From: Cyanobacterium sp. Dongsha4
Lineage (GTDB): Bacteria > Cyanobacteriota > Cyanobacteriia > Cyanobacteriales > Cyanobacteriaceae
Assembly: GCF_036345015.1 (NCBI RefSeq)
Contig: NZ_CP084098.1
Coordinates: forward strand, 2,803,326-2,867,325
Direction of reading: 5' to 3'
Length of the DNA: 64,000 nt
Made by a program: the position numbers and the translations under genes. Numbering within the stretch: the stretch's first letter is position 1; the number at the start of each line of letters is the position of its first letter. Below the pieces are notes generated by a model. The model was not told where the DNA came from. It made no database searches and saw only the letters and a program-made list of their open reading frames with translations. Shown piece by piece: positions 1 through 64,000 of this stretch.

Positions 1-1245
1 TTAGATGCCAATGCCAGATTAGCCCAAGAGAGCGGAAAAGTGGCGGGGGTTGCCATTGGGGGAATTATGACCATTGAAACAGTGAAAGCCGCAGGTTTAG
101 AATCAGACTTATTTTCTAAGTTTGCAGGTTATTATTCAAAAATGGTTAATGCTCAACAGGAATTGAGTTTACCCTCTCAAGTTTTATCTTCTATTCCTAG
201 TTTATTAACCTCTCTCGCAACCACAGCTATTTTAGTGGTAGGAGGTTTTCGGGTGATGAATGGCAATCTTAGTATTGGTATGTTGATTGCTTATCAGGCT
301 TTAACTCAAAGTTTTTTATCTCCCGTGAATAACCTACTTAATTTCGGTAGCACTTTACAGGAATTAGAAGCAGATTTAGGACGTTTAGATGATGTTTTAG
401 CCAATCCTATTGATCCTGAAGTAGAAAGAGGGGAAGAAGTAGAAACCACTACCCAACTAGCAACGGTGAATCAAGATAATTTTAAACTAAAAGGTTATAT
501 TGAATTACGCAATATTAGTTTTGGTTATAGCCGTTTAGAACCCCCTTTAATCAGTAATTTCAGCTTAAGTATCAAACCGGGGCAAAGAGTGGCTTTAGTG
601 GGGGGCAGTGGTTCAGGTAAATCCACCGTCGCAAAATTAGTAACGGGACTTTATGCACCTTGGGAGGGAGAAATTTTATTTGATGGTATTCCTCGTACCC
701 GTTTATCAAGGGCGGTTTTAGCTAATTCTTTGGCAATGGTAGAGCAGGAAATCTTCCTTTTTGCAGGTTTAGTACGAGATAACTTAACTCTTTGGGATTC
801 TACTGTGCCTGAAGAGTATATTGTTCAAGCCTGTGAAGATGCGGCAATTCATGATTTGATTTTAGCTATGCCGGGGGGTTATGAAGGGGAGTTAATTGAA
901 GGGGGTATGAACATGAGTGGAGGACAGAGACAACGTCTAGAAATTGCACGGGCTTTAGTAAGAAATCCCTCAATTTTGGTCTTGGATGAAGCCACAAGCG
1001 CCCTTGATGCGGAAACAGAGTTAATTATCGATCGCAATTTGCGCCGTCGAGGTTGTTCTTGTGTTGTAGTTGCTCACCGATTAAGTACGATTCGAGATTG
1101 TGATGAAATTATCGTTTTAGATCGAGGCAAAGTAGTACAACGGGGAACTCATGAGGAACTAAGGGAACAAGGAGGTATTTATGCCCAGTTAACCAGTTCT
1201 CAAGAAACCGAAGAAGAAGAACAAGAACAAGGAGTATTGATCTAA
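1..1245 (+). CDS. NHLM-type bacteriocin export ABC transporter, C-terminal part (5' truncated by window edge)
   Basis: The reading frame is open from base 1, so the true start lies outside the window. What remains is the end of a transmembrane domain followed by a full ABC ATPase: Walker A GGSGSGKST near bases 601-627, signature MSGGQRQR near 913-936, Walker B ILVLDEATSALD and an AHRLSTI switch. The next gene starts 4 bp after the stop and has the unusual architecture of the second NHLM ABC protein. This gene is therefore most likely the peptidase/permease/ATPase member, which in the family carries an N-terminal C39 protease that removes double-glycine leaders from exported peptides. That domain is not visible here. 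An ordinary ABC exporter is the alternative. A GTG at base 40 is internal and is not the start. Confidence 0.85.
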   Translation, partial: LDANARLAQESGKVAGVAIGGIMTIETVKAAGLESDLFSKFAGYYSKMVNAQQELSLPSQVLSSIPSLLTSLATTAILVVGGFRVMNGNLSIGMLIAYQALTQSFLSPVNNLLNFGSTLQELEADLGRLDDVLANPIDPEVERGEEVETTTQLATVNQDNFKLKGYIELRNISFGYSRLEPPLISNFSLSIKPGQRVALVGGSGSGKSTVAKLVTGLYAPWEGEILFDGIPRTRLSRAVLANSLAMVEQEIFLFAGLVRDNLTLWDSTVPEEYIVQACEDAAIHDLILAMPGGYEGELIEGGMNMSGGQRQRLEIARALVRNPSILVLDEATSALDAETELIIDRNLRRRGCSCVVVAHRLSTIRDCDEIIVLDRGKVVQRGTHEELREQGGIYAQLTSSQETEEEEQEQGVLI

Positions 1246-1249
1246 AGTT

Positions 1250-4186
1250 ATGACAGAACAAACTTTATTACCCGAACAAATTTTAGTTAAAGGTAACGAA
1301 CCTTTATTGTTAAATGATCCTCAAACCGTGTGGTTAGTGGAGTCAGGTTCAGTAGTATTATTTTCTACCCTGATTGAAGATGATAAGCCTCAAGATATTC
1401 GTCGTTATTTATTTACCGCCGTAGAGGGAGAAATTTTACTAGGAGTTGATTTTCTCTCGGATGAATATGGCATAATTGCGGTGGGTTTAGAGGAAACGGT
1501 TTTAAGAAAGTTCTCTTTTCAAGATTTTTTTGAACCCTTGATCCAAAAAACTTCTGATTCTGACCCCAATCAAGATCTAAAACAAATTACCCCATTAGAA
1601 ACATGGTTACATCATTGGGATGAGTGGTTAGCCCGACAGTATGTAAAAATCACTGAATTTCCCTTAAGTTTGGTTACAGCCGAGGGTAGTCATTTCATTT
1701 CTTTAATTGAAGGACAAAGTCTTCAAGCTAGAAAAGAGCAGGTAGCTTGGATTGACGTTCGCTCAGGAAGTTTTCATTGGATGGGATTAGAGGAAATAAT
1801 GCTTGAGTCGAATTGCTCTGTTTTTCCCCTTACTCCTGAAATGTGGTTAAATACAAAAGAACAGACGGAAATTTATACCTGTCCCACTTCTGATTTAGAA
1901 AATTGTCAAGATTTAAGTCTAAGTTTAAATCAATTTCATCGTTATTTATTGCATTACCTTGGTTTAGTTGTTGCCAAGGAACAAGAGGAGAATTTCCAAC
2001 AGTTTCAGCAACGGCAGGAACTTAATGTTCAGGTGACAGAAAGTGCTTTGGGGGGATTAAAAGAAGTTTTACACCCTGAAGAGGTGGGCTTTTTCCAAGA
2101 GGGAATGCCTTTGTTAGTTGCGGCTGGGGCTATTGGCAGAGTTCAAGGAATTACAATTCTTCCTCCAGCTAAGTCAGAAGATTTGAGTCGGATTAAAGAT
2201 CCCCTAGATGCGATCGCACGGTCTTCTCAATTTCGTACCCGTCGGGTGTTGTTAATGGGGGAATGGTGGAAGCAAGAAAATGGACCTCTTTTAGCTTATA
2301 CCCTAGAAGATGATAATCCTGTGGCATTGCTACCCCATCAGGGTAATAAGTATGTTTTGTTTGACCCGATTACTAAAACTAAAACCCCTGTAAATGAGGC
2401 TATTGCTGAAACTTTATCGGTGGAAGCCTATATGTTTTATCGCCCTCTGCCTACGGGAATAACTAATTTTTTAGAGGTGTTTAAATTTGGTATTCGGGGT
2501 TATGAAAAAGACGTAATTGCCATTGGTATTATGGGTACTGTCGGTACTCTTATGGGGATGGTGACACCTCAAGCGACTAACCTTTTAGTTAATAATGCCA
2601 TCCCTGACAGCGATCGAGGTTTGTTATGGCAAATTGGTTTGGCTTTATTTGCGGCGGCTTTTGGACAAGCGGCCTTCCAGTTAGCTCAAGGGATTTTTTC
2701 TTTAAGGGTAGAAAGTGCGGCCGATGGAGTTTTGCAACCTGCTGTATGGGATCGCTTAATTAAACTCAGTCCTGCTTTTTTCCGTAAATATGCCACAGGG
2801 GATTTATTGGTGCGTTTGTTGGCGGTGGGGCAGATTCGTTCTCAGTTAAGTGGGGCGACTCAACGTACTCTTTTAAGTGGTATTTTCGCCCTATTAAATT
2901 TAGGGTTAATGTTTATTTACAGTGTCAAATTAGCTTTAGTGGCAATGGGCATAACCCTTGTAGCGGCAATTGTTACCACTGTTTCTAGTACCATGCTTGT
3001 ACGGCGACAAAGGAAAACAGAGGAGTTAGACGGGGAGTTAAATGGTCTCAGTATTGAGTTAATTAACGGAGTTTCAAAATTGAGGGTTGCGGCCGCCGAA
3101 GAAAGGGCTTTTGCGGCTTGGGCAAAAAAATTCGGTCAACGGACAAAGTTAATGGCTGGTATTCAAAGAATTAATGATAGTGTTACTGTAGTCACAGAAG
3201 CCTTACCCTTAATGAGTTCGGTATTATTATTTTGGTTTGCCATTATGTTTATTCAAGGTGCGATCGCAAAAGGCATACCGGGGGGCTTAAATGCGGGTAC
3301 TTTCTTAGCTTTTAACTCTGCTTTTGGCACTTTTTTCAGTGGTGTAATCGATCTGAGTGTTACTATTACCGATGTCTTAGAAATTGTCCCTCTATGGGAA
3401 AGGGCAAAACCTATTTTAGACGGCAAACCCGAAGCAGACGTTACCAGCGCTGACCCTGGGCGTTTAACGGGACGTTTTACAGTGGATCATGTTACTTTTC
3501 GTTACCGTGAAGATGGCCCCTTAATTTTAGATGATGTCACCATTGAAGCAAACCCCGGAGAATTCATTGCTTTGGTAGGTCCTTCAGGTAGTGGTAAATC
3601 AACAATCATGCGTTTGTTACTTGGCTTTGAAACCCCTATAGCAGGAACAATCTATTATGATGGGCAAGATTTAGCAGGTTTAAATCCTCAAGCTGTCAGA
3701 CGACAATTAGGGGTTGTTTTGCAAAATGGGCGTATCGGTGCAGGTTCTCTGTTTGATAATATTACTTCTGGAGCTTTAGTTACCCTTGATGAGGCTTGGG
3801 AAGCGGCAAGAATGGCAGGTTTTGCAGAAGATATTGAACAAATGCCAATGGGAATGCACACGGTTATTAGTGAGGGGGGAACAAACCTTTCTGGGGGGCA
3901 AAGACAAAGGCTTTTAATTGCCCGTGCTTTAGTGCTGAAACCAAAAATTATCTTCCTCGATGAAGCCACAAGCGCCCTTGATAATCGCACTCAATCCATT
4001 GTTACCAAAAGCCTCGATCGCATGAACGCCACTAGAGTAGCGGTAGCCCACCGTTTAAGCACCATCCGTAATGCCGATCGCATCTATGTTTTAGAAGCAG
4101 GGCGAGTGGTACAGGTGGGCAATTTTGATCAACTTATCAAAGAAGATGGATTATTCGCTAGACTTGCCGCCCGACAATTAGAGTAA
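1250..4186 (+). CDS. NHLM bacteriocin system ABC transporter, ATP-binding protein with long N-terminal domain
   Basis: 978 residues, much longer than a normal half-transporter. About 400 N-terminal residues precede the membrane domain (about 420-710); the first part resembles a cyclic-nucleotide-binding-like fold. The C-terminal ATPase has Walker A GPSGSGKST from residue 777, LSGGQ 880-884, catalytic D904-E905 and the AHRLSTI switch. This order is characteristic of the second ABC protein of NHLM (nitrile hydratase-like leader peptide) export systems, which pairs with the upstream gene to process and export modified peptides across the inner membrane. The 4-bp spacing shows co-transcription. 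No precursor peptide, HlyD-type adaptor or maturation enzyme is visible downstream, so those should lie to the left of the window or elsewhere. Confidence 0.85.
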   Translation: MTEQTLLPEQILVKGNEPLLLNDPQTVWLVESGSVVLFSTLIEDDKPQDIRRYLFTAVEGEILLGVDFLSDEYGIIAVGLEETVLRKFSFQDFFEPLIQKTSDSDPNQDLKQITPLETWLHHWDEWLARQYVKITEFPLSLVTAEGSHFISLIEGQSLQARKEQVAWIDVRSGSFHWMGLEEIMLESNCSVFPLTPEMWLNTKEQTEIYTCPTSDLENCQDLSLSLNQFHRYLLHYLGLVVAKEQEENFQQFQQRQELNVQVTESALGGLKEVLHPEEVGFFQEGMPLLVAAGAIGRVQGITILPPAKSEDLSRIKDPLDAIARSSQFRTRRVLLMGEWWKQENGPLLAYTLEDDNPVALLPHQGNKYVLFDPITKTKTPVNEAIAETLSVEAYMFYRPLPTGITNFLEVFKFGIRGYEKDVIAIGIMGTVGTLMGMVTPQATNLLVNNAIPDSDRGLLWQIGLALFAAAFGQAAFQLAQGIFSLRVESAADGVLQPAVWDRLIKLSPAFFRKYATGDLLVRLLAVGQIRSQLSGATQRTLLSGIFALLNLGLMFIYSVKLALVAMGITLVAAIVTTVSSTMLVRRQRKTEELDGELNGLSIELINGVSKLRVAAAEERAFAAWAKKFGQRTKLMAGIQRINDSVTVVTEALPLMSSVLLFWFAIMFIQGAIAKGIPGGLNAGTFLAFNSAFGTFFSGVIDLSVTITDVLEIVPLWERAKPILDGKPEADVTSADPGRLTGRFTVDHVTFRYREDGPLILDDVTIEANPGEFIALVGPSGSGKSTIMRLLLGFETPIAGTIYYDGQDLAGLNPQAVRRQLGVVLQNGRIGAGSLFDNITSGALVTLDEAWEAARMAGFAEDIEQMPMGMHTVISEGGTNLSGGQRQRLLIARALVLKPKIIFLDEATSALDNRTQSIVTKSLDRMNATRVAVAHRLSTIRNADRIYVLEAGRVVQVGNFDQLIKEDGLFARLAARQLE

Positions 4187-4689
4187 GTTGTGGGGAAAAG
4201 GGCAAAGGTAAATAGGGAATAGGGAATAGGGAATAGGCAATGGTTTAATAATTAACCTGAGTTTTGGATAAGCTGAAAGCTGAAACCAACTCGTAGTCAG
4301 AAAACCTTATAGCTTCTTAGAAATAACGATAAAATTGCCTTAACCCGAACTAACGTTAAAAATATATTCAACCCCTACCACCCCAAACCCTAAGCCTCTA
4401 CTTCCTCCTCTCATCCTCTCTTATCATCTGGTCATCATCCTAACACCTGCAACCTGACCTGAGTTCGGAGTTCGGAGTTAGGGGTTCGGAGTTAAAAGTT
4501 ATAGTTATTGACAAAAAAGCTGAATAAATTAATTTCATAAGAATTTATTTAATTATTTTTTCTCGCAAAATTTTCTCTGCGATAACTCTCAACTTCTTAT
4601 TTTTCAAAACTTTCTTCATCGAACTCAGGTAACCTGCAACCTGAAACCTGACACCTACCCTTATCGGATATTCTTAAACAGAACTGAGG
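4187..4689. repeat. Gene-free spacer filled with short tandem and dispersed repeats
   Basis: No convincing gene. The spacer between the convergent exporter and sqr genes holds a GGGAATA heptamer array (about 4208-4238), a degenerate GGAGTTC array (about 4462-4495) and an AACCTGA/C array (about 4630-4656). It ends in a dispersed repeat that runs over the sqr stop codon. A 7-bp period is typical of the short tandemly repeated sequences described in cyanobacteria. Confidence 0.7.
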
Positions 4690-4704
4690 TTATTTTAGTA
4701 AACC
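4648..4704. repeat. Dispersed intergenic repeat, copy 1
   Basis: This 57-bp segment is closely matched at 6575-6633. Both copies share CTGACACCTACCCTTA, then GATATTCTTAAAC, then GAACTGAGGTTA or GAATTGAGGTTA. Shorter copies of the right half occur at 16091-16117 and 19918-19935. It overlaps the 3' end of the sulfide:quinone oxidoreductase gene, including its stop codon. Confidence 0.65.
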
Positions 4705-5946
4705 TAATTTTTTCAAGATACTGGTTTCAAAAGGTTTACCTTTTAACATTCGATTCCAGTATAACCAAGGTAAAAGATACCGTTTGACCAAAAACATACT
4801 ATAACGCTCTTTTGCTAAATCAATGAAAAAAGAAGAAATGGGTTCACCCTCATAATTAAATTCTGCTAAAACTACTGAATTATAACTGGTAATAATCGGG
4901 CAACAAGTATAACCATCATACTTAGCTTTCAGAGGTTGAGATTTCATAAGAGATAGTAGATTTTCCACTACTATTGGCACTTGCCCACGCACGGCGGCGG
5001 CCGTTTTTGAAGTGGGCAAAGAAGAAGCATCTCCTAATCCGAAAACATTGGGATACTGTAAGTGTTGAAGGGTATATTTATCAACATCAACCCACCCCCC
5101 TTGAATACCATCATTTTCTTGTGCAAAAGGGCTTTCTTTAATAAAATTTGGGGCACTCATTGGCGGTGCAACATGAAGTATATCGTATTCAATGATAACT
5201 TCTTTTGTGCCATTGGCTGTAATTACATCGAAAATAGCTTCTTTAGTATCTGCTTTTATCTCTTTGAGGTTATGTTGATATTTAACTTCTATTCCCTGTC
5301 TTTCCACAACTTCATCTAAAACATCGGAATATTCTTTAACCCCAAACATTCTAGTACCTGCTGTACAAAACATCACCTCACTATTAACACCTACACCACT
5401 TTTTTTCTTGAAAGTTGCATCAGCCATATACATTACTTTTTGTGCCGCACCCCCACATTTGATAGGTGTGTTGGGGTAAGTAAAAATGGCTGTACCCCCT
5501 TTGAAATTATCAATTAGCTTCCAACTGTAACCCCCTAAACCTGCATAGTTGCTCGTTACCCCATTTTTGCCTAAAGTTTCTTTTAAACCTTTAATTAAAT
5601 GTAAATCTAGTTGACATCCGGGACACAAAATCAGATATTGATATTTAACAACTGTGCCTTGACGAGTAATGAGGCTATTGTTATCAGGATTAAATTTTGC
5701 TACAAATTCTTTAATCCAATGAACTTGTTTAGGCATTACTTTTTTTTTGTCATGGATTATCTTATCAGGATCGATTAAACCACCACTAGCTAAAGTCCAA
5801 CCCGGTTGATAATAATGTTTTTCAGAAGGTTCAATTACTGCAATATCAAGATTTTTGTCTTTAAGTAACAATTGGGCGGCGGTGGTTATTCCGCCACTAC
5901 CTCCACCAACTATTACTATTTGATGAGAATAGGTTTGATGTTCCAT
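4690..5946 (-). CDS. sqr: Sulfide:quinone oxidoreductase-like FAD flavoprotein
   Basis: 418 residues. The N-terminal dinucleotide-binding motif IVGGGSGG is at 12-19 and a C-terminal FAD contact, FGLGDASSLP, near 302-311. Cysteines at 108 and 111 (CPGC), 164 (KCGGAAQK), 194 and 348-349 (TCCP) match the pattern of family members; C164 and one of C348/C349 are the likely redox pair that takes the sulfur. The enzyme oxidises sulfide and passes electrons to quinone at the membrane. The hydrophobic C-terminal tail (LLPWLYW near 391-397) fits monotopic membrane attachment. The KCGGAAQK style resembles type II (mitochondrial-like) SQR rather than the classical phototrophic type I. It stands alone, with no ArsR-type regulator or persulfide dioxygenase beside it, so sulfide detoxification is a likelier role than sulfide-driven photosynthesis. 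Confidence 0.85.
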   Translation of the reverse strand: MEHQTYSHQIVIVGGGSGGITTAAQLLLKDKNLDIAVIEPSEKHYYQPGWTLASGGLIDPDKIIHDKKKVMPKQVHWIKEFVAKFNPDNNSLITRQGTVVKYQYLILCPGCQLDLHLIKGLKETLGKNGVTSNYAGLGGYSWKLIDNFKGGTAIFTYPNTPIKCGGAAQKVMYMADATFKKKSGVGVNSEVMFCTAGTRMFGVKEYSDVLDEVVERQGIEVKYQHNLKEIKADTKEAIFDVITANGTKEVIIEYDILHVAPPMSAPNFIKESPFAQENDGIQGGWVDVDKYTLQHLQYPNVFGLGDASSLPTSKTAAAVRGQVPIVVENLLSLMKSQPLKAKYDGYTCCPIITSYNSVVLAEFNYEGEPISSFFIDLAKERYSMFLVKRYLLPWLYWNRMLKGKPFETSILKKLGLLK

Positions 5947-6775
5947 TAATTTATTTAATTTTGTATAAGTCCGAATAATAATTTTTGTAGGTTCAGAGCT
6001 TGATTTATTTAATAATTACTCTTAGCTTTAATATTTTTATTATATAACTATATAATTAAGTGTACAATAAGTAAATTTTCCTGATGGTAAGTAAAACCAC
6101 TGCTCAAATATTTTGTTCGTTGCCTTAATTGTTTTGTTAGAATCTTCTAATTTAATAGAGTTTCTGTTTGTGGCGATGAACTAAAACCCTTAAATTTGTG
6201 ATTAGTCAATCAAAGAATTGAAAATAAATAAATGCTCAATTTTCCAACTAGAAATCTTAAATAATCATTTCTGACTCTTTTATTTACTTTTTCGGCTCTT
6301 CAGAGTATAAGTAACCTGAAGTTAGGGATAAATTTTCATCTATGAGTGATGGTGAAAAAGGCAAAGTTAAAAGGGCAATGGGCAAAGGGCAATGGGCAAA
6401 GGTAAATAGTTGATAATTAAAAGGTGACAGGTTTCAGGTTTCAGGTTTCAGGTGTTAGATGTTAGAAAATTTCCGAATTTTTAATTCTCCCTACTCCCTA
6501 CTCCCCACTCCCCTACTTTTATAAAACCCCTAACTCCTAATTCCTAACTCGTTTCTCCCCAATCCCCTAACAATCTGACACCTACCCTTACCCGATATTC
6601 TTAAACCGAATTGAGGTTAATTAGTACAAACCTTAACTGACAAGAAGTTTTGCTCAAATAAAAATACAATGGTTATAAATTAACAATTTTAATTCCACCT
6701 AAAACCTGCTCTGCTACCTTTCACCTTTTATGGACAATTAATTATATTTTTGCGTAACATCAGTTATTAATTTAT
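5947..6775. repeat. Long spacer, repeat-rich, no gene seen
   Basis: An 829-bp spacer upstream of sqr. The sqr-proximal third is plain AT-rich sequence that probably holds its promoter. The rest contains consecutive 7-bp arrays: GGGCAAT/GGGCAAA (about 6371-6400), CAGGTTT repeated four times (about 6427-6452), a CTCCCTA array (about 6486-6516) and TCCTAAC/T (about 6532-6552). The dispersed repeat copy 2 lies at 6575-6633. I see no RNA gene. Confidence 0.65.
6575..6633. repeat. Dispersed intergenic repeat, copy 2
   Basis: The best match to the repeat at 4648-4704, in the same orientation, again between a heptamer array and the 3' side of a minus-strand gene. Shared blocks are CTGACACCTACCCTTA, CGATATTCTTAAACCGAA and TTGAGGTTA, with scattered substitutions. 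Confidence 0.6.
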
Positions 6776-7615
6776 TTATCTATTACCGATGAAACAAAGA
6801 CTATCTCTGTTGTTGGGGCAGAACTGTCGTGCTACTGGATTTTGATGTAGATATACCCTTTCTAAATTTTTTAAATCCCATAGGGGTTTGATTCCGACTT
6901 CTGTTACTTGATTGTTATTGAGGGATAATTCTTCTAGTTTACTCAGTTTTGCTAAGGGAGTTAAATCAGAAATTTGATTATTATCTAAAGATAATTCCTC
7001 TAAATTAGTTAAATTTTCTAATGGTTTTAAATCACTAATTTTGTTGTCTCTAGCATATAATTCTTGTAAGTTAGTTAAATTTTCTAGTGGTTTTAAATCA
7101 CTGATTTTATTCTGATTAATATATAAAGTATTAATTTTTTTTAGGTCTTTAATTGCTTCAAAATTATTAGTATTAATATTGCTGATATATAATTTTTCGA
7201 GGTTATTTAATGATTTTAAAGGGGTTAAATCTTGAATGGGATTATGACCTAAAACTACTTTCTTTAAATTGGTCATCGATTGTAGAGGAGAAATATCGAC
7301 AATATTGTTATTGTATAAGTTTAAGTCTGTAAGATTGATAAAACTTTTGAGTGGTCGTAAGTCGGAAATACTTTGATTTGCTATAGTTAAAGTAAATACT
7401 CTGGGGGCAATTTCGGCGGCTTCTGCACAATTTTTTACATTTAAAGCCTTAGTGATTGCATTAATGGTTTTTTCTGTTTCAGCAGATAAAGATTGTTGTT
7501 CGCACCATTGACTAAAACTGATGTTTACATTTTGTGCATCAACTTCTGTCGGTGAATAAATAAGAGGAGAAATAATTACACCGGCAATAAATAAACTTTT
7601 TTTAATTAAGGACAT
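6776..7615 (-). CDS. Secreted leucine-rich-repeat protein
   Basis: 279 residues. A signal peptide covers residues 1-27: KK near 5-6, a hydrophobic stretch, and cleavage near VDA-QN. From about residue 80 there are roughly eight 22-residue repeats of the internalin type, with the recurring pattern L-x-x-L-x-x-L-x-L-x-x-N-x-I-x-D-L-x-P-L. Two adjacent copies are nearly identical (NKISDLKPLENLTNL). A short tail carries two cysteines (CPNNRDSLC) that probably form a cap disulfide. Such domains bind proteins; the target cannot be read from the sequence. It sits 44 bp downstream of a CPBP protease gene on the same strand and may be transcribed with it. Location should be periplasmic or outside the cell. 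Confidence 0.8.
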   Translation of the reverse strand: MSLIKKSLFIAGVIISPLIYSPTEVDAQNVNISFSQWCEQQSLSAETEKTINAITKALNVKNCAEAAEIAPRVFTLTIANQSISDLRPLKSFINLTDLNLYNNNIVDISPLQSMTNLKKVVLGHNPIQDLTPLKSLNNLEKLYISNINTNNFEAIKDLKKINTLYINQNKISDLKPLENLTNLQELYARDNKISDLKPLENLTNLEELSLDNNQISDLTPLAKLSKLEELSLNNNQVTEVGIKPLWDLKNLERVYLHQNPVARQFCPNNRDSLCFIGNR

Positions 7616-7659
7616 TTTAACCTCTATTACACTTTTTTTTAGTTAATATTTTTCTTAAA

Positions 7660-8514
7660 TTAGTTAATATTAACATCCTTTTTAACTTTATTTCTCAATT
7701 TATCATCTATTTTTAGACTATATAATAATATCAATAAAAAACTAATTCCCATAACTCCTGCAATGGGATTTTTGTCTATTCCTGTTATCCAAGATGGTAC
7801 TACATCGTTATAGTTTATCATTTGTCCTACATTTACAATATAGTAACCCCACACTAAACCACTATGAATACCAATACTAATACCTAATAAGTTAAGATGC
7901 GATCGCTTCCCTAATACTAAAATATATCCTAAGATAACCAAAGCAGGAAAAGTAACACTGGTACGAATTACTTCAGGCAGGGGTTTAATAAAATGTAAAA
8001 AGGCAAAAATAAAAGCATTTAAACTAGCAGAAAAAGTCAGGGAAAAATCTCTTTCCAATTCCCATAATAAAAAGCCTCGAAAAAACAATTCTTCTGCCAA
8101 GCCAATCCCAAGAGCACTTATAAATCCTTCTGTTAATAGTTTAATCAAGGGTAAGGAAGGAGATTGAAAACTTACCCACCCCAATAAAAACTCAACTCCA
8201 AATAATAGCCAATTAGAAATAAAACCAATAATTAAACCTTTGATTAGAAAAAGAAAATTGGTGCGAGAAAAAACTAAACCATAACTTTTAAAAATATTAG
8301 ATTTATCATATACAAATTGACCCCAAAACTTAACCAAAAATAGAAAAATGACAAATAAAATTGCCATAGTTATAATAGTAGTTAAATTAGGATCTTTTGC
8401 TCCTAGAAAATAGTAAGTAGAGAGTAAAAAAGGAGACCAAATAAATAGTAAGGCTAAGACAAATAGCCCTAACCTTAAAACTATGGGATAATTTTTGATA
8501 TTAGATAAAAGCAA
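7660..8514 (-). CDS. CPBP family intramembrane metalloprotease
   Basis: 284 residues, about eight hydrophobic segments. The Abi/CPBP signature is present: EELFFRG at 141-147 (E141, E142, R146), a second motif with His in FAFLHF near 170-175, and a third His in HSGLVWG near 218. These residues are the expected active site of Rce1-like glutamic/metal proteases in the membrane. The start is uncertain: the frame opens with TTG at 8514, preceded closely by an in-frame stop, with no ATG before residue 50. It lies between ClpS and the LRR protein on the same strand. In bacteria such proteins serve in prenyl-peptide or bacteriocin processing and immunity; the role here is unknown. Confidence 0.8.
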   Translation of the reverse strand: MLLSNIKNYPIVLRLGLFVLALLFIWSPFLLSTYYFLGAKDPNLTTIITMAILFVIFLFLVKFWGQFVYDKSNIFKSYGLVFSRTNFLFLIKGLIIGFISNWLLFGVEFLLGWVSFQSPSLPLIKLLTEGFISALGIGLAEELFFRGFLLWELERDFSLTFSASLNAFIFAFLHFIKPLPEVIRTSVTFPALVILGYILVLGKRSHLNLLGISIGIHSGLVWGYYIVNVGQMINYNDVVPSWITGIDKNPIAGVMGISFLLILLYSLKIDDKLRNKVKKDVNIN

Positions 8515-8558
8515 AATGAGGACAATTAATAATTAATATAGATAGTAATAATAAACCA

Positions 8559-8849
8559 TTATTCCGCAGGTTCGATCGTGCTAGTTAAACCCTTACTTTT
8601 TAAACTTTCACAATAAAACTCAGCGTGTTCCAAAGCACATACTGTTACTAAACCAACACCATTTGTATGAGCTTCCATCATTACACTAACTGCTTGAGGT
8701 TCATTCATTCCAACGGTTTCCATTAAAGTTTCTACCACATACTCCATCGTATTGAAACTGTCATTATGCAGTAAAACTCGATAACCCGGATGATGTTTTT
8801 TTTCACTATTAGCTTTTGTTTGCGGATTTTGAATAACCTGAGTTGCCAT
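8559..8849 (-). CDS. clpS: ClpS, N-end rule adaptor for the Clp protease
   Basis: 96 residues, the usual size. The core motif YRVLLHNDSFNTMEYVV, about residues 23-39, carries the N-degron pocket, with M-rich helix MMEAHTNG and the conserved CALEHAEFY. ClpS binds N-terminal hydrophobic residues of substrates and hands them to the ClpC or ClpA chaperone in the cytoplasm. The basic N-terminal extension (about 20 residues) is the part that inserts into the ATPase. Cyanobacteria often encode two ClpS proteins; this one has the canonical ClpS1-like motif. It precedes the CPBP gene on the same strand with a 44-bp gap. Confidence 0.95.
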   Translation of the reverse strand: MATQVIQNPQTKANSEKKHHPGYRVLLHNDSFNTMEYVVETLMETVGMNEPQAVSVMMEAHTNGVGLVTVCALEHAEFYCESLKSKGLTSTIEPAE

Positions 8850-9072
8850 AAAAGTTGATAACCTCCATCTGTATAATAAATAGTGAATAATTAGTAGTTA
8901 ATAGTGGATCACTAATTAATGATATTAACAAGTTATTTAACCACTAATTCTCGATCAACATAATTCCTAATTCTTCTAATCCCCCCAACAGACATCGCCA
9001 TAAATATATACAGGCAGAATGACTTTTTTACCCCTTAAAAATCCTAATTTTTATCAGAAGTAGAATGGAATA

Positions 9073-9582
9073 CTAAGCTAAGACGAAATCAACATCACTT
9101 GTGCCTCCCGTTTCACCTTCCCCAGATTGTAATTTTGTTCCGTTAATTTCTACGGCAAAGGGAGTATTTCCCATCTTTAAATTATAGTCTGTGGCAGAAT
9201 TGGTATAGCCTACACTAGCAATCATTTGTCTTCCACTGTCAGTATATTGAAAAACAAGCATTTGATTTTTAGATTTTTCGTTATCGTATGCCCAGATTAC
9301 CATATACTGTTTATCCTGATATTCAAACACTTTGGGAGGGCGATTAGGCTTATAACGCCCCGAATTACCAAAACTTTTATCAAGAAAATCTTGAACGGAA
9401 GAAGTTTCGACAACGGCAAAAGCAACCTCTTCTTCTGGATTAGAAATTTGAGCATCTTCGGGAGTTTCGGGCAATGCTTCTTGCTGTTTTTTATTATGGA
9501 AATAATCAACGGCTTTTTTTACCCCCACTGCACCAACCGCAGCTATTCCAGCACCAATGAGGACGTTGCGTAATTTACTCAT
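9073..9582 (-). CDS. Unknown protein with N-terminal membrane anchor
   Basis: 169 residues, family not recognised. Residues 7-20 (LIGAGIAAVGAVGV) form a glycine/alanine-rich hydrophobic segment followed by KK, consistent with a membrane anchor or uncleaved signal. A short acidic linker (about 33-55) follows, then a compact domain rich in beta-type residues: VFEYQDKQYMVIWAYDNEK and further strands to about 150. The C-terminus is Gly/Ser-rich. It is probably a small peripheral or thylakoid-associated protein. It stands alone between ClpS and a divergently transcribed MoxR gene. Confidence 0.6.
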   Translation of the reverse strand: MSKLRNVLIGAGIAAVGAVGVKKAVDYFHNKKQQEALPETPEDAQISNPEEEVAFAVVETSSVQDFLDKSFGNSGRYKPNRPPKVFEYQDKQYMVIWAYDNEKSKNQMLVFQYTDSGRQMIASVGYTNSATDYNLKMGNTPFAVEINGTKLQSGEGETGGTSDVDFVLA

Positions 9583-9986
9583 GATAGTTTTTTAATTTCT
9601 TGTGTCTAACTAATTTTTATCTTACAGCACTTTTCAATTGTACAAACTACTTCTCGACACGGTAGCGATGCTCATTCTAAAGGAGTTGAGTGGTAGGCTA
9701 AGAAGCAGACACATTTAACATCCCATCTAACAGGTAAAGAGTAGGTAACAATGTGATCATACATAACAAGGGGCTTAAGCCCTCCGCCCAATAAAAAGAT
9801 AAGTTTAATAAGTTTTAGCTTGATGACTTTTTACTTACAAAAATACTGATGATTTAAAATTAATTTTGAGAAAAATTAACTAAAACCTAAAGCCTGAAAC
9901 CTACTTAGAGAGTGATATTTGTATATCGCACTTCGTCTAAATTTGATAAAATATGGACTCAGTATCACACAAGGAAATAACTGCTG
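9583..9986. other. Divergent intergenic region with a palindromic repeat
   Basis: A 404-bp region between divergent genes. It should contain promoters for both. The one clear element is a palindromic repeat at 9762-9788. A degenerate CCTGAAACCT heptamer tract lies near 9888-9903. No gene or RNA recognised. Confidence 0.5.
9762..9788. repeat. Palindromic dispersed repeat (GGGGCTTAAGCCC core), copy 1
   Basis: The core AACAAGGGGCTTAAGCCC is a near-perfect inverted repeat centred on CTTAAG. A second copy with AACAAGGGGCTTAAACCCC occurs at 31235-31261. The two flanks also agree for a few bases (ATAAC before, TC-GC after), as expected for a small mobile or REP-like palindrome. Confidence 0.55.
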
Positions 9987-10895
9987 ATGAGGGAAAAAAT
10001 TACCATTCTCAAAGAAAATCTAGCCCGTACAATTGTGGGTAAGGATGATGCCATTAAATTAGTTTTAGTTGCCTTATTAAGTGGAGGTCATGCTTTACTA
10101 GAAGATGTACCCGGAGTGGGTAAAACCCTCTTAGCGAAATCTCTTGCAAAATCAATTAATGGTAAGTTTCAGCGTATCCAATGCACTCCTGATTTATTGC
10201 CTAGTGATGTAACAGGAACAAATGTTTGGAATCCCAACAGTCGAGAATTTGAGTTTTTAGCAGGTCCTGCTTTTGCGAATGTTTTACTAGCAGATGAAAT
10301 TAATAGAGCTACTCCGAGAACTCAATCAGCATTGTTAGAAGTAATGGAAGAAAAACAAATCACCATTGACGGAGTTGCTAAGATTGTACCGACACCTTTT
10401 TTTGTCATTGCCACACAAAACCCAGTAGAATATCAAGGAACTTTTCCCTTACCAGAAGCACAAATGGACAGATTTGCTATTTCTTTGAGCCTCGGTTATC
10501 CTTCTTTTGAGGAAGAGTTGCAAATGTTAGAAAAGCAGTTAAATCCCACTTTAGTGGAAGAATTAGAACCCTGTGTGAGTTTACAAGACGTGAAAGATTT
10601 ACAAACAGAGGTATTTTCAGTTAGGGTTGCTCCAGAGATTCAAAAGTATATCGTTAATTTAATCAATGCTTCTCGTCAGGATGATGATATTGCTTTGGGG
10701 GTAAGTCCTAGGGGAACAATTGCTCTACAAAAAGCATCTCAGGCTTTAGCTTTCTTGGAAGGGAGGGATTATGTTATTCCCGATGATATTAAATTTTTAG
10801 CACCTAGTGTATTATCTCATCGTTTGATTCCGGCCGGAGGTAGAAATGCCAAAGTGATTGTAGCTCGGTTACTCAATACAGTTGCAATAACTTAG
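9987..10895 (+). CDS. MoxR-family AAA+ ATPase
   Basis: 302 residues, the normal length. Walker A is PGVGKT at 42-47, Walker B LLADE with D103-E104, sensor 1 is in ATQNP near 149, and an arginine-finger region follows MDRF. The C-terminal lid (AAA_lid_2) is complete. MoxR proteins are chaperone-like ATPases that help mature metalloenzymes or membrane complexes, often with a VWA-domain partner. No VWA gene is adjacent; the next gene is a dihaem cytochrome c 78 bp downstream on the same strand, so a role in its assembly is possible but only suggested by position. Confidence 0.9.
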   Translation: MREKITILKENLARTIVGKDDAIKLVLVALLSGGHALLEDVPGVGKTLLAKSLAKSINGKFQRIQCTPDLLPSDVTGTNVWNPNSREFEFLAGPAFANVLLADEINRATPRTQSALLEVMEEKQITIDGVAKIVPTPFFVIATQNPVEYQGTFPLPEAQMDRFAISLSLGYPSFEEELQMLEKQLNPTLVEELEPCVSLQDVKDLQTEVFSVRVAPEIQKYIVNLINASRQDDDIALGVSPRGTIALQKASQALAFLEGRDYVIPDDIKFLAPSVLSHRLIPAGGRNAKVIVARLLNTVAIT

Positions 10896-10973
10896 TACCA
10901 ACGAGTGCGATCGCATTAATGTCGCCGAAGTTGGAGAGGGATAATTCTCAAATATTCATTTTTAAGGGTAATC

Positions 10974-11486
10974 ATGTTTTTTAAGTCAAAAAAAAGAAAA
11001 AAAGTAACTTTACCACTAATATTAGCTTTAACAGTCTTTTTCTGTTCGATTTTTGGGTGGGGTGCATCCTTAGCGATGAATCATCAATCTTTAACCGCAG
11101 GAACAAAATCTGTTGATAAAGCAGTAGGCAACTTTGTTATTGGTAAAGACTTATACTTAGAAAATTGTTCCACTTGCCATATACCAATTCCCCCAGCCGT
11201 TTTACCCTCAGAAACATGGCAGACAATTTTGGAAAATCCGGGGAATCATTATGGTGTGAGAATAGATGGCATTGTCCGTTTTACCCAAGTTTTAATGTGG
11301 CAATATTTACAGCAGTATTCAAGACAATTACTTAAGGATGAACCTCAACCAAAATTTATTGCCCAGTCTCGTTACTTTTTCGCCCTACATCCTGATATAG
11401 AATTTACAACCCCAGTTACTCACAATACTTGTGTTGAGTGTCATAATCGAGCTAGTGAATTTGACTACAGTGTCACTAATGAGTAA
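10974..11486 (+). CDS. Dihaem cytochrome c (DHC-type)
   Basis: 170 residues. One N-terminal hydrophobic segment (about 11-31) is a signal anchor for export. Two haem-binding motifs are CSTCH (C65, C68, H69) and CVECH (C153, C156, H157). The pattern LENCSTCHIPIPP-VLPSETWQ is typical of the cyanobacterial dihaem cytochrome family, which also keeps this length. The haems lie on the lumenal/periplasmic side and the protein presumably carries electrons. Partners are not evident. Its place after moxR in the same direction may be a two-gene unit. Confidence 0.8.
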   Translation: MFFKSKKRKKVTLPLILALTVFFCSIFGWGASLAMNHQSLTAGTKSVDKAVGNFVIGKDLYLENCSTCHIPIPPAVLPSETWQTILENPGNHYGVRIDGIVRFTQVLMWQYLQQYSRQLLKDEPQPKFIAQSRYFFALHPDIEFTTPVTHNTCVECHNRASEFDYSVTNE

Positions 11487-11504
11487 ATGAGTCAGAAGTA
11501 GGTA

Positions 11505-11631
11505 GCAGGTTTCAGGTGTTTTTATTATTTATGATCAAACTATAAACTATTGCCTATTGCCTATAAACTATTGCCTATTGCCCATTGCCCACCCTCATGA
11601 CACCACTTTTTCATCAACCCCTAATTACTAA
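11505..11631. repeat. CTATTGC heptamer array and dispersed TTCATCAACCCCTAATTA repeat
   Basis: Between the cytochrome and mutL. About 11545-11592 consists of 7-bp units CTATTGC / CCATTGC. At 11601-11631 the sequence TTCATCAACCCCTAATTA occurs; it is found again near 37110-37135, there running into the rhomboid stop codon. Confidence 0.55.
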
Positions 11632-11636
11632 TTGAA

Positions 11637-13328
11637 ATGGCTATCAGGAAATTACCAGACAACTTAATTAAATTAATTGCCGCAGGAGAAGTTATAGATT
11701 CATTAGTAGCCGTTGTCAGAGAGTTAGTAGAAAACAGTTTAGATGCAAAAGCCGATCGCATTTTCGTGTCCATTTATCCAGAAACATGGAATTTACAAGT
11801 AGCCGACAACGGAGAAGGTATTACCCAAGAAGATTTACCTCTGACGATTCAACCCCATGCCACCAGTAAAATAAATAATACCAATGATTTAATTAATATT
11901 CACACACTGGGATTCAGGGGCGAAGCCTTACATAGTATCGCTCAATTGGCACAGATTAATATTAGCAGTCGGGTTACTGATGATTGCGGTTGGGAAATTA
12001 TGGCTGAAAATGCCCAACTACAACATATTTATCCTAAACCCTCAGCCGTGGGGACAATAGTAAGAGTTAATGACTTATTTGGCAATATGCCTGTGAGAAG
12101 ACAGGTAAATCCCCCTTTTAAACAGCAGTTGAAAAAAATTCAAATCTTGTTGGGAGAATTTGCTTTATGTCATTCCCATATTACTTGGCAATTATTAGTA
12201 AATGATCGTTTAATTTTTTCCATTAGTCGTAGTAATTCTGCGGATAGAATTTTGCCACAATTATTAAAAACTATTCATTATTCTGATTTAAAAACTATTA
12301 AAAAAACTCTTGATACTCCCTATGAAAAATCTATTTCTCACCTTGAATTAGTTTTAGGATTACCCGATCGCATCTCTCGTCCTCGACCAGATTGGGTTAA
12401 GATAGGAATTAACGGTAGAATAATCAAATGTCCTGAGTTAGAATCAGCTATTTATAAGGGTTTTCATCGTACCTTAGAAAGAGATCGTTTTCCCGTTGCC
12501 TTTTTACATTTACAAACATCTCCTCGACAAATAGACTGGAATCGACACCCTGCTAAAGCGGAAGTCTTCTTAGATAATATTGAATTTTGGCAAGAACAAA
12601 TTAAAGATACTATTGCAGAAATTTTTAAATTAACTAATAATAATATATCTCAAAAATGGGAGAATAAGAGAGTTGAAAATATCCTTAAAGTAGCAGAAAA
12701 TAAAAGTATTTATAACTTAGAAACGCCAGAAATCAAAGAAACAGAAAAAGAGACAGAAGAAAACATCGGTTTAATTAATTTACAAGTCATTGCTCAAGCA
12801 AGAAATACATATATTATTGCGGAACATTCCCAAGGAATATGGTTAATAGAACAACATATCGCCCATGAGAGAATTATTTATGAACAAATACAAAATCAAT
12901 GGGAAATAGTCGCCTTAGAAAATCCCATTATTTTAGATAAATTACTACCAAAACAAATAGAACAACTAAATAATATTGGTTTGGAAATAGAGACTTTTGG
13001 GGAAGATTTATGGGCATTAAGAACTATTCCTAAAATACTTTTAAATAGAGATGATTCTTTATCAGCAATTATGGAATTAAGTTATGGAGGAGATCTCAAT
13101 TCTGCCCAAGTTGCGATCGCTTGTAGAAGTGCCATTCGTAACGGTGAAAAACTGACTATTGAACAGATGCAAAACATCGTTGATAATTGGAAAATTACTA
13201 AAAATCCTCACACCTGCCCCCATGGCAGACCTATTTATTTATCCCTAGAAGAATCCTCTTTATATCGCTTTTTCCGCCGTCATTGGGTATTAGGAAAAAG
13301 TCATGGCATTGAGGAAAAAAAGACATGA
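11637..13328 (+). CDS. mutL: DNA mismatch repair protein MutL
   Basis: 563 residues. The GHKL ATPase half is intact: RELVENSLDA (28-37; E29, N33), DNGEGI 57-62 and GFRGEAL 92-98. After a variable linker (about 335-385), the C-terminal dimerisation/endonuclease half keeps the QH-x-AHER-x-x-YE block at 406-416, ACRSAIRNGE and CPHGRP (C527). MutL links MutS mismatch recognition to strand removal; members without MutH nick DNA themselves using these C-terminal metal sites. The first position of the metal motif is Glu405 rather than the usual Asp, and the next Ala is Ile408. The start codon ATG follows closely on a repeat and lacks a strong ribosome-binding site. The gene ends inside a hairpin. 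Confidence 0.92.
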   Translation: MAIRKLPDNLIKLIAAGEVIDSLVAVVRELVENSLDAKADRIFVSIYPETWNLQVADNGEGITQEDLPLTIQPHATSKINNTNDLINIHTLGFRGEALHSIAQLAQINISSRVTDDCGWEIMAENAQLQHIYPKPSAVGTIVRVNDLFGNMPVRRQVNPPFKQQLKKIQILLGEFALCHSHITWQLLVNDRLIFSISRSNSADRILPQLLKTIHYSDLKTIKKTLDTPYEKSISHLELVLGLPDRISRPRPDWVKIGINGRIIKCPELESAIYKGFHRTLERDRFPVAFLHLQTSPRQIDWNRHPAKAEVFLDNIEFWQEQIKDTIAEIFKLTNNNISQKWENKRVENILKVAENKSIYNLETPEIKETEKETEENIGLINLQVIAQARNTYIIAEHSQGIWLIEQHIAHERIIYEQIQNQWEIVALENPIILDKLLPKQIEQLNNIGLEIETFGEDLWALRTIPKILLNRDDSLSAIMELSYGGDLNSAQVAIACRSAIRNGEKLTIEQMQNIVDNWKITKNPHTCPHGRPIYLSLEESSLYRFFRRHWVLGKSHGIEEKKT

Positions 13329-13371
13329 GCCACCCCTCCCCTGACCGCTACGGATCAAGAAAAGGGTGGCT
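13328..13371 (+). terminator. Hairpin at the end of mutL
   Basis: AGCCACCC (13328-13335) pairs exactly with GGGTGGCT (13364-13371) around a 28-base loop; the mutL stop codon overlaps the first base. T-rich sequence follows only some 45 bases later, so it may be a factor-independent terminator of weak form or a 3' stabilising hairpin. Confidence 0.45.
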
Positions 13372-13577
13372 ATCTTCTCATAGTTAAATTATAACAAATT
13401 AGACAAAAAATTGTCAATAGTTTTTTTGTTCTTTTTAGATTATTTAAAATTAATTTAGTGGTTATTAAATTAAAGATAGAATGTGTATTTTATTATACAA
13501 AGGTTGAATAAAAAAATTTTTTCCATAAAATGTATAGAAGGGAAAATATCAAAATTAATAGATAAATAATAATCAAA

Positions 13578-14621
13578 ATGCACAAAATTCCAGTAACAGT
13601 AATCACAGGCTTTTTAGGTGCGGGAAAAACTACCCTTTTACGACACTTATTACAAAATAATCAAGGAAGAAAAATTGCGGTTTTAGTTAATGAATTTGGA
13701 GAAGTAGGTATTGACGGAGATTTACTGCGTAGTTGTCAGGTATGCGATACCGAGGAAGAAGAAAATAACATCATTGAATTAACTAATGGCTGTCTTTGTT
13801 GCACAGTCCAAGAAGAGTTTTATCCTACCATGCAAGAGTTATTAACTAGGAAAGATGCGATCGACTCTATCATTATTGAAACATCTGGATTAGCCTTACC
13901 AAAACCCCTCGTACAAGCCTTTAAATGGCAAGAAATTCGCACCCATGCCACTGTTGACGGTGTGGTAACGGTTGTTGATGCCCAAGCCTTAGCTAATGGC
14001 ACATTAGTAGGAGATTTAGAAGCCTTAGAAACTCAAAGAGTGGATGATCCTAGTTTAGATCATGAAACCCCCATTGAAGAACTATTCGAGGATCAATTAG
14101 CCTGTGCAGATTTAGTATTATTAACCAAAACTGATTTAATTAGCGAAACGGATTTAACTCAAGTTAAGTCTTGGTTAGAAAAGGAATTGCGTCAAGGAGT
14201 AAAGGTAATACCCTGTCATCAAGGAGAAATTAACCCTGATATTTTACTCGGTTTTAACGCCGCCGTGGAAGATGATTTAAACAATCGCCCCTCCCATCAT
14301 GATACAGAAGAAGAACACGATCACGATGACGACATAAATTCCCTTGAGTTAGTGATTTGTGAAACTTCCAACCCACAAGATTTAATCCAAGAATTACATA
14401 AACTAATCACGAAATTTGAAATTTACCGCATCAAAGGATTTGTAAATGTTCCTGATAAACCCATGAGAATGGTATTACAAGGAGTGGGCGATCGCATCGA
14501 AACATTTTTTGATCGTCTTTGGAAACCTGAAGATAATCGAGTAACCCGTCTTGTAATCATCGGCAAAAATTTAGAAAAACAAAAAATCAATCAAGAACTA
14601 AATAACCTCACTGAGAGTTAA
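13578..14621 (+). CDS. CobW/COG0523-family metal-chaperone GTPase
   Basis: 347 residues. G1 motif is GFLGAGKT at 11-18. The family's metal site GCLCC has C72, C74 and C75, and the G4 motif has the variant TKTD. A His/Asp-rich segment near 240-255 (SHHDTEEEHDHDDD) probably binds metal, and the CobW C-terminal domain follows to the end. COG0523 proteins insert or deliver metals, most often Zn, using GTP. The sequence cannot separate a zinc chaperone from a cobalt-linked CobW; cobQ is 5 kb away but not in an operon. No clear Zur-type operator was seen upstream. It is a single gene with about 250 bp of free sequence before it. Confidence 0.88.
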   Translation: MHKIPVTVITGFLGAGKTTLLRHLLQNNQGRKIAVLVNEFGEVGIDGDLLRSCQVCDTEEEENNIIELTNGCLCCTVQEEFYPTMQELLTRKDAIDSIIIETSGLALPKPLVQAFKWQEIRTHATVDGVVTVVDAQALANGTLVGDLEALETQRVDDPSLDHETPIEELFEDQLACADLVLLTKTDLISETDLTQVKSWLEKELRQGVKVIPCHQGEINPDILLGFNAAVEDDLNNRPSHHDTEEEHDHDDDINSLELVICETSNPQDLIQELHKLITKFEIYRIKGFVNVPDKPMRMVLQGVGDRIETFFDRLWKPEDNRVTRLVIIGKNLEKQKINQELNNLTES

Positions 14622-14744
14622 TTTTCCCCTCTCTCCTTCTCTATCCAATCCCCTAAAACCTTAAATTTGGCAACCTGATTGTTTCTGAGAGTCAATGCCT
14701 GATACTATAAAACCTGATCCTTTATCAACTTAACAAAAATTTAT

Positions 14745-15911
14745 ATGAGTAATATTATAGAGACGATCGCACCTCATGGAGGGCATTTAGTCAATCGGGT
14801 GGCTACTCCTGCCGAAAGAGACGAATTTATGGCACAAGCAGATAGCCTTCCTAGAATTGAATTAGATGATCGTGCCTTATCTGATTTAGTTATGATTGCC
14901 ATAGGCGGATTTAGTCCTCTTAACGGGTTTATGGCACAAGATGACTACGAAAGAGTAGTAGAAGAAATGCGTTTAATGAACGGATTACCTTGGGCTGTAC
15001 CTGTAACCCTTTCTGTCAGTGCAGAAGTAGCAGAACCTCTAAAAGAAGGTAGTTGGGTACGTTTAGATGATCATACTGGCAGATTTGTTGGTGTATTGGA
15101 ATTAACCCAGAAATACCGCTATAACAAAACCCATGAAGCAGTAAACGTGTATCGCACCGATGAAGAAAAACATCCCGGAGTTAAAGTAGTTTACGAACAA
15201 GGAGAAATCAACCTTGCAGGGCCTATCTGGCTACTACAAAGAGACGATCATCCCTACTTCCCTAAATATCAAATTGATCCCGCCGAATCCCGTAAAATGT
15301 TTGTAGAAAGAGGCTGGAAAACCGTTGTTGGCTTCCAAACTCGTAACCCCATCCACCGCGCCCACGAATACATCATCAAATGTGCCTTAGAAATCGTTGA
15401 TGGTTTATTCCTTCATCCCCTCGTTGGTGCAACCAAAAGCGATGACATTCCTGCTGATGTGAGAATGCGCTGTTATGAAATTATGGTAGATAACTATTTC
15501 CCTCAAAACCGAGTTATTCTTGCTATTAACCCTTCTGCTATGCGTTACGCAGGTCCTCGTGAAGCCATTTTCCATGCTTTAATTCGCAAAAACTACGGTT
15601 GTACTCACTTTATCGTTGGTAGAGATCACGCAGGGGTAGGTGACTACTATGGTACTTATGATGCTCAACATATTTTCGATGAGTTTAAGCCTGAAGAATT
15701 AGGCATCACCCCTCTTAAATTTGAACACGCCTTCTATTGTACTCGTACAAATCAAATGGCAACCTCAAAAACCAGCCCTGCTACCAAAGAAGAAAGAATC
15801 CACTTATCAGGTACAAAAGTAAGAGAAATGTTGCGTCGTGGTGAATTACCACCTCCAGAATTTTCTCGTCCTAAAGTAGCGGCCGAATTGGCTAAAGCAA
15901 TGCACCAATAA
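14745..15911 (+). CDS. sat: Sulfate adenylyltransferase (ATP sulfurylase)
   Basis: 388 residues, normal for the bacterial/cyanobacterial single-chain enzyme. Active-site motifs [12 protein letters not shown] (about 198-209) and [11 protein letters not shown] (about 226-236) are intact, and a third, GRDHAGVG, lies near 302. It makes adenosine 5'-phosphosulfate from ATP and sulfate, the first step of sulfate assimilation, in the cytoplasm. There is no APS-kinase domain at the C-terminus. It is transcribed alone. Codon use is richer in C-ending codons than its neighbours, in line with strong expression. Confidence 0.96.
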
Positions 15912-16237
15912 GAGTTCAGGGTTCGGAGTTAGGAGTTCGGGGTTCGGAATTAATTTTTAAGATTAGATAGGTTAGACAGGAAGGAGTATTAGGACATTAG
16001 GGGGAAACCGCCCATTAAAAACTATTGTCTGCTCCATTCTTTGGATTATTATTCAGAAAATCAAACTTGAAACCTGAAACCTAATCAAATCAGATATTCT
16101 TATATCGAACTGAGGTATCAGCTTTGCCCGTTGCCTAACTTTACCTAGACCAAACTATGCTTTTCCTCAATATAATTGCACTGTAGGATAAACTTGATTA
16201 AGTTATATTAAATATCAAATTTAAGATCAAGAATATT
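15912..16237. other. Spacer with GTTCGGAG heptamers, dispersed repeat and promoter-like motif
   Basis: A 326-bp spacer. Bases 15914-15949 are a degenerate GGAGTTC/GGGTTCG array. 16068-16084 is a CCTGAAACCT tract, followed by the dispersed-repeat fragment 16091-16117 (GATATTCTTATATCGAACTGAGGT, interrupted). A promoter-like element at 16152-16176 follows. Confidence 0.55.
16152..16176 (+). promoter_or_regulatory. Promoter-like motif TATGCTTTTCC-N4-TATAAT
   Basis: A perfect TATAAT -10 box at 16171-16176, about 60 bp before the next start codon, preceded at fixed distance by TATGCTTTTCC. The same composite element, 20 of 25 positions identical, occurs at 31760-31784. The -35 region is not convincing, so this could be an activator-dependent promoter. 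Confidence 0.4.
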
Positions 16238-17398
16238 ATGAAAGCAATGATTCTGGCGGCGGGTAAAGGAACTCGTGTTCGCCCCATCACCCATACTATC
16301 CCTAAGCCTTTAATTCCCATTTTACAAAAGCCTGTAATGGAGTTTTTGGTAGAGTTACTCCGTCAACATGGTTTTAAGCAAATAATGGTGAATGTTAGTC
16401 ATCTAGCTGAAGAAATTGAAAACTATTTTCGGGATGGGCAACGTTTTGGGGTGGAAATTGGTTATTCTTTTGAAGGACGTATCATTGATGGTGAATTGGT
16501 GGGAGAGGCTTTAGGCTCTGCTGGTGGTTTAAAAAAGATTCAAGAGTTTAATCCTTTTTTCGATGATACTTTTGTGGTTTTGTGTGGTGATGCTTTAATT
16601 GATTTAGATTTGACTGAAGTTGTGAGACAACATAAAGCCAAAGGGGCGATCGCAACAGTAGTAACAAAAAGTGTTCCCAAAGAGGCAGTATCAAGCTACG
16701 GTGTGGTAGTAAGCGATGAAAATGGCAAAATTCTCACTTTCCAAGAAAAACCTTCTGTAGAGGATGCTTTGAGTACGGAAATTAATACGGGGATTTATGT
16801 TTTTGAGCCTGAAGTAATTAACTACATTCCTCCCAATCAAGAATATGATATTGGTAGTGAGTTATTCCCTAAATTGGTAGAATTAAACCTCCCTTTTTAT
16901 GCGGTTAATATGGATTTTGAGTGGGTGGACATTGGAAAAGTTCCAGACTATTGGGAGGCTATTCGGGCGGTATTAAGGGGAGATGTAAAAAATGTGCAGA
17001 TACCGGGGAAAGAAGTAAAGCCGGGGGTTTATACAGGTTTAAATGTGTCAGTTAATTGGGATAAAGTTGATATAACTGGCCCTGTTTATATTGGTGCGAT
17101 GACTCACATTGAAGATGGTGCAAAAATAGTTGGCCCCTCTATGATTGGCCCTAACTGCTGGATTTGTGAAGGGGCAACGGTGGACAATAGTGTTATCTTT
17201 GAATATTCTCGTCTTGGTTCAGGGGTTTATTTACAGGATAAATTAGTATTTGGTCGATATTGTGTGGATAAAACTGGTACTGCCATTGATGTTCAAGCGG
17301 CTGCGATCGACTGGTTAATTACAGATACCCGTAAAGAAACAGTCAATCATCATAATAAGGGACAATTTATCACCGATTTTGTTACAAATCAATCTTAA
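16238..17398 (+). CDS. Sugar-nucleotide pyrophosphorylase (mannose-1-phosphate guanylyltransferase-like)
   Basis: 386 residues. The N-terminal nucleotidyltransferase fold starts MKAMILAAGKGTRVRPIT, the NTP loop, with KPLIPI and the metal aspartate in LCGDALIDLDL near 110. The C-terminal third, from about 255, has the hexapeptide pattern of a left-handed beta-helix (GPVYIGAMTHIEDGAKIVGP). The closest functional label in cyanobacteria is GDP-mannose pyrophosphorylase, but substrate cannot be fixed from motifs; a glucose-1-phosphate thymidylyl/uridylyl role is possible. It would feed cell-surface polysaccharide or glycan synthesis. Monocistronic, facing the PabC-like gene. Confidence 0.8.
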   Translation: MKAMILAAGKGTRVRPITHTIPKPLIPILQKPVMEFLVELLRQHGFKQIMVNVSHLAEEIENYFRDGQRFGVEIGYSFEGRIIDGELVGEALGSAGGLKKIQEFNPFFDDTFVVLCGDALIDLDLTEVVRQHKAKGAIATVVTKSVPKEAVSSYGVVVSDENGKILTFQEKPSVEDALSTEINTGIYVFEPEVINYIPPNQEYDIGSELFPKLVELNLPFYAVNMDFEWVDIGKVPDYWEAIRAVLRGDVKNVQIPGKEVKPGVYTGLNVSVNWDKVDITGPVYIGAMTHIEDGAKIVGPSMIGPNCWICEGATVDNSVIFEYSRLGSGVYLQDKLVFGRYCVDKTGTAIDVQAAAIDWLITDTRKETVNHHNKGQFITDFVTNQS

Positions 17399-17437
17399 GA
17401 AACCATTATTTTCCGTTTAAAGAAAAATGCTAGGGGA

Positions 17438-18220
17438 TTAGTTAAAAATCCCTCTCAAAGTCTTATAGGCAGGATGATTATAGTCATAGTCAATCACTTT
17501 TTCTCCGTTCATTATCTTATTAAAAGGAATTATTTCTATCACACTATTACTATAGGCTATGGCTTCCAAGTCATTAATAAAATCTGGAGTCCATTGGTTA
17601 ATTTCAATGGGGAATTGTGCTTTGTCAATAATAGTTTGTCGAGCAATTCCGGGCAAAATACCTTGAGCTAAATTAGGGGTAAACCAAATACCTTGTTTAT
17701 ATCCCCACAAATTACCAGTGCTGGTTTCTAACCAATTCTGTTCAATATTTGTCAAAATTGCTTCTTGATAGCCCTGTTTTTGTGCCTGTTGCAAAGCCAA
17801 CCAAGGAGCAAGATAATTACCTGTTTTATGTTCAGGAATAGAGCGTTGTATGGAAGGGTTTAAACATACTAATCCTTTTATTCCTTCCCGTTGCTTTTGC
17901 AATAAATTTGTGGGTAATTGTCGCCCAATAATTAACTCTCTACCATCGGGAAAAACAGTAATTCTAATCACAGGAAAATATATTAGTAACTGCTCAACTT
18001 CTTGTTTTATTAATTTCCAATCAGGAGAAGTCCAATTTAATTCTTTTATACTCTTTAAGAGGCGATCGCAGTGTTTTTGCCAATTAGTAAGAGGATGATT
18101 TAACGATTGTTCATAGACTCTCATGGTGGTAAAAACTGTTGCACCATAAAGCCATGTAGAATCATTTATATTAAGAGAAATACTACTTCCTTCGTAAAAT
18201 TGACCTTCATAATAAAACAT
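17438..18220 (-). CDS. Class IV aminotransferase-fold PLP enzyme (4-amino-4-deoxychorismate lyase-like)
   Basis: 260 residues, the length of PabC-type lyases. The opening block LNINDSTWLYGATVFTTMRVY (interior of residues 16-36) is the usual substrate-side strand-turn, HKTGNYL places the PLP lysine at K132, and ETSTGNLWG (about 165-173) binds the cofactor phosphate. PabC makes p-aminobenzoate for folate by releasing pyruvate. Branched-chain or D-amino-acid aminotransferases share the fold, but they are longer or have different loop signatures. A small unknown gene lies 23 bp upstream on the same strand. Confidence 0.75.
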   Translation of the reverse strand: MFYYEGQFYEGSSISLNINDSTWLYGATVFTTMRVYEQSLNHPLTNWQKHCDRLLKSIKELNWTSPDWKLIKQEVEQLLIYFPVIRITVFPDGRELIIGRQLPTNLLQKQREGIKGLVCLNPSIQRSIPEHKTGNYLAPWLALQQAQKQGYQEAILTNIEQNWLETSTGNLWGYKQGIWFTPNLAQGILPGIARQTIIDKAQFPIEINQWTPDFINDLEAIAYSNSVIEIIPFNKIMNGEKVIDYDYNHPAYKTLRGIFN

Positions 18221-18243
18221 AAATTGAGATTTTTACAGAATAA

Positions 18244-18444
18244 CTATTTATACAGATTTTCTTTCATAGAATAAGCAACACCGATGGAAACAATACGGGA
18301 AAGACGCTCACCATTTTCCCACTGATTACTAATTTGAAAACTTTGATAAAACTCAGCAATTAAAGAAGACGAAAAACCAACGATAATATAAGCTATTATA
18401 CAGTTACGCCAAAAGATAGAAGAAAAGAAAATTTGTTTTAACAT
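18244..18444 (-). CDS. Possible small single-pass membrane protein
   Basis: 66 residues starting at ATG, with one hydrophobic helix near 14-31 (NCIIAYIIVGFSSSLIA) and a polar tail. No family recognised. It ends 23 bp before the PabC-like gene in the same direction, which argues for a real leader gene of that unit. The ribosome-binding site is weak and there is no independent support, so this may be chance. Confidence 0.35.
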   Translation of the reverse strand: MLKQIFFSSIFWRNCIIAYIIVGFSSSLIAEFYQSFQISNQWENGERLSRIVSIGVAYSMKENLYK

Positions 18445-18710
18445 AATGGAGAATCATCAAACATATGATAATGTATTTGTTATTATTTTTGACTTTAATA
18501 ATAAATAAAAAGTTTCCATCAATCTAAAATTTAATTAATTTTCTGTCAATAGAGCATTTAATCAGTTCATAATTTTAGTATTTCAAGAACTCCTTTGCTC
18601 CTTGACCTTTTTATCTTAATGTAACTGTTTATGAATCAGAAGATTCCTATGGAAGCAAAAAAACTTAAGATGATCAATAGAGATTAATTGTTATATTTCT
18701 GAATTAAACT

Positions 18711-19028
18711 ATGCAAGAATTTAGTGACTTTTTACGTCATAAATGTGCCTACGTGGCAACAGCAACCTTTAAACCGGGTAAATTTCCCGAAGCCCAGAAA
18801 CTATTTGAAGAGGCGATCGCATCTTATTCTCAAGGATTTAAAGGGGCATACCTATTCCAAAAACCAAACACAGACGAGGGAATAGCCTTTATTCTTTGGG
18901 AAAAAATAGAAGATATGGAAGAAAACAAAAACGAAGTCCATAACCAAATTGTGGAACAAATGAAGCATTTATTTGCCACCCCTCCTCAAACCAGTTTTTA
19001 TGATGTTTTAACAGAATTTTCTCCTTAA
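18711..19028 (+). CDS. Small dimeric alpha/beta-barrel (ABM-like) protein
   Basis: 105 residues. The pattern YVATATFKPGKFPEAQKLFE, then a helix, then GAYLFQKPNTDEGIAFILWE, reads as the beta-alpha-beta-beta of the antibiotic-monooxygenase/stress-responsive dimeric barrel fold. Homologous short proteins are common in cyanobacteria with no known function. No catalytic residues can be named. It lies 130 bp upstream of psaD in the same direction but psaD has its own promoter-like sequence between them. Confidence 0.6.
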   Translation: MQEFSDFLRHKCAYVATATFKPGKFPEAQKLFEEAIASYSQGFKGAYLFQKPNTDEGIAFILWEKIEDMEENKNEVHNQIVEQMKHLFATPPQTSFYDVLTEFSP

Positions 19029-19060
19029 TAAGAATTTACACTTGAAGGATAAAAAAAATA

Positions 19061-19136
19061 AACTGTTACAGTTCATAACAAAGATGCACAATAATGGGGA
19101 TCTCAGTGGTAGCATTGCCTAGATAGTAAATATAAT
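19061..19136 (+). promoter_or_regulatory. Candidate psaD promoter with HLR1-like site
   Basis: GTTACA (19065-19070) is followed after four bases by ATAACA (19075-19080), a partial match to the high-light regulatory element HLR1 (two GTTACA-type repeats bound by RpaB), known upstream of photosystem I genes. A TATAAT box at 19131-19136 would give a leader of roughly 15 bases before the psaD ATG. The second HLR1 half is imperfect. Confidence 0.4.
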
Positions 19137-19157
19137 TTGTACAAAAGCAGTATCTCT

Positions 19158-19592
19158 ATGAGCGAAACAATTCAACTTACAGGAACAATGCCTAAATTTG
19201 GCGGTAGCACTGGCGGTTTACTTTCTGCGGCTGACAGAGAAGAAAAATATGCCATCACTTGGACTAGCAAAAAAGAGCAAGTCTTTGAAATGCCCACTGG
19301 TGGAGCGGCTATCATGAATGAGGGTGAAAACTTATTATATTTTGCCCGTAAAGAACAGTGTTTAGCATTAGGTACTCAATTACGCACTAAATTTAAGCCC
19401 AAAATTGAAGACTATAAAATTTACCGTATTTATCCTACTGGCGAAACTCAATATCTTCATCCTGCAGATGGTGTTTTCCCTGAAAAAGTTAATGAAGGCA
19501 GAGAGTTTCACGGTAAAAAAGACAGAAATATTGGCAAAAATCCTGAACCTGTTACCCTCAAATTCTCTGGTAAAGCACCTTACGACGTATAG
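19158..19592 (+). CDS. psaD: Photosystem I subunit II (PsaD)
   Basis: 144 residues from the ATG at 19158; a TTG seven codons upstream is in frame but unlikely, because known cyanobacterial PsaD proteins start just before the PKFGGSTGG block. The sequence is almost canonical throughout: [48 protein letters not shown] and [18 protein letters not shown]. PsaD is a stromal-side (cytoplasmic) extrinsic subunit that docks ferredoxin and fixes PsaC on the photosystem I core in the thylakoid membrane. Single gene, strongly expressed in cyanobacteria. The C-terminal [10 protein letters not shown] is complete. Confidence 0.98.
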
Positions 19593-20044
19593 TTCTAGCT
19601 GTTAATTCCAGACTCAGGGGGATGGTAAGTAAGAGAAAAAGGAATCTTTATCCATACATCTTTTACAATTCCATCTCCTTTTTTATGATCAATTATTCAT
19701 TAGACTTGTTGCAGAAGTTACCTGAGTTCGAGATAGAATTTTCGGTTTTGGAAAGGTGTCGGGTATTAGCTGTTCGGTATCGAGTTAAAGAATTGATAAA
19801 AAACACATCTTTATTGATTTTATTATTTTCAATCTTTAGATTAACTAAACAACTTGATTAGAAAATTAAACCTAAAACCTGCAACCGGCAACCTGAAACC
19901 TAACCATAGCAACAATTTTTAAATCGAACTGAGGTAAGTTGGGTAATTTGGGTAATAGGGAATAAGCTGTATCAGGACAAGTAAAGATTGTTGAAATTAT
20001 CTGGTGTTTAATTTATTTTAAATTTGATTTTACAAACTCACTAA
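19593..20044. other. Spacer between convergent psaD and cobQ, repeat-bearing
   Basis: A 452-bp spacer. The reverse form of the ACCTGAGTTC element is near 19720-19730, a heptamer tract of the AACCTGA type at 19868-19903, and a fragment of the dispersed repeat (ATCGAACTGAGGT) at 19918-19935. A 79-codon open frame (19622-19861) crosses these repeats and is judged non-coding. No terminator hairpin with a T-run is obvious. Confidence 0.5.
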
Positions 20045-21529
20045 TTATAACTTCAGAGGAGTTAAATCTAAATGCTCATCAATTAAATCCGCAAGAGAAT
20101 CGAGAATTTTTTCCCTTTGTTGGCGATAATTAGCAATTCCAGTGGGTAGAGATGGTAAACCTCTTTTCAGTCGCAAAGTGTTTAACCATGCCCGTCTCCA
20201 TGCACCATTATCAAAAATTCCATGTAAATAACAACCCCATACGGATTGATTATCATTAACTAAACCTAGGGTTGGATCGTCAAAAAGACTGTTATAACCG
20301 ATTTTTCTTTGTCGGCTCAGAGCAGGTATTACTTCTGTATAACCTTGGTGAATTTCATAGCCGTCCACAGGTAATCCTTTTTGGGGATAGTTAGCGTTTA
20401 CTTCCCTTTGCCGAGTGATTTTTTCTACTTTTAATGTGGTTTGAATGGGTAACAAATCTAGTCCTTGACAAGATTCCTTAAGGTTTTCTAAGTGATCTGG
20501 ATCTAAGACTTGATGTCCTAACATTTGGAAGCCTCCACAAATGCCAAATACTGTTCCTCCTGATTCTACATACTCTTGAATTTGAGCTTTCATTCCCGTG
20601 TTTTCCAAAACCATTAAATCGGGAATTGTGGTTTTTGTACCAGGTATAATTACAGCATCAGGATAACCAAGAGGTTGATCTGGTTCAATATACTCAATTA
20701 AAAGGCTTTCTTCCGCTTCAAGGGGGTCAAAGTCGGTGAAATTGGAAATGCGAGGTAATTTGATGACGGCTATTTTTAGTTGATAATTAATTTTACGGCT
20801 AGGGCGTTCTAGTAATCCTAAAGAATCTTCTGCAGGTAAGTGAGAATCAAACCAAGGAATAACCCCTAAAACTGGTATTTTAGTATATTCTTCCAGCCAT
20901 TTTAACCCGGGATCTAAAATAGATTTATCCCCTCTAAACTTATTAATAACAATTCCTTTAACGAGCGATCGCTCTTCTGGTTCTAGCAATTCTAATGTAC
21001 CAACAATATGAGCAAAAACCCCACCTTTTTCAATATCTGCGATTAGAATAGTATCTGCTTTAAGATGCTTGGCAATACGCATATTAGTTAAATCTCTATG
21101 TTTAAGATTAACTTCTACTGGACTACCTGCACCTTCACAAATGATTAAATCAAATTCTCGGCTTAGAGTATCTAAACTTTCGCTTATGGCTTGCCAACCT
21201 TTTTCAAAATAGTTTTCATAATATTCTTTAGCGTTGGTAACTCCGACAGATTCTCCTTTGATAATAACCTGAGAAGTCATATTACCTTGAGGTTTTAAAA
21301 GAATCGGATTCATTTCTACCCTTGGTATTGTTTTCGCCGCCCATGCTTGTAAGGCTTGAGCGTAGCCAATTTCCCCTGTGGTAGCGGTAACATAAGCATT
21401 CAAAGCCATATTCTGACCCTTAAAGGGAGTAACTAACCATCCTTTACGCCACATTAAGCGACATAGGGCGGTTACTAAAGATGATTTACCTGTGTGAGAT
21501 GCAGTTCCCACTACCATTATTGCTTTCAT
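20045..21529 (-). CDS. cobQ: Cobyric acid synthase CobQ
   Basis: 494 residues, full length. The N-terminal ATP-dependent synthetase domain has MVVGTASHTGKSSLVTALCR as the P-loop; the C-terminal glutaminase domain has the nucleophile cysteine in FGICGGFQMLG and a catalytic His in WGCYLHGIFDN. It amidates four side chains of adenosylcobyrinic acid diamide using glutamine, in the cytoplasmic cobalamin (in most cyanobacteria pseudocobalamin) pathway. The paralogue CobB/CbiA lacks the GCYLHGIF-type end and amidates positions a and c; the KPQGNMTSQV segment favours CobQ. No other cob genes flank it and no cobalamin riboswitch is apparent. Confidence 0.95.
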   Translation of the reverse strand: MKAIMVVGTASHTGKSSLVTALCRLMWRKGWLVTPFKGQNMALNAYVTATTGEIGYAQALQAWAAKTIPRVEMNPILLKPQGNMTSQVIIKGESVGVTNAKEYYENYFEKGWQAISESLDTLSREFDLIICEGAGSPVEVNLKHRDLTNMRIAKHLKADTILIADIEKGGVFAHIVGTLELLEPEERSLVKGIVINKFRGDKSILDPGLKWLEEYTKIPVLGVIPWFDSHLPAEDSLGLLERPSRKINYQLKIAVIKLPRISNFTDFDPLEAEESLLIEYIEPDQPLGYPDAVIIPGTKTTIPDLMVLENTGMKAQIQEYVESGGTVFGICGGFQMLGHQVLDPDHLENLKESCQGLDLLPIQTTLKVEKITRQREVNANYPQKGLPVDGYEIHQGYTEVIPALSRQRKIGYNSLFDDPTLGLVNDNQSVWGCYLHGIFDNGAWRRAWLNTLRLKRGLPSLPTGIANYRQQREKILDSLADLIDEHLDLTPLKL

Positions 21530-21551
21530 CGGATTATTCTCAGTTGGATGT

Positions 21552-21617
21552 TAGACCGTATTAATACTTAGAAGGAATTGAAATAAGACTAACTTAATAC
21601 CTATAAGGGGTTGAAAT
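21552..21617. repeat. Two abutting 33-bp units resembling CRISPR repeats
   Basis: Units 21552-21584 and 21585-21617 align without gaps at 24 of 33 positions and both end in AAGG-x-x-TTGAAAT. Cyanobacterial CRISPR repeats commonly end in a similar AAGG-N-ATTGAAAC. There is no spacer between the units and no cas gene nearby, so this would be at most a relic. Confidence 0.35.
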
Positions 21618-21791
21618 GATTCTCTATTCCTTTTCCTCTTAAGTATCGTGAAAAAGTCTAAAAAAATCAATAGAATTCTCGAAAAATTAGGGTGGTAGAG
21701 GGCGGTTAAGAATAAAGGATGAAGATAAAATTAATTCTTAACTCTTAAATTATGATTGATAATTACTAATCCCTTCTTAATAATTGAAATA

Positions 21792-22547
21792 TTATTTTTT
21801 CCCTTCTGGGAAACGATCAATTTCCACAGTGCCATAAAAGACGAATTCTTTATCTTTTACTCTAGCTCGATCGACTCTTAACCTACTACCATCGAGTTTA
21901 AATTTGTCTAAATCAAGTAAATTATTGACATGATCTAATATAGCTTTGCTTAATTGAATTGAGTTTTCTTCCCCTTCAAATTTAGGGTTAATAAACTGAA
22001 TTTTAGTTCTACCTTCAGTATGTAATTCTGTTTGCATATTAATGGGAATATAATTAGTATTATCCCCTACTTTGATTTCTGATTGAATATTAATGGATTT
22101 ATCTGAGTTAACGGTTATTTGAGTATTTTGAAAATGAAGGGATTGCCCTTGATATTGTAATCTTTGCAGTTTTTCGATAATAAAAGGAGTGTTAAAAGAG
22201 CGAGTTAAATCTTCTTCTGTTAAGACAATTCTCATGGTGGCTTGAGTTGGTTGTCTCAATTTGACTTTGCCACTAAAAATAGCACTAAAGTCGATGGAAA
22301 TAGCTTGTAAGTATAACTCCATTGCTTCTAAACGCAATCCGTTATACATCACCATTCCTTTGCCTACAAAATCAAAACCATCAATACTCCCTTGTAATAT
22401 TTTAGCGATAGGTTCAGCTCTCACATTGGCTTCTAGTTTGCCTGTTTTTTTAAATAAGGCTGCGATCGCTGTTGTAACTACTTTACTGACGATTTGATCG
22501 CCACTTTGTCCTGGAAAAGGTAAACTACCAAACACGATTGCTGACAT
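21792..22547 (-). CDS. DUF2993 (LmeA-like) lipid-binding domain protein
   Basis: 251 residues. The single DUF2993 domain is recognised by the run of amphipathic strands with EANVRAEPIAKILQGSIDGF near 38-57, GLRLEAMELYLQAISID near 71-87, and LTEEDLTRSFNTP near 110-122. The family is widespread in cyanobacteria and in actinobacteria, where LmeA binds phospholipids and acts in the envelope. There is no clear signal peptide here, only a mildly hydrophobic start, so it may sit at the inner face of a membrane. Nothing in the neighbourhood defines its job. Confidence 0.75.
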   Translation of the reverse strand: MSAIVFGSLPFPGQSGDQIVSKVVTTAIAALFKKTGKLEANVRAEPIAKILQGSIDGFDFVGKGMVMYNGLRLEAMELYLQAISIDFSAIFSGKVKLRQPTQATMRIVLTEEDLTRSFNTPFIIEKLQRLQYQGQSLHFQNTQITVNSDKSINIQSEIKVGDNTNYIPINMQTELHTEGRTKIQFINPKFEGEENSIQLSKAILDHVNNLLDLDKFKLDGSRLRVDRARVKDKEFVFYGTVEIDRFPEGKK

Positions 22548-23048
22548 TGTTTTATTTATCTTTACAGTAACCTATCTTAACATTAAGAAATATTAAAATC
22601 TGTTAATTAATATTAACTTATCTTCGGGGTAATCATTGAAAGTAATTAGTAATGGGTCTTATAAGTTAAGGTGATGATGGAGTAAAAATAGGGGATTAGG
22701 GTGTTAGGGGCAATACCTTCACCAATTTTACATCAATAAAAAAGCGATCGCACCTCTACAAAAACTCGATCCCGAAGGGATCTGCTACGCAGCACGCACC
22801 CTCCGCAAAAACCCGATCGCACCTCTACAAAAACCCGATCGCACCCCCCACAAAGCTCGATCACATCCTCCACAAAAACCCGATCGCACCTCTACAAAAA
22901 CTCGATCGCACCTCCCCCACAAAACCCGATCACACCTCCACAAAACCCGATCGCACCTCCCCCATAAAACTAAATCACTTTCAGATTGTATTCTTAAAGA
23001 TATTGGTATATTATTAATGAATATGTCGATATAACTCCCTAAAATCTG
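22548..23048. other. Intergenic region dominated by a HIP1 tandem array
   Basis: A 501-bp region upstream of the FtsK/WXG locus. The array occupies 22743-22970. The remaining 70 bases before 23049 (TATTGGTATATTATTAATG) are AT-rich and probably carry the promoter of the downstream genes. A short 93-codon minus-strand frame through the array is an artefact of the repeat. Confidence 0.6.
22743..22970. repeat. Tandem array of about nine HIP1-containing 21-24-bp units
   Basis: The unit is CGATCGCACCTCTACAAAAACC with variation. Nine copies run head to tail; six keep an intact CGATCGC and others read CGATCAC. The second unit is interrupted after CGATC by about 24 bases that include CCGAAGGGATC and GCTACGCAGCACG, a sequence resembling a small palindromic element common between cyanobacterial genes. 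Intergenic HIP1 arrays of this regularity are uncommon, as HIP1 normally occurs singly. Confidence 0.85.
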
Positions 23049-23578
23049 ATGGAAGGCAAGCACAAATACCTACACTATCAAGACCTCAAAGAATATTATG
23101 ATTGTTTAAAGATAATTGACGATCAAATTAATCAATTATCTTCTGCTAAACAGGATTTGTCTTGGTGTGAAAGTAAGTTACAGGAAGGTGAGAAGTTAGT
23201 TAAATCATTTGGTTTTACTAATCAGAACATAATAAACTTTCCAGAAGTCGCTCTTTACTCAAAAAAATTGAAAAAGAAAAAGTTCAGAAGATTCTAAGTG
23301 CTATAAAAGAGGATGGACTGTTAATACTTGAAGGTCAGGAAGGTATTGTTGTATCAAATGAGCAAATAAATTCTTATGTGTTGTCTAAACCAATTTTATT
23401 AGAAAAATTAAAGCAATTAACAACAGAAAAATTATTGTTACAAATTGGTATTGTTATTTATTCTATTGTTTATGTAATCGTCATTGCAGGGCTATTATAT
23501 ATTGCTGTATATGTATTGTTATTTATATTTGCTCTTTGGGTTTTAGGTGCTATACTATCAGGGGCTTCAAAAAGATGA
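23049..23578 (+). CDS. Coiled-coil/membrane protein of the FtsK-WXG locus, interrupted by a -1 frameshift
   Basis: Two open frames join into one protein of about 176 residues if the ribosome (or the true sequence) shifts -1 at the A7 run 23261-23267, read TCA AAA AAA TTG in the first frame. Frame one codes 73 residues, helical and charged (HYQDLKEYYDCLKIIDDQI). After the shift, IEKEKVQKILSAIKEDGLL leads to a linker and a strongly hydrophobic end (about 130-170), one long or two short membrane helices. The second frame is open across the whole join and has no good start of its own. Its TGA overlaps the ATG of the FtsK-like gene (ATGA), so the two are translationally coupled. It could supply the membrane anchor that the ATPase lacks. 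Family not recognised. Confidence 0.65.
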
Positions 23579-26500
23579 AAAAATCAAACAAATCTAGCTC
23601 CTCCGAATACTTTGACTTTTTTAATTTATTTGGACAACTAAAGAAAAAGAATGAAGAAATAAAAGAAATAAACAAAAAACTTGCTGATGACAAAAATATA
23701 TTATATCTAGAAAATACAGAAATACCAAGATTATTGAATGTTATTTCTGAGTGTAAAAATCGAATTATCAAATTCTTTTCTGAATTGAATGAATATACAA
23801 AGTTAGCACATAAATTTAAACAAGAAAAAGAAGATGAATTAAAACAAATATTTCATGAAAAATCAGCAAATATTAATCAAATAATCAACAGAATTTCTAT
23901 TTTAGATGATCCTAATGCCTCTATTAATCTATTAACTTTTCATTGGGATGATCCTTTATGGATTCCTTCCGAAAATGATCCCTCCCATTGGCAACCTCAA
24001 ATCAATAATTTAGTCCCTGATATTGTCCGCATTGGAGAAATTGAACTAAATAACAATTATAACCCCCTCCGATTTCCCGCCCTTGTTCCCATTCGTGACC
24101 TTTCCAAGCAATTACAGGGTAGTAAATCTGGACACATTGCCTTTTATTCTCAGGATGCCAACTCTCGTCAAACCGCCCTTTTAGCCATACAATCCCTTGC
24201 TTTCAGAATGATTAGTACCTTCCCCGTGCGAAAATTTAAAGGCATCTTTATCGATCCTGTGGGTATGGGGGACACCTTTCCCTTTGGTAATTTACACGAC
24301 TTTATCACCAGCCAAAGAATCTATACCCGTGCTGATGACATTCGGGAACAATTACGGGGTTTAACCGAACACATTGAGCAAGTAATTCAAAATTATTTAG
24401 GCAGTAATTACCCCACCATCGAAGATTATAACCTTGAAGCAGGGGCAATTTCCGAGCCTTATCGTTACTTATTTATCGCTGATTTTCCCACAGGTTTTGA
24501 TCAACGTGCCTTAGAAGACTTAAAAAGTATTCTCCTCAACGGTCCAAAAACAGGGGTTTATGTCATTCTACACATCGACAAAAATTTAGAAAAGCCCAGA
24601 AATTTCGATTACCAAACCTTTAACGATTTCTGCTCTATTATCAATAAATTTACCAATAATTCTCAGTATCAGATTTATTTTCCCAATATTTCTCAGCCTT
24701 TCTCTTTGATTTTAGATAAACCTCCAGCTAACGAACTGTTTAACCAAATGGCAGAAGCCATTAATCAGGCAATCAGAAACGTCAAAGTTGATACCGTCGC
24801 CTTTTCCAAACTTTATCCAGATGTTAATTGGTATGCTGACAGTCGCAAAGAAATTAGAACCCCCATTGGTTTGATGGGTGCAAAGGATAAACTAGAATTT
24901 TGGTTCGGGGAAAATGAAGACGGAGGCATCGTTAGTAATGGTTTATTAGCAGGAAAACCCGGTGCTGGTAAAAGTTTTACTCTCCATGCCATTATTCTTA
25001 GTTTAGCTATGCAATATTCTCCCGATGAATTGGAATTATATTTATTAGATTTTAAGCAGGGAGTAGAATTTCAAATTTATGTCGATGCAGAAAAAGGCGA
25101 AAATCGTAATTCTAGGGAAGAATTAGACGAAACAAGGGCTTTACCCCATGCGAAAGTTATTTCCATCGAGAGCGATCGAGAATTTGGCTTAAGCGTCTTA
25201 GAATATGTTAATCAACAAATAGAAGAACGCAGTAAACTATTTAAGTCCGCAGGTAACTTTGAAAAAATCTATGAATACCGCAACGCTACAGGCAATAAAT
25301 TACCTCGTATTTTGGTGTTAATCGATGAGTTTCAATATATGTTTCAAGAAAGTGATCAGATTGCCCAACGCCTTAACGTAGTCATGGAAAATATAGTAAG
25401 ACAAGGACGAGCCTTTGGTATTCACTTATTAATCGCCTCTCAATCTCCCAATGTGTCTAATATGAATCGCAAAATCTATGACTTTCTCGATTTACGCATG
25501 GCGTTACAAATGCCTCAAAACACCGCAGGTTATGTATTAGATGAAGGTAACACTGACGCTATTGATTTATTAGATCGACCAGGTAAAATGATTTATAACC
25601 GCAACTTTGGCAACAAAAACTATAACGACATTGGGCAAGTAGCAGACATCTCCGCCGAAGAAAGGCATAAGGCTTTGATTAACATTCAAAACGTGGCAAA
25701 AGAAAGACAATATCAACGCCCCGAACCGCTAGTGTTATTCTACGGCTCAAAACCGACTCAATTAAAAGATAATCGCCAATTAGTGCAGTTAATGAAAATG
25801 AATCAATGGTTATCTTTAAGGGAATTAAACAAAAAAGTAATTAAAGATCCTGATTGGATTGTACCAGAAAGCCCCGGAGTATTTTGGTTAGGTGAACCCA
25901 TGCGCATCGGCAATCACACTCAAGGAATATTTCGCCGTCGCCCTCGTAGTAATCTGTTATTAATAGGAAATTCGGAAGAAACCATTTTCGGCATTATTGG
26001 CGGTATTTTAATTAGTTTAATCCACTGCTATCAACCGCAAAAAGCAAAGTTTAATATCATTGATTTATCCATCGAAGATGAGGATAATTATTGGACAGAA
26101 ATGACCGTTAATTTTAGGGATATGTTTGCTGAATTTTTCCCTGTTAAAATTGCTAAAAAATATAGTGATAAAGAACAACAAATAATTAAAGCTGAAGCCC
26201 TATTAAAAGAAACTTTTGAAGAATTTGAAAGAAGATTAAAACTAAGAGATGAAAACCCAGAACTTAACCCCGATGAATTAGGAGAATCATTATTTTTTGT
26301 CTATGCCATTGGAGGAATAAATAAAGCCTCAAATTTACGCCCTGTCATGGGAAGGAGAGAAGAAGAACCTTCCGAGGATGCTCAAAAAATTCTGGAGTTA
26401 ATTTCTAAAGGTTCAGAGTTAGGTATTCATACTATTTTATGGTTAGAAGATATGAAAGGTTTTGCCAAACTGAGTGCTAATAATCGCCAGTGGTTAGGAA

Positions 26501-26715
26501 ACTTTGATTTGCGAGTAGGTTTAACCATGTCAGGGGATAATTCCCGTTTATTATTAGGAGAATCTTTTGCAGAAAAATTACCCCGATTAAGGGCATATTT
26601 TAAGGATGATTCTTTAAGCATCGATTTAGATAAATTTAAACCTTATGCTGTCCCCAGTAAAACAGAAATGCTTGAATATAAAAATAATTTTAAGAAAAGG
26701 AAATCGCCCGAATAA
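23575..26715 (+). CDS. FtsK/SpoIIIE-type ATPase of EssC/EccC architecture (type VII-like secretion motor)
   Basis: 1046 residues from ATG 23575, chosen because it overlaps the preceding stop as ATGA; a TTG 13 codons upstream is less likely. An N-terminal coiled coil (about 20-110) is followed by three tandem ATPase-like modules. Module 1 (about 140-400) lacks a P-loop; module 2 (about 430-690) is canonical, with Walker A GKPGAGKS at 460-467 and Walker B LVLIDE with D584-E585; module 3 (about 770-1030) is degenerate (GNSEET at 798). Three ATPase units with only some active is the layout of EssC/EccC, the motor of WXG100 (ESX) secretion. Unlike those it has no membrane helices or FHA domains; the coupled upstream protein has membrane helices. 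A DNA translocase role is less likely, as there is no gamma domain. Two WXG100-like genes follow. Confidence 0.85.
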   Translation: MKKSNKSSSSEYFDFFNLFGQLKKKNEEIKEINKKLADDKNILYLENTEIPRLLNVISECKNRIIKFFSELNEYTKLAHKFKQEKEDELKQIFHEKSANINQIINRISILDDPNASINLLTFHWDDPLWIPSENDPSHWQPQINNLVPDIVRIGEIELNNNYNPLRFPALVPIRDLSKQLQGSKSGHIAFYSQDANSRQTALLAIQSLAFRMISTFPVRKFKGIFIDPVGMGDTFPFGNLHDFITSQRIYTRADDIREQLRGLTEHIEQVIQNYLGSNYPTIEDYNLEAGAISEPYRYLFIADFPTGFDQRALEDLKSILLNGPKTGVYVILHIDKNLEKPRNFDYQTFNDFCSIINKFTNNSQYQIYFPNISQPFSLILDKPPANELFNQMAEAINQAIRNVKVDTVAFSKLYPDVNWYADSRKEIRTPIGLMGAKDKLEFWFGENEDGGIVSNGLLAGKPGAGKSFTLHAIILSLAMQYSPDELELYLLDFKQGVEFQIYVDAEKGENRNSREELDETRALPHAKVISIESDREFGLSVLEYVNQQIEERSKLFKSAGNFEKIYEYRNATGNKLPRILVLIDEFQYMFQESDQIAQRLNVVMENIVRQGRAFGIHLLIASQSPNVSNMNRKIYDFLDLRMALQMPQNTAGYVLDEGNTDAIDLLDRPGKMIYNRNFGNKNYNDIGQVADISAEERHKALINIQNVAKERQYQRPEPLVLFYGSKPTQLKDNRQLVQLMKMNQWLSLRELNKKVIKDPDWIVPESPGVFWLGEPMRIGNHTQGIFRRRPRSNLLLIGNSEETIFGIIGGILISLIHCYQPQKAKFNIIDLSIEDEDNYWTEMTVNFRDMFAEFFPVKIAKKYSDKEQQIIKAEALLKETFEEFERRLKLRDENPELNPDELGESLFFVYAIGGINKASNLRPVMGRREEEPSEDAQKILELISKGSELGIHTILWLEDMKGFAKLSANNRQWLGNFDLRVGLTMSGDNSRLLLGESFAEKLPRLRAYFKDDSLSIDLDKFKPYAVPSKTEMLEYKNNFKKRKSPE
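26666..26694 (+). repeat. Direct repeat copy 1, end of the FtsK-like gene
   Basis: A 29-bp segment that codes for EMLEYKNNFK near the ATPase C-terminus. It recurs as 28 bp at 27183-27210 with one substitution and one T missing. The two copies bracket the nucleotidyltransferase gene. Confidence 0.75.
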
Positions 26716-26724
26716 CAATTAAAT

Positions 26725-26746
26725 TCTCCCCTTTGTTTAAGGGAGA
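26725..26746 (+). terminator. Hairpin after the FtsK-like gene
   Basis: TCTCCC (26725-26730) pairs with GGGAGA (26741-26746) around a 10-base loop, ten bases after the stop codon. A T7 run follows about 20 bases later. It may end transcription of the ATPase gene before the inserted cassette, or just be a small palindrome brought in with it. Confidence 0.4.
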
Positions 26747-26808
26747 TTAGCGGGGATAAAATTCTTTTTTTAAGAAGAGTTAAGACGGATAAAATTGGAA
26801 CTATTATT

Positions 26809-27102
26809 ATGATGAATAAACAACAAGTTATCGATATTATCAAAGTACATCAAACACAAATCCATGATTTTGCCGTTAAAGAATTGTTTTTATTTGGTTC
26901 AGTGGCAAGGGGAGAAGAAACAGAAGATAGCGATGTTGACTTTTTAGTCAATTTTAATCAACCAGTAGGATTATTTACATTATTGAAATTAAAAAGTTAT
27001 TTAGAAGATTTATTAGGGTGTTCCGTTGATATTGGTACATCTGAATCCTTACGTCCTCATCTAAAAGAAACAGTATTAAAGGAGGTTATTCGTGCCATTT
27101 AA
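26809..27102 (+). CDS. MNT-type nucleotidyltransferase (MntA-like antitoxin), orphan
   Basis: 97 residues. The minimal nucleotidyltransferase signature GSVARGEETEDSDVDFLV (about 31-48) has the catalytic GS and paired aspartates, with a third acidic residue in CSVDIG near 76. Such proteins pair with HEPN RNases as toxin-antitoxin modules, where the MNT protein AMPylates and silences the HEPN toxin. The expected HEPN gene is only a stub here: a GTG start with an excellent Shine-Dalgarno overlaps this stop but reads five codons. The cassette sits between the FtsK-like and WXG genes and is bracketed by a direct repeat, so it looks like a later insertion. A second ATG directly follows the first. 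Confidence 0.85.
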   Translation: MMNKQQVIDIIKVHQTQIHDFAVKELFLFGSVARGEETEDSDVDFLVNFNQPVGLFTLLKLKSYLEDLLGCSVDIGTSESLRPHLKETVLKEVIRAI

Positions 27103-27109
27103 GCAATAA
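27092..27109 (+). pseudogene. Stub of a coupled downstream gene (probable HEPN toxin)
   Basis: AAAGGAGG (27078-27085) lies six bases before a GTG at 27092 that overlaps the end of the MNT gene. The reading MPFKQ ends at TAA 27107-27109. HEPN partners of MNT genes often begin in just this overlap, so this is best read as the truncated start of a lost toxin gene. The stub is too short to prove identity. Confidence 0.4.
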
Positions 27110-27182
27110 GAAATATGGTAATTTATTAATCGCTTTAGCAGATTTAAGCTATAAGCCTTCTCAATTTATTGCAAGGCAACGA

Positions 27183-27241
27183 AAATGCTAGAATATAAAA
27201 ATAATTTAAGGGATATTTTAAACTATCAGGGGAAAATTTGA
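27183..27241 (+). pseudogene. Displaced C-terminal tail of the FtsK-like gene (with direct repeat copy 2)
   Basis: Read in the frame of the ATPase, this piece gives KMLEYKNNLRDILNYQGKI and a TGA at 27239-27241. The first eight residues duplicate the ATPase end at 26668-26691. The TGA overlaps the ATG of the first WXG-like gene (TGATG), the kind of junction expected of an original ATPase-WXG gene pair. It has no start or expected function on its own. Confidence 0.6.
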
Positions 27242-27513
27242 TGACACAGGATATTGATATTGATATTGATGAATTAAAGGAATTTATTGATGCTTTACAA
27301 TATTTTCAATATGTCATGAGCGATCGATTTCAAGCAGTAGAATCTGATTGGAATCGTTGCGATGAATCTTGGGAAGGGGAATCAAAAAAACGTTTTACTG
27401 ATGATTTTGAAGAAATGCACAGTCAAGTGAAAAGAACTTTATTAGCAGGAGAAGATGCCTTGGAATGGCTAAAAAAATATTATCAAATATTAAAAGATTT
27501 TGAAAAATTTTAA
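27241..27513 (+). CDS. WXG100-like small secreted-protein candidate 1
   Basis: 90 residues from ATG 27241 (a TTG one codon earlier is possible). Two helices flank a W-x-G turn in ESWEGESKKRF near 43-53, followed by an aromatic residue, exactly as in ESAT-6/CFP-10 hairpins. The whole protein is helical and acidic with no signal peptide. WXG100 proteins leave the cell through FtsK-type motors as folded dimers. The exact YxxxD/E export tail is absent, although the end is rich in Y, D and F (KKYYQILKDFEKF). Good ribosome-binding AGGGG lies eight bases before the start. It probably dimerises with the next gene product, which starts 20 bp later. Confidence 0.75.
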   Translation: MTQDIDIDIDELKEFIDALQYFQYVMSDRFQAVESDWNRCDESWEGESKKRFTDDFEEMHSQVKRTLLAGEDALEWLKKYYQILKDFEKF

Positions 27514-27533
27514 TAACAATATAGGAGTAAAAA

Positions 27534-27836
27534 ATGGCTGAACAAACAAAATTTAACCGACAAGATGCTGAAGATTTATTAAGACAATTACAAGAGTTTA
27601 ATTACATTTTAAACGATGAATGGGTAAGAGTTTTAAATAAATGGAGAAATCTTGAATTATGTTGGCGTGACAAACAATTTGAAGAATTTGAGCCTCTTTT
27701 TCAAAAATTTAAAGCTAACTATCGAGATGCCGAATATAATAGTGAAGAATTTATCCGTTTTATTAAAGAACAAATAGCCATCAGTGAAGAAAGACAAAGA
27801 GTATTAAGTAATTTTCAGAGAATTAGAAGCTCATAA
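27534..27836 (+). CDS. WXG100-like small secreted-protein candidate 2
   Basis: 100 residues, the classical WXG100 size. A helix (QDAEDLLRQLQEFNYILND) leads to a turn LCWRDKQFEEF near 43-53, where the glycine of W-x-G is replaced by aspartate, followed by a second helix to the end. It has no signal peptide and no cysteine pair. The strong ribosome-binding site AGGAG stands nine bases upstream. Side by side with the first WXG-like gene, it suggests a heterodimer like EsxA-EsxB. YNSEE near 73-77 has YxxxE spacing but lies mid-helix rather than in a tail. Relationship to known families should be treated as fold-level. Confidence 0.68.
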   Translation: MAEQTKFNRQDAEDLLRQLQEFNYILNDEWVRVLNKWRNLELCWRDKQFEEFEPLFQKFKANYRDAEYNSEEFIRFIKEQIAISEERQRVLSNFQRIRSS

Positions 27837-28018
27837 TATTAATCGGAAATAAGAAAAAAATTAAATCATAGCGTTTATCTGAATGCTAAAGACATGACAA
27901 TTATCCGTATTCGGGAATGGGAAATAAGCTGTATCTGCATTAGCATTAAAAAACTACAACACCTCAATACCCCAATACCTCAACACCCGCAACCTGAAAC
28001 CTAACCTTTGTATAGCTT

Positions 28019-30658
28019 TTAACCCAAACTACTTAATTCTTCTGGTTGGTGATAAAATTGAGATTCGAGATTAAAGCCACGATATGCCATGATATACAAT
28101 TCCTTCATGTCCTTAATTAGAGGATAACGGGGATTTGTACCAGTACATTGATCATCGAAGGCTTGTTCTGCTAAACTTTCGATCGCATCATAGAACTGTT
28201 GATCTTCTATTGATAACACTTCTCGGATGGTAAGGGGAATATTTAACTCTTTTTTCAAGTTTTCTACTGCTTCGACGAGTTTCTCAACTTTTTCATCCTC
28301 TGTTATACCCCCTAACTGTAAATAGTCCGCAATTTGGGCATAACGAAATTTAGCATTAGGATACTTATATTGAGGGAAAATCGCCTGTTTAAAGGGTGCA
28401 TCCGTCGCATTGTAACGAATAACGTGGGAAATCATCAACGCATTAGCCAACCCGTGCGGTACATGGAAACTTGACCCTAATTTGTGAGCTAAAGAGTGAC
28501 AAATTCCCAAAAAGGCGTTAGCAAAAGCCATTCCCGCAATAGTCGCTCCGTAGTGTACCTTTTCCCTTGCTTTGAGGTCTTTCGCTCCATTATGATAGGC
28601 ACTGGGTAGATATTTAAACAAAAGTCCGATCGCTTTTAATGCTAAACCACTGGTAAACTCGGTGGAATAAATGGACACATAAGCCTCTAAAGCGTGGGTT
28701 AAAGCGTCAATGCCTCCAAATGCCGTTAAACTCTTGGGCATATTTAACACCAATTCAGGATCAACTATGGCAATATTTGGGGTTAAAGCATAGTCAGCAA
28801 GGGGGTATTTCATGCCCGTTTTTTCATCAGTGACGACAGCAAAAGGGGTTACTTCTGAGCCTGTGCCTGATGTGGTGGGAATGGCTACCATAATCGCTTT
28901 TTTGCCCAATTCAGGTAAATCATATACCCGTTTGCGAATATCCATAAACCGAGTGGCGATGCCCTCAAATTCGATGTCTGGGTGTTCGTACATTAACCAC
29001 ATCACTTTTGCCGCATCCATCGGTGAGCCTCCCCCCAAAGCGATAATAACATCAGGATTGAAGCTGTTTAACAGAGCTAAACCACGATTGACGGTGGCAA
29101 GGCAAGGATCAGGCTCAACATCGTAGAAAATGTCGTATTTTATGCCCATTTGCTCTAAAACGCTCTCTATTTTCTTGGTCATACCCAACTCATAGAGGGG
29201 TTTGTCGGTGACGATGAAAGCCTTTTCTTTTCCTGCTAAATCCCCTAAAGCAACGGGTAAGCTACCGTATTTGAAGTAAACCTTCGGCGGTACACGAAAC
29301 CAAAGCATATTTTCTCGCCGTTCGGTGATAGTCTTAATGTTGAGCAAATGTTGCACTCCCACGTTACCACTGATGGAGTTACCGCCCCAACTACCACAAC
29401 CGAGGGTTAAAGACGGATCAAGACGGAAGTTATACAAATCCCCGATCGCACCTACGGAAGAAGGAGTATTTACTAATACCCTAGCAGTTTCCATTTTACT
29501 TTCAAAATAAGCAATTTCTTTGTGTTTATCAGGACTAATATAAACAGAGGATGTATGCCCTTTTCCGCCAAATTCGACCAATTGAGCCGCTTTTTCCGTC
29601 CCATCTTCAAAGGTATCCGCTCGATACATTGCTAAAATGGGAGATAGTTTTTCATAAGCAAAAGGCTCATCATAACCTATTTTTTCTACTTCTCCAATTA
29701 ATACTTTGGTATCGGTTGGAATGGTAATATTAGCTAGTTGAGCGATTTTTTGCACGGACTGCCCTACTATATCAGCATTAATCCTACCATCTTTGAGTAA
29801 AATATTCCTCAATTTATCGATTTCTTCATCTTTGAGAAAGTAAGCTCCCCTAAGCTCAAATTCTTGTCTAAATTCGTCATAAATGGCATTTTCCACTATA
29901 ATCGACTGTTCAGAAGCACAAATCATGCCATTATCAAAGGTTTTACTGAGCATAATCGAAGATACAGCCATTTTGATATGGGCGCTTTTCTCGATAACGG
30001 CGGGGGTATTTCCAGCCCCTACCCCTAAAGAAGGATGTCCAGAGGAGTAAGCCGCTTTCACCATTCCCGGTCCTCCTGTGGCAAGAATTAGCTTAATATC
30101 TGGGTGTTGCATCAACGCTTGAGAGGCTTGTAATGTCGGTTCTTCAATCCATCCGATTATATCCTCTGGCGCACCAGCCGCGATCGCCGCATCTCTGACA
30201 ATTTTTGCCGCTTCGATGGTACATTTTTTCGCTCTGGGATGGGGGGAGAGAATAATTGCGTTGCGAGTTTTGAGGGCTAAAAGGGTTTTAAAAATTGCGG
30301 TAGAAGTGGGGTTAGTAGTGGGAATAATTCCTGCGATTACCCCTAAAGGTTCGGCTATTTTTTCGATGCCATAACATTCATCTTTTTCGATAACTCCGCA
30401 GGTTTTTTCGTCTCGATATTTGTTATAAATAATCTCAGAAGCAAAGTGATTTTTTATTACTTTATCTTCAACAATTCCCATGCCTGTTTCCTCACAAGCC
30501 ATTTTAGCTAAGGGGATTCGGGCAGAGTTTGCCGCTAATGCAGCCCTTTTGAAGATGCGATCGACTTCTTCTTGAGAAAAATGTGCATACTGTTGTTGAG
30601 CTTTTTTAACATTACTAATTAACTGCTCTAAAACTGCTAAACTATTAGCAAATTCCAT
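28019..30658 (-). CDS. adhE: Bifunctional aldehyde/alcohol dehydrogenase AdhE
   Basis: 879 residues, close to the 891 of the E. coli enzyme. The N-terminal half is an acetyl-CoA-reducing aldehyde dehydrogenase with catalytic cysteine C247 (GMICASEQS) and ATGGPGMV at 193-200. The C-terminal half (from about 455) is an iron-dependent alcohol dehydrogenase with GGGSPMDAAK, TSGTGSEVTPFA and the metal histidines in HALEAY and CHSLAHKLG-x5-HG. The protein converts acetyl-CoA to ethanol with two NADH and assembles into filaments (spirosomes) in other species. In a cyanobacterium it serves dark, anoxic fermentation. It stands alone with 624 bp of free sequence upstream. Confidence 0.96.
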   Translation of the reverse strand: MEFANSLAVLEQLISNVKKAQQQYAHFSQEEVDRIFKRAALAANSARIPLAKMACEETGMGIVEDKVIKNHFASEIIYNKYRDEKTCGVIEKDECYGIEKIAEPLGVIAGIIPTTNPTSTAIFKTLLALKTRNAIILSPHPRAKKCTIEAAKIVRDAAIAAGAPEDIIGWIEEPTLQASQALMQHPDIKLILATGGPGMVKAAYSSGHPSLGVGAGNTPAVIEKSAHIKMAVSSIMLSKTFDNGMICASEQSIIVENAIYDEFRQEFELRGAYFLKDEEIDKLRNILLKDGRINADIVGQSVQKIAQLANITIPTDTKVLIGEVEKIGYDEPFAYEKLSPILAMYRADTFEDGTEKAAQLVEFGGKGHTSSVYISPDKHKEIAYFESKMETARVLVNTPSSVGAIGDLYNFRLDPSLTLGCGSWGGNSISGNVGVQHLLNIKTITERRENMLWFRVPPKVYFKYGSLPVALGDLAGKEKAFIVTDKPLYELGMTKKIESVLEQMGIKYDIFYDVEPDPCLATVNRGLALLNSFNPDVIIALGGGSPMDAAKVMWLMYEHPDIEFEGIATRFMDIRKRVYDLPELGKKAIMVAIPTTSGTGSEVTPFAVVTDEKTGMKYPLADYALTPNIAIVDPELVLNMPKSLTAFGGIDALTHALEAYVSIYSTEFTSGLALKAIGLLFKYLPSAYHNGAKDLKAREKVHYGATIAGMAFANAFLGICHSLAHKLGSSFHVPHGLANALMISHVIRYNATDAPFKQAIFPQYKYPNAKFRYAQIADYLQLGGITEDEKVEKLVEAVENLKKELNIPLTIREVLSIEDQQFYDAIESLAEQAFDDQCTGTNPRYPLIKDMKELYIMAYRGFNLESQFYHQPEELSSLG

Positions 30659-31282
30659 AAGAAATAACTCCTATTTTTTAGGTCAAATGTAGAGATATAT
30701 TGATTAAGAGTTGGAAGATAAAAAATCAATTTTTATTCTTTAACTTCATTATAGACAATTCTATAAATTGAATTATTTATTTTTTATTAAGCTATTTCTC
30801 TATTTCTTCCAAAAATTATCCCAATGCAACATATTTGGGTTTTATAACAGTTTGATTAAGATTAACATTTCACAAACAACATTAGCTATTATGGCTCTTC
30901 TGCAGTGATTGGGGCAAATTATTATAAATTAACTATTTTAATTAAACCTAAAACTTGCCATCTGAAACCTTTTTTTAGGGATAATCCATCATATCTCAAG
31001 TAAGATAGTTACTATCATTCTTTACCAAAGAATTTTTAATTTCAGGGTGTAAATATTTGTGTTGAAAACCAATAAATTAAATATGCGTTGATGAAAAAGT
31101 GAATGGAGGTTTTTTACTCTTAAGTAATGAATTACTATACTATCCAAACTCACAATATTATGTTACGAGAAGAAAATTCTTGCCTGTTGCCTACTTTCAC
31201 TCAGATTAAGCGGTAGAAGTTATAAACTTCCTGAGTATAACAAGGGGCTTAAACCCCTCGCAAATCCATCATTACTAAAAAA
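30659..31282. other. Upstream region of adhE, no gene seen
   Basis: 624 bp between two minus-strand genes. AT-rich with several short inverted patches; a plausible adhE control region, but no FNR-like or other known operator is convincing. A degraded AACCTGAAACCT tract is near 30950-30970, and the palindromic repeat copy 2 lies at 31235-31261 next to the NFU stop. Confidence 0.45.
31235..31261. repeat. Palindromic dispersed repeat, copy 2
   Basis: ATAACAAGGGGCTTAAACCCC followed by TCGC; matches the element at 9762-9788. GGGG-CTTAA-CCCC pairs within it. It ends 21 bases from the NFU gene stop and could form a 3' hairpin for that transcript. Confidence 0.55.
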
Positions 31283-31519
31283 TTAAATTACTTGCTCTAC
31301 TTCGGCAATTTCGGGGATATATTCTCTTAAACGGCGTTCAATACCCATTCTAAGAGTCATAGTAGAACTAGGACAAGAACCACAAGCTCCCTGTAATCTT
31401 AATTTTACAGTGGGTCCATCAATTTCGACTAATTCCACATTTCCACCGTCTGCCATGAGATAAGGGCGTAATTCATCTAATACTTGTTCCACATTTTCAG
31501 GTGTTAATGCTAGAGACAT
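31283..31519 (-). CDS. nfu: NFU-domain iron-sulfur cluster scaffold/carrier
   Basis: 78 residues, a stand-alone NFU domain. The cluster ligands are C46 and C49 in [12 protein letters not shown], with the preceding [12 protein letters not shown] helix-strand. Two monomers share a [4Fe-4S] cluster and pass it to apoproteins. In cyanobacteria the stand-alone Nfu protein is the main scaffold and supplies clusters to photosystem I subunit PsaC, which fits a phototroph without a full IscU system. Complete, single gene, with start [10 protein letters not shown] typical for the family. Confidence 0.93.
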
Positions 31520-32542
31520 AATCGCTATTTCTTTTTCTTAATAACTTTTCCCACTATGATAACTAAAACCAAGACAATTAAGTTGAGCTGAATTGTTAAG
31601 CACGTTTTTAAACACATTTTAAAGATAGAGTGTTGGTAAATTAAACCATGATTGATGAAAGAAGCGATCGCACATTTTTAACTCAACTATATTACTGGTA
31701 AAGGTTATGGTCTAACATTACATTAAAACTGTTGCCCGTTGACCAATTTCACCCACCTCAAGTTATGCTTTTCCAGAGTATAATGTCACCCAACTAATCC
31801 TATCTGAAGGAAATCCATTAAAATTCGATGACAAATTATCAGTAAAATTACACAGACTATGCCCAAAATCGAAAAGGTTTGTTAACCTAGTGGTCAGGGA
31901 TGATTAAGAAACAATCATAATTTACATATGTACCATAAAGAACATGAAGGCTCTATGATAGAAAAGTATCGTTTCTGGATGCTATTTTCTGTGAAATTCA
32001 TTACAATATCTGAAGATTTTAATAATCAGACTTATTAAAAACTCCATGATGTTTATTTATATTGATATAAAAGTTTTAGGAGAATAACAAGATAAAGGGA
32101 TTCAAGAGTTAATGGAAAAGAAGGAAAAGGAGGTAAGGTTAGTCAGCAATGAGAACCCTCAACCCTTCCTACTTTCTGTTAGCCAGAATCAAACACTTTT
32201 ATCTTTCGCTGATCTACAAGTATATCAGACTGTGGAATTTTCCAAAATAAAAAGAAACAGTCGGCTAGACTTGCCTTGATTTATAAAGGTTAAGGTTATT
32301 AACTTCAGGTTGATTCCTGAATGTCTTTTCTCTAAAGTAAAACATTCACTAACTATATTTAGATGACACTACCAATTAATTTTCACTCTCTATTCGCTAA
32401 TATCGATGCAATGGTGAGGGTTTTGTTGGTGTTAATTTATGGTGAAGTTGTTTTGGAGGAGAGATAATTTGTTGTATTTATTTTTTTGATTATCTAATCT
32501 ATCTTCTCAGTAAATTTTCAGAAGGAGTACGAGGAAAACGGC
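31520..32542. other. 1-kb region upstream of sigA
   Basis: The longest gene-poor stretch in the window. It contains the promoter-like motif at 31760-31784, about 760 bp before the sigA start, and a 55-codon open frame at 32112-32279 (MEKKEKEVRLVSNENPQ at its start), which lacks a good ribosome-binding site and is not recognised. Principal sigma genes of cyanobacteria tend to have long leaders, so a long untranslated region or a small RNA is possible; nothing in it matches a known RNA family by eye. Confidence 0.4.
31760..31784 (+). promoter_or_regulatory. Promoter-like motif TATGCTTTTCC-N4-TATAAT, second copy
   Basis: TATAAT at 31779-31784 with TATGCTTTTCC 15 bases earlier, the same layout as 16152-16176. 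It could drive a long sigA leader or an unannotated RNA. Confidence 0.35.
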
Positions 32543-33703
32543 ATGACCCAAGCACAAGAAATTTTAGCAACTATCTCACCCGTTAATGATTTAGAAGAAA
32601 TGTTCGATTATAATTCTTCGGTTTCTGGCAGGGAAGGAGAATTAAGTGAGATGATTGTCGAGGCTGATTCCATTGGTGTAGCAGATGTTAGTAGTAAAAA
32701 ATCCCGCAAGTTATCTGCTACCCCCCGTCGTCGAGGTCAATCGAAGAAAAAGCCCTTTACGGAAGATTCAATTCGTGTTTACCTACAAGAAATAGGACGT
32801 ATCAGGCTATTACGCGCCGAGGAAGAAATTGAGTTAGCTCGACAAATTGCTGATTTATTGGATCTTGAGTATATTCGTTCTACTTTAATTGAACATTTGG
32901 GGCGTGTGCCAACGGATGAAGAATGGGCGATCGCATCTGATATGCCAAATATGCGTCAATTTAATCGTCGTTTGCATATTGGACGCAGGGCAAAGGATAA
33001 GATGGTACAATCCAATTTGCGTTTGGTGGTATCTATCGCTAAAAAGTACATGAATCGGGGTTTATCTTTTCAGGATTTGATTCAGGAGGGTTCACTTGGT
33101 TTAATTCGAGCCGCCGAAAAATTTGACCACGAAAAAGGTTATAAATTTTCCACTTACGCTACATGGTGGATACGACAAGCAATTACAAGAGCGATCGCAG
33201 ATCAATCTCGAACTATTCGTCTTCCCGTGCATCTTTATGAAACCATTTCTCGCATCAAAAAAACTACTAAGATGCTATCTCAAAAAATGGGACGCAAACC
33301 CACAGAAGAAGAAATTGCCGAAGATATGGAAATGACCATTGAAAAGTTACGCTTCATTGCAAAATCAGCACAATTACCCATTTCTCTGGAAACCCCCATT
33401 GGTAAGGAAGAAGACTCCCGTTTAGGAGATTTTATCGAGGCAGATGGAGAAACCCCAGAAGATGAAGTATCTAAAAATTTATTGAGAGAAGATTTAGAAA
33501 ATGTGTTAGACTCCCTTAGTCCTCGTGAAAGAGATGTTTTAAGACTGCGCTACGGGTTAGATGATGGCAGAATGAAGACTTTAGAGGAGATAGGGCAAAT
33601 CTTCAATGTTACCCGTGAAAGAATCAGACAAATTGAAGCTAAGGCTTTGCGTAAGTTACGTCATCCTAATCGGAATAGTATATTAAAAGAATATATCCGA
33701 TAG
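32543..33703 (+). CDS. sigA: Principal RNA polymerase sigma factor SigA (RpoD1)
   Basis: 386 residues. A charged N-terminal tail with [11 protein letters not shown] leads to region 1.2 ([16 protein letters not shown]), the core region 2 ([38 protein letters not shown]), region 3 and region 4.2, the -35 helix ([20 protein letters not shown]), and ends in [15 protein letters not shown] as cyanobacterial SigA does. It directs RNA polymerase to housekeeping promoters. Group 2 sigmas (SigB-E) are shorter at the N-terminus and have a different region 1.2/2.4, so group 1 is favoured. It has a good GGAG site (AGAAGGAGTACGAGG) before the ATG and a 1-kb gene-free leader. Confidence 0.93.
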
Positions 33704-33824
33704 ATAATTGCTTGAGTTCGGAATTAGGAGTTAGGAGTTAGAACTCACATTTTCCTCATTATTTTGTAGTTTACAGGAAATTAATGATTAAATTACTGGT
33801 GAGTTTGCGACTTTAAAGATTTAT
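33704..33824. repeat. Short GGAGTTAGG heptamer tract
   Basis: Bases 33712-33745 hold GAGTTCGGAATTAGGAG and two further GGAGTTA units, the same family as the tracts near 4462, 15914 and 63917. Confidence 0.5.
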
Positions 33825-34010
33825 ATGAAAGTAAAAGAAATTCTTAAAATCATCGAAGAAGACGGTTGGTATTTAGTCAGAACAAAAGGTAGTCATAGAC
33901 AATACAAGCATGATATTAAAAGAGGATTAGTTACAGTACCTGGCAAGTTATCGGATGATTTAGCTTTAGGTACAGCTAATAGTATTTTTAAACAAGCACA
34001 AATAAAATAA
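33825..34010 (+). CDS. hicA: HicA-type mRNA interferase toxin
   Basis: 61 residues, full length for HicA. The double-stranded-RNA-binding-like fold carries the catalytic histidine in TKGSHRQYKH (about 20-29), and VTVPGKLSDDLALGTANSIFKQA matches the family end. It cuts mRNAs when free of its antitoxin. The hicB gene starts 22 bp later, so the pair is a type II toxin-antitoxin module, transcribed downstream of sigA but with a spacer of about 120 bp. Confidence 0.9.
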   Translation: MKVKEILKIIEEDGWYLVRTKGSHRQYKHDIKRGLVTVPGKLSDDLALGTANSIFKQAQIK

Positions 34011-34032
34011 TTCAACTACAGGAGTAAATTTT

Positions 34033-34242
34033 ATGCGCTATGCGATCATAATCGAAAAAGCACTATCAAACTATTCTGCTTATTGTCCTGATTTACCCGG
34101 ATGTGTTGCTACGGGTAATACTATGGAGGAAATAAAAAAAGAAATGGCAGATGCAATCTCCTTCCACTTAGAAGGGTTGCGAGAGGAAAATTTACCAATA
34201 CCATTACCATTATCTGTAACTGATTATATTGAAGCTAGTTAG
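34033..34242 (+). CDS. hicB: HicB-type antitoxin
   Basis: 69 residues. The RNase-H-like fold is seen as RYAIIIEKALSNYSAYCPDLPGCVATG followed by TMEEIKKEMADAISFHLEG, here quoted in parts; it is the toxin-binding half. The usual C-terminal DNA-binding domain (ribbon-helix-helix or HTH) is absent; the protein ends shortly after PIPLP. Single-domain HicB proteins exist. It has a good ribosome-binding site (AGGAG). Confidence 0.88.
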   Translation: MRYAIIIEKALSNYSAYCPDLPGCVATGNTMEEIKKEMADAISFHLEGLREENLPIPLPLSVTDYIEAS

Positions 34243-34363
34243 GATAATGGGAAGAAATATATTTAGGTGGTGGTGATGCGGAGTGTTATTCTGCTCTTAT
34301 GATAAGTGGGTGAGTAAAATTAATTGTATATTTTACGCTAAAAATTAATTTAATATATTTTTT

Positions 34364-35152
34364 ATGTTAACCAGTGCGCAGAATCCTCTTATTAAACAAG
34401 TTCGCAAATTACATAATAGTAAAGAAAGACATAAACAAAATTTGCATCTATTAGAAGGCACTAATTTAATTTCTGTGGCATTGGAAGTCAGTTATCCCTT
34501 AGTTACGGTGTTAACTACTGAGTTGTGGCAGAAAAAAAATCCCTTTTTATGGGAAAAATTACAGAGTCAAGGGGAAAGAGTTGAAACAGTTTCTGAAGAG
34601 GTGATGACGAAACTAGCAACTACTGTCAATCCCGATGGGGTAGTGGCAACTGCTAAAAGGAATTCGGTGGTGTCTCAACCTCGGCAAAATTTACAATTGG
34701 GGTTAATTCTCGATCGCATCCAAGACCCCGGAAATTTAGGTACTATTATTCGTAGTAGCGTGGCCATGGGTGTGGACTTTATCTGGTTAAGTGGAGATTG
34801 TGTCGATTTGGATAATCCTAAAGTAATGAGGGCTTCGGTGGGGGAATGGTTTAAGATTAAGGCAAAGGTAGAAGATAATTTATCACTTTTAATTACTGAC
34901 TATCAAAAAAAAGGTTATCAAATTATTGCCACTGATTTACAAGGAGATATAAAACCTTGGCAAGTTGATTTAACTGCCCCCACGATTATACTTATGGGAA
35001 ATGAGTCCAGAGGATTGTCGGCAAATTTAAAAAACTTAGCCACTCACAAGCTCAAAATTCCTCTACTTAATGATGTGGAATCCCTTAACGTTGCGATCGC
35101 ATCTTCTTTGATCTTACATGAAAGAATGAGACAAATTGAAGTTTGGAGTTAA
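34364..35152 (+). CDS. SpoU/TrmH-family RNA 2'-O-ribose methyltransferase
   Basis: 262 residues. An N-terminal substrate-binding domain (about 1-95) starts with the LTSAQNPLIKQVRKL pattern of RlmB-like enzymes. The C-terminal SPOUT knot has motif 1 DRIQDPGNLGTIIRS, motif 2 ILMGNESRGLS and motif 3 IPLLNDVESLNVAIASS. It uses S-adenosylmethionine to methylate ribose in rRNA or tRNA. The exact target (23S rRNA G2251 or a tRNA position) cannot be decided. Single gene. Confidence 0.88.
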   Translation: MLTSAQNPLIKQVRKLHNSKERHKQNLHLLEGTNLISVALEVSYPLVTVLTTELWQKKNPFLWEKLQSQGERVETVSEEVMTKLATTVNPDGVVATAKRNSVVSQPRQNLQLGLILDRIQDPGNLGTIIRSSVAMGVDFIWLSGDCVDLDNPKVMRASVGEWFKIKAKVEDNLSLLITDYQKKGYQIIATDLQGDIKPWQVDLTAPTIILMGNESRGLSANLKNLATHKLKIPLLNDVESLNVAIASSLILHERMRQIEVWS

Positions 35153-35294
35153 GGGATTGGGGGGTTAGGGAGAAGTTAATTCAACCCTGTTTTTTTGTCT
35201 TAATTGTTATTGTTAACTTTTAATTGTTAATCGTCTTTATCCTGTATCAATTGTCAACTATTATTTGACATTATAATCACCCTTTGAAATCATC

Positions 35295-36116
35295 ATGACC
35301 AAATTTGCCAGTCACCCTAATCAAAAAATCTTAACTGCACTAGAACGCTTGATCGACATAGTAGCCAAGTTGCGATCGCCTCTAGGGGGATGTCCATGGG
35401 ATTTAGCCCAAACTCAAGAATCTTTAATTCCCTACATTATTGAAGAAGCCTACGAAGCAGTGGACGCTATTCACTCTCAAAATCAGGCAGAAATAGCCGA
35501 AGAATTGGGAGATTTACTCTTACAAGTCGTTTTACAAGCACAAATTGCCCAGGAAAATGAATATTTCACCCTTGAAGATATTGCTGAGGGTATCAGTGAA
35601 AAACTAATTCGCCGTCATCCCCACGTTTTTGGTGATGTTGAGGTAACAAGTGAGGAAGAAGTACATCACAACTGGGAAAAAATTAAGCAAGAAGAAAAAC
35701 AAAAAACCCATGCTTTATTAAGTGAAAAACTCAAAACTTATGTGCGTAGCTTACCTCCTCTGATGGCAACCTTAAAAATTTCTAAACAGGCAGCAAAAGC
35801 GGGATTTGAGTGGGAAAACGTAGAAGGAGTTTGGGATAAGTTTCAGGAAGAATTAAAAGAATTTCAAGAAGCTATTATTAAAGGTGATCTACAACACGCC
35901 GAAACGGAGCTAGGTGATTTATTATTTACAGTAGTTAACTTAGGGCGTTGGTATGGGATTGACCCCACTGTTGCCCTACAGGGAACAAATAATCGTTTTA
36001 TTCAAAGGCTTTCCCTCATGGAGCAAAAATGCGATCGCCCCTTGCAAGAGTATTCATTGACTGAATTAGAAGCTCTCTGGCAATCTGCAAAGAAACAATT
36101 ATCTATTGACGAGTAA
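35295..36116 (+). CDS. mazG: Nucleoside triphosphate pyrophosphohydrolase MazG
   Basis: 273 residues with two MazG repeats. The first has the metal motif EEAYEA with EELGDLLLQVV (about 49-83), the second GFEWENVEGVWDKFQEELKEFQEA with ELGDLLFTVVNLGRW (about 175-220), each of the EExxE-x-ExxD type. Such enzymes hydrolyse noncanonical NTPs to NMP plus pyrophosphate and guard nucleotide pools. Length matches the two-domain E. coli form. Single gene. Confidence 0.93.
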   Translation: MTKFASHPNQKILTALERLIDIVAKLRSPLGGCPWDLAQTQESLIPYIIEEAYEAVDAIHSQNQAEIAEELGDLLLQVVLQAQIAQENEYFTLEDIAEGISEKLIRRHPHVFGDVEVTSEEEVHHNWEKIKQEEKQKTHALLSEKLKTYVRSLPPLMATLKISKQAAKAGFEWENVEGVWDKFQEELKEFQEAIIKGDLQHAETELGDLLFTVVNLGRWYGIDPTVALQGTNNRFIQRLSLMEQKCDRPLQEYSLTELEALWQSAKKQLSIDE

Positions 36117-36238
36117 TTAGTAGAAGTCAGAAGTTTTTAATTCTTAATTCTTAACTATTGCCTTGTCTTAATTACTAATTACTGATTTTTAACTGCCTTT
36201 GCCCTGTGTTTTAATTAATTAACATTTACTATAAAAAA

Positions 36239-37057
36239 ATGACAGATATAAAATTGCTAATTCTCGATATTGATGGTACGATTTCTGGGAAATCTAATCA
36301 GGTAACAGAAAAAGTAAAAAATGCCATTAAAGAAGCCCAAGAAAAAGGGGTAAAAGTTGGTTTAGCTACAGGGAGAATGTTTTGTTCTGCTTTAAGATTT
36401 CACCAAGAAATTAACGCTGACTTACCTATAATTGCTTATAACGGTGCTTGGATGCAAAGAGTTGATAATCAGGAAATACTTTTACATCAGCCTGTAAATA
36501 AAAACATTGCTCAGGAATTAATGCAATATTTTAGGGAAAAACAAATAGATAATGAATTAGAAATTCATCTTTATTATGATGATCAATTATATGTAGAAAA
36601 TTTCTCAGAAAAAACAGATTTTTATGTTACTAGGTCTGGAATTAATTTTAATGTAGTAGAAAAATTAGAAACTTTATTAAATAATCATCCCACAAAAGTT
36701 TTAGCACAAAGTCCTGATGCTGATTTTATCGGCAACCTTTTACAAGATTTACAAATTCGTTACTCCACAGATGAACTATATTTAACTCAATCCAATCCTA
36801 TTTATTTAGAAGCAACTCAAGCCAATGTCAATAAAGGTTCAACAGTAAAGTATCTTGTGGAAAAAATCTTAGGTTATAACCCCCAAGAAGTTATGGCAAT
36901 TGGTGATAATTACAATGATTACACCATGTTGGATTATGTTGGTTTGGGTATTGCGATGGGGGATGCACCCCCAGAAATTAGGGCTATTGCGGCGGGAGTT
37001 ACTCAAGATGTGGAAAATGATGGAGTTGCAAATGCGATCGCATCTTATATTTTATAG
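36239..37057 (+). CDS. HAD-superfamily Cof-type phosphatase
   Basis: 272 residues. Motif I is LDIDGTI with nucleophile D10 and D12, motif II is in GVKVGLATGR, and motif III/IV in VNKGSTVKYL and AIGDNYNDYTML. The large C2B cap between about 85 and 195 places it in the Cof/YkrA type. Substrates are small sugar or nucleotide phosphates and cannot be named. The start has a weak ribosome site; ATG at 36239 follows a run of A. Single gene. Confidence 0.88.
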   Translation: MTDIKLLILDIDGTISGKSNQVTEKVKNAIKEAQEKGVKVGLATGRMFCSALRFHQEINADLPIIAYNGAWMQRVDNQEILLHQPVNKNIAQELMQYFREKQIDNELEIHLYYDDQLYVENFSEKTDFYVTRSGINFNVVEKLETLLNNHPTKVLAQSPDADFIGNLLQDLQIRYSTDELYLTQSNPIYLEATQANVNKGSTVKYLVEKILGYNPQEVMAIGDNYNDYTMLDYVGLGIAMGDAPPEIRAIAAGVTQDVENDGVANAIASYIL

Positions 37058-37131
37058 AAATCTTTGATTTATAGGTATTTTGGACTGTCACCTGTTACCT
37101 ACTCTCAGGGACACTACTCCTTCATCAACCC

Positions 37132-37716
37132 CTAATTATCTTGATTATCAGCAATAAATTTCGCCGCTAAAACTCCTCCTAAAAAACCAAATAGATGAGC
37201 TAACCATGAAATACGAGGGTCTGTTGGTAATACGCCCCACACCATTCCACCATATAAAAAAATAACAATTAAGGAAACGGCGATAGAAGGGATATTTTTT
37301 TGGAATAAGCCCCTAAACATCAAAAATCCCAAAAAACCGAAAATCACCCCACTAGCACCCACCGTAACTGAGTTAGGAGAAGCAAATAGCCAGACTCCTA
37401 AGCCACTCACAATCATTGAGAAAAAAGTAACGATGAAAAAATCACTGGTTTTCCTTAACATGGTTAAGAATCCTAATATGATAAAAGGAAAAGTATTAGC
37501 GATTAAATGGGGTATATCTCCATGTAAAAAAGGGGCGAGAATGATGCCTCTTAAGCCTGTCAAATTTCTCGGTATAATTCCCAAATAATCGAGGCGATCA
37601 CCGAAGAAAGTTAGATTTATAATTTCAATTAACCAGAAAATAATGACAAAAACGCCGAGGATGGTAAATTGAATTTTTACCTCTTTTGCCAATGCTTTTA
37701 AATTCTCATCGCTCAT
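37132..37716 (-). CDS. Rhomboid-family intramembrane serine protease
   Basis: 194 residues, six hydrophobic segments (about 16-33, 56-64/74-87, 93-112, 118-134, 146-160, 172-188). The catalytic serine is S122 in GASGVIFG and the base H174 in WLAHLFGFLGG; H70 and N74 form the oxyanion region (HLIANTFP). Rhomboids cut transmembrane substrates. It is read through a 4-bp ATGA overlap after the GNAT gene, so both are co-translated. The repeat TTCATCAACCCCTAATTA runs into its stop codon. Confidence 0.88.
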   Translation of the reverse strand: MSDENLKALAKEVKIQFTILGVFVIIFWLIEIINLTFFGDRLDYLGIIPRNLTGLRGIILAPFLHGDIPHLIANTFPFIILGFLTMLRKTSDFFIVTFFSMIVSGLGVWLFASPNSVTVGASGVIFGFLGFLMFRGLFQKNIPSIAVSLIVIFLYGGMVWGVLPTDPRISWLAHLFGFLGGVLAAKFIADNQDN

Positions 37717-38201
37717 GAGTCTGATGTGTATGGAATAATTTTTTCCATTTTATAACGATCGAAGGCAACATCTCCATAATTTACTATTTCCATTTCAATC
37801 ACGGTAAAACCGCAACGGGTAAAAACAGGATAGGAAAAAAAACTCGCTTCCGTAAAAAATCTCTTTATTTGTCGGTTAACACCTATATTTAAAACGTAAT
37901 TTAACAGTTTAGTACCGTAACCCTGACGGGTATAATCTGGATGAATATATAATGAGGCGATATGTCCATTTTTGCGCAAACCGCAGAAACCAACTATTTG
38001 TTGCCTAATCAATAGTAAATATGTATCGGGATCGAAAATAAAATATTGAAAACTGTTAAAATTATCAGGGGCGGCAGACCATGCTTCTACTTGTGCAGGA
38101 GAATATAAGCTAGGGGCAAGTTTTTTAACCGTATAACGGTATATTTGTCTAAGGGTATCAAAATCCGCCAATGTTGCCATTGAAAAACTCAATTCTTCCA
38201 T
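37713..38201 (-). CDS. GNAT-family N-acetyltransferase
   Basis: 162 residues. The coenzyme A pyrophosphate loop is RQGYGTKLL near 113-121, preceded by the strand HIASLYIHPDYT; N-terminal SMATLADFDTLRQIY is typical. PanZ/RimI-like or small-molecule acetyltransferase, substrate unknown. It is the first gene of a pair with the rhomboid protease (ATGA overlap) and diverges from yjbQ by only 25 bp to the latter's likely ATG. Confidence 0.85.
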   Translation of the reverse strand: MEELSFSMATLADFDTLRQIYRYTVKKLAPSLYSPAQVEAWSAAPDNFNSFQYFIFDPDTYLLLIRQQIVGFCGLRKNGHIASLYIHPDYTRQGYGTKLLNYVLNIGVNRQIKRFFTEASFFSYPVFTRCGFTVIEMEIVNYGDVAFDRYKMEKIIPYTSDS

Positions 38202-38226
38202 TTTTTTGTTTAATTATTTTACTGTT

Positions 38227-38643
38227 ATGAAACTTCACCAACAAGTAATCCAAGTCAAAACTAGCGGTAAGTGCTTACATAAGATAACCTCTCAGGTGAA
38301 TGACGTGGTCATTAATTCAGGTATTAAGACGGGTTTATGTACGGTTTTTATTCTTCATACTAGCGCAAGTTTAATTATTCAAGAAAATGCCGATCCTGAT
38401 GTATTAGCTGATTTGAGTAGTTTTTTTAGTAAGTTAGTGCCTGAAAGTGCTGATTATCTCCATAGTGCAGAAGGTGTTGATGATATGCCTAGTCATATTC
38501 GCTCTGTCTTGACTAGCACTTCTGAGAATATCATAGTTCGTCAGAGGCGTTTATGGTTAGGTACTTGGCAAGGATTATATTTATGGGAACATAGGATGCG
38601 ATCGCATCTTCGCCAAATAGCTGTCCATATTCAAGGGGAATAA
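38227..38643 (+). CDS. YjbQ/UPF0047 family protein
   Basis: 138 residues from ATG 38227; an in-frame TTG at 38206 is possible but overlaps the divergent promoter space. The family core is FILHTSASLIIQENADPDV with the His site, SAEGVDDMPSHIRSVLT, and LGTWQGLYLWEHR. Members bind metal, are often annotated as secondary thiamine-phosphate synthase from complementation, and have no settled cellular role. Complete and single. Confidence 0.88.
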   Translation: MKLHQQVIQVKTSGKCLHKITSQVNDVVINSGIKTGLCTVFILHTSASLIIQENADPDVLADLSSFFSKLVPESADYLHSAEGVDDMPSHIRSVLTSTSENIIVRQRRLWLGTWQGLYLWEHRMRSHLRQIAVHIQGE

Positions 38644-38734
38644 TTTTAGTTCGGGGTTGGAGTATTACGGTTAGTGTTAATTAAACACTCTTGCCCTTTT
38701 ACCTACTACTACTTTTTTGATCAACCTCAAATAT

Positions 38735-39796
38735 ATGTGGCATTACGAACCGAGTATTTTTTTGCGTAGTGGTTTAATTCAAACTCTCTATATTGCCCTT
38801 TTTGCTCACAGAAATTGGCAGAAAACCATAAAATATAGTGAGCCGAATTATCAAGAACATATATTCTATGGTGCGAATAATGTACTCATTTATGGTTTAA
38901 TAGCAATTCCTCCTCATGCTCAAGGTACGATTATTGCTACTTATGGCATTACAGGAAGTTTACAAGACCAATGGTTTTTAAAGATTTTGTCGGCTAAGGC
39001 ATATGCTCAGAATTATGCGGTAGTTATGTTTGATTGGAGAGCTCATGGTAAAACGGCTTTACTTTCTCCAACCTTAACCTCTGATGGGTTATATGAAGGA
39101 CAAGATTTTCTGTGTATTGCCTCTCAAAGTAAAAAATTAGGTTGCCCTCCGCAATTTTGGTTTACAGGTTATTCTCTGGGAGGAAAATTAACGTTATGGG
39201 GATTATATGAGGCATCCCATCTGAGTAAGTATGAAGATTCCTTAGAGTTATCACAAGAAGATATAGGCGGAGGTTGTGCGATTTGTCCGAGTTTGGATGC
39301 TTGGCAATCCTTAAATTATCTGGAAAATCATCCTGTAGGTAGTAAATTAGAGAAGGTAATTACCCGTAATTTACGACAATTGGCAGAAAAAATATTTCAA
39401 GCTCATCCTCATCATTTTAATCAACAACAACTCGATCGAGTCAATAGTATAAAAGAGTTCGATCGAAATTTAGTTATTCCTCAATTAGGTATTGATAGCT
39501 TAGAGGAATATTATCGACTTAGTAGCCCTCTGAGAATCATACCCCAAATAAAAAAACCGACCTTAATCTTATATGCTAAAGATGATCCCATGTTTGCCCC
39601 TAGCTTAATCGAAGAAGTTATAAAAGTAAGCGAAAACAATTCTTGGATTGACCTCACTCTTACAAAATACGGCGGTCATGTCGGTTATATTAGTAGTAAA
39701 AACTGTCAACGACAATGGAATGATCAAGATAAATGGTGGGCATGGAATCGGTTTTTAGAATGGATTACCCATTCTCAGAAGAAAAACAAAAAATAG
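38735..39796 (+). CDS. Alpha/beta-fold hydrolase
   Basis: 353 residues from ATG 38735 (a TTG six codons earlier is in frame). The nucleophile elbow is GYSLGGK near 147-153, the acid lies in DDPMFAP and the base in YGGHVGYIS. The general layout, with an oxyanion-side GTIIATYGITGS strand, resembles YheT/ABHD-like esterases of COG0429. The N-terminus has a short hydrophobic patch but no true signal. The substrate cannot be named. Confidence 0.8.
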   Translation: MWHYEPSIFLRSGLIQTLYIALFAHRNWQKTIKYSEPNYQEHIFYGANNVLIYGLIAIPPHAQGTIIATYGITGSLQDQWFLKILSAKAYAQNYAVVMFDWRAHGKTALLSPTLTSDGLYEGQDFLCIASQSKKLGCPPQFWFTGYSLGGKLTLWGLYEASHLSKYEDSLELSQEDIGGGCAICPSLDAWQSLNYLENHPVGSKLEKVITRNLRQLAEKIFQAHPHHFNQQQLDRVNSIKEFDRNLVIPQLGIDSLEEYYRLSSPLRIIPQIKKPTLILYAKDDPMFAPSLIEEVIKVSENNSWIDLTLTKYGGHVGYISSKNCQRQWNDQDKWWAWNRFLEWITHSQKKNKK

Positions 39797-39888
39797 AACC
39801 CTACTTAAATTGAAAACACTGACTCCTGAGTTTTGGATTCTTCCTTAACCACCACATCACAATTCAAATCAAATTTCTTTGATATAGT

Positions 39889-40848
39889 TTATTCAAAATT
39901 AGGTAGAGACTTTTCTAAATTATTAATGATAGAATTATAGTCCTGATTATATTCAGGAATAATCGTTAAAATTTCTGCGACGCACTGAAAACTTTTTTGG
40001 GCATTTGTTATTTTTGCTAAGGATTTGAAAATATTTTTTTTCACCCATAAAGCACCAGCACCATTCGTATTAGGAAGCATAATCATTATTTTATTATTCC
40101 CAAAATAAGCACCTAAATCAGCAGGACGTTTTATTTCTTCTTGAATAAAATAACCGATTTTTGCTAAGATTCTCGTATTAAATTCAGCTTCAAATCTTAA
40201 TTTTAATAAAATTAATGAAAGAGGTTGTTTTTCTCTTGCTAATCTTCTCCATTCATAATCCAAACAATCAATAAAAGCTGAATAATTTGCTAAACCAGTT
40301 TGATCATCAAGAAGGGAATAAGATTGACATTGTTGCTGTGTTTCTATTAACTTATCAAAGATAATTTTTCGCTCTATTGCTAAAGTTAAAATACTAATAA
40401 TTTCATCAATTTGTTTAATTTGTTCTTCTTGCCATTTACGCTCATAATTATAGTCATAAATAGATAAAATTCCCCAAAAATCAATATCTTCATTGACGGT
40501 TATAACTTGAGGTGTTTTTAGCTTAATGGGAAACAGTAATTCTGCTCTTTTTAAGGGATAAGTATCTTCCGTTAAATCATCACTGTCATGGGTAAAATAA
40601 GATTGTTGATTCTTCTTTATTTTTCCAATTAAAGAATCACTAATTTCATACAAATTATTTTCTTGAAAGGAATCTTTTTTTTTTGAAATTAGCTCTGAAC
40701 CATTGATAATATTTTCTAATTCACCCCTAGAATTAAATTGACTAATAAATACTTGATCAACTTCTAAATCATGTTTGATTTTAGCAAGAATTGATAATAT
40801 AAATGGATTAGGATCAATGGAAGAAAATAGTTGATTAAGGTCAATCAT
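39889..40848 (-). CDS. GAF-domain protein with degenerate GGDEF domain
   Basis: 319 residues. A GAF-like sensor covers about 15-165 (LEVDQVFISQF, then AELLFPIKL and WGILSIYDYNYERKW). The C-terminal part starts with the GGDEF-family entry DDQTGLANYSAFIDCLDYEW and PLSLILLKL, but at the catalytic position the GG(D/E)EF is replaced by YFGNNK. It therefore cannot make cyclic di-GMP and is probably a sensor or scaffold. There is no EAL domain or histidine kinase part. Single gene, minus strand. Confidence 0.75.
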   Translation of the reverse strand: MIDLNQLFSSIDPNPFILSILAKIKHDLEVDQVFISQFNSRGELENIINGSELISKKKDSFQENNLYEISDSLIGKIKKNQQSYFTHDSDDLTEDTYPLKRAELLFPIKLKTPQVITVNEDIDFWGILSIYDYNYERKWQEEQIKQIDEIISILTLAIERKIIFDKLIETQQQCQSYSLLDDQTGLANYSAFIDCLDYEWRRLAREKQPLSLILLKLRFEAEFNTRILAKIGYFIQEEIKRPADLGAYFGNNKIMIMLPNTNGAGALWVKKNIFKSLAKITNAQKSFQCVAEILTIIPEYNQDYNSIINNLEKSLPNFE

Positions 40849-40967
40849 GGACAGTCATTTTCTATTATTAATTGATGATGGCTGGAGAAATTCTATTACT
40901 GTTGTTATTATATAATAATCTGAGCTTATTTAAAATTAGAAATTAAATTATATTTTCTTTTACCATA

Positions 40968-41294
40968 ATGATTGTTACTACCACAGATAATATTCAGAAT
41001 CGAGAAATTTCTTCTTACTTAGGTGTTGTTACAGCAGAGGTAATTTATGGCACTAATGCTTTAAGAGACTTTTTTGCGGGAATTCGTGATATGTTTGGAG
41101 GACGTACTGGTAGTTATGAAAAGGTTTTTGAAAAAGCCCAATTAGAAGCCATTGAAGAATTAAAAAAACGGGCAATTAAACTTAATGCGGATGCAGTTAT
41201 CGGTATAAAAGTTGATACTGGTACAATTAATGTAGATCAAGAAGGTGTATTGTTATTGGTTACTGCCACTGGTACTGCGGTTAGTTTACAGTAG
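40968..41294 (+). CDS. YbjQ family (UPF0145) protein
   Basis: 108 residues, the usual length. Conserved parts are GVVTAEVIYGTNALRDFFAG, FGGRTGSYEKVF, and ALNADAVIGIKVD-type (here KLNADAVIGIKVD), forming a pentameric fold. Often labelled heavy-metal-binding, though without a proven metal. It is separated from recQ by 70 bp in the same direction. Confidence 0.9.
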   Translation: MIVTTTDNIQNREISSYLGVVTAEVIYGTNALRDFFAGIRDMFGGRTGSYEKVFEKAQLEAIEELKKRAIKLNADAVIGIKVDTGTINVDQEGVLLLVTATGTAVSLQ

Positions 41295-41364
41295 TGGTTA
41301 TTGAGCCAAGTTGAGATGCTGAGTTTTGTTGATTGCAAGTCAGACAGAGGTAGGAATTTAGATA

Positions 41365-43488
41365 ATGTCATCCTTACGCCAATCATTAAAGAAATACTTT
41401 GGTTATGATAGCTTTAGGGAAGGACAAGAAGAAATCATCCAAAATGCCCTCAATAATAATGATTTACTGATAATTATGCCCACTGGGGGCGGAAAATCTC
41501 TTTGTTTTCAACTTCCTGCTTTACTAAAAAAGGGGGTGACAATTGTTATTTCTCCTCTAATTTCCTTAATGCAAGATCAAGTTACATCGTTGCATGATAA
41601 TGGTATTGGGGCAACTTTTATCAATAGCACCCTTGATTTTCAAGAAATTAAGCACCGGGAACAATTAATTCTTTCTGGTAAAATTAAGTTACTCTATCTT
41701 GCTCCTGAAAGGCTTATTAGTGAGAAGTTTCAGTCATTTTTAAATACCGTTGCCAAGACTAATGCGATCGCATCTTTTGCTATTGATGAAGCTCATTGTA
41801 TATCTGAGTGGGGTCATGATTTTCGTTTGGAATATCGGCAATTAAGGCAATTACGTCAACGTTTCCCGCAAATACCAATTACGGCTCTAACTGCCACGGC
41901 AACCCCCAGAGTGCAACAGGATATTATTCAACAGTTACGGCTTCGTAATCCGATTATTCGTCGCTTTAGCTTCAATCGTCCTAATCTTTATTATGAAGTA
42001 AGACCACGAGAAAAACGCAACTATCACCAAATTTTGCAGTTAATTAATTCTTTAGAAGGTTCTGGTATTATTTATTGTTTAGCTCGTAAAACAACAGAAG
42101 ATTTAGCCTATAGACTTCGTCAAGACAATATTTCTGCTCTACCTTACCATGGTGGCTTAACCGATGAGATGCGATCGCACCATCAAGATTGTTTTATTCG
42201 AGATGATGCCCGTATAATGGTTGCTACCGTAGCCTTTGGCATGGGTATAAATAAACCTGATGTCCGTTTTGTCATCCACCACGATTTACCTCGTAATATT
42301 GAAAGTTACTATCAAGAGTCAGGACGAGCGGGGAGGGATGGAGAACCAGCAAAATGTATTCTGTTATATAATCCTAGCGATGAATATAAAATCAATTATT
42401 TCATCAAACAAAAAGAAAATATCAACGAACAAAAACAAGCACGAGAACAACTTAAAAAAGTACAAGAATATGCAGAGACAAATTACTGTCGTAGAATAGT
42501 TCAATTAGGCTATTTTGGTGAAAAATATAAAGGGGATTGTGGCGGTTGTGATAACTGTTTAAACCCCAAAGAATTTATTGATTGGACTATTGAAGCTCAA
42601 AAATTTTTATCCTGTGTTGCTCGAACTAAAGAAAAATTTGGCATGAACCATATTATCAGCATTTTAAGAGGAGCAAAAAATCAAAAAATTTATCAATATG
42701 GACATCATTTATTATCCACTTATGGTATAGGAAAAGACCATACAACTAAAGAATGGCAATACTTAGGAAGATCTTTAGTTTATCAAGGCTTAGTAAGTCA
42801 AAGTAACGATGGTTATAAAATTTTAAAACTAAATAATGAAAGCTGGAAAATTTTACAACATAAAAGGAAAGTAACAATAGCTTTAAATAATGAGCAAAAT
42901 AATAATTCTCAAGACCTAGATAATCCCAGAAAATTAGAAACAGAAATTTTACTATCCAGACTAAAAAAACTAAGAAAAAAATTGGCAGATGAAGAAAATA
43001 TCGCTCCGTATGTTATTTTCGGTGATTCTACCTTAAAAGTCATGGCACAACTACAACCAATTTCCTTAGAAAGTTTAGGCAAAATATCTGGAGTTACAGA
43101 ATATAAATTAAACAAATATGGAAACTATTTTCTCAGAGAAATAATTTCTTTTAATCATGAACAACCTGTAATAACTCCTTTACCTTCTCATACTCATATG
43201 AAAACATTACAATTCTATCAACAAGGTTTAACAGTGAGGGAAATAGCACAAAAAAGAGGCTTAACAGAATCAACAATTATTAGTCATTTCTGTGAATTAA
43301 TTGAATTAAATCAACCCGTAAATATCGATGAATTTGTTAACCTAGAAAAACAGAAAAATATCAGTGAAGCCCTTAATAAAATAGGAGATAAATTTCTCAA
43401 ACCTATTAGAGACTATTTAGGTAGCGAATATAGTTATGATGAAATCAAATTAGTTAAAGCTAAATTAGCTTCCTATAAAATTAAATAA
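41365..43488 (+). CDS. recQ: ATP-dependent DNA helicase RecQ
   Basis: 707 residues. Motif I MPTGGGKS has K44, motif II is DEAHC and motif VI ESGRAGRDGEPA. The RecQ-C zinc ligands are in YCRRIVQL-x9-CGGCDNC, followed by a winged-helix RQC and an HRDC-like domain near 545-600. An additional C-terminal helix-turn-helix module (FYQQGLTVREIAQKRGL) makes it about 100 residues longer than the E. coli protein; this module is seen in other bacterial RecQs. It unwinds 3'-tailed DNA in recombination repair. It nearly abuts the convergent pentapeptide gene, 12 bp apart. Confidence 0.95.
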   Translation: MSSLRQSLKKYFGYDSFREGQEEIIQNALNNNDLLIIMPTGGGKSLCFQLPALLKKGVTIVISPLISLMQDQVTSLHDNGIGATFINSTLDFQEIKHREQLILSGKIKLLYLAPERLISEKFQSFLNTVAKTNAIASFAIDEAHCISEWGHDFRLEYRQLRQLRQRFPQIPITALTATATPRVQQDIIQQLRLRNPIIRRFSFNRPNLYYEVRPREKRNYHQILQLINSLEGSGIIYCLARKTTEDLAYRLRQDNISALPYHGGLTDEMRSHHQDCFIRDDARIMVATVAFGMGINKPDVRFVIHHDLPRNIESYYQESGRAGRDGEPAKCILLYNPSDEYKINYFIKQKENINEQKQAREQLKKVQEYAETNYCRRIVQLGYFGEKYKGDCGGCDNCLNPKEFIDWTIEAQKFLSCVARTKEKFGMNHIISILRGAKNQKIYQYGHHLLSTYGIGKDHTTKEWQYLGRSLVYQGLVSQSNDGYKILKLNNESWKILQHKRKVTIALNNEQNNNSQDLDNPRKLETEILLSRLKKLRKKLADEENIAPYVIFGDSTLKVMAQLQPISLESLGKISGVTEYKLNKYGNYFLREIISFNHEQPVITPLPSHTHMKTLQFYQQGLTVREIAQKRGLTESTIISHFCELIELNQPVNIDEFVNLEKQKNISEALNKIGDKFLKPIRDYLGSEYSYDEIKLVKAKLASYKIK

Positions 43489-43500
43489 ATATTAGTAGTA

Positions 43501-45522
43501 TTAATCCTTGATGAAGAGAGATTCTAAATAACTGTAAATTCCTCCACTATAATACAAATCATCAATTTTTACATAGCCTTTATTACCGTCAATTTTTATT
43601 TCAGAAGTAGGGATAAAACCTGCAAAAATTAGTTTATAATTTGGTTGAGCTTCGGAGATTTTTTGCTCACTTAAAACACATACTAAAAGGCTATTTTTTT
43701 CTATTTCAGCTTTACTAATTGACCATGAAATTTCCGTTAAATTTCCGCTACGGGTTTTAACCTGAATACCGATATTGGGATAATCTGTTAAGGTAAAGTC
43801 CACACCGCCATCACCATAATTATATAATTCGTAATCAACTTCGGTGACGAGATTTCCTAAGCGATGTTTTAATAGTGCTTCTCCTAATTTTCCTGTTAAA
43901 TTATTAACGAATAGTTCAACGGATTTTGCATTTTGTTTAAATTTTTTATATTTATCTACCATCTCCCAAGAAAATGCCCTTAATTTTGCTGTTTCTTCGG
44001 TGGAAATAGTGGTTATTTCGCTATGGCTTCCTTCTAATGGGGATTCTAATAAATAGCCTTGTTTATATCTAGTTATAAAGTCTTTTTGTTGAGTTAATAA
44101 GTGGTTAAATTCTGAGATTATAGGAGATGATTGATAGTTTTTATTTAATAGGGTATTATCAAAGATTGTACCTGTCAGATTAGCACTATCAAAATTAGCT
44201 TTTAAGTTATAGCATATATAAACATTATCGAAATTAGCTTTTACACATTGACTATATCTAAAATTAGCATTTGTTATATTACATTTCTGCAAAATTGCAT
44301 TATCTAAAATAGCCAAATCAAAAATACTTGAATATAAAGAACTTTTAGAAAGATTACTGTCAGATAAATTTGCTTGACTTAAATTTGCTTCAAAAAGAGT
44401 TGCTTTTGTTAAATTAACTCTTTTCATATTAGTTCTGTTTAAATTTGCATTTGATAAATCAGCTTCTTTTAAACAAGCTCCCTCTAAATCAAGATTACTT
44501 AAATTTAAACCTCTTAAATCACTATTTTGTAAATTAGCAAACTTTAAATTAATATATTTAAGTTGCTCAGTATTAATGTCTCTTAAATCGACAAAATCCA
44601 AATCTAATGGATACTCTAAAAATGTTTTGCTATTTTCATTAATCAAATTATTTATTAACAACCAAGCTATATATAATTTATTATTTTCAAAAACACTTTC
44701 ATCGCCAATTATACCTCTTAAATTAGTATGATTAAATATTGCTGTTGCCAACTTAGTTCCACGAAAATCGACATTATCAAAATTTGTTTTTAACCAAATA
44801 TAGCCACTGCTAGTTGTAAACCATTCATTCCAATGTGGATCAATTCCAGCTTTTGTTGAACTAAAATTTGTATTAAATAATGCACTATCAGTAAAATTTA
44901 GATTTTTCAAATCGGCAGATATAAACTCAGCATTAGTCAAATCGGACTTAGTGAAATTACAATTTATTATTGAAGGATAATGATAATGAAAACTAGGTGA
45001 ATATCCTTCCAAATTTTGCATTTTTTTGAAATTGAATTTACTATTCTTTAAATTGCAGTTACTAAAATTAACATTAATTAATTTTGAAGCAGAAAAATCT
45101 GTCCCTTGTAAATTACAATTACTAAAGTTAATCTCTTTGAGATAACAAAAACTAAGGTCAAGATTTTGTAACTTATTCATGTTAGCTTGACCATTTACTA
45201 TTCCCCAAACTTTATACCATTTAGAGTCAAGTCCCTGACAATTATCAATTCTAGTCTTATATAAGTATGTCCACTCTAATGATGAGTTATTTAATAATGC
45301 TTTTTCTAAATTGGTATTGGTAAAATTTGCTCCTACGAGATAAGAATACTCTAAATTTGCTCCTGTTAAATCAGCATCGCTGAAATCTGAAAAGGTTAAA
45401 ATAGCACCTCTTAAATCAATATCTTTCAAAGATGCCCCTCTTAAATCTAGTTTTCCAAAAACTTTGCCCCGAAAATCTCTTTCGCCTTTTGCGTAACGCT
45501 CTAATAATTCTTGTGCTTCCAT
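43501..45522 (-). CDS. Pentapeptide-repeat protein fused to a PD-(D/E)XK nuclease-like domain
   Basis: 673 residues. About residues 17-470 are pentapeptide repeats of the A(D/N)LXX type (for example LRGASLKDIDLRGA and NANLNRTNMKRVNL), with interruptions, forming a right-handed square helix. A linker is followed by a C-terminal domain (about 520-670) with the order E548 (LGEALLKHRL), D575 (GGVDFTL) and Q587-V-K589 (IQVKTRSG). That is the E...D...(E/Q)xK signature of the PD-(D/E)XK nuclease fold, of the DUF4365 kind. A repeat scaffold joined to a nuclease is unusual; pentapeptide proteins often mimic DNA. DNA processing or defence is an inference. A truncated HigA-like gene lies 72 bp upstream. 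Confidence 0.75.
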   Translation of the reverse strand: MEAQELLERYAKGERDFRGKVFGKLDLRGASLKDIDLRGAILTFSDFSDADLTGANLEYSYLVGANFTNTNLEKALLNNSSLEWTYLYKTRIDNCQGLDSKWYKVWGIVNGQANMNKLQNLDLSFCYLKEINFSNCNLQGTDFSASKLINVNFSNCNLKNSKFNFKKMQNLEGYSPSFHYHYPSIINCNFTKSDLTNAEFISADLKNLNFTDSALFNTNFSSTKAGIDPHWNEWFTTSSGYIWLKTNFDNVDFRGTKLATAIFNHTNLRGIIGDESVFENNKLYIAWLLINNLINENSKTFLEYPLDLDFVDLRDINTEQLKYINLKFANLQNSDLRGLNLSNLDLEGACLKEADLSNANLNRTNMKRVNLTKATLFEANLSQANLSDSNLSKSSLYSSIFDLAILDNAILQKCNITNANFRYSQCVKANFDNVYICYNLKANFDSANLTGTIFDNTLLNKNYQSSPIISEFNHLLTQQKDFITRYKQGYLLESPLEGSHSEITTISTEETAKLRAFSWEMVDKYKKFKQNAKSVELFVNNLTGKLGEALLKHRLGNLVTEVDYELYNYGDGGVDFTLTDYPNIGIQVKTRSGNLTEISWSISKAEIEKNSLLVCVLSEQKISEAQPNYKLIFAGFIPTSEIKIDGNKGYVKIDDLYYSGGIYSYLESLFIKD

Positions 45523-45594
45523 AATGTTTGAAATAGGATTAATTTTAATTAGTTATTAGCTATTATTTATTGTTTATTGTTTATTATTGATTAA

Positions 45595-45828
45595 TTAAGA
45601 TTCATCACTTAAATCCGCTAATCCTTTAATGATAAAAGTTTTATTTTCAGGAAATTCTGCCACTAATTTTAAACCTCCTCCTAAACCCTGAATATAGTTA
45701 GCTAAATAGGCTTTGCGTAATTCTCTTAATGTGATTTCTTCTGCGATTAATTGATTAGCTTCTGCTTGTATTTCTGCTTGTTCTTCAGGGGTAAAGTTTG
45801 CCATCATTTCTGATAATGTTTTAGTCAT
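45595..45828 (-). CDS. HigA/XRE-like antitoxin remnant lacking the helix-turn-helix
   Basis: 77 residues. The start (TLSEMMANFTPEEQAEIQAE, with LIAEEITLRELRKAY) and end (LGGGLKLVAEFPENKTFIIKGLADL) agree with the family of XRE-type antitoxins that carry a DNA-binding HTH between these blocks. In this protein the blocks join directly at residue 41, so about 30 residues holding the HTH are missing in frame. It cannot bind DNA in the normal way. No RelE/HigB toxin is beside it. It may be a decayed antitoxin or a domain that kept toxin binding only. Confidence 0.65.
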   Translation of the reverse strand: MTKTLSEMMANFTPEEQAEIQAEANQLIAEEITLRELRKAYLANYIQGLGGGLKLVAEFPENKTFIIKGLADLSDES

Positions 45829-45882
45829 TTTTATCTACTTCCTTCGTTTGAGATATTTTGCAGAGTAGAAGCAACGAAACTC

Positions 45883-46260
45883 TCAAATTCTCATGTATCT
45901 TGCCGCCGCCGTGCAGGTTTCTTGGATTTCTACTGCATATAGGTTGGGCATTCCCATCGATTCTAATTTATTATATAGCCAAAGCGCGATCGCCTCGCTA
46001 GTGGGATTTTCTAAGCCCAATGATTCATTGAGGTAGTAATGATCTAAATATTGATCTAAAATAGGTTGTATATAAGCCTTAATATCACCATAATCCATAA
46101 CCATGCCTTGTTTAGTGCCTTCGCTGACTAGATGATTACTACGGACATAAATTCTTGCTTTCCAACTATGCCCGTGTAACCTTGCACATTTTCCGTCATG
46201 GTGAGGTAATTTGTGGGCGGCTTCAAAGGTTATTTCTTTGTAAATAATCCATTCATCCAT
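45883..46260 (-). CDS. queD: 6-carboxytetrahydropterin synthase QueD
   Basis: 125 residues. The zinc histidines are H16, H29 and H31 (AAHKLPHH, RLHGHSW), the catalytic cysteine is C25 in GKCARLHGH and the final E near 117 in AVEIQETCTA fits the substrate clamp. It converts 7,8-dihydroneopterin triphosphate to 6-carboxytetrahydropterin for queuosine synthesis in the cytoplasm. Length favours QueD over eukaryote-like pyruvoyl-tetrahydropterin synthase, although some cyanobacteria use similar proteins for pterin glycosides. Minus strand, 65 bp downstream of mtnD, possibly the same transcript. Confidence 0.88.
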   Translation of the reverse strand: MDEWIIYKEITFEAAHKLPHHDGKCARLHGHSWKARIYVRSNHLVSEGTKQGMVMDYGDIKAYIQPILDQYLDHYYLNESLGLENPTSEAIALWLYNKLESMGMPNLYAVEIQETCTAAARYMRI

Positions 46261-46325
46261 TTCAGTTAAGGGTAAGGAGTAGTCAATTCAATCGAAAGGA
46301 ATACAGAGATTAGGGAAGATTTGTC

Positions 46326-46889
46326 TTAAGAGTCTAAACGAGAAAAATGTTGGGCAATGTCACTCCCCGTAAAATTAGCAACCCAACCTTCAGGATTATT
46401 AAAAAAGCGAATGGCAGTAAAATGCGGATTTTCCCCCATATCAAACCAATGACGAGTATTAGCAGGTACACTAATTAAATCTCCTCTAGTGCATAATACC
46501 TCAAACACTTGGTTATCGAGATGAAGACTAAACAATCCCCTACCATCCACAAAAAATCTTACCTCATCTTCGCTGTGGGTGTGTTCATTTAAGAATTTTT
46601 GTCTAAATTCCGCCTTTTGGGGATGATCTGAGGTTAAACTAACTACATCAACAGTTAAATAACCCTCCTCATCCATCAATTGTTTTACTTCCCGTTGATA
46701 GGCGTTTAATACTTCCTCTTGAGACACCCCAGAAGTTAAATTTTCCATGGTTTGCCACTGTTGAAAACGCACCCCCACTTCTTGCAGTTTATGGGCAATT
46801 TTGCTGATTCTATCCACTTCAGGAATACTATCACTATCAAAAATAGGTGTAGAGGGTTGATTATCTAAAAAGATTTTTAATGCTGTCAT
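46326..46889 (-). CDS. mtnD: Acireductone dioxygenase (methionine salvage)
   Basis: 187 residues. The metal ligands are all present: H103, H105, E109 and H147 in EHTHSEDEVRFFVDG and NTRHWFD. It opens acireductone with oxygen in the methionine salvage pathway; with Fe the product is the keto-acid precursor of methionine, with Ni an off-pathway product plus CO. The start overlaps the stop of mtnB by ATGA, so the two enzymes are coupled. The enolase-phosphatase (MtnC) expected between these steps is not in the window. Confidence 0.95.
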   Translation of the reverse strand: MTALKIFLDNQPSTPIFDSDSIPEVDRISKIAHKLQEVGVRFQQWQTMENLTSGVSQEEVLNAYQREVKQLMDEEGYLTVDVVSLTSDHPQKAEFRQKFLNEHTHSEDEVRFFVDGRGLFSLHLDNQVFEVLCTRGDLISVPANTRHWFDMGENPHFTAIRFFNNPEGWVANFTGSDIAQHFSRLDS

Positions 46890-47515
46890 TTTCCGCCTTT
46901 AATCCTCATTATTTCTAATTCACACTTCATTAAATATTCTATCGCTTCTAAGTGGCGCAAGGCAGAAGCCATATCTTCCCCCCAAGTATATACCCCATGC
47001 CCTTTAATTAAATATCCCCAACAAGGCACACCAGTATTCAAATAATTAATCACTTCTTGAGCTAAATTGGCTATATCTTGAGTATTCTCAAAAATAGGAA
47101 GTGCGATCGCATCTTCATGAGTAGTTATACCACTAAAAGCCTTTAATAATTCGTATCCTTCTAATTGCCAATTATTATTATTTGTTATTAAACTAATGAG
47201 AGTGCTATTAAGAGAATGGGTATGTAAAACCGCTCCAATAGAGTCATCAAAACCATAGAGACTGGTATGGAGGAGGGTTTCAGCAGATGGTTTCTGGGGT
47301 GTTTGGGGTTTACCATCAAAATCAACTATCATAATATCATCGGCGATTAACCTGCCTTTATCTTTACCTGAAACGGTGATAGCACAATAATGGGTATCTA
47401 ATTTTTGAGAAAAATTACTGCTAGTAGCAGGAGTCCATCCCTGAGAATATAAGTAGTTAGCAGTAGAAATAATAGATTGACAGGCTTGATCAAAGTCTTG
47501 TTGAGAATAAACCAT
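46886..47515 (-). CDS. mtnB: Methylthioribulose-1-phosphate dehydratase MtnB
   Basis: 209 residues of the class II aldolase fold. The zinc site is in HTHSLNS (about 97-103) and a third histidine in LIKGHGVYTWGE. It starts SQQDFDQACQSIISTANYL, as in the family. It dehydrates methylthioribulose-1-phosphate in methionine salvage, in the cytoplasm. It precedes mtnD with a 4-bp overlap, as in other bacteria where the two are paired. Confidence 0.94.
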   Translation of the reverse strand: MVYSQQDFDQACQSIISTANYLYSQGWTPATSSNFSQKLDTHYCAITVSGKDKGRLIADDIMIVDFDGKPQTPQKPSAETLLHTSLYGFDDSIGAVLHTHSLNSTLISLITNNNNWQLEGYELLKAFSGITTHEDAIALPIFENTQDIANLAQEVINYLNTGVPCWGYLIKGHGVYTWGEDMASALRHLEAIEYLMKCELEIMRIKGGK

Positions 47516-47561
47516 AGGTTAAAATGAGAAACAATAATTTAGCTAAGGGGAAAATGAATCT

Positions 47562-47780
47562 ATGTCTATGGAAACACTAGAATTTATAATATATCCTGAT
47601 GGTAGAGTGCAAGAAAAAGTCACGGGCATTATCGGCAAATCTTGTCAGGAAGTAACGGAAGCTATTGAGGCACAATTAGGCAGGGTTATCTCTCAGGAAA
47701 AAACAGGAGACTATTATCAGGAAAATTTAGAAACTACTAATCAGGTTAATCATCATCAAACAAATAATTATAATTGGTAA
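47562..47780 (+). CDS. DUF2997 family small protein
   Basis: 72 residues from ATG 47562 (ATG two codons later also possible). The family block is LEFIIYPDGRVQEKV, then GKSCQEVTEAIEAQLGRV. Members are found beside ycf35 and a ferredoxin in many cyanobacteria; here those genes begin 1.8 kb further on. The tail is Asn/His-rich (VNHHQTNNYNW), which may be disordered. Divergent from mtnB by 46 bp. Function unknown. Confidence 0.85.
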   Translation: MSMETLEFIIYPDGRVQEKVTGIIGKSCQEVTEAIEAQLGRVISQEKTGDYYQENLETTNQVNHHQTNNYNW

Positions 47781-47921
47781 TTTTAAGGTAAGGGTTGAGT
47801 TATTTCAACCTTTATTCTATAAAATAATTATTAATTGAAAAATCTTTAAATAGTTTATATCTTATAAATTTATTAAGCGAATCCTCTTTATTTTTTATGA
47901 CTCATCTCAGATTTGTAAATT

Positions 47922-48314
47922 ATGTTAATTTTTTGTAAAAAACAGAAAAAATATAGCAATATTGTTCTTTTTAGAAATTTGCTAATCTTATTAATTCTTT
48001 CCTTATATGGTTGCCAATATAATAAAATATTTACTACAGAAAAAAATAACCAGAAAATAGAACAAAATTCTCAAGATTTATTAACGGATTCTTATACAGA
48101 TAAAATAAATCAATCTACTTTCGATAATATAAAAGAAGGGATGACCTTACAAGATGTTCAAAATTATCTAGGTGTCAAAGGTTATAGAGGTGTAGCAAAA
48201 AGCGGAAATATAGAAATTGAAAGTTATTCTTGGTATTCAAGAGATGGATCAAAACTGATTAATGTTGCTTTTCAAAATGGAAAAGTAATATCTAAAACAG
48301 GAGCTGGATTTTAA
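47922..48314 (+). CDS. Putative lipoprotein with BamE/SmpA-like (DUF3862-type) domain
   Basis: 130 residues. A hydrophobic helix ends in a lipobox (LSLYGC, cysteine near 31), so it is probably a lipoprotein. After a polar linker the domain starts FDNIKEGMTLQDVQNYLG and ends with YSWYSRDGSKLINVAFQNGKV, the pattern of small BamE-like folds. In other bacteria such domains bind envelope proteins. No operon partner; the following genes are on the other strand. Confidence 0.7.
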   Translation: MLIFCKKQKKYSNIVLFRNLLILLILSLYGCQYNKIFTTEKNNQKIEQNSQDLLTDSYTDKINQSTFDNIKEGMTLQDVQNYLGVKGYRGVAKSGNIEIESYSWYSRDGSKLINVAFQNGKVISKTGAGF

Positions 48315-48426
48315 TAGTTTTTTCTAAGTTAGTTAACAAATTCTATGCCGCTTTAGTATTATTATTCATGATTCTTTTTTTGATACATTTTGCTTACACT
48401 TACCTATAAACTTACACGGATAAGGA

Positions 48427-48744
48427 CTAACTTTCATATTGAATCACCGCTTCTTTGATAACTTTATCTCGAAAATAAGGACTTAATTCTTCTTTTGTTC
48501 TCAGGTCAATTTTTCGCCCATTAAATAATGTTGATAATACTCTTTCCATCTCTGATAATTTAAAGAATGTGGGAATATAATCGGCTTTAAATTCTACTAA
48601 AAAATCAATGTCACTATTTTCATTAAAATCATCTCTTAAAACTGAACCAAATAGAAATAATTTACTAATATGATAAAGTTGACAAAATTTATCTAATTTT
48701 TTTCTTGGTACGGTTATAGGTAATGACAATAATTGATTATTCAT
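48427..48744 (-). CDS. MNT-type nucleotidyltransferase, orphan
   Basis: 105 residues. LFLFGSVLRDDFNENSDIDF (about 31-50) carries the GS and DxD motif; a later acidic residue is in KIDLRT. As with the copy at 26809, such genes normally pair with a HEPN toxin, but no HEPN gene is found within 100 bp downstream on this strand, and the next gene upstream is a broken Uma2 gene. The two MNT proteins in the window have the same fold but differ too much to be recent duplicates. Confidence 0.85.
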   Translation of the reverse strand: MNNQLLSLPITVPRKKLDKFCQLYHISKLFLFGSVLRDDFNENSDIDFLVEFKADYIPTFFKLSEMERVLSTLFNGRKIDLRTKEELSPYFRDKVIKEAVIQYES

Positions 48745-48811
48745 AATTTATTCTTCTTTATCGAGGTTTTTTGTGAAGATTTATCGAAAATAGTTATTGA
48801 ATTATGTATTG

Positions 48812-49414
48812 CTATTTATTTGTAAACTTAACCCGTTTATATAAATCTGCCAAACTAATTTCTACCTCAACAGATTCTAAAGTTAACACATCCTCTTGAC
48901 TCATTAATTCTGTTAATAACCATTGATTTTTACCTACTTTGCGATACAATTCAACCCGATAATCTTCTTGATCAATCAAAATATATTCTTTTAATTCAGG
49001 AATAGTGCGATAAAAGGCAAATTTTTGATTTTTGTCAAATCCCTCCGTCGAATTTGATAAAATTTCTGCAATTAAGCAAGGATTTGTCACCGCCGTTTGT
49101 TTCTCATTAGTAAATCTTGGCTCACCTTTAATTACCATAACATCAGGATAAAAATAATTCTCACCATCAGGAGGTAATAATTTCATATCACTCACAAAAA
49201 TCTCCTAACTTTGATTATTGATTTCTAAGGGTAATAGACGGCTAAAATTAACCCCTAAACGATTATGATTAGCTGAAGCATCTGCCATTTTAATGATTTC
49301 TTCTTCGATAAATTCGTTTTTCTCCTTGCTGATTTCTTCTTGTGCCAGATATTCTTCAACGGTGATAGGAGATGTCTTAGACGTAGTCGCACCTTTGGTG
49401 ATTGCCGTTACCAT
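48812..49414 (-). pseudogene. Uma2-family (DUF820) nuclease gene with an in-frame amber stop
   Basis: Two ORFs lie in the same frame, separated only by TAG at 49205-49207. The N-terminal piece ends LLPLEINNQS; the second piece begins SDMKLLPPDGENYF and contains the PD-(D/E)XK core (FYPDVMVIKGEP, then CLIAEILSNSTEGFDKNQKF, and EYILIDQ). Together they make about 200 residues, the normal Uma2 length. In relatives the stop position is usually an aromatic residue, so one base change from TAT or TAC explains it. Readthrough cannot be excluded. Uma2 proteins are abundant in cyanobacteria, with nuclease fold and unclear role. Confidence 0.8.
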
Positions 49415-49590
49415 GTTAAACCTCGACTTTCGCTACTGGTATATTAATCAATTATCTTCTCTTTTTCGCTTCAATTATAACTAATCACACACTGTTCAAA
49501 AGAAGGTCTTTACAACCCTGATTTTTTGTTAAACTTAATGAATATAATTTTCATTTTGTCCGATTTAATCAAATTTAGTCATAAAAAACT

Positions 49591-49974
49591 ATGTCTCACT
49601 TTAGCAGTATAAAGACTCAAATTCGGAATCTGGAATCATTACAAGCCTCTTTAAATAATTTGGGTATTGAGTGGAAAAATGGTCCTTTTAGCGTCAGAGG
49701 TTATCAAGGACAAACTACCCAAGCCCAAATAGTTATTGAACAAGAGAATAACTATGATATTGGTTTTGCTTGGAATGGTCAAGAGTATGAGTTAGTCGCT
49801 GATTTACAATACTGGCAACAGCCTTGGACTGTTGATGGTTTCTTACAACGTGTCACTCAAGGTTATGCTTTGCAGACAGTACTTCAAGAATCTTCTAAAC
49901 AGGGCTTTTCTGTCACTGAACAACAAAAAAACAATGATGGTTCAATCCGTTTAGTTGTTCAACGTTGGAGTTAA
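49591..49974 (+). CDS. ycf35: Ycf35 (DUF1257) protein
   Basis: 127 residues and almost the canonical cyanobacterial/red-algal sequence: MSHFSSIKTQIRNLESLQAS, VRGYQGQTTQAQIVIEQEN, YDIGFAWNGQEYELVADLQYW and SIRLVVQRW at the end. It is conserved in cyanobacteria and in plastid genomes of red algae, but the function is not known. It lies before a ferredoxin gene and a conserved small protein on the same strand, a linkage common in the phylum and suggestive of redox or photosynthetic function. Confidence 0.95.
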   Translation: MSHFSSIKTQIRNLESLQASLNNLGIEWKNGPFSVRGYQGQTTQAQIVIEQENNYDIGFAWNGQEYELVADLQYWQQPWTVDGFLQRVTQGYALQTVLQESSKQGFSVTEQQKNNDGSIRLVVQRWS

Positions 49975-50164
49975 TCTCTTTTCTCTTTTTTACTGAAATT
50001 TGGGTTAATTATCCCGATTTCTGCTTGTTATATAACTTGAATACTCACCAATGATTGCGATAGACAAGGTTTAGATACGGATTTCCCATTCTACCTTGTT
50101 TATCCCAAAACTATTATATAGACAAACGATTATTATTACCATTGACAGTTTAATTTTTTTTATT

Positions 50165-50602
50165 ATGTTAGATCAAGGGGATAGAGAATCAAAAACAGGT
50201 TTTGAACCAGAATTAGGAGGCATTTGGCGAGATAATCCCGATAGAAGTGGTTTTGAGCCAGAGTTAGGCGGTATTGAGAGAGAAAAAGGTGTTTATGTGG
50301 ATGAGGTGACTTGTATCGGTTGTAAAAATTGTGTTCATGTCGCTCCCAATACTTTTTATATTGAGAATGATTATGGGCGTTCTAGGGTGTACAATCAGGA
50401 TGGGGATACAGAGGAAATTGTTCAAGAAGCGATCGATACTTGCCCTGTGGACTGTATTCACTGGCTAGACTACACAGAAATCAAGAAAAAAGAAGAAGAA
50501 AGAAAATATCAAGAAATACGTCCTTTAGGTTATCCCCAAGTCCATAAATCGGGAAAAACTACGAATAATAATAAATCAAAAGTTAACCATTCACATATTT
50601 GA
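50165..50602 (+). CDS. Small [4Fe-4S] ferredoxin with duplicated N-terminal motif
   Basis: 145 residues from ATG 50165; a TTG at 50096 would add a hydrophobic leader but is less likely. A single bacterial-type cluster site is seen as CIGCKNC with the distal CPVDC. Before it stand two copies of GFEPELGGI, separated by about 11 residues, that are encoded by different synonymous codons. The C-terminal tail is basic and Asn-rich. It is downstream of ycf35 and 9 bp upstream of a 59-residue conserved small protein. It is probably a cytoplasmic electron carrier for an unknown partner. Confidence 0.88.
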   Translation: MLDQGDRESKTGFEPELGGIWRDNPDRSGFEPELGGIEREKGVYVDEVTCIGCKNCVHVAPNTFYIENDYGRSRVYNQDGDTEEIVQEAIDTCPVDCIHWLDYTEIKKKEEERKYQEIRPLGYPQVHKSGKTTNNNKSKVNHSHI

Positions 50603-50611
50603 GGAAAAATC

Positions 50612-50791
50612 ATGGCTGATCAAAAATCATCATCTCAATTATCTTGTGTTGCTCTAAGTCTATTAACCCCACCCATGGTTTTAGGGCAAATGTTGGGAAG
50701 CAATGTGATGAGTTTGTTGGTGGATATGGGGAAGGCTAGTGAAGAAATTTTCCGAGGGGAGAGATTGCCAGTTTTAAAAAATAATAATTAA
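50612..50791 (+). CDS. Conserved small protein of the Ycf35-ferredoxin cluster
   Basis: 59 residues. The start ATG follows GAGG by about seven bases and the ferredoxin stop by 9 bp. The centre (PPMVLGQMLGSNVMSLLVDM) is amphipathic or weakly membrane-active, and the end reads EEIFRGERLPVL. The pattern is typical of a small cyanobacterial protein of unknown function. Close spacing shows that it is co-transcribed with the ferredoxin. Confidence 0.65.
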   Translation: MADQKSSSQLSCVALSLLTPPMVLGQMLGSNVMSLLVDMGKASEEIFRGERLPVLKNNN

Positions 50792-50840
50792 TGTTGTTGT
50801 AGAAAAAAATTACCTATACTCACTTTATTTAAGAGGTAAT

Positions 50841-51911
50841 ATGAATATATTATCTAAATCAGAGTTTAACTATTTAATCCTAAAGATTATTGAAAGGAAA
50901 TCATTATCTTCCTCTGAGCAAGAAATATTAAAAACATTTACTCCTCATTCAAATTATCCATTTACCTATAATCAAGAGCCTGATTTATACCGAGAAAAAC
51001 TTAATCTTTTACCTCTTATATATCCTTCTTTAAAAAAGATTTTACAGCAGTTAAATTTTACTGAATCAGAGAATTATGTAACAACTATTTGGTTTTTTTG
51101 GTTGCCCCTAGCATTGGAATTAGCTAATTTATACCAACAAAAATCTCATCCTATTATTATGGGTATTTTAGGGGGACAAGGTACGGGAAAAACTACTATT
51201 ACAAAAATTCTTTCTTTAATTTGGCAATATTTGAATCTGTCTAGTGTTGCCATTTCTCTTGATGATTTATATAAAACTTATCAGGATAGAAAAGAGTTAT
51301 TAAAATTAGATTCTCGTTTAATTTGGCGTGGCCCTCCTGATACTCATGATGTAAAATTAGGTCTTGATGTGTTAACTGCATTGAAAAATCGCCAATATCC
51401 GGTTAGTATTCCTCGTTTTGATAAATCTCTCCATCAAGGTAGAGGCGATCGCATCTCAGGAGAAATAGTCAATCACGCTGATATAATCATTTTTGAGGGC
51501 TGGTTTGTGGGAGTGAAACCCGTTGAAGAAGAAGTATTTAAAAATCCTCCGCCCCCTATCATAACAAAAAGCGATCGCACCTTTGCCCTTGACTGTAATC
51601 GAAGACTCAAAGAATATTTACCTCTTTGGGAAAAACTAGACTATCTGATGATACTAAATCCTGACGACTATCGCTATAGTCTCAAATGGCGCATAGAAGC
51701 CGAACAAAAAATGATAGCTCAAGGAAAAACAGGCATGAATAGTCAAGAGATAGAAGAATTTGTTTTCTACTTTTGGAAAGCATTGCACCCAGAAATATTT
51801 ATCAAACCTTTAATCGAAAATCCTCAATCTGTAAATTTAGTTGCAAATATCGACACTAATCATCAAGTTAATCAGATTCTTAAACCATCGGAATTACACA
51901 CAAATACATAA
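50841..51911 (+). CDS. glyK: D-glycerate 3-kinase (plant-type GLYK)
   Basis: 356 residues. The P-loop is GGQGTGKTT at 111-119 with K117, then SLDDLYKTYQDR, the strand IPRFDKSLHQGRGDR and FEGWFVGVKP. This is the P-loop kinase fold of plant glycerate kinase, unrelated to bacterial GarK. It phosphorylates glycerate to 3-phosphoglycerate, the last step of the photorespiratory C2 cycle, in the cytoplasm. Pantothenate/uridine kinases share the fold but lack the RFDKS loop. It lies 49 bp after the small conserved gene and could be part of that transcript. Confidence 0.9.
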   Translation: MNILSKSEFNYLILKIIERKSLSSSEQEILKTFTPHSNYPFTYNQEPDLYREKLNLLPLIYPSLKKILQQLNFTESENYVTTIWFFWLPLALELANLYQQKSHPIIMGILGGQGTGKTTITKILSLIWQYLNLSSVAISLDDLYKTYQDRKELLKLDSRLIWRGPPDTHDVKLGLDVLTALKNRQYPVSIPRFDKSLHQGRGDRISGEIVNHADIIIFEGWFVGVKPVEEEVFKNPPPPIITKSDRTFALDCNRRLKEYLPLWEKLDYLMILNPDDYRYSLKWRIEAEQKMIAQGKTGMNSQEIEEFVFYFWKALHPEIFIKPLIENPQSVNLVANIDTNHQVNQILKPSELHTNT

Positions 51912-51998
51912 AATTTGTTGACAAAAATTAAAGAACAAACGATAAAAAAGTAAAATTATCAAATGTATGATTATTAATTAATCTATGGATTCAGCATA

Positions 51999-54900
51999 AT
52001 GGAACAAAAATATAAGGTTATTACCAAAGATACTTTTCAGGAATGGCAAAGAATTATAGATGCGATAACCAATATAGCAGGAGTAACAGTAGGATTAATT
52101 ACAAGAGTCTTAGGTAATCAGATTAAAACTATTGTTACCAGTCAAAATGCTGAAAATCCTTATGTTAAATTTAGTCGAGACTCTGTTATCGGTTCAGGAA
52201 TATATTGTGAGCAAGTAATCAGAAATAAAAAAAGATTAATTATTAATAATGCCTTAACAAAACAAAACAGGGAAAATAATTTTGATTTACAGTGCAACCT
52301 TATTTCTTACCTAGGTTTTCCCCTAAGATATTCAGATAATCGCATCTTTGGGACAATTTGTTTGCTTAATAATCGAGAAACTTGTTATTCTGATGATCTT
52401 ATCTATCTTCTGGAGAAAATGCGAGATGTGATAGAGTCTCAAATTCATGAGATAGAAAATAATTGGTTAGATCAATTATTCGTTAATAAATCATTGTTGA
52501 AGACGATTTTTGATACTATCCCAGTGGGTATCGGTTTGTCAGCTTTTCCCCCTAATTCGGCCGTTTTTTATGTAAATCCTCAATTTATTAACTTGTTTGG
52601 TTATATTACCAACGATATTCCCACTATCAATGATTGGTTTAACATTGCTTATCCAGACCCTCATTATCGCAGTCTTTCTTATAAATTATGGTTCAAGATG
52701 ATTTTACAGGCAAGACAAAAAAAAGGAATTGTTGAGCCCCAAGAATTTCATATTACTTGTAAAAATGGAGATGTGAAGGATGTGTTAATCAGCGTCAAAA
52801 TATTAGATAATATGATCCTCTCATCATTTGTTGATATTACGAAACAAAAACGCACAGAAGCACAATTAAGACTAAGTGAAAAAAGACATAGATTGTTAGC
52901 CGAATATGCCACAGATAATATTTGGACAATGACTCCTGATTTTCAGTTTGACTATATAAGCCCTTCTATTGAATATATAAGAGGTTATACCCCCGAAGAA
53001 GTTCGCCTTCAAACATTTGAACAGATTTTAGTTGCTCCTGATTCACTATTCAAAGGGTATCAACGGTTAAAAGAGGTTAGTCAATGTTCTCCTGAAAACG
53101 CGCCAAAATACGGTTTTAGGGATGAATTAGAGCTTTTGTGTAAAGATGGGTCTAGTGTGTGGACAGAAGTAATTATTACTCCCGTTTTTGATGAGCAGGG
53201 AAACTTAAAACAAATACAGGGTATAACCAGAAATATAACAGAACGCAAACAGAAAGAAGAAGAATTAAAGCAACTACAGCAAGAATACCTAAAAATTGTA
53301 GATAATGCCCCCATTGCGATCGCAAGTTATAATTCCAATAAAGAAGATCCAGAAATCACATTTCTCAATAAGCGTTTTCATGACATTTTCGGTTACACCC
53401 TGACAGATATGCCCACAATGTCAGAATGGGCTCAATTAGCTTATCCAGATGCGAACTATCGCACGAAAGTATTGAGTCAGTGGCATGATTTGGTCGAAAA
53501 GCAAAGAAAGACTGGCAAACGTGAATCATTACAATGTAAGGTTGTCAACAAATACGGCGAACAATTAGAAATATTATTCAGTGCTACTGCCCTAGAAAAT
53601 CAAGTCTTAGTGTCCATGTTAGACTTAACGGATTTAAAGCAAGTAGAGTCAGAATTAGAAAAAGCTCGTCAAACCTTAGCACAAACTGCCCTCGCTATAA
53701 CAGAAGCCATACCAGTGGGGACTTATACTATGGTTAAAAAGCCTGATAGCCCAATGGCTTATTTTTCCTTTATGAGTGAGCGTTTCTTAGAATTAACAGG
53801 ATTGAAGCGAAAAGAAGCTGAAGAAGACCCTCTCAAGGGTTTTGCCTGTGTTCATCCCGATGACTATGATGCTTGGGTGGCATTAAATGCAGAGGTTTTT
53901 GCGAAGAAAACTCCCTTTTTCGGAGAAACTAGGGTTGTGATCAATGGCGAAGTGCGTTGGATTACTGCTGAATCTGTTCCCCGTGATCTTCCAGACGGCT
54001 CAACGGTTTGGGAAGGTGTTTTAACAGATATAACAGACCGTAAAAACTACGAATTTGAACTGAAAAAAGCCCATGATCAAATTATTCAAATTAATGCAGA
54101 GTTAGAAGAAAGAGTTAAAGAAAGAACTTTTGAACTAGAAGAAAGAGAAATTAGACTAGAAAAAACCAATCAAGAATTAATTAAAGCTAATCGTCTTAAA
54201 GATGAGTTTTTAGCAATGATGAGCCATGAATTACGCACCCCTCTTAATGCAATTTTAGGAATGACGGAAATTCTCCAAGAAAAAATTTATGGGGAAATTA
54301 ACATACAGCAAGAACAAAGTTTAAAAACTATCGAAAATAGTGGACAGCACTTATTATCACTAATTAATGATATTCTCGATGTCACTAAAATCGAGGCAGG
54401 AAAAATTGATCTCAATTTAAAAAATATCTCTGTTTATTCTCTGTGTGAATCAAGTTTGGATTTAATTCAGGCTCAAGCTCAAAAAAACCAAATACAACTA
54501 CAAAGTATTTTACCTCCAGATTTACCCGAAATTTACGCCGATGAGAACCGTATTCGTCAAGTTTTGCTCAATTTGCTGAATAATGCGGTAAAATTCACTC
54601 CAAATTACGGTCAAGTTACTTTAGAAGCTATTTATCCTCCTCTTTCTGATAATCAAGATTCTCATCATCTTCGTTTATTAGTTACAGACACAGGAATTGG
54701 AATTGCGAAGGAAAATATCAATAAATTATTTCAACCTTTTGTACAAATTGATAGTAATTTGAATCGTCAGTATGAAGGCACAGGATTAGGATTGGTTTTA
54801 GTTAAAAAATTTGTCGAACTTCATGGGGGTAAAGTTAGCGTTAGCAGTCGATTGGGATGGGGTAGTTGTTTCTTGATTGATTTACCCATTGCCCGAAATC

Positions 54901-55364
54901 AAGTTAAGCACAAGATTTCAACCTCTATCAATACCAATATCAATACAAGCAATACAAGCAACAGTAGAATAGAAACAAAAATAAATAAAAAACAACCTCT
55001 GATTTTATTAGCAGAAGATAATGAAGCGAATGTGATTAGTATGCAAAATTATTTAGAAGCTAAAGGTTATCGTCTTTTTGTCGCAATGGATGGACAAGAA
55101 GCAATATCAGCTTTGAGCGGAGAAAAACCAGACTTAATCGTTATGGATATACAAATGCCGAAATTAGATGGAATTCGCGCGATCGAATATTTGAAACAAA
55201 ATTCTGACTACCGTAATATTCCCATTATTGCTTTAACAGCCCTAGTAAGTGAAAATGACCGAGAAAAATGCCTCAAAGCAGGAGCAGATGAGTATATGAG
55301 TAAACCTGTAAGGTTAAGAGATTTAGCTAATCATATTCAAAGATTATTGACACCTCTAAGTTAA
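51999..55364 (+). CDS. Hybrid histidine kinase: GAF-PAS(4)-HisKA-HATPase-REC
   Basis: 1121 residues. An N-terminal GAF-like domain (about 15-155) is followed by about four PAS domains (roughly 165-285, 300-425, 430-550, 560-685, each ending with an ITDRK/ITERK-like motif), a coiled coil, and the HisKA H-box with phospho-acceptor H743 (MSHELRTPLNAIL). The ATPase has NLLNNAVKFT, DTGIGIA and GTGLGLVLVKK. The receiver has acidic E1006-D1007 and phospho-acceptor D1050 in MDIQMPKLDG. No membrane helix, so it senses intracellular light, redox or small-molecule signals. There is no cysteine context that would mark a bilin-binding GAF. It works alone or with an unlinked response regulator. Confidence 0.93.
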   Translation: MEQKYKVITKDTFQEWQRIIDAITNIAGVTVGLITRVLGNQIKTIVTSQNAENPYVKFSRDSVIGSGIYCEQVIRNKKRLIINNALTKQNRENNFDLQCNLISYLGFPLRYSDNRIFGTICLLNNRETCYSDDLIYLLEKMRDVIESQIHEIENNWLDQLFVNKSLLKTIFDTIPVGIGLSAFPPNSAVFYVNPQFINLFGYITNDIPTINDWFNIAYPDPHYRSLSYKLWFKMILQARQKKGIVEPQEFHITCKNGDVKDVLISVKILDNMILSSFVDITKQKRTEAQLRLSEKRHRLLAEYATDNIWTMTPDFQFDYISPSIEYIRGYTPEEVRLQTFEQILVAPDSLFKGYQRLKEVSQCSPENAPKYGFRDELELLCKDGSSVWTEVIITPVFDEQGNLKQIQGITRNITERKQKEEELKQLQQEYLKIVDNAPIAIASYNSNKEDPEITFLNKRFHDIFGYTLTDMPTMSEWAQLAYPDANYRTKVLSQWHDLVEKQRKTGKRESLQCKVVNKYGEQLEILFSATALENQVLVSMLDLTDLKQVESELEKARQTLAQTALAITEAIPVGTYTMVKKPDSPMAYFSFMSERFLELTGLKRKEAEEDPLKGFACVHPDDYDAWVALNAEVFAKKTPFFGETRVVINGEVRWITAESVPRDLPDGSTVWEGVLTDITDRKNYEFELKKAHDQIIQINAELEERVKERTFELEEREIRLEKTNQELIKANRLKDEFLAMMSHELRTPLNAILGMTEILQEKIYGEINIQQEQSLKTIENSGQHLLSLINDILDVTKIEAGKIDLNLKNISVYSLCESSLDLIQAQAQKNQIQLQSILPPDLPEIYADENRIRQVLLNLLNNAVKFTPNYGQVTLEAIYPPLSDNQDSHHLRLLVTDTGIGIAKENINKLFQPFVQIDSNLNRQYEGTGLGLVLVKKFVELHGGKVSVSSRLGWGSCFLIDLPIARNQVKHKISTSINTNINTSNTSNSRIETKINKKQPLILLAEDNEANVISMQNYLEAKGYRLFVAMDGQEAISALSGEKPDLIVMDIQMPKLDGIRAIEYLKQNSDYRNIPIIALTALVSENDREKCLKAGADEYMSKPVRLRDLANHIQRLLTPLS

Positions 55365-55528
55365 ATCTAAAACCATAAGAGTTTAACACTATTCAAACCT
55401 GCCACCCACTACCAACCTAGTTTACCTCACACTGTTTTTATCAAAATCTATTGGTTTTAACTCCGAATCCCGAACTATTATGATACCTAGCACCTATCCA
55501 AATAAAACTACTTTCTCTTGAGTAACTC

Positions 55529-56074
55529 CTAATTGTAAGAAGGGAATAAATCTTTGGGGAAATCTTCCGCACTTAAACAAGTCTCCATTGCTTTTACTGG
55601 ATTAGAGGCTTGAGGAGTTCGAGATAATGCAATAACACACTCAGATTGCCTAGCGGGTAAAAGACTAGCCTGACAAGTGCTTAACGCCATCATTAAAGGA
55701 GATTGACTATTATCACCTTCCACTTTTGCCTGAGTATTTTTATTACTAGCAGTCAGTACAGTATTATTGATACTAACAACACAGTTACCTAAATCCACAG
55801 GTCTTCTAACTTGATAACAACTGGTTAAAGCATCCTTCGCACTGATACTTGTAGATTGACTGATATTGGTAACGCAACTAGATAATTCTCTAGGCACGAG
55901 GGCATCAGCACAACCCGTTTGAGCGTCTTCTATGGTAACTCCACTAGCGGTTAATTCTCTTAAACAAACATCAAATTGATTTTCCGCTCTGACACTATTA
56001 GAAAAAAACGCTAAATTAGCCAAAGAAAAAGCACCAGATATAGTAATAGTAGCTAGTTTAAGAAGATTATTCAT
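55529..56074 (-). CDS. Secreted cysteine-repeat protein of unknown function
   Basis: 181 residues. The signal peptide (1-30) ends VRA-EN. The mature part has about five imperfect repeats of the pattern C-x(n)-A-x-x-x-C with P(R/V)(E/D)L or PARQ and a second cysteine, for example DVCLRELTASGVTIEDAQTG, SCVTNISQ, NCVVSINN and ECVIALSR. Nine cysteines would form disulfides in the periplasm. No family recognised. Single gene. Confidence 0.65.
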   Translation of the reverse strand: MNNLLKLATITISGAFSLANLAFFSNSVRAENQFDVCLRELTASGVTIEDAQTGCADALVPRELSSCVTNISQSTSISAKDALTSCYQVRRPVDLGNCVVSINNTVLTASNKNTQAKVEGDNSQSPLMMALSTCQASLLPARQSECVIALSRTPQASNPVKAMETCLSAEDFPKDLFPSYN

Positions 56075-56200
56075 TAGTCAATTATCGATTTTTATAATTT
56101 TATAGATAATCATAAAACAATATAATGGAATTAGTTACTCTTCAATCATTTTTTGGTACAATCTACATTAATTAAAACTATCTACAAATTGAATATTTCT

Positions 56201-56581
56201 GTGAATAGTACGACTTTAACTTCCGAAACCATTGAACTAACACCCCGTTATAATCTTCCAATTTTCATTATTATTTTAGGTGTTGGTTTGAGTCTTGTGC
56301 AAATGTTTGTCGGTATTATTACTATTTTATTTGGCTTTTTTCTACTTATACAAGCTAATATTATTAAGTTAAAATTTACTCCCAAGGCTTTGGAAGTTTA
56401 TCGTCAACAAAATAAAATTAGAGAGTTTCCTTACACTGATTGGCAAAACTGGGCGATTTTTTGGCAACCCGTACCTATTTTATTTTATTTTAAAGAAGTG
56501 AAAAGTATTCATTTTTTACCGATCATTTTTGATCCTATTACCCTTAAAAAGTGCTTAGAGAAATATTATCCCTTACCATAA
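56201..56581 (+). CDS. DUF3119 membrane protein
   Basis: About 126 residues from GTG 56201; TTG codons at 56153 and 56189 are alternative starts because there is no ATG early in the frame. Two hydrophobic helices (NLPIFIIILGVGLSLVQMF and TILFGFFLLIQANII) form a hairpin, followed by a cytoplasmic domain LKFTPKALEVYR and DWQNWAIFWQPVPILFYFKE. This is the layout of DUF3119, found in cyanobacteria and plastids next to DUF3086. It is separated from the following DUF3086 gene by 43 bp. Confidence 0.78.
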   Translation: MNSTTLTSETIELTPRYNLPIFIIILGVGLSLVQMFVGIITILFGFFLLIQANIIKLKFTPKALEVYRQQNKIREFPYTDWQNWAIFWQPVPILFYFKEVKSIHFLPIIFDPITLKKCLEKYYPLP

Positions 56582-56624
56582 TCAATAAAAAAAAGAGAGC
56601 AAATATTTAATTAATAAATCAATT

Positions 56625-57914
56625 ATGTCAGAAATTAATAAAGAAAATCAAAACCAAAATTTCAGTATCGATGACTTTGATCATGAAGATGATTTATGGA
56701 CTGATCAAGCAGAAAATAATGACGAGAATCTTCCTGATTTAGAGTTACCTTTATCTGAAGATGAAATTAATTCTGAAATAATTTCTAGTCATGAAAACAG
56801 CGAAAATAAAGAAGATATTAATCAGGATAATTCTTTTAATGAATTGGAAATAGAATCTGAAATAGAAAATTTACTAATAGAAGAATCAGAGATAAAAAAC
56901 ACCGATATTGATGAAAAAGTAATTAATAATCAAATACAAACAGAAACAGTCAAAGAAAATAAAGAGGAAATTAGTATAAATCCAGATAAGTCCGTTAGTG
57001 AAATTGAGCAAATAAAAAAACAACTTCTTCAACAACAAGAAGAAATAAGTAATAACATTAATTTGTTAGTAAAAGAAAGATTACAAGAGCTAGAAAATAA
57101 AAAACAAAATTTAGAAATAACCATTGAAAAATTAGAGCGTAGAAAAGAAAGAATAAATCAAGAAATGAAAGGCTCTTTTGCTGGTATTTCTCAAGATTTA
57201 GCCATTAGAGTACAGGGATTTAAAGATTATCTTGTGGGTAGTTTACAAGATTTAGCGGCCGCCGCCGAGCAACTAGAATTATCTCCACCATCACCCCAAA
57301 CATGGGAAAATGAGTCTCCTCCAGTTGTAGCAGAGAATGAAAGGGGTAAAAATTCCAATCCTCAATTTGTGGAAAAGAGTTTTAAAGAGGAAACAAGAAT
57401 CATTCGCCGTCTGTTAGATCAATATCGTACCAAACCAGATTATTATGGGTCTCCTTGGCAATTACGCCGTACCTTTGAACCAATACACGCCGAAAGGGTT
57501 TCAGATTGGTTTTTCTCTCAGGGCGGTAGGGGTGCTTTATCTAGTATGGGTTCTCGACTACAAAATATTCTCATTGCCTCTGCGATTATTTCCATTTTAT
57601 ATCAACTATACAGCGATCGCACCCGTGTATTAATTTTGGCAGACACCCCCGAAAAATTAGGGGAATGGCGTAGAGGTTTACAAGACTGTTTAGGTATTTC
57701 TCGCAGTGATTTTGGCCCCAGTCGAGGAGTTGTTTTATTTGAAACTCCAGAAGCACTTATTCAAAAAGGCGATCGCATCGTTGCTCAAGAGGACTTACCC
57801 TTAGTAATTATGGATTTAGATGACGATAAAGTGAGCTTATCATTATTAAAATTCCCGCTTTGGTTAGCTTTTGCACCGCAAAAAATGGTACAATCCCAAG
57901 ATTATTACTACTAA
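56625..57914 (+). CDS. DUF3086 domain protein with long acidic N-terminus
   Basis: 429 residues. Residues 1-125 are very acidic and Asn-rich and probably disordered. A coiled coil (about 125-185) is followed by the DUF3086 core, recognised by MKGSFAGISQDLAIRVQGF and RRTFEPIHAERVSDWFFSQ, and a C-terminal Rossmann-like part (VLILADTPEKLGEWRRGLQD). Found only in cyanobacteria and usually paired with DUF3119, as here. Function unknown. Base composition of the acidic part is more AT-rich than the core. Confidence 0.82.
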   Translation: MSEINKENQNQNFSIDDFDHEDDLWTDQAENNDENLPDLELPLSEDEINSEIISSHENSENKEDINQDNSFNELEIESEIENLLIEESEIKNTDIDEKVINNQIQTETVKENKEEISINPDKSVSEIEQIKKQLLQQQEEISNNINLLVKERLQELENKKQNLEITIEKLERRKERINQEMKGSFAGISQDLAIRVQGFKDYLVGSLQDLAAAAEQLELSPPSPQTWENESPPVVAENERGKNSNPQFVEKSFKEETRIIRRLLDQYRTKPDYYGSPWQLRRTFEPIHAERVSDWFFSQGGRGALSSMGSRLQNILIASAIISILYQLYSDRTRVLILADTPEKLGEWRRGLQDCLGISRSDFGPSRGVVLFETPEALIQKGDRIVAQEDLPLVIMDLDDDKVSLSLLKFPLWLAFAPQKMVQSQDYYY

Positions 57915-58191
57915 CGTTAAGCAATTATTTCGTTTAGTATATTGAGGTTAGGTTTCAGGTAGCAGGTTTCAGGTGTTAGGGGATTGGGGAAGAAGGGGCT
58001 TAGGATTTTGAGATATTAGGGGATTAGGGAGAAACCAATTCTGAAAGTGCTGAAGTTGATAATTACTAATTGTTTATTACCTTTGCCCTTTTTACTTTGT
58101 CCTTTGCTCATTCCCCATTCCCGATCTAAACTAAAAATTGTAACTTAATTCACCAACGCTGAAAAAAACTAACTATTTATTTTGATTAAGT
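57915..58191. repeat. Spacer with CAGGTTT heptamers
   Basis: About 57950-58035 has AGGTTTCAGGTAGCAGG and a GTTAGGGGATTGGGG-type tract, the reverse complement family of the AACCTGA arrays. The rest is a GCCCTTT/TTACCTT mixture. No gene. Confidence 0.5.
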
Positions 58192-58461
58192 ATGGCAAAA
58201 TATATTTTATTTGGTAGCTACTGTGAAAATGCTTTAGAAAAAAGAACTCCTTATCGTCAGGCACATTTAGAAGGATTAGCAAAACAAAAAGAAGAAGGTA
58301 TATTAGTTACTTTAGGCCCAACAAAAGACAATACAAAAGTTTTTGGTATTTATGAAGCCGATAGTCAAGAAACTGTGGAAAACTTAGTTAAATCTGATCC
58401 TTATTGGCAAAATGGTATTTGGACTGAATATGAAATTAAAGAGTGGATTCAAGCGTTTTAA
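58192..58461 (+). CDS. YciI-like protein
   Basis: 89 residues. YILFGSYCENALEKRTPYRQAH leads into HLEGLAKQKEEGILVTLGPT and DPYWQNGIWTEYEIKEW, the ferredoxin-like YCII fold; a conserved His (H25) and Asp near 67 are the residues thought to be functional. The fold is often enzymatic or sensor-like, with unknown substrate. Single gene. Confidence 0.85.
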   Translation: MAKYILFGSYCENALEKRTPYRQAHLEGLAKQKEEGILVTLGPTKDNTKVFGIYEADSQETVENLVKSDPYWQNGIWTEYEIKEWIQAF

Positions 58462-58508
58462 TTAATTATTATTTGCCAATTAATTGTCTTCGCCCTTGTA
58501 AAATTTAT

Positions 58509-59504
58509 TTACTCTCTCTTTCTGGGAATTCTAGGAGCGGAGATGGGCATTAAAATACCATTTAAAATTCTTAATTGTTCTGCCGTACCCATACAAATAA
58601 GGGAATCACCAGCTTCAAGAATACTTCCCCCTGTAGGTCCTGCGATTAGAATACCATTACTACGACGAATAGCAACCACTAAAGCTCCTGATTTTGCCCT
58701 TAAACCAGCTTCGATTAAAGTTTGTCCTAAACAAGGGCAGGTGTTTTCATCCAGCAAAAACTCTTCTAAATAAATAGATTTTTCCCCACCGCTTAAAATA
58801 CCGTCAACAAAATCCATTACTTGAGGACGCAAAGCTGCAGAGGCGAGTCTTTTTCCCCCTGTAATGTAAGGAGACACAACCGCATCAGCTCCCGCCCTTT
58901 CTAATTTTTTCACAGCTTCTTCGGTACTAGCACGAGCGATCGCTCTTATGGTAGGATTAAGAGCCTTAGCGGAAATAACGGTATAAAGATTATCTGCATC
59001 AGAACTTAAAGCCGCAACCACACAAATAGCCGTTTCGATTTTTGCCATTAGTAAGCATTCATCAAGGGTGGCATCTCCCTGAAGGGCAAGATAGCCCATC
59101 TGACTGGCTTTTTCCACTTCTTCCTGCTCTGAGTCAAGGATAATAAAAGGGATTGCTTCGGCAGTAAATTCTTTAGCAACATAAGAACCCATCCGACCAA
59201 AACCGCATAATATATAATGTCCTGATAGTTTGTCAATCACGTTTCTTTTTTGTCTTAAACGAATACCTTGTTGGAAATAACCTTGTAAAAATGCTTCGGT
59301 AAAACGATTCACCATGTAACCAATGACGATAATACCCGTCAAAATCAATCCCATAGTGAAAAGGCGCGATCGCTCATCAAGGGGGTTAACTTCGCCAAAA
59401 CCAACGGTTGATAGGGTTATCATGGTCATATAAGCGGAATCCAACAATGACCACTTTTCTACTAACCAATACCACAAAGTCCCTCCAATAAAAACACCTG
59501 CCAA
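58509..59504 (-). CDS. TrkA-N potassium channel (Kch-like), 5' end possibly frameshifted
   Basis: 331 residues from a TTG at 59504. One pore unit has LWYWLVEKWSLLDSAYMTMITLSTVGFGE, quoted here in part as TLSTVGFGE for the selectivity filter, followed by a second helix. Then comes the RCK domain, with HYILCGFGRMGSYVAKEF as NAD-binding and GDATLDECLLMA, and a TrkA-C domain. It is a K+-conducting plasma-membrane channel gated by ligands bound to the RCK part. Relatives have an extra N-terminal stretch; the frame is open to 59596 and reads QYILDPYYQRLRKEL, but has no start before a TAG. An ATG at 59649 in another frame would join with a +1 shift at an A6 run. Confidence 0.82.
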   Translation of the reverse strand: MAGVFIGGTLWYWLVEKWSLLDSAYMTMITLSTVGFGEVNPLDERSRLFTMGLILTGIIVIGYMVNRFTEAFLQGYFQQGIRLRQKRNVIDKLSGHYILCGFGRMGSYVAKEFTAEAIPFIILDSEQEEVEKASQMGYLALQGDATLDECLLMAKIETAICVVAALSSDADNLYTVISAKALNPTIRAIARASTEEAVKKLERAGADAVVSPYITGGKRLASAALRPQVMDFVDGILSGGEKSIYLEEFLLDENTCPCLGQTLIEAGLRAKSGALVVAIRRSNGILIAGPTGGSILEAGDSLICMGTAEQLRILNGILMPISAPRIPRKRE

Positions 59505-59767
59505 CCCTAGAGAACTGATAATTAATTCCTTTCTGAGTCTTTGATAGTAAGGATCAAGAATATATTGCTTTTTTGTGGGACGGTGAAAAAAGATAGCTTG
59601 TAACTCCTAAACCTGAAAGTTTACTGAGAAGGGAAAACCCCATTTTCATTTTACTTAGATTTGACCTTTTGATTAAACATTCAGTGACTTCCAAGAGTTT
59701 GTTATAGTCATTTCGCACCCTTGCCCTTTACCCATGACCAAGAAAATTTATCCCGAACTCAGGTCAA

Positions 59768-60202
59768 TTATTTATTGCCCATAATCATATGAGTTAGATT
59801 CCAGTCAGGACGAAGATTTCTGGCTTTTCTTAGATAGGGATGATATATTTCTGCTTGAGGTTTATCTGTATTGAAATAAATTAAAACCCGAATACATTTT
59901 TCTAGGCTACCTCTCACCTGCATTTGTTGTAAATCCAAAAGAGGTACATTTTCCCATTGAGGATTTTCTCGTGCGATCGCAGCTGGAAAAGTTGCATCTA
60001 AATCAGGAGTAACAGTAAAAATTACACTTACAATCTCTTCATAGTCAAGTTGATTCCGAGTTTCAATTTCTGTTAACAATTCCGCTACAGCCTCTCTCAT
60101 AGACTCAATAGTATTAGCGTCGGCAGTAGTTGCCCCTCGAATTGCTCGTACTTTAGTCATCAACGGTTTACTCATTGCTCCGATTTGTTGCCAATTTTCC
60201 AT
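59768..60202 (-). CDS. aroH: Monofunctional chorismate mutase AroH
   Basis: 144 residues (a start at M10 or M16 would give about 130, the usual size). RAIRGATTADANTIE at 18-32 has the family's active-site arginine, with TPDLDATFPA and VRGSLEKCIRVLIYFN near the C-terminal half. It converts chorismate to prephenate in phenylalanine and tyrosine synthesis. It belongs to the trimeric AroH fold rather than the helical AroQ. It starts 3 bp after the stop of sppA and is co-transcribed. Confidence 0.92.
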   Translation of the reverse strand: MENWQQIGAMSKPLMTKVRAIRGATTADANTIESMREAVAELLTEIETRNQLDYEEIVSVIFTVTPDLDATFPAAIARENPQWENVPLLDLQQMQVRGSLEKCIRVLIYFNTDKPQAEIYHPYLRKARNLRPDWNLTHMIMGNK

Positions 60203-60205
60203 AAT

Positions 60206-61027
60206 TTAAGGACGATATAGCCATAAAGGTTGACCACTGGTAGCCAGTTCAAATTCTAACCAATTAATAGCAGATCCTACACCTGATTTTACCTGACCAC
60301 GACCACTAAAAACTCGATCGAGCAGAGATTTAGGTTCTTCAATAGTATGACATTCTGTCTTCTCTGGATCAAGTCCTACTAACTCACAAGCCCAACGACG
60401 GGCATCTTCTTCACTACCAAGGCGATCCACTAATCCGAGCTTTAAAGCCTGTTCTCCGCTAAAAATACGACCATCAGCAAAATTTTTAACCGTTTCCACA
60501 CTTAGCTTTCTCCCCTCGGCTACAGTTTCCACAAATTGTTGATAACTACTGTCAATCAATTGCTGTAAGATTTCCTCTTCATCGGTAGTTAAATCTCGAT
60601 CAAAAGACAATATATCTTTATAAGGGCCTGATTTAATTACTTTAAAAGAAACCCCCACTTTATCCAAGAGTTTTTCTAAGTTATTGCCCCGAATAATTAC
60701 CCCCACACTGCCAGTAATAGTGCCGGGGTTTGCCATGATATGATTTGCCCCTACTCCGATATAAACGCCTCCAGAAGCAGAAATATTACCAAAACTAGCA
60801 ACTATCTTGATTTTTTCTCCCAATTTTTTCAAAGCAGAGTATATTTCTTGAGAATCCCCAACTGTACCACCGGGGGAGTCAATTCTTAGCAGTAAAGCAG
60901 GATATTTTCTCTCTTCTACTTCTTCTAATGCTTCTAATACTCTTTCACGAGTAGCAGATGCGATCGCACCATTGATTTCAATTCTAGCAATTTGTTTACG
61001 AGTCGAAGGTTTAAAAGGCCAAATCAT
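60206..61027 (-). CDS. sppA: Signal peptide peptidase SppA (short form)
   Basis: 273 residues, the short single-domain type. The nucleophile is S85 in NISASGGVYIG and the general base K137 in KSGPYKDILS, 52 residues away, as in Bacillus SppA. There is no strong transmembrane segment at the N-terminus, and a tail (about 240-273) rich in W and L may associate with the membrane. It digests leftover signal peptides. In cyanobacteria a related SppA is linked to light acclimation. It is followed without gap by aroH. Confidence 0.92.
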   Translation of the reverse strand: MIWPFKPSTRKQIARIEINGAIASATRERVLEALEEVEERKYPALLLRIDSPGGTVGDSQEIYSALKKLGEKIKIVASFGNISASGGVYIGVGANHIMANPGTITGSVGVIIRGNNLEKLLDKVGVSFKVIKSGPYKDILSFDRDLTTDEEEILQQLIDSSYQQFVETVAEGRKLSVETVKNFADGRIFSGEQALKLGLVDRLGSEEDARRWACELVGLDPEKTECHTIEEPKSLLDRVFSGRGQVKSGVGSAINWLEFELATSGQPLWLYRP

Positions 61028-61219
61028 TCTTTAAGTATTTCTAAATTTTTTTGGTTAACAATTATATACATCCAAACAATTAATTATAACTCACCTACTC
61101 ATTCTCAACACAATTTAACCAAAATGAATATGACCTTGTGCTGACTTTTAGGGGGAAACGAGCAGGAAAGAGAAAAAAGTGAGAAGAATTGAATTAAAAA
61201 CCACTGAACTCAGATTAAT

Positions 61220-62107
61220 TTAAGTTATGCTTGTTTTAACTGAATTAGAAATGCTTTTACTATTTTTCTCAGGAAGAATCCGAAGAACTTGATACGCCAA
61301 TTTTGATAATCGAGGAAATAGCATCGGCTGTAATAAATTGCGATCGAATTTTGCCATTCGTTTTTCATTTTCTGCCAAGCAGGTAGCAAAAAATAATTTG
61401 GGAGTCAAATCTTCCATAAAATGACTTGCACCAGAAGCAGTGAAAGGATTCACCTCACCTTCTTCTTGAGTACCACCCAAATCAACATCTCCAAAAGAAT
61501 CAACTAAGTTACGAATAGCACCCAAATAAGAAAGAAAAGTATTCACTCCTCTAAGTAAAGGAAACCCCTTTCCCGATTGAATTTGTAAATAAGTAACCCA
61601 GTTGACGAAAAAGACAATATGACGGGCTTCTTCATCCAGAATCGGATCAAAAATGGTGAAAAATGGTTCTGGTAAATACTGTGCTTGTCTAGCAATACCA
61701 AACATTCCAAAAGCAAAAAATGAATCTAAGCACTCCCCAAAACCAAATTCGATAAACTCTTTTTGAATATCTTTGGGTAATTCTTCTTTTTCTGGGGGGG
61801 CAATATCTAATTGATAATGATTGATCAGGTATTGAATTAATCTTCCATGACGTTGCTCTTCTCTACCTTGTAGTGCGATCGCATCCCGTATTAAAGGATC
61901 ATCAATCGTATCCGCAAAGAAAGACACCATCCTTCCAGCCTCTTCCTCAATAGTTAAAGCCTCTCGCCAAAAAGGAATACTTTTCAAACGATTCAAATGA
62001 AATGAATCTAGCTCAGGCCAAGGTAAATCTTCTGGCTCGTAGTGAATATGACTATCAAGAAAAGTTTGACAAAATAATTTTTTGTGTTCTTTACTGCCTA
62101 ATTTCAT
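61220..62107 (-). CDS. Ferritin-like diiron protein
   Basis: 295 residues. Helix motifs with carboxylate and histidine ligands are EEEAGRMVSFFAD (about 54-66), GREEQRHGRLI (81-91, H87), ECLDSFFAFG and DEEARHIVFFVN. The two E-x-x-H motifs mark a ferritin/rubrerythrin-like diiron centre. It is longer than rubrerythrin and has no rubredoxin end. Known members of this cyanobacterial group are annotated only as ferritin-like. It may be an oxygenase or oxidase. Single gene; it diverges from the PATAN regulator. Confidence 0.72.
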   Translation of the reverse strand: MKLGSKEHKKLFCQTFLDSHIHYEPEDLPWPELDSFHLNRLKSIPFWREALTIEEEAGRMVSFFADTIDDPLIRDAIALQGREEQRHGRLIQYLINHYQLDIAPPEKEELPKDIQKEFIEFGFGECLDSFFAFGMFGIARQAQYLPEPFFTIFDPILDEEARHIVFFVNWVTYLQIQSGKGFPLLRGVNTFLSYLGAIRNLVDSFGDVDLGGTQEEGEVNPFTASGASHFMEDLTPKLFFATCLAENEKRMAKFDRNLLQPMLFPRLSKLAYQVLRILPEKNSKSISNSVKTSIT

Positions 62108-62406
62108 AGATTAATCAGAGGAAAATATAATCAGTAATAATTTAACTCAAAACTATTAACGTAATTAATAAATATTTTAAAGTTCACTAAATGTTAATAA
62201 ACTTTTAAGGTTATATTTAACCTAGGTATTAATAAAATCAATAACACTCAAACGAAAATTTAATCAGTCATATTTAGTAATGAAATATTAAAAAGCCAAA
62301 ATTTGTCATACTAGCAATAGCAATCAAACTATCATTCCTTAACAATAGCTCTCATTGTTAATTTCGTCATTTACCAACTAAAGTTAATATCATAAAAAGG
62401 AAAGAA

Positions 62407-63636
62407 ATGAGTAGTTCAGGAGTATTTAAAAAAGCACTACTATCTCTGAAAGGGAAAAAATTCACAGGAAGAATTGATGTCAAAAAAGCAGACGGAAAAG
62501 AATGGCGTGTTTATTTTTGCTTAAGTCGTTTAGTCTGGGCAGATGGCGGTTATCATCCTTATCGTGAATGGCAAAGGTTGCTAGAAAAATATTGTCCTGA
62601 TTTAGATACCCATCTTTTAGATATTCAAAAATCCAAAGAATTTGAATGTTGGAACTATCATTTAATAGTCTCTTTATTGCAAAGATTTTTAATTACTAAA
62701 GAACAAGCATTATCCCTGATTAAAGTTAGAATTAAACAGGCTTTATTTGATATTTATCAAGCAGAATTTCTTGAAAAATTAAAATATGATGTCATTACCA
62801 TTGAAGATAATTTTCCAGAAGAATCAGGCTTAAAAACCTCCGTTAGTTTACTAAAAATCGAACCAATATTAATGGAGTTAGAACTAGAATGGCAACATTG
62901 GCAAAAATTTGGTTTAACCCATTTAATTCCCCATTTTGCACCTGTTATTAAAAATCCTGTCTTATTACAACAACATTTTAAAGGAAAAGAAAAAACCTAC
63001 AAAAAATTAGTTTCTTTACTTAACGGGAAGTATCCTTTAACAGAAATAGCAGATAAATTAAACCTAACTATTTTTAAAATTACCGTGTGGTTAAAACCCT
63101 ATTTTGAACAAGACTTAATTACTTTAGTCGAAATTGAGGATCAACCCGTTGCAATTACTCTAATTGGTGTCACAAACCAGAATTATAAAATAACAAAAAC
63201 TACTTATCAACAATTAATCGTTTGTATTGATGATAGCTCACAAATTTGTGAAATAATGGAACATATTATCACTGATGCAGGTTATCAATATTTCTCTATT
63301 AGAGAACCTCTAAAAGCCTTACCACAAATATTGAAAAGAAAACCTGATTTAATCTTTTTGGATTTAGTCATGCCTATTATTAACGGTTATGAACTTTGTT
63401 CCCAAATTCGTCGTGTCTCTGCTCTGAAAGATGTACCTATCATTATTCTTACTAGCAACGATGGTATGATTGACAGACTCCGAAGTAAATTAGTCGGTGC
63501 TAATGGGTTTTTAGGAAAACCAATTGATCAAGAAAAAGTTTTAGCAAAGATAAAATATTGTTTGTCCGGCAAAAAAACAACCTCCGCCCTTGACTCCCCT
63601 GAAATGTTAGAGTTAACGACTGATACGGGCAAATAA
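62407..63636 (+). CDS. PATAN-domain response regulator (PatA/PixG type)
   Basis: 409 residues. The N-terminal PATAN/DUF4388 domain (GVFKKALLSLKGKKFTGRID) and a helix-rich middle with FGLTHLIPHFAPVIKN near 172-188 are followed by a receiver from about 270 with acidic VCIDDS, phospho-acceptor D319 (FLDLVMP) and K near 371 (FLGKPID). Such regulators work in cyanobacterial phototaxis and pilus or heterocyst pattern control (PixG, PatA). No chemotaxis gene is adjacent in the window. Good ribosome-binding AAGGAAAG before ATG. Confidence 0.88.
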   Translation: MSSSGVFKKALLSLKGKKFTGRIDVKKADGKEWRVYFCLSRLVWADGGYHPYREWQRLLEKYCPDLDTHLLDIQKSKEFECWNYHLIVSLLQRFLITKEQALSLIKVRIKQALFDIYQAEFLEKLKYDVITIEDNFPEESGLKTSVSLLKIEPILMELELEWQHWQKFGLTHLIPHFAPVIKNPVLLQQHFKGKEKTYKKLVSLLNGKYPLTEIADKLNLTIFKITVWLKPYFEQDLITLVEIEDQPVAITLIGVTNQNYKITKTTYQQLIVCIDDSSQICEIMEHIITDAGYQYFSIREPLKALPQILKRKPDLIFLDLVMPIINGYELCSQIRRVSALKDVPIIILTSNDGMIDRLRSKLVGANGFLGKPIDQEKVLAKIKYCLSGKKTTSALDSPEMLELTTDTGK

Positions 63637-63719
63637 ACTATTGTCACTATCTATCAACTATGGTTACAATAGTAAAATTGTGTCAATAACTAAAATACTT
63701 ATTATATTATTTAAAACCT

Positions 63720-63896
63720 ATGGCAGTACCTAAGAAGAAAACATCTAAATCTAAACGTAATCAACGTCGCGCTCATTGGTTTAAAAAAGCAGAATTACAA
63801 GCTCAAAGAGCCTTATCTTTAGGTAAATCTGTTTTAACCGGTAAAGCAAACGGTTTCGTTTATCCCACTAAGGAAGAAGAAGAAACAGAAGAATAG
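63720..63896 (+). CDS. rpmF: 50S ribosomal protein L32
   Basis: 58 residues. The start [20 protein letters not shown] is the L32 signature; the rest, [19 protein letters not shown], is the cyanobacterial form, which lacks the zinc cysteine cluster of other bacteria. An acidic C-terminal tail (EEEETEE) ends it. Single gene after the PATAN regulator with 83 bp between; an upstream GTTACAAT at about 63664 is an imperfect match to light-regulated elements and is not claimed as such. Confidence 0.95.
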
Positions 63897-64000
63897 TTGT
63901 TTTATTTCTTGAGAAATGAGGAATTAGTAATTAGGAATTAGTCAATACGCATAAAGTAGTTTTTTCAAAAACTCATACTCACAGTCTTTACAATTTGTTA

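Follow-up and report, generated by a model that had tools for sequence, protein, structure and literature searches.

The gene of a membrane protein (the anchor) that precedes an EccC/EssC-like ATPase in Cyanobacterium sp. Dongsha4 has probably undergone a recent one-base slippage deletion, a reading to which we give a probability of about two in three. The sequence was taken from assembly GCF_036345015.1, contig NZ_CP084098.1, forward strand, positions 2,803,326-2,867,325; the window is this whole stretch of 64,000 nt. The features of the locus were as follows.

23049..23297, forward strand: frame-0 open reading frame (ORF; 82 aa), covering the anchor protein's N-terminal helix and its linker, then about 10 out-of-frame residues.
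23261..23267, forward strand: A7 run and point of the frame break, one base shorter than in the congener G014.
23267..23578, forward strand: remainder of the anchor protein in the -1 frame, ending with TGA, assigned by homology and dN/dS.
23575..26715, forward strand: EccC/EssC-like FtsK/SpoIIIE ATPase of 1046 aa, from an ATG that shares bases with the stop of the anchor gene (ATGA).
27238..27513, forward strand: WXG100-like small protein, with matches to Pfam WXG100 and TIGR03930 that are both below cut-off.
27534..27836, forward strand: another small protein gene in the cluster, without a family match, with homologues 3' of the ATPase in relatives.

The sequence and its frame break were read directly. 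The A7 run at 23261-23267 was flanked by TC and TTG, and the codons of the upstream ORF were TCA AAA AAA TTG (23259-23270), so that the A_AAA_AAA heptamer was in phase, as the first-pass annotation had described. The rest of that description also held: the -1 frame read ATT GAA AAA GAA AAA and was open across the membrane helices as far as the TGA at 23576-23578, this TGA overlapped the ATPase ATG at 23575 in an ATGA junction, and the second frame was poor in starts, the first being a GTG at 23378, 111 bases past the run. Stops bounded the possible join of the two frames to 23219-23295 (the frameshift box), and the hydrophobic membrane stretch of the -1 frame lay at approximately 23444-23566. 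Homology to relatives was found on both sides of the run, in frame 0 before it (the ORF at 23049..23297 being homologous to G014, G008 and others) and in the -1 frame after it. This homology in two frames is the part that exceeds chance, and the heptamer alone is not special. No second copy of the anchor was found in the genome. Just upstream of the anchor gene (22795-22960) there was a tandem array of CGATCGCA-like units of about 22 bases, and the locus of G008 had a similar upstream array with 21-base units (L008 8556-8736).

The first-pass annotation had proposed a comparison with homologous loci, in which the genes proved to be uninterrupted at the same codon. The congener G014 had TCA AAA AGA ATA GAG at the homologous codon, the near relative G008 had A9 (CAA AAA AAA ACA GAC) within one ORF of 1206 aa, and the frame was continuous in the protein alignment for the remaining relatives aligned there. 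These uninterrupted frames favor an indel or an error. Compared with G014, the window lacked exactly one base at the run, and the 3.1-kb ATPase had no indels. The simplest history would be the loss of one A from an A8 ancestor in the lineage of the window, the A8 being deduced from the alignment with G014 and seen in no sequence.

Both sides of the run had been under coding selection. The dN/dS against G014 was 0.13 before the run and 0.30 after it in the -1 frame (23270-23446), compared with 0.83 and 1.01 in the two other frames after the run; for the ATPase it was 0.14 from codon 123 onward. The low dN/dS on either side of the run indicates that both pieces were one coding gene. Extra decay past the run was not detected in the window compared with G014: where the congeners differed after the run, the outgroup residue was matched by the window only at 6 positions and by G014 only at 7. 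The break is therefore either recent or artefactual, or else the ribosome still reads across it, and the absent extra decay cannot separate error, young mutation and recoding.

In relatives, the product of the gene upstream of the ATPase had one or two membrane segments at its end. Tychonema, Microcoleus, Arthrospira, Chamaesiphon, a Xenococcaceae genome and others had distinct genes for anchor and ATPase; G008, G016, G240 and Calothrix had a fusion of the two, and in G099 the ATPase was present with no recognisable anchor gene in front. Weaker matches of the fused query (L005, L011-L020) did not by themselves count as homologues, and G240 and G285 were retained because an ATPase of the family accompanies them. 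In the model of the Arthrospira homologue (pTM 0.37, moderate confidence) the first helix was followed by a linker, then by a second helix of great length and by a final one, and this all-helical model serves for rough placement only. In the protein alignment the break of the window mapped near the linker, and the frame-0 product would thus keep the first helix only. The anchor protein matched no family in Pfam. Its weak matches in NCBIfam and PADLOC were taken as chance.

In the ATPase tree the window, G014, G008 and G020 formed one clade, and the anchor was broken in three of these four members (all except G008). The G014 anchor had lost 65 nt between short direct repeats, much of the membrane segment included, and a TAG followed this deletion. 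In G020 (MAG JAABRE010000112.1, L021 4075-7640), an exact -1 joined the anchor part to the frame of the ATPase, and the break fell on an A8 run (L021 4407-4414; zero frame ATA AAA AAA ACA), about 40 codons downstream of the site in the window. Outside the clade, the anchor regions that were read in relatives showed no break. The independent damage to the anchor in G014 and G020 makes a real loss in the window plausible. The deletion in G014 (L007 6587-7049) leaves the anchor part in the frame of the ATPase, with a single TAG between them.

The ATPase matched Pfam PF01580 (E 6.7e-22) and NCBIfam EccCa (E 4.8e-30, below cut-off), and reached the cut-off of no curated EccC/EssC family model in NCBIfam (104.9 bits against a cut-off of 509.15 for TIGR03924; 85 bits against 778.4 for TIGR03928). 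Among curated families, the type VII secretion proteins EccC and EssC were closest, at scores well under the cut-offs, and EccC, YukB and EccC5 were PDB chains among its sequence matches. The predicted structure of the ATPase (mean pLDDT 41.8) did not have the quality needed for a fold search. The product of 27238..27513 scored 26.6 bits with Pfam WXG100 (gathering score 27.3) and matched TIGR03930 with E 1.9e-5, below cut-off. The flanking ORFs of the window yielded no other identifiable type VII component. The locus resembles type VII EccC/EssC in that an FtsK/SpoIIIE ATPase goes with an N-terminal membrane segment (as one fused protein in G008) and in its putative WXG100-like neighbour, and differs in that the ATPase is below the NCBIfam cut-offs and the anchor often has a gene of its own.

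The ATPase of the EccC-like system (23575-27836) was present in 13 of the 293 genomes of the order (E 1e-100), in scattered cyanobacteria. In the part of the literature covered by a limited search, there was no paper about such an EccC-like/WXG100-like system in cyanobacteria. A HepT-like gene was located 3' of a nucleotidyltransferase (MntA-like) gene in G014, G008 and G020. In the window the HepT-like gene was mostly deleted (27106-27240), the nucleotidyltransferase (26809-27102) was left without this neighbour, and HepT-like genes elsewhere in the genome were more distant ones only.

In the proposed sequence of events, a short A-tract of the anchor gene would have lost one A (approximately A8 to A7) recently, most likely by replication slippage, and the deletion would be present in the DNA of the organism. 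Translation of the anchor would stop past the first helix and the linker; neither the membrane segment nor the long second helix would be made, save for a leak via low-level slippage, and the ATPase would retain its own ATG. A recent one-base deletion is argued for by the unbroken frame of the relatives at the A7 codon, by the single base missing against G014 next to an ATPase without indels, by the dN/dS of both pieces compared with that of the wrong frames, by the independent anchor breaks in G014 and G020, by the lack of a second anchor copy, and by the lack of recoding stimulators (below). Counting against it, the absence of extra decay would also be expected from an error or from a fusion that is still translated, and G020 too requires a shift of exactly -1 at an A_AAA_AAA in phase. 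The oligo-A frameshift of chloroplast atpB (PMC8254509) is alike in that the mutation struck an oligo-A run and the gene is otherwise intact, but it is an insertion for which partial correction was shown, and the window has a deletion. In the E. coli assay of the same study, single-A deletions kept only about 5% of the activity (PMC8254509).

A sequencing or assembly error, with one A dropped from the record and the gene of the organism intact, is a clearly less probable explanation that nevertheless keeps some weight. The homopolymer position, the intact relatives at the A7 codon and the lack of extra decay downstream of the run are all consistent with it, and BLAST-validated singleton frame transitions are expected to be mostly errors (Antonov et al., PMC3711429). 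The break resembles the singleton frame transitions and hypothetical pseudogenes of prokaryotes in that study (Antonov et al. 2013, PMC3711429) in being validated by homology at an unconserved site, and differs from them in that the clade relatives of the window are broken elsewhere in the same gene, with recurrent loss. The other homopolymers of the window look sound, its intact genes holding 40 A/T runs of 7-10 bases in any phase, which argues against an error, although homopolymer counts inside intact ORFs pre-select sound runs. The non-homopolymer deletion carried by the congener in the same gene also argues against an error, as it makes gene loss plausible.

Switching or tuning of the anchor of the EccC-like ATPase by A-tract slippage within this small clade, either as recoding or as contingency, is improbable. 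Both the window (A7) and G020 (A8) would make the anchored form only by slipping exactly -1 at an in-phase A_AAA_AAA, and in G008 the codon of the window holds an in-frame A9; however, the sites differ, and the anchor version of the congener had no run of at least 6 A's.

The interpretations listed in the first-pass annotation fared unequally: an indel or a homopolymer error was favored by the uninterrupted relatives, and programmed frameshifting was not supported, its site being unconserved and its stimulators absent. Programmed -1 ribosomal frameshifting at A_AAA_AAA, which would set the ratio of soluble to membrane form, is quite improbable. It agrees with the in-phase heptamer and open -1 frame, with the coding selection on that frame, and with the -1 join of G020 at an in-phase A_AAA_AAA as well. 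A programmed frame transition, however, requires a site conserved in the gene cluster (PMC3711429, Table 1), and the site of the window was a singleton, with the congener and other relatives in one frame and the G020 site displaced. No Shine-Dalgarno-like stimulator was present (AAG only in the 18 bases tested upstream), and the downstream structure was ordinary, with fold z of -0.24 and -0.29 and eighth place in a ranking against 17 control heptamers. In E. coli, A_AAA_AAA is a weaker frameshift site than A_AAA_AAG (PMC5009743).

The heptamer itself was frequent, with 19 in-phase A_AAA_AAA within the intact ORFs of the 64-kb window, and in an AT-rich cyanobacterium such an in-phase heptamer is weak evidence for recoding. 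The A7 count of the window was 81, rarer than in dinucleotide shuffles (mean 138). Three of the nine coding-strand A-runs of at least 8 bases in intact genes would leave an in-phase A_AAA_AAA after the loss of one A, and the phase of the heptamer is therefore weak evidence.

Transcript slippage at the A-tract, repairing the frame in some of the mRNAs, is very improbable. There is an A-tract at the break, and a precedent exists in tssM of Citrobacter rodentium (PMC4256274), where a poly-A tract likewise interrupts the gene of a secretion-type membrane protein; the tssM tract, however, is A11 with slippage shown experimentally, and that of the window is A7. Homopolymers of transcriptional slippage usually have at least 8 bases and often 9 (PMC3711429, PMC1088944), a length below which the A7 falls, and the site is not conserved. 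Phase variation, with tract length toggling the anchor on and off within populations, is the least probable, in that the variable run at the codon (A9 in frame in G008 vs. A7 out of frame in the window) and the two clade members broken at A-runs are set against a short tract, a G020 break that lies elsewhere and a congener break that is a deletion between repeats.

As a frame break, the break of the window is ordinary. The best reading of the recent one-base deletion, taken together with the breaks in its relatives, is that the anchor gene is recurrently lost in the clade of the window, G014, G008 and G020. The EccC-like cluster would then be one in which the anchor has been lost repeatedly within a single cyanobacterial clade, with purifying selection maintained on the ATPase.

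Follow-up and report, generated by a model that had tools for sequence, protein, structure and literature searches.

A pentapeptide-repeat protein with a predicted PD-(D/E)XK nuclease-like domain in an accessory segment of Cyanobacterium sp. Dongsha4

The gene, its protein and the surrounding segment

The window, i.e. the whole stretch of 64,000 nucleotides of Cyanobacterium sp. Dongsha4 that was analysed, carries at 43501-45522 on the minus strand an open reading frame (ORF) with an ATG start which encodes a protein of 673 amino acids. The whole gene is taken up by a pentapeptide scaffold and a PD-(D/E)XK-like domain. These coordinates had been given correctly in a sequence-only reading of the DNA, which left the strand unstated. 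The pentapeptide-repeat region (approximately residues 1-463, 44134..45522, minus strand) with its N-terminal cap MEAQELLERYAKGERDF was delimited by the Pfam models PF00805, PF13599 and PF13576 and by repeat statistics. The repeats take up about 460 residues, and PF00805 matched with an E-value of 1.3e-53. Residues 1-460 contain the motif A[DN][LF] 13 times, compared with a mean of 1.2 and a maximum of 7 in 1000 shuffles, and the longest run of hydrophobic residues (L, F, M, I, W or V) at every fifth position is 25, compared with a maximum of 10 in 1000 shuffles. Both the model match and the five-residue register thus assign the scaffold to PF00805, and the earlier description of about 450 residues of repeats followed by a C-terminal domain agrees with the match and with the shuffle controls. 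The C-terminal PD-(D/E)XK-like domain of an unnamed family (residues 473-673, 43504..44106, minus strand) was defined by the alignments A2 and A3, a structural model and a fold search. The proposal, made from the letters of the sequence, that one chain unites pentapeptides and a nuclease-like domain is supported.

The gene lies in an accessory segment of approximately 2395 bp (43490..45884) which is absent from the congener G014. The genes flanking it in both genomes are, we assume, recQ and queD. In G014 they are only 3 bp apart, window 43490-45884 is missing, the recQ protein is 98% identical and only two matches to the domain were found, both of them TPR relatives. The GC content of the segment is 28.3% versus 34.8% for the window. 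The suspicion that the spot is accessory DNA was thus borne out, and the segment was either gained in the lineage of the window or lost in the congener. Within the segment, an ORF for 77 amino acids (45595..45828, minus strand) is a remnant without its HTH part, as had been suspected of the neighbouring gene: its first 44 residues match a 107-aa protein (L204:1501-1824), the middle part of which is missing from it. We take both proteins to be antitoxin-like, and the gene L204:1501-1824 presumably adjoins a toxin-like gene; no toxin-like ORF was noted beside the remnant at 45595-45828. Elsewhere in the window, a comparison of 47816-48431 with G014 (L089) revealed that the small gene following a nucleotidyltransferase ORF is missing and that another small gene is present instead. 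The missing gene is, as we assume, HEPN-like. The nucleotidyltransferase ORF at 48427-48744 looks orphan because the small gene that follows it is absent from the window.

The orthologues are found in various states of preservation. The one in G009 (L012) is intact, those in G008 and G011 are remnants, and in G010 the domain is split from the repeat part by transposase-like ORFs (L072:9171-10297), presumably of the IS630 type. In G009 and G010, the pentapeptide orthologues adjoin genes that are, by our assumption, ordinary chromosomal ones. The dN/dS ratio of the domain was 0.146 between G009 and G010, the latter copy being itself split from its repeats, and, over 94 codons, 0.26 between the window and the remnant in G008; for the repeat part it was 0.33 (G009 versus G010). 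The G008 domain remnant (L070:7297-7971) abuts a two-gene toxin-antitoxin-like pair, which we take to be of the YefM/YoeB type.

Predicted fold, putative active site and relation to named families

The AlphaFold2 model of the domain, built with 31 aligned sequences, reached a pLDDT of 90.1 and a pTM of 0.88, whereas the full-length model was poor (pLDDT 61.6, pTM 0.40) and was discarded. The common core of PD-(D/E)XK enzymes, a helix followed by strands with a helix between them, is present in the domain model. The four site residues named in the sequence-only reading were all found at the positions given there. E548 (43879..43881, minus strand), within the motif GKLGE, lies in the long helix 534-558; D575 (43798..43800, minus strand), within GDGGVDF, immediately precedes strand 576-578; Q587 (43762..43764, minus strand) and, after V588, K589 (43756..43758, minus strand) of the QVK motif are situated in strand 581-592. 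The model therefore supports a predicted PD-(D/E)XK nuclease fold, in which the four residues occupy the helix and strands where they would be expected. In the archaeal Hjc resolvases, we take the site order to be E in a helix, then D, then ExK, and the window domain has the same order.

The nuclease fold of the C-terminal domain, as claimed earlier, gained further support from comparisons of the model with known structures. The highest VIA-align Z-scores were those of I-Ssp6803I (8.8), NhoI (8.4), Eco15I (8.1), SPARDA (7.9), Hjc (7.8) and DpnI (7.5), and RecU was also among the matches listed. The best 50 of the 236 chains with Z of at least 2 were considered, and all of these 50 are, to our reckoning, PD-(D/E)XK nucleases. 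Foldseek gave archaeal Hjc resolvases as its best matches (1.5e-3) and no match to the domain model at E ≤ 0.001; a chaperonin and a hydroxylase also appeared in its list (E 0.19 and 0.43). The likeness to the Hjc family is one of fold only, the identity of the domain to the Hjc chains matched in the two fold searches being 8-18%. A Z-score of 8.8 is modest, and it is the uniform list of nucleases together with the motif that carries the argument for the predicted fold. The fold of residues 473-506 (model residues 1-34) is barely tested because fewer than one fifth of the VIA-align rows cover them.

The conservation of the putative active site, on which the earlier claim had been made to depend, was confirmed by the alignments. 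In alignment A2 (10 rows), G544, K545, G547, E548, D575, V588 and K589 are invariant and position 587 is Q or E. Ten of the 142 distinct domain rows were fragments and were excluded, and 113 active-type rows, including that of the window, were distinguished; since most of these come from one family, they do not represent 113 independent cases. E548 and K589 are present in 113/113 of them, D575 in 111/113 and E or Q587 in 104/113 (E 57, Q 47, A 9), so that both the acidic residues and the (D/E/Q)xK lysine of PD-(D/E)XK enzymes are found in this set. D575 is replaced by H in L114 and by N in the pentapeptide fusion L084. Nine TPR members (L131, L133, L134, L137, L152, L158, L163, L164 and L167) have A at position 587 and retain E, D and K.

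No named family accounts for the domain. With residues 490-673 as the query, neither Pfam nor NCBIfam gave a family at E up to 10, and the whole protein matched none of the PADLOC families of known anti-phage systems (E up to 10). Searches with 31 family members gave only scattered matches in Pfam (at most 3 members each, best E 0.023) and NCBIfam (at most 5 members each, best E 0.00092) and none in PHROGs at E up to 0.01. The sequence search of PDB chains produced weak matches only (E 0.77 and 0.14), and among the literature matches listed no title or beginning of an abstract named the family. The term "unnamed family" is meant relative to the domain libraries searched; the family may coincide with the REase clade of Kaur et al. 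(see below).

A DUF4365 profile had been proposed for the domain. Membership in DUF4365 (PF14280) by Pfam was rejected, as the domain matched no Pfam family and the model was absent from the matches of the 31 members; it also had no match in the organism's own genome and matched in 21 of the 117 genomes scanned. What is left of the proposal is a remote profile relation. The alignment of A3 with 13 DUF4365 sequences by hhalign extended over the D...QVK strands (P 0.0014, probability 17.9%), and none of 150 column shuffles scored as well; when the alignment was widened to 117 rows, the outcome was the same (0 of 100). It is therefore plausible, at the level of sequence profiles, that the domain is a distant cousin of DUF4365. 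Mrr_cat (PF04471) was likewise rejected, the domain being unmatched in Pfam and this family absent from the matches of the 31 members. Its hhalign comparison (14 sequences) was worse than that with DUF4365, 20 of 150 shuffles being as good; with the wider alignment 0 of 100 were as good, over 17 columns only.

Distribution and scaffolds of the relatives

A contig scan with the window domain alone as a query found no relative, whereas 142 were obtained with alignment A2 and 80 of them retained. Across the phylum, 51 of 386 genomes matched at E ≤ 0.001 (41 in family f6, 6 in f1, 3 in f7 and 1 in f16). In f6, a domain relative is present in 143/145 genomes and 56/56 genera (E ≤ 1e-10); 136 of the 145 genomes reach 1e-80 and seven are weaker, three of which (1e-15 to 1e-17) may hold only a site-less WD40 relative. 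We infer that f6 corresponds to Nostocaceae, the heterocyst formers, because the named loci are nearly all from Nostocales. Relatives were found in three plasmid records; phage records searched with the domain of L054 gave no match, and a pattern-limited scan of viral contigs revealed no relative.

In the organism's own family (f1), 13 of 15 genomes have a relative, mostly the site-less TPR form only. Among 17 TPR relatives from f1, E is retained in 5, D in 2, E or Q in none and K in 15, and the full four-residue site in 0/17. Eight positions (Q479, D481, F482, R485, E502, G635, F636 and G661) are nevertheless kept in 17/17 of these rows despite the loss of the site, which argues for a second conserved surface. 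Three full-domain relatives were found in the organism's own genome; only the window gene has an intact site, and the TPR proteins L002 and L030 are without it. Two WD40 relatives of 600 amino acids (L074:1719-3539 and L075:1906-3705) read D-T-Q-H at the four positions and have lost the active site; weaker matches, in open frames about as long, are met with repeatedly across f6.

The domain is carried on various scaffolds. According to Pfam, these are TPR (L054), TPR with GUN4 (L038, L046, L113 and L116), WD40 (L092, L170 and L074), TPR with WD40 (L076) and pentapeptides (the window protein, L012 and L084). The domain is C-terminal in the pentapeptide forms and N-terminal in the named TPR, TPR with GUN4, WD40 and TPR with WD40 forms. 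Between L092 (WD40) and L096 (TPR), which come from genomes sharing the genus code g168, the DNA is 91% identical over 630 bp, and the similarity ends about 12 bp past the end of the domain; for the TPR form L091, the identity is 92% over 763 bp, starting upstream of the gene. In L092, a piece of 52 bp from the domain end is repeated. L096 originates from the chromosome of Anabaenopsis elenkinii and is identical to G447 over 3186 bp, while L092, the WD40 side of the exchange, comes from a MAG and is identical to G420 over 3401 bp. This DNA comparison demonstrates, at the sequence level, the exchange of scaffolds around a constant domain. In a quick tree of 81 rows, the scaffold labels, assigned by means of Pfam, motif patterns and the reading of ORFs, required 15 changes compared with a mean of 41.8 for shuffled labels. 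The pentapeptide label required 2 changes and its origin in one clade was not rejected (AU test, p 0.435); the window protein, L011 and L012 were grouped at 98 and L084 was placed elsewhere in the quick tree, which is one without bootstrap.

The neighbourhoods of the relatives were compared with PADLOC. The set comprised 127 neighbours (at most two a side) at 36 loci, mostly of accessory-type copies; some of these loci also hold the common TPR copy, and L171 and the window were outside the set. For the control, 93 neighbours of the common TPR form were taken (at most one on either side). No recurring defence system appeared among the families listed (25 of 91; control 25 of 37), a scope that could conceal a rarer pattern. 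Among the matches listed, the commonest in the 127 neighbours were mad3 (8), AriA (6) and PDC-S03 (4), and HEC-01A, HEC-01B, PD-T4-6 and others were matched by single members each; those in the control were mad2 (3), PDC-S03 (2) and SduA (2). The Pfam families in the 127 neighbours included AAA_21 (8), Uma2 (7) and DUF4058 (7). The common TPR form has no well conserved neighbour, the best being found at 13/52 loci. One plasmid WD40 copy is located near genes annotated as KAP and NACHT.

Interpretation of the fusion

The fusion is confirmed as real and well constrained, and the identity of its C-terminal domain as a nuclease is likely. The explanation we consider probable, although with considerable reserve, is that the protein is a predicted nuclease with a built-in, exchangeable scaffold for protein interaction that would control or position the nuclease. 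The domain would most likely hydrolyse phosphodiester bonds of nucleic acids with the help of a divalent metal, for which E548, D575 and the Q587-x-K589 strand would be the ligands. The pentapeptide β-helix would most likely dock a partner or ligand and thereby place the nuclease or switch it on; this role is suggested because the relatives carry TPR, WD40, TPR with WD40 or TPR with GUN4 instead. The scaffold exchange therefore speaks for a function of the pentapeptides in docking or sensing and against one as a decoy for gyrase. DNA mimicry or gyrase binding, which had been considered for the repeats, is not favoured, since relatives bear TPR or WD40 and the scores with the NCBIfam models of Qnr (58.6, cut-off 240) and MfpA (48.8, cut-off 360) are far too low. 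The HetL model was also missed (133.2, cut-off 260) and that of Alr5209 was passed (130.2, cut-off 125), so that the protein resembles Qnr, MfpA and HetL in its repeats and differs from them in falling far below their cut-offs and in its fusion to a nuclease-like domain. A role in situations of stress or conflict is perhaps more probable than a housekeeping one; in f6, where relatives are near-universal, a housekeeping function can be argued.

Several known systems share features with the fusion. DUF4365 is the nuclease domain of the short-Argonaute DUF4365-APAZ or SPARDA systems and is reported to degrade DNA nonspecifically together with the short Argonaute once activated (PMC10810196). The window domain is similar to it in the predicted PD-(D/E)XK fold, with VIA-align Z-scores of 7.9, 6.9, 6.6, 6.2 and 5.6 for the SPARDA chains, and may share the D...QxK register aligned by hhalign. 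In contrast, the family of the window protein has no Pfam match, occurs on scaffolds of TPR, WD40 or pentapeptide type and, in the chains examined, lacks APAZ and Argonaute parts. Archaeal Hjc is comparable in fold, but its sequence identity is low and it has no repeat scaffold, and the window domain has an extra N-terminal part. Effectors with the REase fold, including a "previously unreported REase clade", are described from conflict systems of cyanobacteria in which the scaffolds are TPR, pentapeptide or propeller, GUN4 acts as the sensor of tetrapyrroles, and vWA-MoxR-VMAP, EAD or TRADD-N are companion modules (Kaur et al. 2020, 2021; PMC7159879, PMC8195603). The likeness lies in REase-fold domains combined with TPR, pentapeptide, β-propeller and GUN4 parts in multicellular cyanobacteria, and the difference in the nuclease and scaffold forming a single chain in the family of the window protein.

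It is unlikely that the protein is a structure-specific housekeeping nuclease of repair or recombination, resembling a Holliday-junction resolvase, whose repeats would bind partners in repair. On this view the position next to recQ would have a functional meaning, yet recQ and the window gene are convergent, the orthologue lies far from recQ in G009 and G010, and the congener G014, which holds only TPR relatives, lacks the gene although it has recQ. Archaeal Hjc as the best Foldseek match, RecU in the VIA-align list and the occurrence of a relative in 143 of the 145 f6 genomes are consistent with such a nuclease, whereas the common TPR form lacks a well conserved neighbour. Quite unlikely, by analogy with DUF4365 in SPARDA, is an anti-phage or cell-suicide effector whose scaffold would sense infection or damage and free the nuclease. 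The remote DUF4365 relation (0/150 shuffles as good), the SPARDA chains in the fold list, the accessory and decaying copies, the plasmid copy near KAP- and NACHT-annotated genes and the classes of scaffold and effector shared with the conflict systems of Kaur et al. (PMC7159879, PMC8195603) point in this direction. They are opposed by the missing PADLOC match of the protein, the missing recurring defence system among the matches listed for the 127 versus the 93 neighbours, the negative phage and pattern-limited viral scans and the near-universality of the family in f6. The defence role, which had been put forward as conceivable with defence islands as its test, thus received no backing from the recQ and queD-like flanks or from the PADLOC matches listed around the relatives, and a defence role is possible but unsupported. 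A pseudo-enzyme, whose domain would bind nucleic acid or protein and no longer cut, appears very unlikely for the window copy, which has all four residues, conserved also in its nearest relatives L011 and L012, even though the 17 TPR relatives from f1, with their second surface conserved in 17/17 rows, and the two 600-aa WD40 relatives keep the domain after the loss of the full site.

On the preferred reading, that of a nuclease addressed by its scaffold, a predicted fold, a putative active site and a distribution can now be assigned to an unnamed nuclease-like family. More tentatively, and as a possibility we hold to be rather doubtful at this breadth, the family might consist of a constant PD-(D/E)XK core that has moved among pentapeptide, TPR, WD40 and tetrapyrrole-binding GUN4 scaffolds, which would set when and where it cuts; the site-less relatives would act as regulators or decoys, and one form would have become fixed in nearly all genomes of the presumed family of heterocyst formers. 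The question whether a single enzyme is addressed or triggered by repeat scaffolds that can replace one another thereby becomes testable, and the widespread TPR form in f6 and the site-less forms in f1 offer a natural comparison for the purpose of the catalytic site.
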